Assembly: GCA_009779925.1 (NCBI GenBank)
Contig: WRAZ01000020.1
Location: 1-37,035 of the forward strand
Direction of reading: 5' to 3'
DNA length: 37,035 nucleotides
Origin: Chitinivibrionia bacterium
GTDB taxonomy: Bacteria > Fibrobacterota > Chitinivibrionia > Chitinivibrionales > Chitinivibrionaceae
Shown: one piece after another, positions 1 through 37,035 of the stretch
Layout of the letters: the number at the start of each line of letters is the position of its first letter
Numbering within the stretch: position 1 is the stretch's first letter
Translations under genes and position numbers: made by a program
The notes under the pieces: generated by a model
The model's input: the letters and a program-made list of their open reading frames with translations, nothing else
Told to the model about the DNA's origin: nothing
Databases searched by the model: none

Positions 1-97
1 AGTCCCAGAGAAAGAGTGTGTTTTTTTGATTTTTTTAGGTGTTTTTGTTTTTTGTATTCCTTTGTGGACTCGGGGTATATTGGTAGCAAGAGGGCTC

Positions 98-121
98 GGG
101 GGGGGGGGGGGGGGGGGGGGG
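98..121. repeat. Homopolymer run of 24 G
   Basis: An uninterrupted run of 24 G residues lies directly before the first copy of the dispersed repeat. It belongs to no gene I can support. Such a run is prone to replication slippage and to sequencing or assembly error, so its exact length should not be trusted. The other two repeat copies have no G run in front of them. Confidence 0.85.
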
Positions 122-318
122 TAAACACAGGTGATTTCGCGAATGTGTTCGCGGTTGTTGGGGCATGGAAGATGGTGTTGAATTTAATCAAAGCCAATAT
201 TGCGAATGATAGAATTGTCGTTTCTACAACCATAGAGCAACCCCTCTTTGTGGTTTTATGAAAGTCTTCGTGTATAATATACGTTATTGGTGAGGGGGAA
301 TGTCAAGGGGTGGAGGTG
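121..318 (+). repeat. Dispersed direct repeat, copy 1
   Basis: About 198 bp that match copy 2 (1320-1517) along the whole length and copy 3 (2222-2340) in the first part. The conserved start contains a hairpin, CGCGAA-TGTG-TTCGCG. The conserved end carries GTGTATAATATACG and a G-rich tail. It stops right at the terminator of the Rpn-type gene. Differences from copy 2 fall mostly at positions that would change amino acids, so the repeat is probably not protein coding, although open frames cross it. Function unknown. Confidence 0.8.
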
Positions 319-345
319 AAAAAAAGGCGGATAGTGGTATCCGCC
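319..345 (-). terminator. Rho-independent terminator of the Rpn-type gene
   Basis: On the minus strand this is a perfect 8-bp stem (GGCGGATA / TATCCGCC) with a 4-base loop, followed by a run of seven T. It begins 26 bases after the stop codon of the Rpn-type nuclease gene. Confidence 0.85.
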
Positions 346-371
346 CATAGTTTTTGGGTGTTTACTTCAAC

Positions 372-1229
372 TCAGTATTCCAAACGCAGGATGTCGTCGA
401 TGAAGAGACCTGTATATCGCGCTACGGTATCGGCATCCACGCCATCTTTCAGCATGTTTATGGCTATTCGTTCTTTTTCTCTGCGCATTCCAATTTCCAT
501 ACCGTCCGATCTTTCGCCCTCCAATTCGTCCTCTAATTTCCATTCTCTTAACAACATATCTTTTACCTCCTCTGAATGACTTTCTAAAAACTCTGCTATT
601 TTGCCCTCGTTTATGCAGTCTTTTATAGCAAGATCTATCGCCTCTTTCAGCGTTTTTTTCTTTTTTAACAAATAATAACGAACCCGCGCAACAAGCATTT
701 CATAACCGCCTAACGCATCGCTTTTCTGTGCAAATTCGGGATTATATCCCTGATTAATGTTGTAAACCTGCACAAGCAACTCAAGATTTATCGGACATTT
801 GCCGGCTTCGTTTTTCTTAAACATATCCGACAACTTCAGCGTTTTTTTCGACGGATATTTGTCCTTTCCGTTATACAGAACTATAAATTCAGGATAGGGT
901 ATTCTTATTTTTAGTTTTTTATATATGTCCTTTCTCTTTATTATCTTTTTGTAAACGCTTTCTATGTAAGATAACATCCGAAGCGGCATATTTTCGTTTA
1001 TAGTCGATTGGTGTTCTATTAAAACAACTATTTTGCCGTCTATTACGAACGAAATATCATTTGCCTGCCCTTTATACAGCACGTTTTCCAAAGTTGTTAT
1101 TTTTATATCGGTGTCTTTGCCGTAGTTTGTGTTTTGTATTGCGTTGTATAACTCCAAAAGTGTATCTTTTTCACCGAACAAACTTGTAAAAACGCTGTCC
1201 TTGTATTCCCTGTTTGCTTTTGCGCTCAC
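372..1229 (-). CDS. Rpn family recombination-promoting nuclease / PD-(D/E)XK nuclease-family putative transposase
   Basis: This 285-residue protein resembles the Rpn/PDDEXK-transposase family, whose characterised members (E. coli RpnA) are DNA endonucleases that promote RecA-independent recombination. The nuclease core is visible near residues 57-75: NDISF, then a strand ending in IEHQS, which gives D58 and E72-x-Q74 as likely metal-binding positions. The C-terminus is charged and helical, as usual for the family, and the length is near normal. The start is GTG at 1229, six bases after AAGGAG; the ATG two bases upstream is out of frame and meets TGA at once. A promoter-like motif lies at 1259-1276 and a terminator at 319-345, so it is a single-gene unit between repeat copies 1 and 2. 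Whether it mobilises anything is not shown. Confidence 0.85.
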   Translation of the reverse strand: MSAKANREYKDSVFTSLFGEKDTLLELYNAIQNTNYGKDTDIKITTLENVLYKGQANDISFVIDGKIVVLIEHQSTINENMPLRMLSYIESVYKKIIKRKDIYKKLKIRIPYPEFIVLYNGKDKYPSKKTLKLSDMFKKNEAGKCPINLELLVQVYNINQGYNPEFAQKSDALGGYEMLVARVRYYLLKKKKTLKEAIDLAIKDCINEGKIAEFLESHSEEVKDMLLREWKLEDELEGERSDGMEIGMRREKERIAINMLKDGVDADTVARYTGLFIDDILRLEY

Positions 1230-1258
1230 ATTTTCTCCTTGTTTTAATGCAATTGTTA

Positions 1259-1276
1259 TATAATATAATATTTGCC
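1259..1276 (-). promoter_or_regulatory. Promoter-like AT motif upstream of the Rpn-type gene
   Basis: Minus strand reads GGCAAATATTATATTATA, ending 29 bases before the GTG start. It is one of at least ten similar sites in the window (see the finding on the recurring motif). Confidence 0.5.
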
Positions 1277-1319
1277 GCTAAGCAAAAACAGGTAAATTTT
1301 CATCTATTCTTTATTTGTA

Positions 1320-1517
1320 GGTAAACATAGGTGATTTCGCGAATGTGTTCGCGGTTGCGGAGGCGTGGAGAACGGCGTTGAAGTTAATCAATGCCAATAT
1401 CGCGAATGCCAAAATTGTCGATTCTAACAACCATAGAGCAACCTTTCTTTGTGTTTTTATGAAAGTCTTCGTGTATAATATACGTTATTGGGGAGGGGGA
1501 ATGTCAAGGGGCGGTGG
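1320..1517 (+). repeat. Dispersed direct repeat, copy 2
   Basis: Full-length partner of copy 1 in the same orientation. It contains the CGCGAA-TGTG-TTCGCG hairpin, the shared block around AACCATAGAGCAACC, the GTGTATAATATACG block and the G-rich tail. It lies about 45 bases upstream of the promoter motif of the Rpn-type gene, as copy 3 does for the DUF4160 gene. No coding role is supported. Confidence 0.85.
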
Positions 1518-1598
1518 TGGATTTTGTGGGGATTCTTTGTATCGTATAGAGGAAGAGAAATATTTTATGCTAATTCTACGCCTGTTCTTTGTATTTTT

Positions 1599-1850
1599 TC
1601 AACATCCTACGGCAATACTCATATCATATAATTCGTGCGGAGCAATGTCTTGTCCGTTTCCCCATTCAATCCCGTAACCGCTTGAAACCAAATGAACCGA
1701 TTTGAAATAATCGTAATTATATAATTCTCCATACCATTCCCCCGACATATAGGGCAGAACATCAAACAGTTTTACTTCCCCTGTTTCGTAATCAAGTTTT
1801 ACCTTATAACCTTCAAGCGGTTTTATACTTACAATCTTTGGACACAGCAT
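1599..1850 (-). CDS. DUF2442 domain protein
   Basis: An 83-residue protein whose whole length fits the DUF2442 family: an N-terminal segment with KIVSIKPLEGYKVKLDYETG, then FDVLPYM and a C-terminal GIEWGNGQDIAPHELYDM. Family members are small, often sit beside DUF4160 genes, and have been suspected to be toxin-antitoxin partners, but their activity is not established. It starts with ATG behind AAGGTGG and lies 11 bases after the DUF4160 stop codon, so the two are almost certainly co-transcribed. No terminator is evident between its stop and repeat copy 2. Confidence 0.85.
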   Translation of the reverse strand: MLCPKIVSIKPLEGYKVKLDYETGEVKLFDVLPYMSGEWYGELYNYDYFKSVHLVSSGYGIEWGNGQDIAPHELYDMSIAVGC

Positions 1851-1861
1851 TTTTTACCACC

Positions 1862-2128
1862 TTATTTTAGCGGCTCAATCTTAAAATATTGCTCTCCGTT
1901 AGAAAGCAATTTCCAGTTTGCTTCTAAATCTTCACGATGTATTTCCATCCACGCCTCGACAAGTTTCATTTTTGATTTCTGAACAGAGCCGTCAAGCACC
2001 TCTCCATCAAGTGATATTACGACTTCCTCTCCTGCGTATTCTACGTGAATATGCGGCTTATTATGTTTTCCTGAAACTTCTCTATACATACGAACAATAA
2101 TTCCGTAAAACAATGACAAAACAGGCAT
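1862..2128 (-). CDS. DUF4160 domain protein
   Basis: An 88-residue protein of the DUF4160 family, recognised by GIIVRMY near the N-terminus and the HNKPHIHVEYAGEE block near residues 22-35, followed by a helical half ending in LLSNGEQYFKIEPL. Function is unknown. The constant pairing with DUF2442 suggests that the two form a complex, possibly a toxin-antitoxin module. ATG start behind AAAAAGGAG. A promoter-like motif is at 2156-2175, and repeat copy 3 lies farther upstream. It is the first gene of a two-gene unit. Confidence 0.85.
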   Translation of the reverse strand: MPVLSLFYGIIVRMYREVSGKHNKPHIHVEYAGEEVVISLDGEVLDGSVQKSKMKLVEAWMEIHREDLEANWKLLSNGEQYFKIEPLK

Positions 2129-2155
2129 ACTTGCTCCTTTTTTATTTTCTTAAAT

Positions 2156-2175
2156 GATTATAAAATACTATATTG
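2156..2175 (-). promoter_or_regulatory. Promoter-like AT motif upstream of the DUF4160-DUF2442 unit
   Basis: Minus strand reads CAATATAGTATTTTATAATC, ending 27 bases before the ATG. The same 15-base core occurs upstream of the STAS gene at 21957-21975. Confidence 0.5.
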
Positions 2176-2221
2176 TTTTGACAGTGGGCGGGATTATTTT
2201 GTATTTGGCGGTTTTTTATTG

Positions 2222-2340
2222 GCACACAAGTGATTTCGCGAATGTGTTCGCGGTTGTCGGGGCGTGGAAGATGGTATTGCAAATGATAGAAATTGTCGTT
2301 TCTATAACCATAGAGCAACCTATGTTTTAGTGTTTTTGTC
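2222..2340 (+). repeat. Dispersed direct repeat, copy 3 (shortened)
   Basis: Matches the first 115 or so bases of copies 1 and 2, including the CGCGAA-TGTG-TTCGCG hairpin and AACCATAGAGCAACC. Relative to copy 1 it lacks 22 bases in the middle, and similarity fades after about 2340. With 2341-2448, which holds a minus-strand motif like the other promoter sites at 2358-2380 (GCCAAATAGTATTTTATTAT) but no convincing gene, it fills the 320-bp gap before the AAA-ATPase gene. Confidence 0.75.
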
Positions 2341-2448
2341 CCTGAAAACCTGATTCCGGATAATAAAATACTATTTGGCAGAGAGCGGTGGGGATGAAAT
2401 GCTTGGGGGTTGGTGATTTTTTTCTGATTTTTACATGATTTCCGGCGT

Positions 2449-4017
2449 TTATCCGAAACCAACTATACAATCAAAAATGTTCTTGCCTTTATGCTCTATC
2501 CATTTCGATTGCGGTTTACCGATATTTTTTTCGCTGCGAAAATCGAATGTAAGCAAGAAGCCCACATCTTTGTTTTTGCCGTCTAAGTATCCGCAAAGTT
2601 GGTCGTATGCTTCTTTATGTGCAGAATCGCCATACCAGCGTTTTAATTCTACGATAAATTGTTCTGTGTTGTAGTCCACAATAACGTCTGTTCTTCTGGC
2701 ATTACGGGTTTCACTTTCAATATGATAAAAACCGGCGCCGTTTATCAAAGGGCGTAGATAAGTCAAGAACAACATTCGGCATTCATTTTCTAAAAAATCT
2801 TTTCCGCTTTCACGATAAAGTTCGTAATAATGTTGTGTAAATTTCTCTATGCAAAGTTTCATGTCAAACTTGCCGTCTTTTATTACGTCGTTTGAAAGGA
2901 CTCTGTTTATACGAATGCCTTTTCGCTGTTTTTCCGTGATAAAATGCTCATAAATAATCAATTCAAAAATCGTGTTATCTATGACTGCTTTTCCGTTTTG
3001 GTTTTTTATGTATCCGAAAGTATGTCCTAAATCCATAGCATAGTCGGTCGTGTTGAATTTATAATCCTCGCCGTTTATCGTTATGTCATAAAGCAAGTCA
3101 GATAGTTCTTTGTCGGCTAAAATATTTTTACCTAAATCGTCAATAAGAGTACTTTTTTCCAGAAGAATTAGTTTTACCGCTTCCAAAACGCCGTTTTTTG
3201 TCCAATTTTTATTCAAATTATTTTCTATTCGCTGACAAATCCGTGAAACAAGATACGGATAGCCGCTTGTATAATCGCGGATTTCTTGGGCAACCGCTTG
3301 AATATCCATTCCGGATTTGTGATCTTTTTCGTATTCCATAAGCATAGACGCGATTTCTTTAACGCTCAACGACATATCCACTTCAAAATCAATCGCTATA
3401 TTCCAAGGTGAATTTAGGCGTTTTTCGCCGTCTTTAAGTTGATGAGTTCCTGCTTGCACCATTTTTACTTTAAGGTTTTTAATATCATAAACGCCTGCTA
3501 AAATTACACTTTGAAATGTTGCGCCGGCTTTTTGAGGTCTTTTAAGGTATTTGTCGCGCAGAATTCCAAGAAATTTCAAAAAAATGGTGTTGTTTGAGGT
3601 TTTATCAACCTCGTCTATCATTAAAACGAACTTTTGCTTTTTGCAAACTTTACTTAAAAAAGCGTCTAGCAAATCAAAGGCGGTAATCGACGCGTCTATC
3701 CAAATTTCAGAGCCGGGCAATTCTCTTTCTGTAAAATATTTTGCGCACAAACCAAGAAATCCTTGACAAAATTCGGCTTCATCGTCAAATGTTTTGTCGC
3801 TCACACCCTCAAAACTAATCGAAATTACGGTATAATCTTCTACAAGTTGTTCTTGCAACAAAAAAAGCGTTGTCGTTTTTCCGTATTGACGACCGCGGTT
3901 TATGGAGAAATACTTACCTGCTTCCACAAGTTGTACTATTTGTGAAATTTTTTCACTCGTGTCTGCCATATAATGCAAATCGGGCACACAAAGTCCTGTT
4001 ACGTTAAATTCGCGCAT
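2449..4017 (-). CDS. AAA-ATPase-like protein with C-terminal PD-(D/E)XK nuclease domain
   Basis: A 522-residue protein of the large AAA-ATPase-like plus PDDEXK_9 (DUF1703) group. The ATPase part has the P-loop RGRQYGKTT at residues 41-49 and a Walker B strand FVLMIDEVDK at 130-139. The C-terminal nuclease fold shows TDVIVDY with D444 and IVELKRW with E457-x-K459. The family is abundant in many gut and anaerobic bacteria, often in many copies; its physiological role is unknown, though a DNA-directed role in defence or mobility is plausible. ATG start behind AAAGGGGAATCAAAAT. A weak promoter-like stretch sits about 30 bases upstream. It is the last member of the accessory region at the left of the window. 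Confidence 0.85.
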   Translation of the reverse strand: MREFNVTGLCVPDLHYMADTSEKISQIVQLVEAGKYFSINRGRQYGKTTTLFLLQEQLVEDYTVISISFEGVSDKTFDDEAEFCQGFLGLCAKYFTERELPGSEIWIDASITAFDLLDAFLSKVCKKQKFVLMIDEVDKTSNNTIFLKFLGILRDKYLKRPQKAGATFQSVILAGVYDIKNLKVKMVQAGTHQLKDGEKRLNSPWNIAIDFEVDMSLSVKEIASMLMEYEKDHKSGMDIQAVAQEIRDYTSGYPYLVSRICQRIENNLNKNWTKNGVLEAVKLILLEKSTLIDDLGKNILADKELSDLLYDITINGEDYKFNTTDYAMDLGHTFGYIKNQNGKAVIDNTIFELIIYEHFITEKQRKGIRINRVLSNDVIKDGKFDMKLCIEKFTQHYYELYRESGKDFLENECRMLFLTYLRPLINGAGFYHIESETRNARRTDVIVDYNTEQFIVELKRWYGDSAHKEAYDQLCGYLDGKNKDVGFLLTFDFRSEKNIGKPQSKWIEHKGKNIFDCIVGFG

Positions 4018-4097
4018 ATTTTGATTCCCCTTTTTATCTTTCGCTATTACAAAAATACGTTTTGCGCAAGAAGAAAAACAGCAGAAGCGTTTTTTTT

Positions 4098-4125
4098 GTA
4101 GGGGCGAAAGATGTTTCGCCCCTAC
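4098..4125. repeat. 28-bp palindromic repeat unit (REP-like)
   Basis: A perfect palindrome: GTAGGGGCGAAA, loop GATG, TTTCGCCCCTAC. The same unit occurs twice, head to head and trimmed by four bases, inside metH (17874-17939). On the minus strand it is followed by A residues, so it does not look like a terminator for the lldP operon that ends at 4175. It sits in the 157-bp gap between lldP and the AAA-ATPase gene. Confidence 0.8.
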
Positions 4126-4174
4126 GGGAGTTTTGCGCTTGCCTTTTTTAAGTTAGGCGATGTTCGCTTCCTAA

Positions 4175-5902
4175 TCAACCGCCTCGCCCCAAAAACTTCA
4201 GTATTTCCTCATAAAGCCCGAGGTTAAGCAAAGCAAAATTTGCTATCCCCATCACCAAGGCGATAATAAGCATTATCGGAATTAAGGTTTTCAGAGTGTC
4301 GGACACTTTATCTTTCTGGTCGCTTGCAAGCGCCGCCATAAGAACGAGAGTTGGTCCTATCGCCACACCTACCGAAGCCGATATCGATTGCGCCGCAGAC
4401 ATTACCGCCGTGCTTATTCCCAAACGGTATGCAACGGCGTATTGGAAATTGCCGAACAAAATGTTTGCGTTGGTGTTATTTCCCGTCAAGAAACTTGCGA
4501 GCACTCCAAAGAACGGCGAAATTAACGGAAAGAGAGGTCCTACCAAAGTTGCAATGGCGTAAGCGAGTTTGTTGCTCATTCCCGAATCCATCATAATAAG
4601 CGACATATTTCCGAGCGCAAGCAATGCAAGCGTTGCGGGTATGCCTTTTTGAACGGTTTTTCTGACTGCGTTTCTGCCTTTTTCCTTATCCCAAATTCCC
4701 GCTCTTTTATAGACTATGCAAGCGGCGATAGAGGCAAGTAAAAGCACAAGGAACGGGTGAACAAACAATCTTATGCGATTAAAGTTAGGCGCAGGCGATA
4801 CTCCGTGTCTGATAACGGGATTTCCGTCGCTGTCTCTTCCGTGAATAACCTGTGAACCGGAACAAACCGCGCTCGGATTATTCGTGTCGTAATTCCAACC
4901 GGGGAAGTCAAACGCGATACCTATTCTGTTGCGGAACTGTTCGTTTCGCGGGGTATCGGGAGCGTCGAGTAAGTCAAACAATTGGAACGATATTAACAAA
5001 GCAAATATAAGCGCGTAAGGAAAAACCGCTTGCGCCAAATTGAGTTTATCTTTGTAGAAACCGCTTGCGCCTTTTTCCTCTTTGCCGCGCGCCATAAGTT
5101 TGTAAAGCAAGAACATTGCCACAAGTCCCGCAAGAGCCGCATTGAGCCCTGCAAGCGCAAACATCTCAAACTGAATGGTGAAATATTGAACGATTACCAT
5201 TACGAGAGACACAGGAATTACGAAAACAAGACCTTTTTTAACGCCCTTAAATCCGTCGCTGAGCCAGCAAACGCCGATACCCGTCGTAAGAATACCTATT
5301 GCGTTAAATATCCACACGGGAATTCCCAAATCCTCTAAGGGAACGCCGGTAAGACCGCTGATAACAAAAAATGCCGCGCCCATTGAGCCGAAAGTTACAG
5401 CCCACGAGTGCCCGAGGAGCGCCGCCGCCAATGACTTGACGGGGTTAAATCCAAGGGCAATAAGAATAGGCGTTACAATAACGGCAGGAACTCCAAAGCC
5501 CGCAATTCCTTGCAAAAAGCCCGTAAAGAGCCACGCAAGCAAAACGAAAGCGACAAATCTGTCTTTTACAAAACGCTCAATGTTTTTGTTTATTACGTTT
5601 ATCGCCCCAAAATCGCTTACCAAGTGGTACAGAAGCAATGCGCCCCATACGATAAGCGAGACAAAAAACGCAAGCCACAAGGCTTTTCCGACCGCAATCG
5701 GCAAACCCGAATACCAAGGCATACCGAAAAATCCGAGCGCGACAACCAAAGAAATCGCCAGCGATATACCCCCCGCCATCGGAACCGAAAGCGGTTTTTG
5801 GGTTTTGGGATGCTTAACAAAAAGCAAAAGCGCCAACAAACTAAGGATAGGCAAAAGCGCCAAAAGCGTCATAGCCAAACTGTTATTCGCAATGAGTTCC
5901 AA
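4175..5902 (-). CDS. lldP: L-lactate permease (LctP family)
   Basis: A 575-residue polytopic membrane protein, the usual size for the lactate permease family, which imports lactate or related 2-hydroxy acids with protons. Family hallmarks are GFLQGIAGFGVPAVIVTPIL in the first half and LTGNNTNANILFGNFQ in the second. Hydrophobic segments run the length of the protein. A polar loop near the middle contains FPGWNYDTNNPSAVCSG. The start is TTG at 5902, eight bases after AGGAGA; the stop codon of ppc overlaps that ribosome-binding site. With only 11 bases between the genes, ppc and lldP must form an operon, linking uptake of a three-carbon acid with carboxylation of phosphoenolpyruvate. Substrate choice cannot be read from sequence alone. 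Confidence 0.92.
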   Translation of the reverse strand: MELIANNSLAMTLLALLPILSLLALLLFVKHPKTQKPLSVPMAGGISLAISLVVALGFFGMPWYSGLPIAVGKALWLAFFVSLIVWGALLLYHLVSDFGAINVINKNIERFVKDRFVAFVLLAWLFTGFLQGIAGFGVPAVIVTPILIALGFNPVKSLAAALLGHSWAVTFGSMGAAFFVISGLTGVPLEDLGIPVWIFNAIGILTTGIGVCWLSDGFKGVKKGLVFVIPVSLVMVIVQYFTIQFEMFALAGLNAALAGLVAMFLLYKLMARGKEEKGASGFYKDKLNLAQAVFPYALIFALLISFQLFDLLDAPDTPRNEQFRNRIGIAFDFPGWNYDTNNPSAVCSGSQVIHGRDSDGNPVIRHGVSPAPNFNRIRLFVHPFLVLLLASIAACIVYKRAGIWDKEKGRNAVRKTVQKGIPATLALLALGNMSLIMMDSGMSNKLAYAIATLVGPLFPLISPFFGVLASFLTGNNTNANILFGNFQYAVAYRLGISTAVMSAAQSISASVGVAIGPTLVLMAALASDQKDKVSDTLKTLIPIMLIIALVMGIANFALLNLGLYEEILKFLGRGG

Positions 5903-5913
5903 AACGCTTTCTC

Positions 5914-8715
5914 CTAACCGCTATTACGCAAAAGTGAAGCAATTCCGTTTATTGAAATGTGTATGCCTCTGCGAATGCGGTCGCTCGCCTCTTCGGGATT
6001 TCCGCATTTTGTTTGCTCGCGATAACGGCGCATCATCTCAATTTGCACGTAGTTAAGCGTGTCGATATACGGACTGCGGCTGTCTATAACTCTGCGAAGC
6101 AAACTGTTGCCTTCAAGTAAAGATTTTTGCTCGGTTATTGCAAGCAGATATTCGCACGAACGCTCGTATTCCGCTTTAATCATAGAGAATATTTTATTAC
6201 GCAACGCCTCGTCTTCGACCAATACGGAATAGCGCTCTGCAATATCCATATTAACTTTAGCCAAAATCATATCCATACAAGAAAGCATAGTAGAGAAGAC
6301 CGACCAATCTTTGTGCATTTTACGAAGAAGCGCCATACCTTCTTCTTTTCCGTGCTTCTGCAGGAATTTATCGATTGCCGTTCCAAAACCATACCAGCTT
6401 GTGAGCATTATGCGGCATTGCGACCACGAGAACGTCCAAGGAATAGCGCGCAAATTTTCGATACTGCGGCTTTTTGTTCTGGAAGCTGGGCGCGAGCCGA
6501 TATTAAGCGAAGCAATTTCCGAAATAACGGTTGATTGCCAGAAATAATCTTCAAATCCGGGCGTTTCGTAAACCAAGCCTCTGTAAGCCGCAAAAGACGA
6601 CTCCGAAAGGTCGTCAAATACTTTCAAGTATCCCTCTTCCGACGGCTCTGCAAGCGACGGAACAGCGGTTGCAGCCAAAGTCGCCGCTACAATAACTTCA
6701 AGATTTCGTCTGCCGACTTCGGGACTACCGTATTTCGCCGATATTACTTCGCCTTGTTCCGTCAAGCGGATATAGCCTTCCACAGCGCCTTTGGGCTGAG
6801 CGACAATCGCCTGATAGCTCGGACCGCCGCCGCGACCGACCGAACCGCCGCGACCGTGGAAGAAGCAAATCTTCACGCCGTGTTTCTTGAAAGTTTCAAC
6901 CAAACCGATTTCGGCGCGATAAAGTTCCCAACGAGACGTAAGGTAGCCGCCGTCTTTACAGCTGTCGGAATATCCGACCATAATTTCCTGAACATTATTA
7001 CGCGACTCAAGCAACTTGCGATATACAGGCAATGAAAGGAGTTTATCCATAATGCCCGCCGAATCGCGCAAATCCTGAATTGTTTCAAACAAAGGCACAA
7101 GATTTAAGTCGAGCGCGTTTTCGTATATGCGCAATATTCCGGCTTCTTTAAGCAATACCGCAAGCTCCAGAATGTCCGAAAGTTCGTTGGTCATAGATAT
7201 TATGGAAGTGCGAATACAGCCTTTTCCATAGCGCAAATGAGCCTTGCGAGCGGCATTAAATATTGCCAATTCCTTAGCGGTATCTTCGCTGTATTTAGCG
7301 TGTGCCGACACCAACGGGCGCGCTGACTCGAGTTCCTTAAGCAGGATTTTTATTTTCGCTTCTTCGTCCATTTTTTCATAATTTGTTCCCGGTGCGCAAA
7401 ACTCAAAAAGTTCCGCAATTACCGCGCCGTGAACCGCCGAGTTCTGACGAATATCAAGCGGTGCAAGCGTCCAACCGAACGCGCGAACAGCACGCAACAA
7501 ATCGCCCAATCTTCCTTGAGCCAACAGCTGAGAGCCGTGTCCTTTTAACGATTGCTCTATTATGACAAGGTCTGCCGTAAAGTCTTCGGGCGTAGCATAA
7601 GGAGCCGCGCCTACTTCATTGCCGGAAAGCAGTTTTTCCGAGACTACAAGCACGTCTCTTGTCGCTTCCAAACGCGCCTTTATACCCGCAAGAGCCAAAC
7701 GATACGGCTCGTCCGCGCGTTGCGCGTCTTTATCGGGCGACTGCTCGCCGAGTTTTGCCAATTCGGGCGTAATACCTTTAATTCTGTTGCTTGTAAGCGA
7801 AAGGTCTCTGTATAATTGCTTTACTTCAGAAATATAGAAGTTAAACGCCAATTTCACTTGATAATAAAGCGCGCTTTCCATAACTTCCGCGCTTACAAAC
7901 GGGTTGCCGTCGCGGTCGCCGCCTATCCAGCTTCCAATATGCAAGAACGGCGGCAAATCGGTTTCGCCGATTGCTTTTTCTACCGATTTATACAATTTCG
8001 GAACCGCTGTCAAGAATGTCGAGTCAAAGAATGACATAACGTTTTTCACTTCGTCCAAAACAGTAAGTTTTGAGCGGCGAAGTACGCGCGTTTGCCAAAG
8101 CGTAAGTATTTTCACGCCGAGTTCGGCTTCAATTTCGTCTTGTTCTTCTTTTGTAATATCTACCATTCCGTCGCGCTTTTCGAGCAACGCAGAAATAGCG
8201 TTAAGAATTTTCCACGTGGTTTGACGTTGCACTTCCGTCGGGTGCGCGGTCAAAATCGGAGCGATGTAGGCGTTGCGGAAGAAATCCTTCAATTTTTCGT
8301 CGCCAAAACCGTGTTCTTTGCAAAGCGCAATGCTCGCTTCCAAACTGCCTTCGCGCGCCGACGCACCCTTAACGTTTTGGTGTGCGCGCCAACGGCGTAT
8401 ATGATGGTGGTCTTCGGCGATATTCACCAAAGCCGAGTAATATCCGATTGCACTGGTGATTTTATTCACATCGACATCGGATAAATTTTTCAAAAGATTT
8501 TCCATTTCAGCACGAGCGGACTCGTTATTGCCGCGATAATAGCGCACGGCAAATTTATGCAGAGTCTCAACTCTTTCAAAAACCTGCGGTCCTTCCACAC
8601 TGCGAATTGCTTCCGCTAAAATTTTCCCAAGCAGGCGAATATCACTCTGCAATGCCTCGTTCGACTTTACCATATCGACCGCTGCGTTTCCGTCATTTTC
8701 GAGTAAATACAACAT
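5914..8715 (-). CDS. ppc: Phosphoenolpyruvate carboxylase
   Basis: A 933-residue cytoplasmic enzyme that carboxylates phosphoenolpyruvate to oxaloacetate and so refills the citric acid cycle. All signatures are present: TAHPTEVQRQT near residues 156-166 with the catalytic histidine, GSWIGGDRDGNPF, the VGYSDSCKDGGY block, the FHGRGGSVGRGGGP loop, and SRPASRTKS before the C-terminal quarter. The length is slightly above the E. coli enzyme. ATG start behind AAGGGGAGGTGCACT. It lies 72 bases after csrA with no clear terminator between, so partial read-through from fliW-csrA is possible; lldP follows 11 bases downstream. Confidence 0.97.
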   Translation of the reverse strand: MLYLLENDGNAAVDMVKSNEALQSDIRLLGKILAEAIRSVEGPQVFERVETLHKFAVRYYRGNNESARAEMENLLKNLSDVDVNKITSAIGYYSALVNIAEDHHHIRRWRAHQNVKGASAREGSLEASIALCKEHGFGDEKLKDFFRNAYIAPILTAHPTEVQRQTTWKILNAISALLEKRDGMVDITKEEQDEIEAELGVKILTLWQTRVLRRSKLTVLDEVKNVMSFFDSTFLTAVPKLYKSVEKAIGETDLPPFLHIGSWIGGDRDGNPFVSAEVMESALYYQVKLAFNFYISEVKQLYRDLSLTSNRIKGITPELAKLGEQSPDKDAQRADEPYRLALAGIKARLEATRDVLVVSEKLLSGNEVGAAPYATPEDFTADLVIIEQSLKGHGSQLLAQGRLGDLLRAVRAFGWTLAPLDIRQNSAVHGAVIAELFEFCAPGTNYEKMDEEAKIKILLKELESARPLVSAHAKYSEDTAKELAIFNAARKAHLRYGKGCIRTSIISMTNELSDILELAVLLKEAGILRIYENALDLNLVPLFETIQDLRDSAGIMDKLLSLPVYRKLLESRNNVQEIMVGYSDSCKDGGYLTSRWELYRAEIGLVETFKKHGVKICFFHGRGGSVGRGGGPSYQAIVAQPKGAVEGYIRLTEQGEVISAKYGSPEVGRRNLEVIVAATLAATAVPSLAEPSEEGYLKVFDDLSESSFAAYRGLVYETPGFEDYFWQSTVISEIASLNIGSRPASRTKSRSIENLRAIPWTFSWSQCRIMLTSWYGFGTAIDKFLQKHGKEEGMALLRKMHKDWSVFSTMLSCMDMILAKVNMDIAERYSVLVEDEALRNKIFSMIKAEYERSCEYLLAITEQKSLLEGNSLLRRVIDSRSPYIDTLNYVQIEMMRRYREQTKCGNPEEASDRIRRGIHISINGIASLLRNSG

Positions 8716-8787
8716 AGTGCACCTCCCCTTCCTTTGATTATGTTATGTTAACAATTTCTAATTTTTGATTTTACTTTCCAGTTCGAC

Positions 8788-9060
8788 CTATTTGAACAAA
8801 TTTTTCAACGGCTGTTGTGAAGCAGTCGTCGGATTTGCCTTTATAAGTCCTGCAAATTTTCCGAAATCCACATTATCGTTTGTCGCGGCAGTCAAGTTTT
8901 CCGATTTAATTTTCAGATAAACTTCCTCGCGGTTTACACTTATATTTCGCGGCGCTTCCACTCCAACCTTGCAGTTGTTTCCGTCAATCGACACAATCTT
9001 TATCGATATATTATCGCCGATACGGATACTTTCGCCTTCTTTTCTTGTCAATACGAGCAT
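8788..9060 (-). CDS. csrA: Carbon storage regulator CsrA, with C-terminal extension
   Basis: A 90-residue RNA-binding translational regulator. Residues 1-55 are the CsrA core: [16 protein letters not shown], then [17 protein letters not shown]. CsrA acts as a dimer that binds GGA in hairpin loops, typically over the ribosome-binding site. About 30 residues follow the core, longer than the 61-residue E. coli protein. In Bacillus the C-terminal part of CsrA is where FliW binds, so the tail may serve that here (inference). It starts 3 bases after the fliW stop codon, with GAGG of its ribosome-binding site inside fliW, so the two are coupled. A likely target is the flagellin leader at 29435-29500. 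Confidence 0.96.
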
Positions 9061-9063
9061 TGC

Positions 9064-9477
9064 CTACCTCACAACCGGTTCGCGTGTTGAGTAGGGAGAG
9101 TTATCCAAGATAACCTGTTTGCCGACTTTCTCCTTTGTATTGATTACAATCGGAGCCATAAGGTTCATTGTAGAATCGCTCGGATTTTCCGCCACAGTCA
9201 CAAACACATACATCAACACGTCTTCCGTGTCGCATAAATTAAGACCTTCAACCTGTGCTTTTGAAATGTTCGGCGCGTATTCCGGATATACCACCATCGG
9301 GTTCAGCATAGCAAAACGCAATTTCTCGCCGTCAACTGCAACAAGCCACTCGAAAGGGGCATAGTTTTCGTTCCTGACAATCACAAATTTCTTATTGCTT
9401 TCAAACCCCGGAACGCCGTCTGCGAATGTTATGACATCGTCCGCCGAATAAACTAAATTTTCATAAATCTTTTCCAA
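9064..9477 (-). CDS. fliW: Flagellar assembly factor FliW
   Basis: A 137-residue FliW protein, recognised by FADGVPGFESNKKFVIV near residues 18-35, FEWLVAVDGEKLRFAMLNP, and the C-terminal MNLMAPIVINTKEKVGKQVIL. FliW binds newly made flagellin; when flagellin is secreted, FliW is freed and sequesters CsrA, which lifts repression of flagellin translation. Its pairing with csrA in one operon, and the flagellin gene 20 kb away with CsrA-like sites, fits this circuit. ATG start behind TAGGAGATACCGGAA. The upstream 150 bases contain an AT-rich promoter-like stretch near 9525-9545 and the hairpin at the end of the hic operon. Confidence 0.96.
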   Translation of the reverse strand: MEKIYENLVYSADDVITFADGVPGFESNKKFVIVRNENYAPFEWLVAVDGEKLRFAMLNPMVVYPEYAPNISKAQVEGLNLCDTEDVLMYVFVTVAENPSDSTMNLMAPIVINTKEKVGKQVILDNSPYSTREPVVR

Positions 9478-9588
9478 TTTCCGGTATCTCCTAAAAATTT
9501 TCCGCGCAAAAATACCTTTTGCCGTAAATAAAATGTATTATTTTTGAGATTTTGTATAATTTTTCACCATTTTCGTGATAAAAATCAC

Positions 9589-9617
9589 AAGAGACGCCGC
9601 AAAAAGCAACGTCTCTT
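9589..9617 (-). terminator. Hairpin after hicB, possible terminator
   Basis: On the minus strand AAGAGACGTTGC and GCGGCGTCTCTT can form a 12-bp stem with two G-U pairs around a loop of five T. It begins 18 bases after the hicB stop. The following GTGATTTTTATC is a weak T tract and can itself fold, so termination is likely but not certain. Confidence 0.5.
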
Positions 9618-9635
9618 AGTGTGTTATTCGCATTT

Positions 9636-9911
9636 TTAAGCAAACGCTAAATCACTTGCATAACAAACGCTGTTTTTTGGAAGTAATTTTTCCGTGTCGG
9701 GAAAAACAGCTATCGGCACCCCGCGCTTGTATCTCGACGCGGGAATTTTATGCCCGTCTTCAATTTCGGTGGTCAATACTGCGTCTAAAGCGTCTCGCGC
9801 CATAGCAATCGCTTCTTCATAAGTTTCTCCGTATGTCAGAACGTTTGGCATATCGGGAAACTGAGCGATATACATCCCGTCTTCCTCTGTTATATTACAA
9901 TTGTAGAACAT
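9636..9911 (-). CDS. hicB: HicB family antitoxin
   Basis: A 91-residue antitoxin of the HicB/UPF0150 type. The partial RNase H-like fold is visible as MFYNCNITEEDGMYIAQFPD, then TYGETYEEAIAMARDALDAVL, ending with a short tail containing KLLPKNSVCYASDLAFA. HicB neutralises HicA and usually represses its own operon; I do not see a clear separate DNA-binding domain in this short form. The frame is open further upstream, but the ATG at 9911 is chosen because AGGAG lies eight bases before it and the family similarity starts there. It follows hicA by 16 bases. Confidence 0.9.
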   Translation of the reverse strand: MFYNCNITEEDGMYIAQFPDMPNVLTYGETYEEAIAMARDALDAVLTTEIEDGHKIPASRYKRGVPIAVFPDTEKLLPKNSVCYASDLAFA

Positions 9912-9927
9912 ATCCAAACTCCTTTCC

Positions 9928-10125
9928 TCATTTTCTTCTCGAAATTCCCGCTTCTTTAAGGATTCTGTTAGCGAAAACACCCAAATCCTTGTTTCCTCCG
10001 TGAAGCGGAACGGGAATACTGCGAAATCCGTTTTTGGTGAATATGTGATGCGAACCCTTAACACCTCTGCATTCCCAACCGTTTTCTTTAAGTATCGCCA
10101 TCACATCTTTCGCGGTTAATCCCAC
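9928..10125 (-). CDS. hicA: HicA family toxin (mRNA interferase)
   Basis: A 65-residue HicA toxin with a small double-stranded RNA-binding-like fold. The signature GSHHIFTKNGFRSIPVPLHGG at residues 24-44 includes the catalytic histidine, and the C-terminal helix holds LGVFANRILKEAGI. HicA proteins cut mRNA and stop growth when HicB is lost. The start is GTG at 10125 behind GTGAGAGAAAA. Toxin first, antitoxin second is the usual order for this family. A promoter-like motif is at 10174-10193. Confidence 0.92.
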   Translation of the reverse strand: MGLTAKDVMAILKENGWECRGVKGSHHIFTKNGFRSIPVPLHGGNKDLGVFANRILKEAGISRRK

Positions 10126-10173
10126 TTTTCTCTCACTCTCTGCTCATTATTAGGCTAAATTCATTCTGATTTT

Positions 10174-10193
10174 GGTAAAATAATATTTGGCGC
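10174..10193 (-). promoter_or_regulatory. Promoter-like AT motif upstream of hicA
   Basis: Minus strand reads GCGCCAAATATTATTTTACC, ending 48 bases before the hicA start codon. It belongs to the recurring motif class of this window. Confidence 0.5.
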
Positions 10194-10204
10194 GGACAAT
10201 AAAC

Positions 10205-10260
10205 AGAAAAACAAAAAATTCCTGCAATTCTTGAAAAATATCTAAAGTTGCAGGAATTTT
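10205..10260 (-). terminator. Rho-independent terminator of mgtE
   Basis: A perfect 13-bp inverted repeat (10215-10227 and 10248-10260; core TTCCTGCAA / TTGCAGGAA) with a 20-base loop. On the minus strand it runs into TTTTTTGTTTTTC. It begins 27 bases after the mgtE stop codon. Confidence 0.85.
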
Positions 10261-10287
10261 ATTTGCCAACAAACAGCAAGCGTTTTC

Positions 10288-11652
10288 CTACAACATATTC
10301 CCCAGAAAAATACTTACGCTTACAAAATAAATAAGAAGCGCCAAAAAGTCTTTTAAGGTTGTTATTATCGGCGCCGAGCCCGCTGCTTGGTCTATGTTTA
10401 GGCGAATTAGGATGTAAGGAATTAAAAATCCGAGCATGCTTGCCGTGGTCATAGTTATTGCCATTGCAAGTCCGACGGCAACTCCAAGCATAGGCATTCC
10501 AAGCCAAAACGTCGCAATAGCTCCCGATATTAAGCCTACCAACACGCCAATACTAAACCCAACGCCGATTTCTTTTAAAAACGGCTTTACGAATTTCTTT
10601 ATTTTGATGTGCTTCAATACGACCGCCCTCGCAAAAACCGCGGACGATTGCGTGCCTATGTTTCCGCCCATTCCCATAATTACGGGTATGAATATCGCAA
10701 CCGCCGTTACCTTGGCGAGAACTTCTTCGTACACGTCGATAATAATTCCCGAAAGCATGCCGAGCCCGAGCGTTGCAAGTAAAAACGGCAGGCGCACTTT
10801 CCATATATCCCATAAATTTCCGAAAATTAAAACTTCGCTTCTGCCTTGTTCGTTGCTTGTGATATCCGCAAGTCCCGCTTGGTCGTAGATGTCCTCGGTG
10901 GTCTCTTCTTCCAATACGTTCATTGCGTCGTCAATCGTTACTATGCCGAGCATTTTATTGTTTTCATCCACAACGGGAAGCGACAAAAAGTCCATTGTCT
11001 GCAAAAGTCGGGCAGCCTCTTCTTGGTCGGTATCGGCGCTCACTCTTATTGGCTTCTGAAGCATTATACTTTCTATTTTAGCGTTGCCGTCTGTTGTCAA
11101 AAGCTCTTTCAGCGAAAGAACACCCAGTAATTTTCCGTCGGCGTCTTTTACATATAATGTATATATTGTTTCTTGATTTAAGGCTTGTTCGCGCACGGAA
11201 GCAATTGCCTGCTCAACCGTTATGTCGCTTTCTAAAGAAATATATTTTGTAGTCATTATACGACCTGCTGTTTCAGGCTTATAACTCATCAAAATATTGG
11301 TATCGGCTTGCTCGGCAGGCGGAAGAGAGCTTATTATTTTATCTCTCATACCTTCAAACAAGCCCTCTAATAACCGAACGCGGTCGTCGGGAGCAAGTTC
11401 GCTTACAAATTCTATAATTTTTTCTTCCGGAAAAGAACGCAGTAAGTTTTGCTGTTCGTCCGTATCTAATTCTTTAAATACAAACAAGGCGCTGTTTTTT
11501 TCCAGCAGGTCGAATACAATAATCTGTTTTTCAGGCAACAAATCGTGAAACGCGTGCAGAATTTCCATATTTTCTGCGGCGTCAAGCACAATTTTCAAGT
11601 TCTCAGTATCGTTTTCTTTAACTAATTCCGTAATGTCTTTTCTGCTTAGCAT
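10288..11652 (-). CDS. mgtE: Magnesium transporter MgtE
   Basis: A 454-residue Mg2+ channel/transporter. The N-terminal superhelical domain covers about residues 1-130, followed by two CBS domains to about 255 that sense cytosolic Mg2+ and gate the pore. The C-terminal transmembrane domain has the conserved GMGGNIGTQSSA stretch, which belongs to the MgtE pore, and five or so hydrophobic segments. The start at 11652 is chosen over upstream in-frame codons because TAGGAGACT lies nine bases before it and the family begins with a short MLSRKDI-like helix. A promoter-like motif is at 11707-11725, and a strong terminator follows. Confidence 0.95.
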   Translation of the reverse strand: MLSRKDITELVKENDTENLKIVLDAAENMEILHAFHDLLPEKQIIVFDLLEKNSALFVFKELDTDEQQNLLRSFPEEKIIEFVSELAPDDRVRLLEGLFEGMRDKIISSLPPAEQADTNILMSYKPETAGRIMTTKYISLESDITVEQAIASVREQALNQETIYTLYVKDADGKLLGVLSLKELLTTDGNAKIESIMLQKPIRVSADTDQEEAARLLQTMDFLSLPVVDENNKMLGIVTIDDAMNVLEEETTEDIYDQAGLADITSNEQGRSEVLIFGNLWDIWKVRLPFLLATLGLGMLSGIIIDVYEEVLAKVTAVAIFIPVIMGMGGNIGTQSSAVFARAVVLKHIKIKKFVKPFLKEIGVGFSIGVLVGLISGAIATFWLGMPMLGVAVGLAMAITMTTASMLGFLIPYILIRLNIDQAAGSAPIITTLKDFLALLIYFVSVSIFLGNML

Positions 11653-11706
11653 AATAAAGTCTCCTACAATCTTGTGATTATTTTGCAATTGTCGGGTAAT
11701 AAGCAA

Positions 11707-11725
11707 GCCAAAATAATTTATGCCC
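11707..11725 (-). promoter_or_regulatory. Promoter-like AT motif upstream of mgtE
   Basis: Minus strand reads GGGCATAAATTATTTTGGC, ending 54 bases before the mgtE start. It is nearly the same as the site upstream of hslO (28323-28343). Confidence 0.45.
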
Positions 11726-11827
11726 GAATAAACTTGCGCGCAGAATTTATTTTTAACGCAGATTTTACGTATTTTTGGGTATTTTGCAACAAATCACTGT
11801 AGTTTTTGATGATTGGTGATGTTTTTT

Positions 11828-12240
11828 TTACGGATCAATCTTTACCAGCTTTCCCGTCTCAAAGTCGAGTTTGCGATAATAGCAGTTTCGTGCTTCGCCT
11901 TTTTGGTTTTTTGTGTGGCATATATTTTCTTTTTTGGGACGAACTTTATAAACGAACGAATTTTGTTCGCAATTTACAAAAATATCCGTTAATTCAAATT
12001 CTGCGCCCGATGTCGCGCCTTTCACCAAATTTCATTTCGCGAAGTGCTGAAGAATGTCGCGATTTTTGTTTTTATCGACAAATCCAGCGCCTCTTTATTT
12101 ACGTACGCGATTAAAATAACCTCGTTTGTGTCGGCGTTTTGCACGGCTACGGGGATTACTCCCATATTTTTTGCGCCGATTTGCGAAAGCTTATCAAAAT
12201 CAAGGCGTAATTCAAGCGTTTCTTCCAAATCAGCGTTCAT
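11828..12240 (-). pseudogene. hisI: Phosphoribosyl-AMP cyclohydrolase, split by a one-base frameshift
   Basis: Histidine biosynthesis, third step. The first part (12240 down to 12022, 72 residues) has GVIPVAVQNADTNEVILIAY and ATFFSTSRNEIW, then a TGA. The second part continues in another frame with VKGATSG, the VNCEQNSF strand and ICHT...NCYYRK, which carry the expected metal-binding cysteines. Joined, the two give a complete HisI. Adding one G at about 12025, so that TGGTGAAAGG reads TGGGTGAAAGG, restores the frame exactly where the family has W-x-KG-x-TSG. This could be a sequencing or assembly error in a short G run, a real recent mutation, or recoding; the first is simplest. The ATG overlaps the stop of the preceding gene (TAATG). 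No other his gene is in the window. Confidence 0.85.
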
Positions 12241-12965
12241 TAAAGCCCTCTCGTGCGAACATTAGTTATATCTCGCTCAATCTGTCCCATTAAGTCGGTC
12301 GAGGCGAGAGAAAGCACATACTCAAAACGCTTGTCCGCGGCGTTAATCGCTATGGAAAAGCGCACTTCCGTTCGCGGAAATCGCCATTGCGCAAAAGATT
12401 GAGTTTGTATTGCTCTGTAAAATTCCGACGGATTATAGCGCAAATTCCACCTCTCTTGCGCAAGGTAATTATCGAGCGCTACAAAAGTGTATCGAGGGTC
12501 AAGCGTGCGAAAAACAGGCTGTCTTCTTCCGTATCTTTCAGTCAAAAGAGTGTAAATGTCGGCGACAAAATTAAGCGTGTTAGTACGAATATAGTTAAAA
12601 TATCGCTCAACGGAAATAAACACGTTAAAATTAAAGTCAAATCTTGTAAATCGGCTGAAATCAAAATCAACAACCGCCTGAAAAAATTGGTCGTCGAAAA
12701 AATACAGCGTTGTTCTTGCGGGATAACCTGCGACAGTGTCTCTGAGAATTTGGTAGCGCGCAATATTTAATTCCGCAGGAAAAGAAGCCGTTCGCGGACG
12801 AGCTGTAAGCTGAGTAAGCGGCACTTCTTGTAAAATCGCCTGCGCCTCGGCGACCGAACTTCCCCACGCTATTCCGCGATAGCCGTCAGGGTTCAGCTCT
12901 CTTTGAGAAAAGCACAACGAGCAAAACAAAAATACTACTAAAAGTGTTTTAATCGCTTTACTCAT
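12240..12965 (-). CDS. Exported protein of unknown function
   Basis: A 241-residue protein that I cannot assign to a named family. Residues 1-20 form a Sec signal peptide (KTLLVVFLFCSLCFSQ) with likely cleavage before Q21; the cysteines do not form a canonical lipobox. The mature start, LNPDGYRGIAWGSSVAEAQAIL, resembles the opening of many periplasmic proteins where a short helix follows a GIAWG-type strand. The rest is rich in aromatic residues and arginine, probably mostly beta. ATG start at 12965, 42 bases after the stop of the lipoprotein gene and overlapping hisI by one base. The three minus-strand genes may share a transcript. Confidence 0.7.
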   Translation of the reverse strand: MSKAIKTLLVVFLFCSLCFSQRELNPDGYRGIAWGSSVAEAQAILQEVPLTQLTARPRTASFPAELNIARYQILRDTVAGYPARTTLYFFDDQFFQAVVDFDFSRFTRFDFNFNVFISVERYFNYIRTNTLNFVADIYTLLTERYGRRQPVFRTLDPRYTFVALDNYLAQERWNLRYNPSEFYRAIQTQSFAQWRFPRTEVRFSIAINAADKRFEYVLSLASTDLMGQIERDITNVRTRGL

Positions 12966-13007
12966 TGCGCAGTTTTCCTTAACCTTAATTTATACCATTC
13001 AAGGCTC

Positions 13008-14084
13008 TTATTGCAAAAATTTAGTGCCAACAACAAGCGGAGCGTTTTCATCGCCAAGTCTTGCCTGAAACTCTACTCTTGCAATGTTGTTTCTTGCTAT
13101 ATTGCCTCTGAAATTCAATCTTCCCGCAACTGTGTGGCGCTGTTGAATTGCTCTTCTTTCAAAAGTAATGCTTGTTGCAGGAATTTCGGTTCCGTCCGCA
13201 AGAACAATCTTAAACATTCCCGCTTGAGGTATTATGTTGGCAAATGACGCATTGTGAAGTTCGACTGCTAAAACAGTTTCGCCTCTGACGGTGCTTACCG
13301 ACTGAACAGCCATTATAACGCCGTCGGAATTTATCTGTCTGAAAAGCGCGGTGTCGGGATAATCGGTTATCGCCGCTTCAAAAGCAGTCAAAAACTGTAC
13401 CAATTCGCGACGGGTTTCACCGAGTATTCTTCTTGCTTCTTCGTTTTCGGGAGCAAAATGCTGAACCACTCTTGCATAATATTCGGCACGAATAAAGTCA
13501 AGCGGCTGTCTTGAACGTTGCGCTTCGGCAATAAAATTTTGAGCGGTCAAAATTTGTATTTGCGCAAACTCGTTCTTCATATCGGCTATAACCACATCGA
13601 CAAATCTCGAGTTTGCCGCGACTGTTCTTGCCGCTTCCAACTCGGTTATGGCGCGAGTTATTACGCCGTCTTGGTCATAATGATGGCGCGCAATCGACAC
13701 CAGAAATCTCGCATAAGCGTCTCGGACTTCATTGCTAACACCGTCCATTTTAAGGGCGGTTTCTATATCGTCGCGAATGATTTTAACTGCAGGAGCGTGC
13801 GGAGATTGCGTCTCGTTAAAAATGAATTCCGCTCTAACAATCGCCGACATAAGATAATTGTTCAAGAGTTTCGGAGTAATTCTGCCTTTTTCATTCGCGG
13901 CATAAAACGCTTCTCTGAACCTTACGTATGCTTCTCTCTGTCTGACAAGACGAGTAGTCGAATTTTCGGGCGCACGCATAGCTTCTCTCCAAGCCGCTTC
14001 ACCTCTCGCTTCGGGACCACTCGCACAACCAAATAAAACCATCGTAATTGCAATCATCAAAGCAACTAAAACAAATTTTTTCAT
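13008..14084 (-). CDS. Lipoprotein with helical repeat region, function unknown
   Basis: A 358-residue predicted lipoprotein. The signal peptide MKKFVLVALMIAITMVLFGC ends in a lipobox (LFGC) at Cys20. Residues 30-250 are helical and alanine/arginine rich, in the style of TPR-like repeats, and the last 100 residues look like a beta domain with FKIVLADGTEIPATSITFERR. I do not recognise the family; the build suggests an outer-membrane or periplasmic scaffold. The start at 14084 is preferred over an in-frame ATG six codons upstream because AAAGGTGG lies before it and the signal peptide begins there. It is divergent from cca, with 62 bases between. Confidence 0.75.
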   Translation of the reverse strand: MKKFVLVALMIAITMVLFGCASGPEARGEAAWREAMRAPENSTTRLVRQREAYVRFREAFYAANEKGRITPKLLNNYLMSAIVRAEFIFNETQSPHAPAVKIIRDDIETALKMDGVSNEVRDAYARFLVSIARHHYDQDGVITRAITELEAARTVAANSRFVDVVIADMKNEFAQIQILTAQNFIAEAQRSRQPLDFIRAEYYARVVQHFAPENEEARRILGETRRELVQFLTAFEAAITDYPDTALFRQINSDGVIMAVQSVSTVRGETVLAVELHNASFANIIPQAGMFKIVLADGTEIPATSITFERRAIQQRHTVAGRLNFRGNIARNNIARVEFQARLGDENAPLVVGTKFLQ

Positions 14085-14146
14085 ACAAAAACCACCTTTC
14101 ACCTTTCGGCAAGAATTATTTTTCTAAAAATTAACAAGGATAAAAT

Positions 14147-15532
14147 ATGTTTTCGGACGACACAGAAGCAATAGCAAAATCGATTGTTGTAAAATTGATA
14201 AACAACGGCTTTGAAGCATACTTTGCGGGCGGTTTTGTGCGCGATATGCTTTTGGACTTCCCCGCAGGCGCGTCTCCCGACATAGATATTGCTACTTCAG
14301 CACATCCGAAAGACATTATAAATCTGTTTGACAACACAAAAGAGGTCGGTGTTTCGTTCGGAGTTGTCTTGGTCATAAAACACGGACTTGCCTTTGATGT
14401 TGCGACTTTTAGAAGCGACGGGCAATATATCGACGGTCGCCGCCCCGAAGAAATCTCGTTCGCCACCTCCCGCGAAGACGCATTTCGCCGCGATTTTACC
14501 ATAAACGGAATGTTTTACAATCCCGTATCAAAAACGATTATCGATTTTGTCGGCGGAAAGGTAGATTTGCAAAAAAGAATAATTCGCACGATAGGCGAAC
14601 CGCTCGACAGATTTAATGAAGATTACCTGCGGCTTTTGCGAGCAATAAGATTTTCGGCGCGCTTCGGTTTTCAAATCGAAGAAAACACCTTTTCGGCAAT
14701 AAAAACACTCGCCAGAAACATCTCAAAAATTTCCGCCGAAAGAATTTGTAAAGAACTGACGCTTTCCTTCTGCGCCGCACCCGCTAAAACCCTCCGAATA
14801 CTCGACGAGACAGGACTTTTAGAGCATATTTTACCCGAAATCTGCAGAATGAAAGGGGTCGAACAGCCGCCCGAATATCACCCTGAAGGCGATTGTTTCG
14901 AGCATACAATGCTTGCAATGGAATACTTGGAAGACCTGATAAACCGATACATCGCCGATAAAAACACTCTCAGAGCCGACCAAACAGAAGTCCTGCAAGA
15001 CCGCCACAAACGCAGTGTTCTGGTATGGAGTACTCTTCTTCACGACATCGGAAAACCCGACACTAAAACCATTGAAGACAGAATAAGATTTAACCGCCAC
15101 GACGAAAAAAGCGCGGACATAACTTATGAAATCGCCCGACGTTTAAAAATGTCGTCCGCCGAAACAAAAGATATTGGCGCCTGCATTCGCAATCACATGA
15201 AATTTATGTTCGTGCAAAAAATGAAAAAAAGCAAGCTCAACACATTTTTGGCTCGCGAAACTATAGACATCGAAATAATTCTGCACGAAGCCGACTGTTT
15301 TTCAAGCCACGGAATGATGGACAACGCCGAATTTCTGCTGAAAAAAATCGAAGAAATCCCTCCCGAAGAGATAAAACCTCTCCCGCTTGTAAAAGGCGAC
15401 GATTTATTGGCAATGGGCTTTACTCAAGGCAAAATTTTAGGAGATTTGCTCAAAGAAATCTACGAAAATCAAATGGACGGACTACTCGATACCAAAGAAC
15501 AAGCGCTTGATTTTGCAAAAAATCGACTTTGA
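14147..15532 (+). CDS. cca: CCA tRNA nucleotidyltransferase with HD domain
   Basis: A 461-residue class II nucleotidyltransferase that builds or repairs the 3' CCA end of tRNAs. The head has GGFVRD at residues 28-33 and the metal-binding DIDIATSA at 45-52, then FRRDFTINGMFYNP near residue 123 and the RFSARFGF neck. A C-terminal HD phosphohydrolase domain shows LLHDIGKP near residues 295-302 and RNHMKF downstream, as in many bacterial CCA enzymes. A related poly(A) polymerase role cannot be fully excluded. ATG start with AAGGA eight bases upstream. It is the first plus-strand gene after a long minus-strand block. Confidence 0.93.
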   Translation: MFSDDTEAIAKSIVVKLINNGFEAYFAGGFVRDMLLDFPAGASPDIDIATSAHPKDIINLFDNTKEVGVSFGVVLVIKHGLAFDVATFRSDGQYIDGRRPEEISFATSREDAFRRDFTINGMFYNPVSKTIIDFVGGKVDLQKRIIRTIGEPLDRFNEDYLRLLRAIRFSARFGFQIEENTFSAIKTLARNISKISAERICKELTLSFCAAPAKTLRILDETGLLEHILPEICRMKGVEQPPEYHPEGDCFEHTMLAMEYLEDLINRYIADKNTLRADQTEVLQDRHKRSVLVWSTLLHDIGKPDTKTIEDRIRFNRHDEKSADITYEIARRLKMSSAETKDIGACIRNHMKFMFVQKMKKSKLNTFLARETIDIEIILHEADCFSSHGMMDNAEFLLKKIEEIPPEEIKPLPLVKGDDLLAMGFTQGKILGDLLKEIYENQMDGLLDTKEQALDFAKNRL

Positions 15533-15558
15533 TAATATAAAATCGACATTTATAAGTA

Positions 15559-15577
15559 TGCAAAATATTATATTACC
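15559..15577 (+). promoter_or_regulatory. Promoter-like AT motif upstream of the zinc-ribbon gene
   Basis: Reads TGCAAAATATTATATTACC on the plus strand, ending 38 bases before the ATG at 15616. It is one of the few plus-strand members of the recurring motif class, so the orientation follows the gene and not the replicon. Confidence 0.45.
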
Positions 15578-15615
15578 ATCAAAATAATGAAATAATTAAG
15601 GAGCTTTGCCATATT

Positions 15616-16062
15616 ATGGAAGAAAGAAAAATAAGAAGCGTAAGACATCTTGAAAAAAACTGCGATAATTGCGGGTCAAAATTCAATGTTATGGAAGAGT
15701 CGCACCCAACAACAGAAAAAGGTGAAATAAGATGCTCTAATTGCGGCTTCAAAATACACGAATGGAACGGCGGACGTATATGTTATTTAAGACAGCTTGC
15801 AGGACCGACAAAGCAAAATTACAAAATATTTGAATTCAAAAAAGAATGTGAAACCTGCGGAGCGACATACAGCATTTCCCAAAAGCATTCCACGTCAAGA
15901 GACGGCGGCAAGTTAGAATGCGAATTTTGCAACACAATTATTCACGAATGGAAAAGCGGCAACCAATGCGAAATGAAAAAACTGAGCAAGCCGACAAAGG
16001 ACTACAAAACACCTAAAGACGAAGACACTGAAGATGTTTTCGGCGAACTCAATGCTTATTGA
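15616..16062 (+). CDS. Tandem zinc-ribbon protein, function unknown
   Basis: A 148-residue protein built from two copies of a roughly 60-residue unit. Unit 1 has CDNCGSKF then RCSNCGFKIHEWNGGR; unit 2 has CETCGATY then ECEFCNTIIHEWKSGN. Each pair of CxxC motifs should bind one zinc ion. The HEW-x-(S/G)G ending is conserved in both units. The tail is acidic and lysine rich. Similar small zinc-ribbon proteins exist, but I know of no assigned function; nucleic acid or protein binding are both possible. ATG behind AAGGAGCTTTGCCATATT, with its own promoter-like motif, and followed by a terminator shared with metH. Confidence 0.75.
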   Translation: MEERKIRSVRHLEKNCDNCGSKFNVMEESHPTTEKGEIRCSNCGFKIHEWNGGRICYLRQLAGPTKQNYKIFEFKKECETCGATYSISQKHSTSRDGGKLECEFCNTIIHEWKSGNQCEMKKLSKPTKDYKTPKDEDTEDVFGELNAY

Positions 16063-16090
16063 TTGTCCGCAAAATTCTACTAAGCGATAA

Positions 16091-16123
16091 AAAAAAGGAT
16101 GAACATTTCGTTCATCCTTTTTT
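16091..16123. terminator. Bidirectional Rho-independent terminator
   Basis: Stem AAAGGATGAAC / GTTCATCCTTT (11 bp, loop ATTTC), with A residues before and T residues after. It serves the plus-strand zinc-ribbon gene ending at 16062 and, read on the other strand, metH ending at 16144. Confidence 0.9.
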
Positions 16124-16143
16124 CTTTTTTTTCTTTGTAAAAA

Positions 16144-18933
16144 TTATCCCCTATTCTTCCGTGCTTCTTCCAGCGATACTTTTTCGCTTTGTCTGCCTTC
16201 GCGTTCGGTTCTTAATCTTTCGTAATTCGCGTTTATTTCGTCGAGATATTTGTTTTTCTCCGCGCCCAGAAGTTTTTTCGCAACCCCCGGGATAAGCGAG
16301 GCGTCGCCTACTTGGATTACGCCGAACTCATATTCGGGCGCGATTTTTACAGCCGTGTGAATAGTTGACGTTGTCGCTCCGCCCAAGACAAGCGGGATTT
16401 TCATACCGCGCTCGTTCATTTTTTTCGCGATAGTCGTCATTTCTTCGAGAGACGGGGTTATCAAGCCCGAAAGCCCTATCATATCTACTTTTTCGGATTG
16501 CGCTCTGTCTAAAATATCCTCGCAGGACACCATAACGCCCATATCTATGACCTCGTAATTGTTGCATTGCAAAACTATCGCGACAATATTTTTTCCGATG
16601 TCGTGAACGTCGCCTTTTACTGTTGCCAAGAGAATTCTTCCGCTTGACGAGGCGGCGCCTTTTTTCTCCGCTTCGATTTGGGGCTGCAAAACGCCGACGG
16701 CTTTTTTCATTACCCGCGCGCTCTTTACAACCTGCGGCAAAAACATTTTTCCGCTACCAAAAAGTTCGCCGACTTTATTCATTCCGTCCATCAGCGGACC
16801 TTCGATAATTGATACCGCGCTCTCAAACTCCTTTTGAATTTCGACGATGTCTTCTTCGATAAAATCCGTAATTCCGCTTACAAGCGAATGCGCGAGACGT
16901 TCTGCAACAGGCAAATTTCGCCATTGCGCGGTTTTTGTTTCTTTTACGTTGTCGTTCTTTAAAGTTTGCGCAAAATCCAGCAAATTCTGCGCCGCGTCAT
17001 CGTTTTTGTCGAAAAGCAAATCTTCAATTTTTTCTCTGAGTTCGACGTCGATTTCGTCGTAGCTTGGGATAACGCCCGCGTTCACTATTCCCATATCCAT
17101 TCCCGCTTTTACGGCGTAATAGAGGAAAACCGAGTGAATTGCCTCGCGCAGTTGATTGTTTCCGCGAAAAGAAAAAGATACGTTGCTTACGCCGCCAGAA
17201 ATATGCGCTTTCGGCATTCTTTTGCGGATTTCCGCCGTCGCTTCAATAAAATCAATCGCGTATTTTCGGTGTTCGTCAAGCCCTGTTCCAACGGCAAAGA
17301 TGTTCGGGTCAAAAATTATGTCTTCTTCGTTAAAGCCGATGTTTTTAAGAATGTTGTAAGAACGCTCGCAGATTTCTATTTTGCGCGCCTTTGTGTCCGC
17401 CTGACCTTTTTCGTCAAACGCCATAACTACAACCGCGGCGCCCATACGCATTATTTTTTTTGCGTGTTCGACAAATTTTTCTTCGCCTTCTTTAAGCGAA
17501 ATTGAGTTGACGACCGTTTTTCCGCCGCTACATTTAAGCCCCGCCTCAATGACTTCCCATTTGGAACTGTCTATCATTACGGGAACGCTGTTTACTGCGG
17601 GGTCGCTTGCGAAATAATTCAGCACGGTTTTCATTTCTTCTTCGGCGTCGAGCATTGCGTCGTCAAGGTTTACGTCGATTATTTGCGCGCCGTTTTCGAC
17701 TTGTTCGCGGGCGATTTTCAGCGCTTCTTCGTAGTTTTTCTCGCGAATTAAACGGGCGAATTTTGCGCTTCCCGCAACGTTTGTTCTTTCACCGATGTTT
17801 GTAAAAAGCAAATCTTTGCGCATTTCAAAAAGTTCGAGACCTGATAATAGCATATTTTGACAATCTGCATTTTGGGCGAAAGATGTTTCGCCCCTACGCG
17901 TATCGCCGTCTGTTTGTAGGGGCGAAACATCTTTCGCCCTAACATTTCTCGGTTTGTATTTCTTCACACAATCCGCCACCGCTTTTATGTGCGCGGGGGT
18001 TGTTCCGCAACAGCCGCCGACAAAATTCACAAGTCCTTTTTTAGCCCAATTTTCGATAGTTTTCACCATTTCTTCGGGAGTTTCAACGTAGTTTCCGAGT
18101 TCGTCGGGAAGCCCTGCGTTTGGGTGGCACGAAATACCGCAGTTTGCGATTTTCGCCAATTCTTCTACATACGGCTCAAGCAAATCCGCGCCCAAAGAGC
18201 AATTAAGCCCGATAGAAATAGGATTTGCGTGCATAACGCTTGCATAAAACGCCGCAACGGTTTGCCCTGTCAAAAGTCTGCCCGAAGCGTCCGAAATCGT
18301 CGCCGAAATCATAATCGGAACATCGACGTTATGCTTTCTGTTGTATTCTTGCACGGCGTAAATTCCCGCTTTTGTATTGAGCGCGTCAAATTGAGTTTCG
18401 AGAATAATGCAGTCAACGCCGCCTTTAATAAGGTTTTCGACGGCGACATAAAATGTGTCCGCCAATTCGTCAAAACTAACGGCGCGAGCGGCGGGATTTT
18501 CGGCGTCGGGCGACATCGAAGCGGTTTTGCTTGTCGGTCCCACGCAACCCGAAACAAAGCGTGGAATTCCCGTCGCTTTTTCGATGTCGTCCGCGGCTTT
18601 TCGCGCGATTTTTGCCGCTTCGTAATTTAGAAGCGCGACTTTGTCCTCTAAGCCGTAATCCGCCTGAGAAACAGAGTTTGCGTTAAAAGAACAGGTATCG
18701 ACAATATCCGCTCCCGCTTCAAAATATCTTTTGTGCAATTCGTAAATTATATCGGGGCGGGTAATCGGTAAAACGTCGTTGTTGCCTTTGAGCGGTACTT
18801 TGCAATCCGCAAAAATTCCCTTGCTGTAATCGCTTTCGCTAAGATTGTACTTTTGAATTTCCGTTCCTGTCGCTCCGTCGAGGACGAGGATTTTTTCTTT
18901 CATTTTTTGACGTAATAAATCAAATCTATTCAT
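16144..18933 (-). CDS. metH: Cobalamin-dependent methionine synthase, without reactivation domain, carrying an in-frame palindromic insertion
   Basis: A 929-residue enzyme that transfers a methyl group from methyltetrahydrofolate to homocysteine through cobalamin. Residues 1-325 are the homocysteine domain with zinc ligands C245, C308 and C309 ([10 protein letters not shown]). Residues about 372-640 are the pterin domain ([16 protein letters not shown]). The cobalamin cap follows to about 755, then the cobalamin domain with DVHDIG at 775-780 (H777 as cobalt ligand). The protein ends in the linker after this domain, so the AdoMet-binding reactivation domain of E. coli MetH (1227 residues) is missing, as in some other bacteria. 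Residues about 332-354 are encoded by a palindromic repeat pair (17874-17939). ATG behind AAAAAGGAG, 32 bases after the HD-GYP gene, likely last in its operon. Confidence 0.96.
17874..17939. repeat. 66-bp palindromic element inside metH
   Basis: Two 24-base arms, exact reverse complements of each other (17874-17897 and 17916-17939), enclose an 18-base spacer. Each arm is itself a smaller palindrome (GGGCGAAA-GATG-TTTCGCCC) and matches the 28-bp unit at 4098-4125 less four outer bases. The total of 66 bases is 22 codons, so the metH frame is kept. CATTT occurs just outside both ends (17868-17872 and 17943-17947), which could be a target duplication, though five bases is weak evidence. Confidence 0.88.
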
Positions 18934-18965
18934 TTTTTCTCCTTTTTTATTTCTTGTCGGTTTTA

Positions 18966-19634
18966 TTACTTACCCTCTGCGTGAAGCGCAAGGATAGCCT
19001 CAAATACTTCGGAAATATCGAGAAACAAATCGACCAAAATCGGGTCGAAATGCGTTCCACTGCCTTCCTTAATTATTTTTACCGCTTCTTCGTGCGGAAA
19101 CGCCTTTTTGTATGGTCGTTCAACAACAAGCGCGTCATAGACGTCCACAATCGCCATCAATCTGCCGAGCAAGGGAATATTTTCGCCTTTAAGCCCTCTG
19201 GGATAGCCGCTTCCGTCCCATTTTTCGTGGTGGTAGCCCGCAAAAATCCTCGCATATTCCAAACAAATCTGTCCGTTGGCGTCTTTTTGAATTTTTTCAA
19301 GGAATTTTTCACCTTCCAAGGCGTGAGTTTTAATCTGTTCAAATTCTTCCTCAGTCAGTTTGCCCGGTTTCAGTAAAACACAGTCCCTAACAGCGATTTT
19401 TCCGATGTCGTGCAATTGTGAAGACCTGAGCAACGTGGCTATATCCCCTTCCCACTTCGACGTTTCTTCGGAATAGATACCGCGCTCCTGCATTTCTAAA
19501 AACAGAATGCTTAAATAACGCTGTGTACGCTCAATATGTCCGCCTGTCACATCGTCGCGCAATTCAACCAATTCCGCCATTGCCTTAAGCAGTGAGTTGT
19601 GCACATCCACGGTAGCATCATTCTTTTCAGGCAT
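18966..19634 (-). CDS. Stand-alone HD-GYP domain protein, probable cyclic di-GMP phosphodiesterase
   Basis: A 222-residue protein that is almost entirely one HD-GYP domain. It shows HIERTQRYL, then [11 protein letters not shown] with the HD pair, [11 protein letters not shown], and the diagnostic [20 protein letters not shown] with DVYDAL and RPYK after it. HD-GYP enzymes hydrolyse cyclic di-GMP (some cGAMP) and bind two or three metals through these residues. There is no receiver or sensor domain, so control must come from partners, perhaps the upstream phosphatase. ATG behind AAAGGGGGG, 24 bases after the phosphatase gene and 32 before metH; operon membership is very likely. Confidence 0.92.
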
Positions 19635-19658
19635 ATATCCCCCCTTTAAGTTGCGCTC

Positions 19659-21578
19659 TCATTTTCCCTTGTACCTAAGCGCAAGCATTGTAATGTCGTC
19701 CGCTTGTTCCGCGCCGTCTGCAAATTTATTTACATCGCTTTTAACAACCCCAATCAATTTTTTAAGCGGCAAATTAGTATTTTTATTTAAGAGCGAAATC
19801 AAACGCGCCTCGCCGAAAAACGCGCCTTCCGTGTTTTCCGCTTCCGTTACGCCGTCGGTATATAAAAACAATTCGTCGCCCGCCTGCATTACAACTTCTT
19901 CCTGAATATACGACGTATTCTGCATTCCCGCAAGCACAAAGCCGCCCTTTTTTCTGAGGTAGTCGTATTTGCCGTCGCTGAACAAAATCGGCGGATTATG
20001 TCCCGCGTTCACAAATGTTAATTTTCCGTCGGATATGTCAAGATAGCCCATAAACGCCGTAACAAACATACTCGCCTCGTTGTTTTCGCAGAGCAGATTA
20101 TTCACAAATTCAAATACCTCTTTCGGTGATTTGCCTGCCTGCGCGTTGTTTTTTATGAGTATTCTGGCGACCATCATAAACAGCGCCGACGGAATGCCCT
20201 TGCCCGATACGTCCGCAATAATCACCGCAAGCGTTTTCGGAGAAACCCAGAAGAAATCATAAAAATCTCCGCTGACTTCTTTTGCAGGCAACATATCGGC
20301 GTAAATATCGAAATCCGTGCGATTTGGAAAAGGAGTAGAAACACGCGGCAACACGCTTGTTTGGATTTGCGTTGCAATGCTTAATTCCGCGCCCAGCCGC
20401 TCTTTTTCCGCCTGTTCTCTTGCGTTTTGTTCTATTGACGCTTTCAGTTCGACCGTCATTTTATTGAAAGTCGCCGCAAACATTCCCAATTCGTCTTTGG
20501 AAGCGATTTCTACTTTTTTATCCAGATTTCCGCTACCCAATTCCGCAACTTCCGAAACCAAATACTTAATCGGTTTATTCACCAAAATCGAAATTAACCA
20601 ATACACGCAAAGCAGCATTAAAATCACCAATATCACCGTTATTATTATAAATATTGTCGTTCGCGCTTCCACTTCGGCAAAAATTTCTTTTGCGGGAACC
20701 AGTATCGACAAAAGCCAACCGTTGTCCATAACGCGGTTGAAGGTCATAAATTTTGTCCCGTCCAATTCAAAGTAATCGGCGTTTATATCCCAAGAAAGGT
20801 CGCTTAACGCTTCTCCCGTGCCGTCCTTTGTAAGAGTGTTGGATATAATCAAATCTTTTTCGGGGGCGGACAATATTGCAAAACTTCCTTTGGAGGGCTT
20901 TATTTCCGTCAATTTTTCAATTATTTCGCTGATTTTCCAGTCAACCGTCGATAAAGCGATAAGATTGCCGTCTTCGTCAAACACGCCAGCGCCCGCCGTA
21001 GTCATAAGGGAATACGTTCCCGAATCGTCAATATACGGACGAGTCCAAACGACCTTGTTCGGTCTGTCCAAAAGGCGCGAAATTTCGATATACCAACCCG
21101 ATTTCAAATAATCATATTGAGTTTCAACGTAAGCAAAATCTTCCATTTTAACATCGCCGTTCTCTGCGATAAACGCATAAACGCCCGCCTGTCTTATTCT
21201 CGGATTAAAACGATACGGCGCAAAATAAAAGCCTACTCCCGCGGCAACATCGGTATTTCTCATAATCTGATACGTTAATTCCTCGCCAAGTTCCCTTGAC
21301 TGATTCTTCAACGTTGTTCGCGCGACCGACGCCGAAAACATCGCCGCCTGTCCAATCTGAGCGATTACTTTGTTTACCGTCTCAGTTTCCAGTTCGATTT
21401 CCTTTCTGACGTTTTCTAAACGTATGCGCTTATAATCGGATATGGAAAAAAACGAATAAAAAGCGAACGCCGAAGACGAAACAAAGAAAAAACCGAAAAC
21501 AATCAAAAGAATTTTAGTCCTTACGGATATAAATCCTTTTTCCTTAGAATATGCACTTTTTTTTAAATTTACAGACAT
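19659..21578 (-). CDS. Sensor PP2C (SpoIIE/RsbU-type) serine phosphatase, paralogue 1
   Basis: A 639-residue inner-membrane sensor phosphatase. TM1 is at about 22-45; a periplasmic dCache-like sensor spans about 46-300 ([28 protein letters not shown]); TM2 is at about 308-334; HAMP to about 390; then a short coiled coil; the PP2C domain runs from about 405 to the end. Metal-binding motifs are [17 protein letters not shown] (D456), [15 protein letters not shown] and ADDITM. Such enzymes dephosphorylate STAS-type anti-sigma antagonists in partner switching. A STAS gene lies 16 bases upstream and is the natural substrate candidate. It is clearly paralogous to 23505-25442, collinear over the full length, differing mainly at the N-terminus. 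Confidence 0.93.
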   Translation of the reverse strand: MSVNLKKSAYSKEKGFISVRTKILLIVFGFFFVSSSAFAFYSFFSISDYKRIRLENVRKEIELETETVNKVIAQIGQAAMFSASVARTTLKNQSRELGEELTYQIMRNTDVAAGVGFYFAPYRFNPRIRQAGVYAFIAENGDVKMEDFAYVETQYDYLKSGWYIEISRLLDRPNKVVWTRPYIDDSGTYSLMTTAGAGVFDEDGNLIALSTVDWKISEIIEKLTEIKPSKGSFAILSAPEKDLIISNTLTKDGTGEALSDLSWDINADYFELDGTKFMTFNRVMDNGWLLSILVPAKEIFAEVEARTTIFIIITVILVILMLLCVYWLISILVNKPIKYLVSEVAELGSGNLDKKVEIASKDELGMFAATFNKMTVELKASIEQNAREQAEKERLGAELSIATQIQTSVLPRVSTPFPNRTDFDIYADMLPAKEVSGDFYDFFWVSPKTLAVIIADVSGKGIPSALFMMVARILIKNNAQAGKSPKEVFEFVNNLLCENNEASMFVTAFMGYLDISDGKLTFVNAGHNPPILFSDGKYDYLRKKGGFVLAGMQNTSYIQEEVVMQAGDELFLYTDGVTEAENTEGAFFGEARLISLLNKNTNLPLKKLIGVVKSDVNKFADGAEQADDITMLALRYKGK

Positions 21579-21594
21579 TGCAACCTCCTACGCC

Positions 21595-21918
21595 TTAAAT
21601 TATGTTCAAAATATCGGAAAATCCCGTCATATCAAATATTTCCTTGATTTCCGCGCTAACGTTAACGAGCGTCATTTCAACGCCTTTCGCCTTGGCGGTT
21701 TTTTCACCCAAAAGCAATATCCTGAGTCCCGCGGAAGATAATACTTTAATTTTTTTAAAGTCCAATTCCACGCGTCTCAAATCGCCGCCCTCCGAAATTT
21801 TATCAAAAGACGGAAGCAAAACGTTCCAAAGCGACGGCGAAGTATTGGCGTCCAACCTGCCTTCCATAGCAAAAACTATTTTCTCGCCGACTACTGTCGT
21901 GTTGATAATGATACTCAT
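21595..21918 (-). CDS. STAS domain anti-sigma factor antagonist
   Basis: A 107-residue single STAS domain of the SpoIIAA/RsbV type. It has the opening strand with VFAMEGRLDANTSPSL and the phosphorylation loop KVLSSAGLRILLLG, where one of the two serines should be the phosphorylated residue, followed by a helical C-terminus with EIFDMTGF. In partner switching the kinase phosphorylates this serine and a PP2C enzyme removes the phosphate. The phosphatase gene follows after 16 bases. No kinase of the RsbW type is present in the window. ATG behind AAAGGAG; the ribosome-binding site can pair with TTCCTTT just upstream in a 6-bp stem. Confidence 0.92.
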   Translation of the reverse strand: MSIIINTTVVGEKIVFAMEGRLDANTSPSLWNVLLPSFDKISEGGDLRRVELDFKKIKVLSSAGLRILLLGEKTAKAKGVEMTLVNVSAEIKEIFDMTGFSDILNII

Positions 21919-21956
21919 TAAATTGCTCCTTTAAAAGGAATTCCATAATTTTCCCC

Positions 21957-21975
21957 GTATAAAATACTATATTGC
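21957..21975 (-). promoter_or_regulatory. Promoter-like AT motif upstream of the STAS-phosphatase-HD-GYP-metH operon
   Basis: Minus strand reads GCAATATAGTATTTTATAC, ending 38 bases before the STAS start codon. The core is the same as the site before DUF4160. It overlaps the end of the ahcY terminator region. Confidence 0.5.
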
Positions 21976-21978
21976 ACA

Positions 21979-22010
21979 AACAAAAAGGGCAACCCGAAAG
22001 TCGCCCTTGT
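21979..22010 (-). terminator. Rho-independent terminator of ahcY
   Basis: On the minus strand AAGGGCGAC and GTTGCCCTT form a 9-bp stem with one G-T pair and a 6-base loop, followed by TTTGTTTG. It begins about 27 bases after the ahcY stop codon and separates the two methyl-cycle operons. Confidence 0.8.
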
Positions 22011-22035
22011 AAATTTTGTGCAAAGCACAAAAAAA

Positions 22036-23460
22036 TCAATATCTGTAATGCTCAGGTTTGTAAGGACCGCTCTTGCTTATTCCCAAATATTTCGCTTGTT
22101 TGTCGGTTAGCGTGGTGAGTTTCACGCCGATTTTTGCCAAATGCAAGCGCGCTACTTCTTCGTCGAGTTCTTTGCTCAAACGATATACGCCCGGTTTGTA
22201 TGTGTCTTTGTTTTTCCACAGGTCAAGCTGAGCGAGCGTTTGGTTTGTGAAAGAGTTCGACATAACAAACGACGGGTGTCCTGTTGCGCAACCCAAATTT
22301 ACCAAGCGACCTTCGGCAAGCAAATAAATTTCGTGTCCGTCGGGGAAAACGTATTTATCAACCTGCGGCTTAATGTTTACTTTTTTAATTCCGTTGAATT
22401 GCTCCAATTTAACGACCTCAATCTCGTTGTCGAAGTGTCCGATGTTGCAGACAATCGCTTGGTCTTTCATTTTTGCCATGTGCTCAACGGTGATAATATC
22501 GCAGTTTCCTGTGGTTGTCACGTAAATGTCCGCCATACCGAGAGTGTCTTCAACAGTTGCCACTTGGAAACCTTCCATCGACGCTTGCAATGCGCAAATC
22601 GGGTCGATTTCGGTGATAATTACGCGCGCACCCAAGCCCAAAAGCGACTTTGCACTGCCTTTACCAACGTCGCCGTAGCCGCAAACAACCGCTACTTTTC
22701 CTGCAATCATAACGTCGGTGGCTCTTTTTATGCCGTCCACCAAGCTTTCGCGGCAACCGTAAAGGTTATCGAATTTCGATTTTGTGACCGAATCGTTTAC
22801 GTTTATCGCAGGAACAAGCAATTTGCCTTTGTCAAACATTTCGTATAATCTGTGAACGCCCGTCGTGGTCTCTTCGCTGACGCCTTTAAGTTCGGCAACA
22901 ACGTTATGCCAATGGTTCGGATTTTTCGCAAAAACTTCTTTAAGAAGCGCTTTAATTATGCTTTCTTCGTGGCTGTCAGACGGACTGTCCACCCAAGAAC
23001 GGTCGCCGTTTTCGAGTTCGTAGCCTTTGTGAATGAGCAAAGTTGCGTCGCCGCCGTCGTCAACTATCATTTGCGGACCTTTGCCGTTGGGGAACGAAAG
23101 CGCTTTAAATGTGCAATCCCAGTATTCTTCCAAAGTTTCGCCTTTCCACGCAAATACGGGTGTTCCCGTTTTAGCTATTGCGGCGGCGGCGTGGTCTTGG
23201 GTTGAGAAAATATTACAAGAACACCAACGAACGTCCGCGCCAAGTTTTTTCAGCGTTTCAATAAGCACTGCCGTTTGGATGGTCATGTGCAAACTTCCCA
23301 TAATTCTAACGCCTTTAAGCGGCTGTTCTTTGCCGTATTTTTCGCGAGCCGCCATCAATCCCGGCATTTCGTGCTCTGCTACGTCAAGTTCTTTTCTGCC
23401 CCAATCCGCAAGTCCCATATCGGCAACTTTGTAAGGCTCTTCATTCCACAAATCAAACAT
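22036..23460 (-). CDS. ahcY: S-adenosylhomocysteine hydrolase
   Basis: A 474-residue NAD-dependent enzyme that splits S-adenosylhomocysteine into adenosine and homocysteine, the substrate of MetH. Signatures are [16 protein letters not shown] near residues 55-70, [13 protein letters not shown] at 258-270 for NAD binding, [24 protein letters not shown] and the C-terminal [10 protein letters not shown] segment near 145-185 corresponds to the insertion common in bacterial forms. The start at 23460 is chosen because AAAAGGAGATTTT precedes it and the family begins there; an upstream in-frame codon exists. It follows phosphatase paralogue 2 by 44 bases and ends at a terminator. Confidence 0.96.
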
Positions 23461-23504
23461 AAAATCTCCTTTTATTTTGTTAAAAACCAATTTTTTCCCA
23501 ATTT

Positions 23505-25442
23505 TTATTTTGCTCCCTTAAACCGTAGCACAAGAATTGTAATATCATCCGATTGCTCTGCTCCGTCGGCAAATTTTTTTATTTCATTCTTCGTTTTTTC
23601 AACCAAATCTTTAAGCGGCAAACCCGAACTGTCATTTAATATTTTAAGCAAACGCTCATCGCCGAAAGGTTCGTTTTTCGCATTTAACGCTTCCGTTACG
23701 CCATCGGTGTATAAAAACAATTCGTCATCCGAATGTAAAATAACTTCGTTCTGCGCGTATGACGTATCTTGCATTCCTGCAAACACAAAACCGCTTCTTT
23801 TTATTCCCAGATAATCGTATTTGCCCTTACTGCGCAAAAGTGGCGGATTATGCCCCGCGTTCACAAATGTTAATTTTCCGTTCGACGTATCGAGATAGCC
23901 CATAAAGACGGTAGCAAACATACCCGCATCGTTAGTTTCGCAGAGTAAATTATTGACAAATTCAAATACTTCTTTAGGCTGTTTGCCTGCTTGGGCATTG
24001 TTTCTTATGAGTATTCGGGCAATCATCATAAACAGCACCGACGGAATACCCTTTCCGAATACGTCCGCAATAACCACGCCGAGCGTATCGGAATTAACCC
24101 AGAAGAAATCATAGAAATCTCCGCTAACTTCTTTTGCAGGCAACATATTCGCATAAATATCGAAGCCCGTACAGTTTTGGAATGGTGTGGAAACACGAGG
24201 CAACACGCTTTTTTGTATTTGCATTGCAATGTCTAATTCTGTGGAAATTCGCTCTTTTTCCGCTTGCTCTTTTGCGTTTTGTTTAATAGACGCATCAAGT
24301 TCAACTGCCATTTTATTGAAAGCCGCGGCAAGCATTCCGATTTCGTCTTTTGAAGTGATTTTTATCCGTTTGTCCAGATTTCCGCCGCCAAGTTCATTAA
24401 CGTCCGAAATTAAACGGGCAATCGGCTTATTTACCAATACTGCGATTAACCAATACACACAAAACAACATTATGAGCGCAACAAATATCTTTATCATAGC
24501 AAGCATTTTTATGTGTGTTTCTATTTCGGCGAAAATTTCTTTTGCGGGAACGTGTATGGACAAAAGCCATCCGTTATCCATAAAACGGCTGAAAGTTATA
24601 TATGACTTACCATTCAATTCAAAGGTTTCGGCGTTTATGTCCAAAGGAAGTACGCTCAGTTCGTCTCCTTCGCAGTTCATAGTAAGAGTATTCGATATAA
24701 TAAAATCTTTTTCGGGGTCGGACAATACCGCAAAACTTCCTTCCGAAGGTTTTATTGCTATTAATTTTTCAATAACTTCGCTTATTCTCCAATCGACCGT
24801 CGATAAAGCAACCAAAGTTCCGTATTCATCGAACACGCCCGCACCCGCGGTAACCATAAGCGCAAATGTACCCGAATCATCAATATAAGGACGAGTCCAG
24901 ACAACCTCGTTGGGTCTTTGCAGGAGACGTGCGATTTCTATATACCATCCCGAGTTAAAATAATTATAATTATTTTCAACAAGAGTAAAATCTTCCATTT
25001 CGATTTCACCCGACTCTCCTATAAACGCATAAACGCCAGCCTGTCGCACATAAGAGTCAAAACGAGACGGCTCAAACCAAAATCCGACTCCGATGGCTAC
25101 CTCTGTGTTTTTCATAATCTGATATGCAATTCTTTCGCCCAAAGACCTCGACTTGCATTCGAGAGCCATCTTCGCCCCCGAAGCGGCAAACAATGCCGAC
25201 TGCCCTATTTTGGCTATTACTTTGTTTACCGCTTCCGTTTCAAACTCGACTTCTTTTCTCACGTTTTCGAGACGCAAGTTTTTGTAGTCGGATATTGCCG
25301 AATGTGAATACCAAGCAAATGCTAAAACCAAAACAAAGAAAAATCCCAAAACAATAGAAATAATTTTAAATCTTACGGATATAAAACCTTTTTCTCTCGG
25401 AATAGCATTTTTTGTTGATTTTTTGTCTATAATAATACTCAT
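23505..25442 (-). CDS. Sensor PP2C (SpoIIE/RsbU-type) serine phosphatase, paralogue 2
   Basis: A 645-residue paralogue of the phosphatase at 19659-21578, with the same order: TM1 near 28-50, a dCache-like periplasmic sensor ([23 protein letters not shown]), TM2 near 315-340, HAMP, short coiled coil and PP2C domain. The metal-binding blocks [24 protein letters not shown] and SDDITI are kept. The DVSGKG motif reads DVFGKG; the aspartate is present but the serine has become phenylalanine, so activity may be altered. No STAS gene lies directly beside it; the nearest are at 21595-21918 and 26835-27368. The next gene, 44 bases on, is ahcY. ATG behind AGGGGCGGCTAATT. Confidence 0.92.
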
Positions 25443-25493
25443 AATTAGCCGCCCCTAATAACTTAAATTTTTGAATATACTTTTAATTTTCCG

Positions 25494-25515
25494 CCGATAA
25501 TATAATATTTGGGCG
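25494..25515 (-). promoter_or_regulatory. Promoter-like AT motif upstream of the phosphatase-ahcY operon
   Basis: Minus strand reads GCCCAAATATTATATTATCG within this interval, ending about 51 bases before the ATG. It belongs to the recurring motif class. Confidence 0.5.
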
Positions 25516-25590
25516 ACGCTCGCTTCCCCTTTTTTTTCAATTTTCGCGAAAAAAGCGCAATTTTGACAATAGACGCCTCCCTTATTGTCC

Positions 25591-25610
25591 GGTAAAATTA
25601 GTATTTTATG
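25591..25610 (+). promoter_or_regulatory. Promoter-like AT motif upstream of the exported protein gene
   Basis: Plus strand reads GGTAAAATTAGTATTTTATG, preceded by TTGTCC, and ends 27 bases before the ATG at 25638. It matches the TAGTATTTTAT form of the motif. Confidence 0.45.
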
Positions 25611-25637
25611 TAAAATAATCGATAAAAAAGGTAATAA

Positions 25638-26831
25638 ATGATAAAAAAATGCATAATCTCGACAATAATCGCCTCTTTGCTTTTTTGTAAAATCGCCTTT
25701 GCAATATCGGTGAGCGAGATTACTCCTGTTCACGTATCCTCCGAAATGCTCGAAAACATTATCGCAGAAATAGCCGTTTCTATTGAGCCGTACGCAAGTT
25801 CTTGGACTTCGGATTGGCAACACGCCGTTTCAAAGCAAGAAGTCGAAGAGCGAATAATGTCAAAACTCGACGAACTGAACTCTCGCGTCTGGGCAGACGA
25901 CTTGTGGACAATTTACTTTTTAGAGGCGCTTCTTTGGCACTATTATTATCAATTAGAAAACGAAGAGGGATTTTTCGCCGCCGACTCCATCGTCCGAATT
26001 TTAAAGCAAGATTTTCCGCAAAGATACCAGTCCTTTTGGCTCAGCGGAGTAAATAAAATTAAAGCGGGAAGAGTTGGAGACGGCTTCAGGATTTTAGATT
26101 CTCTTTACGTAAACGCCCCCGTATCTTCCTCGTTTTTAGAGCAATATTCAAAGCTATCGCGCCTTTGCTTTATCCCCCGAAATTTTGGACGAACTTATAA
26201 TCAAAGCGACATATCGAGAGGCTACTTTCACTTTTCACAAAAAGAAAGAAGTCCCATATCTTCATCTTGGGAAAGCAGAGAACAAGACGGAAGGGTAAGC
26301 TTTATATTTACGGAAGAATACCGATTTGCCGAATTTTTATCTTTAGCGCCGCCAAGATTATTCCCCGACAAAGAGCCAAATCTCAACATAGAAATACACG
26401 AAATTTTTTTGCAAAAAATCCGAAATCCGTTGCTTTGGGACCCCGCAAGAGCTGCGCTTCACCCTGCAAGATACCAAATTATTATCGACCGAAACAAGCA
26501 ACATCTTTCTCTTTTTGAATACCTTTTTGAGATAGTTTACGGCAGGTTCGACTATGCCTCCGAAATAAGACCGCCTTTTCACAGAGACGGAATTTCGGTA
26601 CGAGGCGGAAAGTTTAATGTAATCAGAGGCGTATCGGGGCAATCGGTGGTTTACACGCTTTTTGACAGCGAAACATTCGGAAATACAGAGCAGTTTTTCA
26701 CCACTCCAAACACGCTTAAAGGCGCAGAACCCATAAAAAGCCGCATACTCATAACTTTAGAAACCACTCAGAGAATGGAACCCAAAGCGCTCAACCTTTA
26801 TATTGATATAATAAACGGAAATTTCAGATGA
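25638..26831 (+). CDS. Exported protein of unknown function
   Basis: A 397-residue protein with a Sec signal peptide (residues 1-22, IISTIIASLLFCKIAFA, cleavage near A22). I do not recognise a family. The first half is mostly helical and rich in tryptophan and tyrosine (WADDLWTIYFLEALLWHYYYQ near 88-108), resembling TPR-like solenoids that keep count of processed items. The second half is mixed, with RPPFHRDGISVRGG and a beta-rich end. ATG with AAAAAAGGTAAT before it. It stands alone on the plus strand and converges with the STAS gene at 26835, with 3 bases between the stop codons and no visible terminator. Confidence 0.7.
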   Translation: MIKKCIISTIIASLLFCKIAFAISVSEITPVHVSSEMLENIIAEIAVSIEPYASSWTSDWQHAVSKQEVEERIMSKLDELNSRVWADDLWTIYFLEALLWHYYYQLENEEGFFAADSIVRILKQDFPQRYQSFWLSGVNKIKAGRVGDGFRILDSLYVNAPVSSSFLEQYSKLSRLCFIPRNFGRTYNQSDISRGYFHFSQKERSPISSSWESREQDGRVSFIFTEEYRFAEFLSLAPPRLFPDKEPNLNIEIHEIFLQKIRNPLLWDPARAALHPARYQIIIDRNKQHLSLFEYLFEIVYGRFDYASEIRPPFHRDGISVRGGKFNVIRGVSGQSVVYTLFDSETFGNTEQFFTTPNTLKGAEPIKSRILITLETTQRMEPKALNLYIDIINGNFR

Positions 26832-26834
26832 TTA

Positions 26835-27368
26835 TTATTTTCGCCTGCTGTCCTTTTTGAGTTGCTCTACAACCGACTCAAATTTAATCTGATTTCCATC
26901 GCTCAGACCGTGCAAAACTTTGTGCATTTCGAGCATTATTTCCGAAATCTCCTGTTTGGTCGCTTCTTCTTTCGGAAGGTTTTTATAATCGTCATTCTCA
27001 TACCAATCGTAAGCGCATTTACCTCCGCCGCAAAAATGCACGTCATAAAGCGTATTTATATCAACATCGTTGATAGCATTGTAAATCTTTGAAGGCTCTT
27101 TGTAGAAAATCACCGGTTTTTTTGCGCCTTTTTGTGTCTGAATTCTGGCAATTTGCCCTAAAATGCCTACATTTGTACTGTCTATGTAGTCGCAATCTTG
27201 CGTATCTATGATAATGTCTGATATTTTTTCATCTGTAAGTTTGGTATTTACAAACTCAATAAACCCCTTTGCACTTGAATCGTATCTGAGATCGCCGACA
27301 AGTTTAATTCGGCAAATCCCATTATCATCAATGTTTACCAGAACACCGCTGTCTTTTAGGTTGCTCAT
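26835..27368 (-). CDS. STAS domain protein with C-terminal extension
   Basis: A 177-residue protein. Residues 10-110 form a STAS domain: CRIKLVGDLRYDSSAKGF, then DIIIDTQDCDYIDSTNVGILGQIARI, where the serine of IDST is the likely phosphorylation site. The remaining 65 residues contain FCGGGKCAYDWYEND and a helical, charged end, which is not part of the standard fold and may bind a partner. It probably works in partner switching; the PP2C phosphatases nearby are candidates for its phosphatase. It starts 30 bases after hslO, with GGAGGG ten bases before the ATG, so it shares the hslO transcript. Confidence 0.85.
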   Translation of the reverse strand: MSNLKDSGVLVNIDDNGICRIKLVGDLRYDSSAKGFIEFVNTKLTDEKISDIIIDTQDCDYIDSTNVGILGQIARIQTQKGAKKPVIFYKEPSKIYNAINDVDINTLYDVHFCGGGKCAYDWYENDDYKNLPKEEATKQEISEIMLEMHKVLHGLSDGNQIKFESVVEQLKKDSRRK

Positions 27369-27398
27369 AATAATCTGTCCCTCCGTTTTGAGTTAATT

Positions 27399-28283
27399 TT
27401 ACTCTTTTGCATCCTCGTGTAGAGAAATATAATACAACATTTGGCAAAATTCACATTTAATTTCTAAATCTTCGTTTTTCTCCAACATTTCCGCTCTTGT
27501 TTTGTCATCCAAAACACTCAGGGCGTTCATTGCGGCGTCCCTGCTGCAAGTGCATTCAAAAAGCAAATCATTGACTTCTAAAATCTTATATTTTACACCC
27601 GAAAATATTTTATCTGTTATGTCTTGCGGCGATTTTTTTTCGAGAAGCATAGAATTTATTGAAAAATTTTGCGCCGCCTCGGCAACTTGTTCGAGTTCTA
27701 ATTGCTCTTTTGCGCCGTTTCCTCCGTCTTGCGGTATCTGTTGTATCAAATATCCGCCCGAAACCTCGACCGCGCTGTTGTCGGCATTAGGAATAGTCGA
27801 AATCGCCAATGCTGTCGGGATTTGCTCCGATTGCGTAAAATAATAAGCAATATCCGCCGCAATGTTGCCCGTTTCGCAGTTTATAGTTCCCGAATATGGC
27901 TCTTTTAGCCCCAAATCCTTGCTCACCGTAAGTAAAGACGCCACTCCTATCGCCTCGTTTATCTGCGTTATCACATCTTTATCCGCCACAAATTCGGTTT
28001 TCGGATTAGCTGTATATCCTCGAATTTTTCCGTTTGCCGTCGCTTCCGCCACTGCCTTTCCGATAACTCCGTTTCCCCGAAACAAAAGCGAAAGCCGCTC
28101 ATCTTCTCCTTTGAGCGTCGCCGCACAAAGCCCTGCCGCAGTAAGCACGTTTCCGAGAATTATCCCCGAAAGCGCGGCAGGCTCCTGAATTTTATAAGCG
28201 CTGTTTACGGTATCGGTGGTAATTGCAACATAAGCCCTAATAGTCCCCGACTCCGAAATCGCCTTTATCAATTTATCAGCCAT
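27399..28283 (-). CDS. hslO: Redox-regulated chaperone Hsp33
   Basis: A 294-residue cytoplasmic chaperone activated by oxidation and unfolding. The N-terminal domain has the family pattern (SGTIRAYVAITTDTVNSA, LLFRGNGVIGKAVAEA, GRIRGY-like KIRGYTANP). The C-terminal zinc switch is complete: CTCSRD near residues 245-250 and CEFC near 277-280. When its zinc is lost and disulfides form, Hsp33 holds unfolded proteins. Being co-transcribed with a STAS protein is unusual and may tie oxidative stress to partner switching (inference). ATG behind TTAGGAAAAATA. A promoter-like motif is at 28323-28343. Confidence 0.95.
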   Translation of the reverse strand: MADKLIKAISESGTIRAYVAITTDTVNSAYKIQEPAALSGIILGNVLTAAGLCAATLKGEDERLSLLFRGNGVIGKAVAEATANGKIRGYTANPKTEFVADKDVITQINEAIGVASLLTVSKDLGLKEPYSGTINCETGNIAADIAYYFTQSEQIPTALAISTIPNADNSAVEVSGGYLIQQIPQDGGNGAKEQLELEQVAEAAQNFSINSMLLEKKSPQDITDKIFSGVKYKILEVNDLLFECTCSRDAAMNALSVLDDKTRAEMLEKNEDLEIKCEFCQMLYYISLHEDAKE

Positions 28284-28322
28284 TATTTTTCCTAATAATT
28301 AAAATTCAATAAAATTTTGCGC

Positions 28323-28343
28323 GAACAAAATAATTTATGCCAC
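28323..28343 (-). promoter_or_regulatory. Promoter-like AT motif upstream of hslO-STAS
   Basis: Minus strand reads GTGGCATAAATTATTTTGTT, ending 39 bases before the hslO start codon and lying only a few bases after the last flagellin terminator. Confidence 0.5.
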
Positions 28344-28349
28344 AATAAA

Positions 28350-28559
28350 AAAGGCAAAAAAAAGAACAAGCGCAACAACAACGCCTGTTCTTAAAAAAAA
28401 TAAGGGACAAGCACAAAATAACAACAGAAAGTGCCTGCCCCTGATGAAGATGGTGCAAAATAACAAAAAAAGCACCTTCCCCAATGAAGCGAATATAAAA
28501 ACATGGAATATACCCGCTCCGATAAAGAACAGGCGGCAACAACTCCGCCTGCTCTCTTT
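28350..28559 (-). terminator. Array of four hairpins after the flagellin gene, the last two strong terminators
   Basis: The 310-bp gap between fliC and hslO holds four stem-loops on the minus strand. D (28559-28524) has CAGGCGG / CCGCCTG. C (28479-28446) has GGTGC / GCACC extended by GAAG / CTTC. B (28440-28404) has GGGCAGGCAC pairing with GTGCTTGTCC through G-U pairs, then a T-rich run. A (28392-28362) has AAGAACAGGCG / CGCTTGTTCTT, then eight T. B and A are classic Rho-independent terminators. Stems D, B and A share CAGGC on the left and (C/T)TGT(T/C)C on the right, and loops share TTGTTGTT or TTGTTATTTT, which suggests duplication of one terminator. Confidence 0.8.
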
Positions 28560-28593
28560 GAAAAATAACAAAACATATAACAACAATAACCTA

Positions 28594-29433
28594 TTAACGA
28601 AGAAGCGACAATACTCCTTGAGTAGAAGCGTTCGCCTGAGCCAACATCGACGTTGCAGATTGTGTAAGAATCTGATTTGTGGTGAATTTCGATGCTTGAA
28701 GCGCAAAGTCCACGTCTCTGATTTGACTTTCCGCCGCCTGCTGGTTGACAATCGACGTCGTAAGGTTGTTAACTGTGCTTTCCAAACGATTTACCAAAGC
28801 ACCGATTTCCGCACGCGATTTACTCAAATTTTCTATTGCAGTGTCCAACTCACCAATCGTTTCAACGGCTTCATCTTGTGTAGCAACTCCGGCTAAGTCA
28901 TCAACCCCTAATCCTTCTGCTGTTACATCACCATAATCCACTTTAATTTGGTTGTCAGCACTATCGTTTGCGCCAACTTGCAAATCATTACCGTTAAAGA
29001 AGGTATCTCCACCATCGCCGTCGCAGAAAAGAGTTATACCGTTAAATTCGGTATTATCGATAATTCTCTCAATCTCTTCCGTCAACGCATCAAATTCTAA
29101 CTGCGAATAACCACGTTCGGTATCGCTGTAAGTCGTGTTTGCCGCCTGAACTGCAAGCTCTCTCATTCTCTGCAAAATATTATGGATTTCGTTCATTGCG
29201 CCTTCTGCAATGTTAAGTGCGCTTATACCGTCAAGCGCATTTCTTTTTGCCTGCTGTTGTCCTCTGACTTGAGTACGCAAGCCTTCCGAAATCGCTAAGC
29301 CTGCCGCGTCGTCGCTTGCTCTGTTAATTCTGAGACCGGTTGACAACTTCTCAAGGTCTTTACCTACCGCTCTGTTGTTCATAAATAATGCACCCTGTGT
29401 ATGCATTGATGAAATGTTGTTGTTAATACGCAT
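28594..29433 (-). CDS. fliC: Flagellin
   Basis: A 279-residue flagellin, the filament subunit exported through the flagellar type III system. The N-terminal D0/D1 region is typical (MRINNNISSMHTQGAL, LSTGLRINRASDDAAGLAIS, ALNIAEGAMNEI, MRELAVQAAN), as is the C-terminus (RAEIGALVNRLE, DVDFALQASKFTTNQIL, SATSMLAQANA, GVLSLLR). The variable centre is short and acidic. ATG at 29433 with AAGGAG six bases upstream; that site lies in a hairpin loop. Upstream DNA contains two CsrA-like sites, a sigma-28-like promoter candidate and a perfect inverted repeat; four hairpins follow the gene. Only one flagellin gene is visible here. Confidence 0.97.
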   Translation of the reverse strand: MRINNNISSMHTQGALFMNNRAVGKDLEKLSTGLRINRASDDAAGLAISEGLRTQVRGQQQAKRNALDGISALNIAEGAMNEIHNILQRMRELAVQAANTTYSDTERGYSQLEFDALTEEIERIIDNTEFNGITLFCDGDGGDTFFNGNDLQVGANDSADNQIKVDYGDVTAEGLGVDDLAGVATQDEAVETIGELDTAIENLSKSRAEIGALVNRLESTVNNLTTSIVNQQAAESQIRDVDFALQASKFTTNQILTQSATSMLAQANASTQGVLSLLR

Positions 29434-29434
29434 A

Positions 29435-29450
29435 AAAGCCTCCTTGCTTT
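29435..29450 (-). promoter_or_regulatory. Probable CsrA site over the flagellin ribosome-binding site
   Basis: On the transcript AAAGC and GCUUU form a 5-bp stem with the loop AAGGAG, which is the Shine-Dalgarno sequence of fliC. GGA in a hairpin loop is what CsrA recognises, and binding here would block ribosomes. Confidence 0.65.
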
Positions 29451-29481
29451 ACCGCCTTAGCGGTTGTTAATTTAATTTTCA

Positions 29482-29500
29482 GTAGCACATCCTTGGCTAC
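29482..29500 (-). promoter_or_regulatory. Probable high-affinity CsrA site in the flagellin leader
   Basis: The transcript reads GUAGC-CAAGGAUGU-GCUAC: a 5-bp stem whose loop is CAAGGAUGU. This loop matches positions 4-12 of the selected CsrA consensus RUACARGGAUGU. It lies 32 bases upstream of the site over the ribosome-binding sequence, similar to the two-site arrangement of the Bacillus hag leader. Confidence 0.7.
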
Positions 29501-29507
29501 ATTCAAT

Positions 29508-29539
29508 TCATCGGACTTACTTACTTACTTAGAACTTTA
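29508..29539 (-). promoter_or_regulatory. fliC promoter: Sigma-28-like flagellin promoter candidate with tetranucleotide spacer
   Basis: Minus strand: TAAAGTTC (29539-29532), spacer TAAG x 4 (29531-29516), TCCGATGA (29515-29508). Compare the sigma-28 consensus TAAAGTTT-N11-GCCGATAA. The boxes fit well, but the spacer is 16 bases and not about 11, so one repeat unit fewer would be nearer the usual spacing. Predicted transcription would begin near 29501, immediately before the first CsrA site, which supports the position. Confidence 0.45.
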
Positions 29540-29584
29540 GTGTTTTGTTTTAAAAAGACTAAAGTTCTAAGTAAGTAAGTAAGT
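29515..29584. repeat. Perfect 27-bp inverted repeat with four-unit tetranucleotide ends
   Basis: Arms at 29515-29541 and 29558-29584 are exact reverse complements and enclose a 16-base AT-rich loop. The outer 16 bases of each arm are four ACTT (or AAGT) units; the inner part is AGAACTTTAGT. It sits between the divergent fliC and NlpE-like genes and overlaps the sigma-28-like candidate. The 286-bp intergenic region otherwise holds the fliC leader and the NlpE promoter. Confidence 0.9.
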
Positions 29585-29670
29585 ATTTTTGTAATTTTGT
29601 TGTTTTTGTTCCCGCTTGAGTGTAGAAGTTCAACGATTTTGCAATGTTATTGCTTTATGACGATTTTTTA

Positions 29671-29698
29671 TTGAGGCATAACGTATATTTATTATAGT
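29671..29698 (+). promoter_or_regulatory. Sigma-70-like promoter of the NlpE-like gene
   Basis: TTGAGG at 29671-29676 and TATAGT at 29693-29698 are 16 bases apart, 21 bases before the ATG. The ribosome-binding site AAAAAAGGAG follows directly. Confidence 0.55.
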
Positions 29699-29719
29699 AT
29701 AAGGAAAAAAGGAGAAATT

Positions 29720-30178
29720 ATGCAAACTAAAAAGGTTTTTTACAAACTTGCAATTTTTACTGTTTCGGTAATTGTGCTTATGTTTTTCTTAGTCGATAAA
29801 AAAAACATCGAAAACGAAGATTTTTCAGCTTACGAATACTTGATAACCTACCACAACTCACGCAACGCCTTGGATTGGTGGGGCGAATATGCGGGAGTTC
29901 TCCCCTGCGCCGACTGCGAAGGTATAGATACTCGAATTACGCTTAACAGAGACGAAACGTTTTTTCTGTTTTGGCAATATCTTTCAAAAAGCGACAGCGT
30001 TTTCAATTATTCGGGAACTTTTGTATGGAACGAAAGCGGCTCGGCTATAATCTTGGGCGCAGACAATTTCCCACAGCATTTTCAGGTCGGCGAAGGCAGA
30101 TTGTTTTTACTCGATAAAGACGGAAAGAGAATAAAAGGCGCGCTCGAAGACAAATACATTTTAACAAAGATTGATTGA
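29720..30178 (+). CDS. NlpE N-terminal domain-like exported or anchored protein
   Basis: A 152-residue protein with an N-terminal hydrophobic segment (residues 9-25) that is either a signal anchor or an uncleaved signal; there is no lipobox, unlike E. coli NlpE. Residues about 50-150 match the NlpE N-terminal fold: WWGEYAGVLPCADCEGIDTRITLNRD, with the conserved CxxC, and a beta-rich remainder with FNYSGTFVWNESGSAIIL. In E. coli NlpE signals envelope and copper stress to Cpx; here only the fold can be claimed. It precedes the Nfn fusion by 13 bases, so the two are probably co-transcribed from the promoter at 29671-29698. Confidence 0.82.
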   Translation: MQTKKVFYKLAIFTVSVIVLMFFLVDKKNIENEDFSAYEYLITYHNSRNALDWWGEYAGVLPCADCEGIDTRITLNRDETFFLFWQYLSKSDSVFNYSGTFVWNESGSAIILGADNFPQHFQVGEGRLFLLDKDGKRIKGALEDKYILTKID

Positions 30179-30191
30179 GAAAGAAAAAAAT

Positions 30192-32420
30192 ATGGTACAA
30201 ATATTAAAAAAAGAACAACTGTCCCCGACAATTTTCAGGCTTCGACTTAAAGCGGAAAAAATAGCTAAAAAATGCAAGGCGGGGCAATTCATTATAATAC
30301 GCATTTCGGCGGACGGCGAAAGAATACCGCTGACCATAGCCGACTCAAACGCGCAAGAGGGCTGGATTGAGATTATAGTTCAGGCGGTCGGCAAATCCAC
30401 AAAAAAGCTTATGGAATTTACCGAAAACGACAAAATTAACGACTTGGCGGGACCTCTGGGAAACCCAACGCACGTCGAAAACTTCGGCAGAGTGTTGTGC
30501 GTGGCGGGCGGTTTGGGCGCGGCGCCGCTCTTCCCCATAGCAAAAGCAATGAAAAATGCGGGCAATGAAGTTGTCGTCATAATCGGCGCCCGAAACAGCG
30601 ACCTGCTCATACTCGAAAACGATTACCGCGAATTTTGCGACGAAGTCTTTATTGCAACCGACGACGGCTCAGCAGGAATAAAAGGCTTTGGCGCGGACAT
30701 AATACAAAAATTGCTCGACGACGGACAAAAATTCGACTGCTCGGTAGTTGTAGGTCCTCCGATAATGATGAAAATCACCTCGAAACTGACAATAGCAAAC
30801 GGAATAAAAACCTATGTTTCCTTAAACCCCATAATGATTGACGGAACAGGAATGTGCGGCGGTTGTCGGGTATCGATAGACGGACATACAAAATTCGCCT
30901 GCGTGGACGGTCCCGAATTCGACGCAAGTTTAGTGAATTGGGACGAACTGCTGAACCGTTTGGGCAGTTATGCAAAAGTCGTAGAAAAAAGCGAAGCGCA
31001 CGCCTGCCTCTTAGAAAAAAAAGTCGTCCCCATAAAAAAAACAGGCGGACGAATTGAAATGCGATGCCGAGACGCCAACGAAAGACGACGAGATTGGAAC
31101 GAGGTAAACTTAGGATTTTCGGAAGAAGAAGCAATAAAAGAAGCGCAAAGGTGCATTGAGTGCAAAAATCCGCGCTGCGTTGAAGGCTGTCCCGTATCTA
31201 TAAATATTCCCGATTTTATCCGCTTGGTAAAACGCGGAGAATTTGCCGAAGCGCTTGCGGTAATAAAAAAAACGAACGCCCTGCCCGCGGTTTGCGGTCG
31301 CGTTTGCCCGCAAGAAACGCAATGCGAAGTCCTCTGCGTTTTAGGCAAAAAAGGCGAGCCCGTAGCAATCGGCGCACTGGAGCGATTTGTAGCCGACTGG
31401 AACAGCGAAAACAAAACGCCTAATTTGCCCGTTTATCCCAAAACGAGCGTTAGAGTCGCGGTAATCGGCTCAGGTCCCGCAGGACTTTCGACAGCCGGCT
31501 ACTTGGCAAAACACGGCGTGGAAGTCGTCGTTTTTGAGGCGCTTCACGAAGTCGGGGGCGTTCTTATTTACGGCATTCCCGAATTTCGCTTGCCCAATGC
31601 GGTCGTTAAAGCGGAAATCGACGAACTAAAACAAATCGGCGTAAAATTCGAGACAAATTTTGTGGTCGGAAAAACGGCAACCATCGACGACTTATTAGAA
31701 AAAGACGGATTTTCGGCGGCATTTATAGGCTCGGGCGCAGGATTGCCTAAATTCCCGAAAATAAAAGGCATAAATGCAAACGGCGTTTACTCGGCAAACG
31801 AGTATTTGACCCGCGTAAACCTTATGCACGCGTGGAAAGCGGACAGCAACACTCCCATTATAAGAGGCAAAAAAGCGGCGGTTTTGGGCGGCGGAAACGT
31901 CGCGATGGACGCAGTTCGCGTAGCCTTGCGGCTCGGCGCGGACGAAGCGCATATTATATATAGAAGAAGTTTCGACGAAATGCCCGCCCGTTTAGAAGAA
32001 ATCCACCACGCCCAGGAAGAAGGCGTAATTTTCGATATTTTATGCGACCCCAAAGAAATAATTGTCGGCGACGACGGTTTTGTAAGCGGCGTTAAGTGCA
32101 TAAAATGTGAATTGGGCGAACCCGACGAAAGCGGAAGACGGCGTTCCGTCGAAATCCCCGACAGCGAATTCATAATAGAATGCGACGTATTTATCGCGGC
32201 AATAGGCACATCGCCCAACCCGATTATAGCCAAAACCACCGAAAACCTTGACACAGGCAAACACGGTACAATAAACGCGGCGGAAGGCGGCGGTCGAACA
32301 TCAAGACCAAAAATTTACGCAGGCGGCGATATTGTAACAGGCGCCGCCACCGTAATAATGGCAATGGGCGCAGGAATAGACGCCGCAAAAGCAATTTTGT
32401 CAGATTTGGGATTGGAATAA
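30192..32420 (+). CDS. NfnAB-type fusion: ferredoxin-NADP reductase subunit alpha joined to glutamate synthase-like beta subunit
   Basis: A 742-residue flavoprotein. Residues 1-275 are the NfnA/SudB/PyrK-like part: FAD- and NAD-binding fold (VCVAGGLGAAPLFPIAKAM) and a [2Fe-2S] motif, MCGGCRVSIDGHTKFACVDGP. Residues about 290-742 are the NfnB/GltD-like part: N-terminal [4Fe-4S] cysteines (CIECKNPRCVEGCP, CGRVCPQETQCEVLC), two dinucleotide folds (VIGSGPAGLSTAGYL and VLGGGNVAMDAVRVALRLGA) and the AGGDIVTGAATVI end. NfnAB reversibly couples ferredoxin, NADH and NADPH by electron bifurcation; sulfide dehydrogenase is the alternative name. Fused forms are known in other anaerobes. ATG at 30192 is preferred; an in-frame TTG at 30171 would overlap the previous gene, and the ribosome-binding site is weak. 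Confidence 0.9.
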   Translation: MVQILKKEQLSPTIFRLRLKAEKIAKKCKAGQFIIIRISADGERIPLTIADSNAQEGWIEIIVQAVGKSTKKLMEFTENDKINDLAGPLGNPTHVENFGRVLCVAGGLGAAPLFPIAKAMKNAGNEVVVIIGARNSDLLILENDYREFCDEVFIATDDGSAGIKGFGADIIQKLLDDGQKFDCSVVVGPPIMMKITSKLTIANGIKTYVSLNPIMIDGTGMCGGCRVSIDGHTKFACVDGPEFDASLVNWDELLNRLGSYAKVVEKSEAHACLLEKKVVPIKKTGGRIEMRCRDANERRRDWNEVNLGFSEEEAIKEAQRCIECKNPRCVEGCPVSINIPDFIRLVKRGEFAEALAVIKKTNALPAVCGRVCPQETQCEVLCVLGKKGEPVAIGALERFVADWNSENKTPNLPVYPKTSVRVAVIGSGPAGLSTAGYLAKHGVEVVVFEALHEVGGVLIYGIPEFRLPNAVVKAEIDELKQIGVKFETNFVVGKTATIDDLLEKDGFSAAFIGSGAGLPKFPKIKGINANGVYSANEYLTRVNLMHAWKADSNTPIIRGKKAAVLGGGNVAMDAVRVALRLGADEAHIIYRRSFDEMPARLEEIHHAQEEGVIFDILCDPKEIIVGDDGFVSGVKCIKCELGEPDESGRRRSVEIPDSEFIIECDVFIAAIGTSPNPIIAKTTENLDTGKHGTINAAEGGGRTSRPKIYAGGDIVTGAATVIMAMGAGIDAAKAILSDLGLE

Positions 32421-32446
32421 CGAAATAATAACGTCATTATAATGTA

Positions 32447-32467
32447 GAGACGCAATGCTTGCGTCTC
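32447..32467. repeat. Short palindrome between convergent genes
   Basis: GAGACGCAA, loop TGC, TTGCGTCTC: a perfect 9-bp stem, preceded by GTA. There is no T run, so it is not a standard terminator, but it may block read-through between the convergent Nfn and polyferredoxin genes. The GTAGAGACG opening resembles the GTAGGGGCG opening of the 28-bp repeat unit. Confidence 0.65.
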
Positions 32468-32503
32468 AAAACGCCGGCGATTTTGAAACAGGAGACGTTT
32501 TAA

Positions 32504-33952
32504 TTATATACCTAACGTTTTATGCGGGTCAACCCCATCCACGAAAATTGCGCGATTGGGAGAAGCAGGGCAATAAAATTCGCAAGCGCCGCAACCGATA
32601 CAACGGGTTTTGTCTATCTCAGGTTTTATTCGCGAACTGTCTTCGCTTTGAGGCACCATAGTTATTGCGTTGCTCGGACATCTGTGCGCGCAACGAGCGC
32701 AACGTCCGCCTTCGATAGAGTTTATGCAGAATTCCTTTATAAAAACGGCAACCCCTATCTGCGTTTTGGCTTTTTGGGCTTGGGTCAGCGGTTTTATCGC
32801 GCCTGTCGGGCAAACTCGCGAACATCTTACGCATTCCGGACGGCAAAATCCGCGCTCAAACGACAAATGCGGTTGCATAAATTTCGATATTTCGCTCGAC
32901 GGAACAAGAACATTATTCGGACAAAGCGAAACGCACCGCTGACAAGCCGTACAGCGACGACGGAAATTCCGAATATTTTGCGCGCCGGGCGGAATTATCG
33001 GATTATCTCTTACGGGCGCTTTTTTATTTTCAGCAAGCCCGCCGTCAAATTGAAGATTTTCACTTCCAAACGCGCGGGTTAAAAATCCGAGAGCAAAAAT
33101 TGACGTCAGCGAAGTAATAAAAACACGGCGCGAATTGTCTGTCGGCGCGTTGTCTTCTTCGTTTATCGGAGCTTCTTTGGGGGGCGATTTTTTTACGAAA
33201 CTCGGAAATTCTATCGAAAATCCCGTTGCTTTTTTAGGGCATTTTACAGCGCAATTTCCGCAAGAAATACAGCGCAGATAATCGACTTCTTTATTTAAGA
33301 CGTCTATGCAACCCGTTTTGCAAACTCCCACGCACAAGCCGCAACCGTTGCATTTTTCTTTGGCGAGCGGCTTCAAAAAAGCAAATTTTGAAATAAGCGC
33401 CAAAAACGCGCCGACGGGACAAATGGTGTTGCAAAAACCGCGACCGCTTTTTATCGCAAAAATTATAATCGTCAAAAAAGAAATTATTGCGACGGCAAGA
33501 ACCGGCATACGCGGAGACGAAATTTGCGAAACGCCACGCCCAAAAATACTGTACGGCTCTAAGTTTACCACAATTACAGGAATGCCGAAAATCAAAGAAG
33601 CGACAAATATTGCAAGTATCGAAAAGCGCAAAAACACAAACATATCCTGCGACGGACGATACGAAAATCTATCTTTTTTGAAAATGCCTGTAATTCGCGA
33701 AACAATATCCTGAAACACGCCCAGCGGACAAATGGTAGAACAATAAACGCGCCCCAAAAGCAGGGTCATTATTAAAATTACGAGCAAGAAAAAAACGTTC
33801 AGCGATAAAATAGCGGGCACTAACTGAATTTGAGAAGTCCAAGCCAAATATCTGTGTTGAATTCCCAAAAAATCCAAAAACAACAATGACACGGACGACA
33901 GAAAAAATATCGCCGCGGCAATCCGAATTATCTTAAATACGCTCGAATTCAT
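32504..33952 (-). CDS. Polyferredoxin: NapH-like membrane part fused to NapG/MauM-like ferredoxin part
   Basis: A 482-residue membrane iron-sulfur protein. The first 250 residues resemble NapH: four hydrophobic segments, the CSTICP and CNTICP motifs near residues 71 and 174, and two 4Fe-4S motifs (CNGCGLCVGVC, CISCGNCAVKCP). Near residue 275 there is a twin-arginine-like SRRVFITS followed by a hydrophobic stretch, then four more clusters (CTACQRCVSLCP, CVRCSRVCP, CARCAHRCP, CIGCGACEFYCP) in the order seen in NapG/MauM. It probably moves electrons from quinol or ferredoxin across the membrane; the acceptor is unknown and no nap reductase is nearby. ATG at 33952 overlaps the ilvE stop (TGATG), so translation is coupled. 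Confidence 0.85.
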   Translation of the reverse strand: MNSSVFKIIRIAAAIFFLSSVSLLFLDFLGIQHRYLAWTSQIQLVPAILSLNVFFLLVILIMTLLLGRVYCSTICPLGVFQDIVSRITGIFKKDRFSYRPSQDMFVFLRFSILAIFVASLIFGIPVIVVNLEPYSIFGRGVSQISSPRMPVLAVAIISFLTIIIFAIKSGRGFCNTICPVGAFLALISKFAFLKPLAKEKCNGCGLCVGVCKTGCIDVLNKEVDYLRCISCGNCAVKCPKKATGFSIEFPSFVKKSPPKEAPINEEDNAPTDNSRRVFITSLTSIFALGFLTRAFGSENLQFDGGLAENKKAPVRDNPIIPPGAQNIRNFRRRCTACQRCVSLCPNNVLVPSSEISKFMQPHLSFERGFCRPECVRCSRVCPTGAIKPLTQAQKAKTQIGVAVFIKEFCINSIEGGRCARCAHRCPSNAITMVPQSEDSSRIKPEIDKTRCIGCGACEFYCPASPNRAIFVDGVDPHKTLGI

Positions 33953-34971
33953 CAAATCTTATACATCCATCCGTGCTTATCCTCGATGTCTCCGTATTGG
34001 ATGCCTTGCAGTTGATTGTATAACTTAAGAAGCGTTTCGCCTACAACGCCCGTCTCGCCGAATTTATACACCTTTTCACCGTAAGTAATCGAGGCAATAG
34101 GCGTAATTACCGCCGCGGTTCCGACCGAGCCGACTTCTGCAAAATCCGCCAATTCTTCAACCGCGATTTTTCTTTGCTCGACCGTTATTCCCAAATCTTT
34201 TGCCAAAGTCATAAGCGATTTGTTGGTAATACTGCGAAGCACCGAACGCGAATCGGGCGTTATATACTTTTTGTCTTTGGTAATGCCGATAAAATTAGAT
34301 GTGCCGAATTCGTCAATGTATTTGTGTTCTTTTGAGTCGAGATAAAGCGAAATCGGGTACTGCCTTTTTTTGCCTTCTTCGCCGCTGTAAAGAGCCGCCG
34401 CGTAATTTCCAGCCGCTTTTATGTGTCCTATGCCGCCGGGAGCCGCTCTGTCGTATTCGGTTTGTATGAGGCAGTCAATCGGCGTAATTCCGTTTTTGTA
34501 ATAGGGACCAACGGGAACAACCATAATATAAAAATCGTATTCGTCGGCGGGTTGAACGCCAATTCGCGGTCCCGCCCCCACCAAAAGAGGACGAACATAC
34601 AAACTCGCGCCCGTACCGTAAGGAGGCACCCAATCAAGATTTTCCTTAACAGCGATTTTCATAGCCTCCAAGAACAAAGGCGTAGAAACCTCTTCCATAA
34701 GCAATCTTACTGCAGTTTCTTGCATTCTTAAAGCATTTTCGTCGGGACGAAACGCCGCCACATCTCCGTTTTTCATTTCAAAAACTTTCAGCCCTTCAAA
34801 AGCCGCCTGTCCGTAGTGCATACAGGTAGCCGCTACGTGCATCGGAATTATCGGGTCTTTCAGCGTTTCGATTTCGCCCCATTTTCCGTTTTTGAATTTT
34901 ATGCGAACAAGCGAATTTGTCTGCATATAAGAAAACCCCAAATTTTTCCAATCTATTTTTTGCTTAGGCAT
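33952..34971 (-). CDS. ilvE: Branched-chain amino acid aminotransferase
   Basis: A 339-residue class IV PLP aminotransferase that makes or degrades leucine, isoleucine and valine with glutamate/2-oxoglutarate. Family marks are HYGQAAFEGLKVF near residues 52-64, SLYVRPLLVGAGPRIGV, GGIGHIKAAGNYAA with the PLP lysine K185, DEFGTSNFIGI and EVGSVGTAAVITPI. The length agrees with the type II group, about 340 residues. ATG behind TAAGGAGTTTATAAATT. Promoter-like motif at 35033-35053. The polyferredoxin gene overlaps its stop codon; the functional reason for that pairing is not obvious. Confidence 0.96.
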   Translation of the reverse strand: MPKQKIDWKNLGFSYMQTNSLVRIKFKNGKWGEIETLKDPIIPMHVAATCMHYGQAAFEGLKVFEMKNGDVAAFRPDENALRMQETAVRLLMEEVSTPLFLEAMKIAVKENLDWVPPYGTGASLYVRPLLVGAGPRIGVQPADEYDFYIMVVPVGPYYKNGITPIDCLIQTEYDRAAPGGIGHIKAAGNYAAALYSGEEGKKRQYPISLYLDSKEHKYIDEFGTSNFIGITKDKKYITPDSRSVLRSITNKSLMTLAKDLGITVEQRKIAVEELADFAEVGSVGTAAVITPIASITYGEKVYKFGETGVVGETLLKLYNQLQGIQYGDIEDKHGWMYKI

Positions 34972-35032
34972 AATTTATAAACTCCTTACTTTTGTCGAAT
35001 TTTAAAATAAAACCACAGTTTGTTATTTCGCT

Positions 35033-35053
35033 CAGAAAAATAATATTTGCCAC
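35033..35053 (-). promoter_or_regulatory. Promoter-like AT motif upstream of ilvE
   Basis: Minus strand reads GTGGCAAATATTATTTTTCT, ending 61 bases before the ATG. It is a close match to the sites before hslO and hicA. Confidence 0.5.
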
Positions 35054-35060
35054 AAATAAA

Positions 35061-35094
35061 AAACGAAAAAAAGACAAGGCGCGCCTTGTCTTTA
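35061..35094 (-). terminator. Rho-independent terminator of the GLUG-repeat gene
   Basis: A palindrome AAAGACAAGGC-GC-GCCTTGTCTTT, followed on the minus strand by TTTTCGTTTTTT. It begins about 26 bases after the stop codon. Confidence 0.88.
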
Positions 35095-35118
35095 CTAAAA
35101 ACAGGTGAAACCTAAGAA

Positions 35119-36810
35119 TTATCGTCGTCTTCTTCCGGGTGCTTCCGGTGGCATTTCGCAGGCTATAAAAACGCCGCAATTGTTTCTGGCGCAAACCTTT
35201 CGACTGTCTTCGCAATAGCCCTTACTGTGCCCCATTGCAATTATCGGTCTTTCGTTGTGATAACCGCAAACAGAACACACAAGTGCTTCCCTACCGTCTT
35301 CTGTGCAAGTCGGAGAAACCAAGCGTATTCTTTCGCTGCTCCATCGATGCCTTAACATCGGAACTTCCACTGTTTTGGTGTGTTCTTCGTCGTTTAGGCA
35401 GATGTGATTTACCAGTCCGACATTTGTACAAGTGGCGGCTATTTCCACTTCTCCTTTGTTCCAAGTGTGAGCATTGGGATTTATTGGTGTTATTTCTATT
35501 TTTGTGTGCGTTTTGTCTAAACGACAGGTGTGGAGAGTTTCTCCTGTTTGAACGCAAGTTGCCGCCGTTTTTATTGTGCCTCTGTCCCAAAGATGGGCGT
35601 TTTCGTCTATCTCTGTTTCTCGAATATTTACTGCCGAACAAAGCGGACAAATGCTTTTTTCTTCACCCGTTGCAATGCAAGTGGCGGCTCGTATTGTTTC
35701 CCATTTTATCCATTCGCAAGGTGTTGGAATATAACGCAGAGCTCGCAAAAACGGATAACCTCTGTTTATGTGATTGTTGTCGGGCATTTCCCAAATGTCG
35801 GCAAAATCCCAATCTGTATAAGTGGTAATTTCTTTCATATTTTTTTCTTGACCTCTGTGATGGCTGTTTCTGATTACGGCGATATTGTTGCCGACCAACC
35901 AACTGAAAGATGTGCTTGCGCTAACTTTTCCGACAGCGTAAGAATAGATAATTGCGCTTGCAACATTGCTGTTAGACCCCACCAAACCGCCGACTTGATT
36001 GCTTCCGCTTACGTTTCCCAAGGCATAAGATTCAATAATAGTATTACCGTTATTGCCGACAAGCCCGCCGACAAAATTTCGTCCTTGCACGTTTCCCGAC
36101 GAATATGACCTTTCGATAAACCCGCCGTTTGTTCCCGATAAGCCGCCTACATTGTCGCCGTCGCCGCTTAAATTTCCGACCGCATAACTGTTTATTATTC
36201 TTGCTCCGTCTATGTTTCTGCCTACCAATCCGCCAAAACCGTTTCTGTTTTGACTTGTGATGATATCGATTTTTGCCCCGCTGTTAAAAATTGTGCCGAC
36301 ATAATCGCCGTAAATGTCGTTTCTTCCGACCAAACCGCCAACGTCGCCGTCGCCTTTTATTTGTCCGACAGCAAAAACATTCTCAATCTTTCCGCCGCGA
36401 TTATGCCCCGCCAAAGCGCCGACTTGCGTATTTGCCACAATATTAACATTGGCAATACGAAGATTTTTGACCGTTCCGCCGCCGCCGATTACTCCAAACA
36501 AGCCCTGAATATTGCTCGAATTATTGATGTTAATTCCACTGATAATAAAATCGCCGCCGTCAAAAGTCCCTCTAAACGAGTTGCCGACGGAATTACCGAT
36601 AGGCGTCCAATTTCCGCTTCCGAGGTCAATATTGTCGGTCAATGTAATCATTCGCCCGCTGAAATTGTTTCCTCCGTTCACCTGACTTGCCAATGCTCTC
36701 AATTCCGCCGCAGTAGTTATTGAAATTTCGTCCGCAGTCCAATCAACCTGTCCCCACACCACGCTTGCGGCAACCATCGCCGCCAAAGCCGCCATTTTTT
36801 TGGAACCCAT
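35119..36810 (-). CDS. Secreted GLUG-repeat protein with cysteine-rich C-terminal repeats
   Basis: A 563-residue exported protein. Residues 1-20 are a Sec signal peptide (AALAAMVAASVVWG). Residues 25-90 have the usual lead-in (ITTAAELRALA, ITLTDNIDLG, WTPIGN, FRGTFDGG). Then about seven GLUG units follow to residue 335 (GGLVGRN, GGLVGNN, SYAVGN, SYALGN), which should form a right-handed beta-helix, closed by TYTDWDF and GYPFLRAL. Residues 365-530 hold four looser repeats of the form ATC-x5-G-x5-C with AH-x-W between them. The end, PPEAPGRRRR, is strongly basic. Likely a surface or secreted binding protein; no enzyme domain is visible. ATG behind AAGGAGTGTTTTT. Confidence 0.85.
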   Translation of the reverse strand: MGSKKMAALAAMVAASVVWGQVDWTADEISITTAAELRALASQVNGGNNFSGRMITLTDNIDLGSGNWTPIGNSVGNSFRGTFDGGDFIISGININNSSNIQGLFGVIGGGGTVKNLRIANVNIVANTQVGALAGHNRGGKIENVFAVGQIKGDGDVGGLVGRNDIYGDYVGTIFNSGAKIDIITSQNRNGFGGLVGRNIDGARIINSYAVGNLSGDGDNVGGLSGTNGGFIERSYSSGNVQGRNFVGGLVGNNGNTIIESYALGNVSGSNQVGGLVGSNSNVASAIIYSYAVGKVSASTSFSWLVGNNIAVIRNSHHRGQEKNMKEITTYTDWDFADIWEMPDNNHINRGYPFLRALRYIPTPCEWIKWETIRAATCIATGEEKSICPLCSAVNIRETEIDENAHLWDRGTIKTAATCVQTGETLHTCRLDKTHTKIEITPINPNAHTWNKGEVEIAATCTNVGLVNHICLNDEEHTKTVEVPMLRHRWSSERIRLVSPTCTEDGREALVCSVCGYHNERPIIAMGHSKGYCEDSRKVCARNNCGVFIACEMPPEAPGRRRR

Positions 36811-36919
36811 AAAAACACTCCTTGTATTAAGTTAAGATAGCCATTACCTGCAAATTCATACGGAGTGTTTCAGAAAATAAAAAAGGCGCACTCCATTTCT
36901 CCCGAATTTATTTCCGAGC

Positions 36920-37035
36920 CACGAGGTTATAGCCAAAACCTATTTTACCGAAAATAAACGAGAAAGGAGTATGCCTAACCGTTAGACATACATTTTCTCA
37001 TTTTCTCGTAAAATTGAATACTGGCTATATTCGTG
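36920..37035. repeat. Large imperfect palindrome upstream of the GLUG-repeat gene, cut by the window end
   Basis: Nested matching blocks are arranged around a centre at 36980: CACGA (36920) with TCGTG (37031), TATAGCCA (36928) with TGGCTATA (37022), ATTTTAC with GTAAAAT, CGAGAAA with TTTCTCG, and GTATGcCTAAC (36969) with GTTAGaCATAC (36981). The arms are about 60 and 55 bases. It could be a small non-autonomous mobile element or a structured leader of the downstream minus-strand gene. The rest of the 225-bp gap (36811-36919) holds a weak GGAGTG/CACTCC stem and no gene. Confidence 0.65.

Follow-up and report, generated by a model that had tools for sequence, protein, structure and literature searches.

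Probable spread of an intergenic repeat module with Rpn-family and small accessory genes in a Chitinivibrionia genome

Near one end of contig WRAZ01000020.1 of a Chitinivibrionia bacterium, genes of mobile or defence character are separated by copies of a single direct repeat, and the question arises whether this repeat guides the exchange of the genes or was simply multiplied along with them. The initial annotation had offered both possibilities, a cassette system in which the repeat directs recombination, perhaps with the help of the Rpn-type nuclease, and duplication by homologous recombination. The window analysed here is the whole 37,035-nucleotide contig (C20 below; other contigs are numbered likewise), one of the 88 that make up the 2.5-Mb genome, which is 97.6 % complete.

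The three repeats of up to 198 bp that had been described (R below) were present at 121-330, 1321-1519 and 2224-2337 in one shared orientation. In a blastn comparison of copy 1 with its own genome, copy 2 was 88 % identical over 198 bp (E = 7e-68) and copy 3 showed 75 % identity (E = 1e-22), matches far above chance. The Rpn-family gene lies between copies 1 and 2, and copy 3 lies upstream of the DUF4160-DUF2442 pair. The CGCGAA-TGTG-TTCGCG hairpin is exact in all three window copies and constitutes a structural feature common to them; copy 3 lacks 22 bases, as had been claimed, and carries one extra base, which gives a net loss of 21. The description of the repeat as noncoding needs qualification, since in the gene direction an ATG is found in 7/7 copies of the genome and a frame of about 37 codons is open in four of the seven. 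The Rfam scan of the region gave no match up to E = 1, folding of R as a structured RNA gave z-scores between +0.1 and -1.8, and the putative peptide of R, searched in both reading directions in up to 295 genomes, gave weak, unrelated matches only.

Table 1. Coordinates of the repeat modules and neighbouring genes in the window
Feature	Position	Strand	Remarks
C-tract of 24 (G on + strand)	98..121	-	distal end of copy 1, near contig edge
R copy 1 core	121..257	-	137 bp, downstream of Rpn
Head A of copy 1, promoter-like (CCCCTTGACATTCC...TATATTATACACGAAG)	258..318	-	
Terminator-like hairpin 3' of Rpn gene	325..346	-	counterpart in C55
Rpn/YhgA-family PD-(D/E)XK gene	372..1229	-	285 aa; one of six paralogues plus a fragment on C80
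Predicted RpnS antitoxin frame	372..557	-	internal start GGAGGT-N7-ATG (555-571)
R copy 2 core	1321..1458	-	138 bp; extra base breaks frame; without C-tract
Head A of copy 2	1459..1519	-	
DUF2442, DhiA-like antitoxin candidate	1599..1850	-	PMC8198452
DUF4160, DhiT-like toxin candidate	1862..2128	-	55.5 bits, below equivalog cut-off of 100
R copy 3 core	2221..2337	-	117 bp; -22/+1; without C-tract
Head B, promoter-like motif AAATAGTATTTT	2338..2399	-	
AAA-ATPase with C-terminal PD-(D/E)XK domain	2449..4017	-	adjoins copy 3; weak matches

The Rpn gene of the window matched PF04754 above the cut-off, PDDEXK_2 below it and TIGR01784 with 48.6 bits, just under the cut-off of 52.1. A GGAGGT-N7-ATG internal start is predicted in all six Rpn paralogues (window, C74, C56, C55, C22 and C11). 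The four-residue repeats that follow the RpnS start vary among these paralogues of one genome: GITQ occurs five times in C11 and once in C56, and GMRQ twice in C74. R stands directly 3' of an Rpn gene at C20, C74, C80 and C55, and C4 retains beside R a 37-bp remnant of an Rpn 3' end with 97 % identity. Since five copies are thus found directly behind an Rpn gene or its remnant, R is mainly a downstream spacer of the multicopy Rpn toxin gene. In the flanks compared, the Rpn genes on C56, C22 and C11 had no R. The adjacent DUF4160 and DUF2442 genes both scored above the Pfam cut-off. Two human-gut phage records contain DNA 67-69 % identical to part of window 1599-2128.

The genome search for further copies that the initial annotation had suggested returned seven R copies by blastn, three in the window and one each on C74, C80, C4 and C18, those on C74 and C80 lying near contig ends. 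Contig C55 begins at the edge of R, and the end of C11 is a noisy copy whose score was reached by 0/200 shuffles; among the additional copies some are complete, some degenerate and some truncated at the end of a contig. Their neighbours are genes of mobile or defence type, and housekeeping genes do not predominate. The nearest to an exception is the degenerate C18 copy, which has queF on one side and a degenerate PDDEXK fragment on the other and does not fit the general pattern. The neighbourhoods thus do not speak against the link with accessory genes. No convincing R copy was found in about 100 related genomes, including the single congener, or in phages, plasmids and viral contigs; the phage matches to the window cover the DUF4160-DUF2442 pair only. 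A search for the exact hairpin across 85,000 species gave one match, in a Verrucomicrobia contig. This match and a near match in another genome (G007) were rejected as R copies, since the sequence around each is unrelated and can be read as a coding frame. Synteny of the window, followed in relatives through PEP carboxylase, gave no match in the congener. Within these searches, R was confined to this species.

R is one module of a longer spacer which, in its fullest form and in the gene direction, consists of a head (A or B), R with its ATG and about 40 open codons, a C-tract and a leader called M', followed by the next gene. Upstream of R, copies 1 and 2 carry head A and are 94 % identical over a 93-bp block (226-318), while copy 3, C4 and C55 carry head B, the region of which (2321-2399, about 80 bp) is 96-97 % identical to C55 and C4. 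C74 and C80 have no head, the Rpn stop region standing directly before R. The heads are thus 94-97 % identical, as against 75-88 % for R. From the motif and this conservation we infer that heads A and B are promoters reading through R. The AAATAGTATTTT motif occurs seven times in the window when one mismatch is allowed (1.06 expected). The repeat-promoter distance of about 45 bases proposed earlier holds roughly, being by eye about 50 bases in copy 2 and about 40 in copy 3, but sigma-70-like matches were no commoner than in shuffles (15 vs 11.6 +/- 4.1).

In the C74, C80 and C4 copies the C-tract occupies the position that it has in copy 1. At C4 and C80 the order is R, C-tract and M'; in copy 1 and at C74 the sequence runs as far as the C-tract, which lies at a contig edge. 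The tracts are 9-24 bases long, long enough for slippage. One end of each of the contigs C77, C76 and C85 falls in M', and C11 stops shortly past it, and for this reason several joints of R, C-tract and M' have probably been lost in assembly. At the window's own edge, positions 1-97, beyond the 24-base G run, are of low complexity and are probably an unreliable assembly artefact; they were considered as a noisy M' copy and rejected, as they do not match the module that follows the tract elsewhere. G/C tracts of at least 10 bases occur at 15 places in this genome (G000), many of them at contig ends, for example C26:31603-31615, C72:114-129, C25:122-144 and C59:74-88, and the C26 tract directly follows a possible start codon. 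In the congener (G001, L111:1469-1546) a C5 tract followed by M'-like sequence with an HKSLFCRELRE frame lies between convergent genes, without R.

M' was found at seven loci with an identity of about 76-92 %. At six of them it precedes a small gene, of five kinds in all, and then a GLUG/FGE gene; the gene functions given here are based on family matches. The small gene encodes a PDDEXK protein matching mREase_II models at C4, an HNH protein at C85, a 254-aa protein at C76, a 149-aa protein at the second C4 locus (C4b) and a 150-aa putative membrane protein at C80 and C11; at C77 the FGE/GLUG gene itself directly follows M'. Homologous DNA extends over the leader and breaks off close to the small gene's start codon; for most pairs it begins again inside the next GLUG/FGE gene or a short way ahead of it. 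The exception is C80 versus C11, which have the same gene and homology throughout. Since the flanks are conserved around unrelated genes, the genes appear to have been swapped between those flanks, and this comparison is the best evidence for exchange. Members of the FGE-sulfatase and GLUG-motif families stand repeatedly after the variable gene (L009:1230-2516, L105:3112-4377, L010:4763-7357). FGE-type proteins are common targets of diversity-generating retroelements.

How, then, did the copies spread? We consider it rather probable that paralogous islands were duplicated and recombined with one another by homology, with modules reshuffled and no site-specific recombinase taking part. R would be one module of an intergenic leader-spacer duplicated with the multicopy Rpn toxin-antitoxin gene, and exchangeable small accessory genes would have been duplicated together with this leader-spacer. 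The fullest unit would run from Rpn through head A or B, R, the C-tract, M' and a variable gene to a GLUG/FGE surface gene. Its copies would stem from segmental duplication and would have been reshuffled by homologous recombination between the modules and the GLUG genes. The copies have module borders in common in differing combinations (head A, head B or none; C-tract and M' in C4 and C80). Homologous recombination together with segmental duplication is the simplest account because there was no integron integrase above the cut-off and there were no attC pairs, target-site duplications or fixed borders; as the agent, homologous recombination is inferred from comparisons within one genome of the species. 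Copy 1 would be the R end of a full spacer, cut by the assembly at the C-tract, and copies 2 and 3 are proposed to be tract-less scars between the Rpn gene, the DhiTA-like pair and the AAA-PDDEXK gene. The duplication alternative of the initial annotation is thus supported, and its cassette-like layout holds as a description, though not as a site-specific mechanism. The fixed order of the blocks could also stem from a single ancestral island whose duplicates later decayed and have exchanged little of late; the uneven identity of heads and R is not predicted by simple recent duplication unless constraint or gene conversion acts on the heads.

A different function for the module is conceivable, if rather doubtful, namely that of a phase-variable leader. 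In R an RBS-like site and an ATG would start a short ORF (about 40 codons) that crosses the C-tract into M' and, with an in-frame tract, ends at the start codon of the next gene, so that slippage would switch that gene by translational coupling; window copies 2 and 3 would then be dead leaders. At C4, C77, C80 and C11, the four loci where M' follows a C-tract, only a single one of the three frames runs uninterrupted between the tract and the next start codon, its stop overlapping or abutting that start. Shuffles of the whole leader, however, leave the frame uninterrupted up to the start in 2.6-5.3 % of cases per locus, and as these loci are homologues of one another, their combined weight is modest. 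The ATG present in every R copy is closely preceded by a conserved GGTTGC in 6/7, the -22/+1 change of copy 3 preserves the frame, and the congener's C5 tract leads into a similar frame. C/G runs of at least 10 bases also exceed expectation in the genome (15 vs 0.85 under an independent-base model). Purifying selection was not detected in the proposed frame (64/200 shuffles as low for R, 71/200 for M'), and a six-frame coding test of R and M' found no frame better than shuffles. Moreover, the assembled C80 and C4 tracts are out of frame and M' at C76 carries a frameshift. As read from these sequences, a poly-C-switched leader ORF is possible. The fuller proposition is a lineage-specific exchange of defence-type genes downstream of one movable leader made up of promoter head, R, poly-C and M', with the C-tract serving as a translational on/off switch for whichever gene occupies the slot; it seems to us unlikely. 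If the account given here is right, it would show how toxin-antitoxin and nuclease genes may multiply and change places without an integrase in a little-studied lineage, and the module would offer a testable candidate for a shared slippage-switched leader before many different defence-type genes.

It is improbable that R represents a non-autonomous mobile element of MITE-like or REP-like type that has inserted itself between genes. It is multicopy, about 137 bp long, intergenic and lineage-restricted, and some copies show a weak terminal AAACAC/GTGTTT inversion, but a terminal inverted repeat is not consistently present, target-site duplications are missing (the flanks differ), the 5' borders differ, Rpn is repeatedly linked on one side, and the searches gave no phage, plasmid or viral copy. 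Least of all does R look like the attachment site of an integron-like array, possibly cut by Rpn: the co-oriented copies 3' of accessory and toxin-antitoxin-type genes and the locally conserved hairpin would suit this very improbable reading, but the integrase model TIGR02249 gave five partial hits in the genome, all below the cut-off (14 control genomes also yielded sub-cut-off matches), the RYYYAAC...GTTRRRY pair is absent in 5/6 copies and the pairs of C80 are not at the repeat ends, both R borders vary from copy to copy, and the folding scores of R are those given above. The repeat-guided site-specific system is thereby rejected, and the role of recombinase assigned to Rpn found no support here; in a published study of rpn genes, evidence of autonomous transposition was not found (PMC10327210).

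Compared with known systems, the locus resembles integron cassette arrays in its co-oriented repeats 3' of accessory genes and differs from them in lacking an IntI above the cut-off, attC cores and constant borders. The DUF4160-DUF2442 genes have the same adjacent domain pair as the DhiTA type II toxin-antitoxin system (PMC8198452), although the DhiT match is under the NCBIfam equivalog cut-off. With the Rpn system (recombination-promoting nuclease/YhgA, Transposase_31, TIGR01784; PMC10327210) the present genes share their multicopy state, a gene-within-gene layout with an RpnS start predicted inside the gene, four-residue (12-bp) repeats that vary in number at the C-terminus, and the absence of target-site duplications at the repeat; a downstream spacer module common to several paralogues, such as R, was not found in the part of that paper available and sets the present family apart. 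The long C/G tracts near the starts of surface or accessory genes recall homopolymer-tract contingency loci, e.g. those of Neisseria and Helicobacter canadensis, to the extent that the accessible portions of PMC5320596 and PMC2823697 describe them, but here, with tracts read in one assembled genome, a shared tract-bearing leader precedes different genes.
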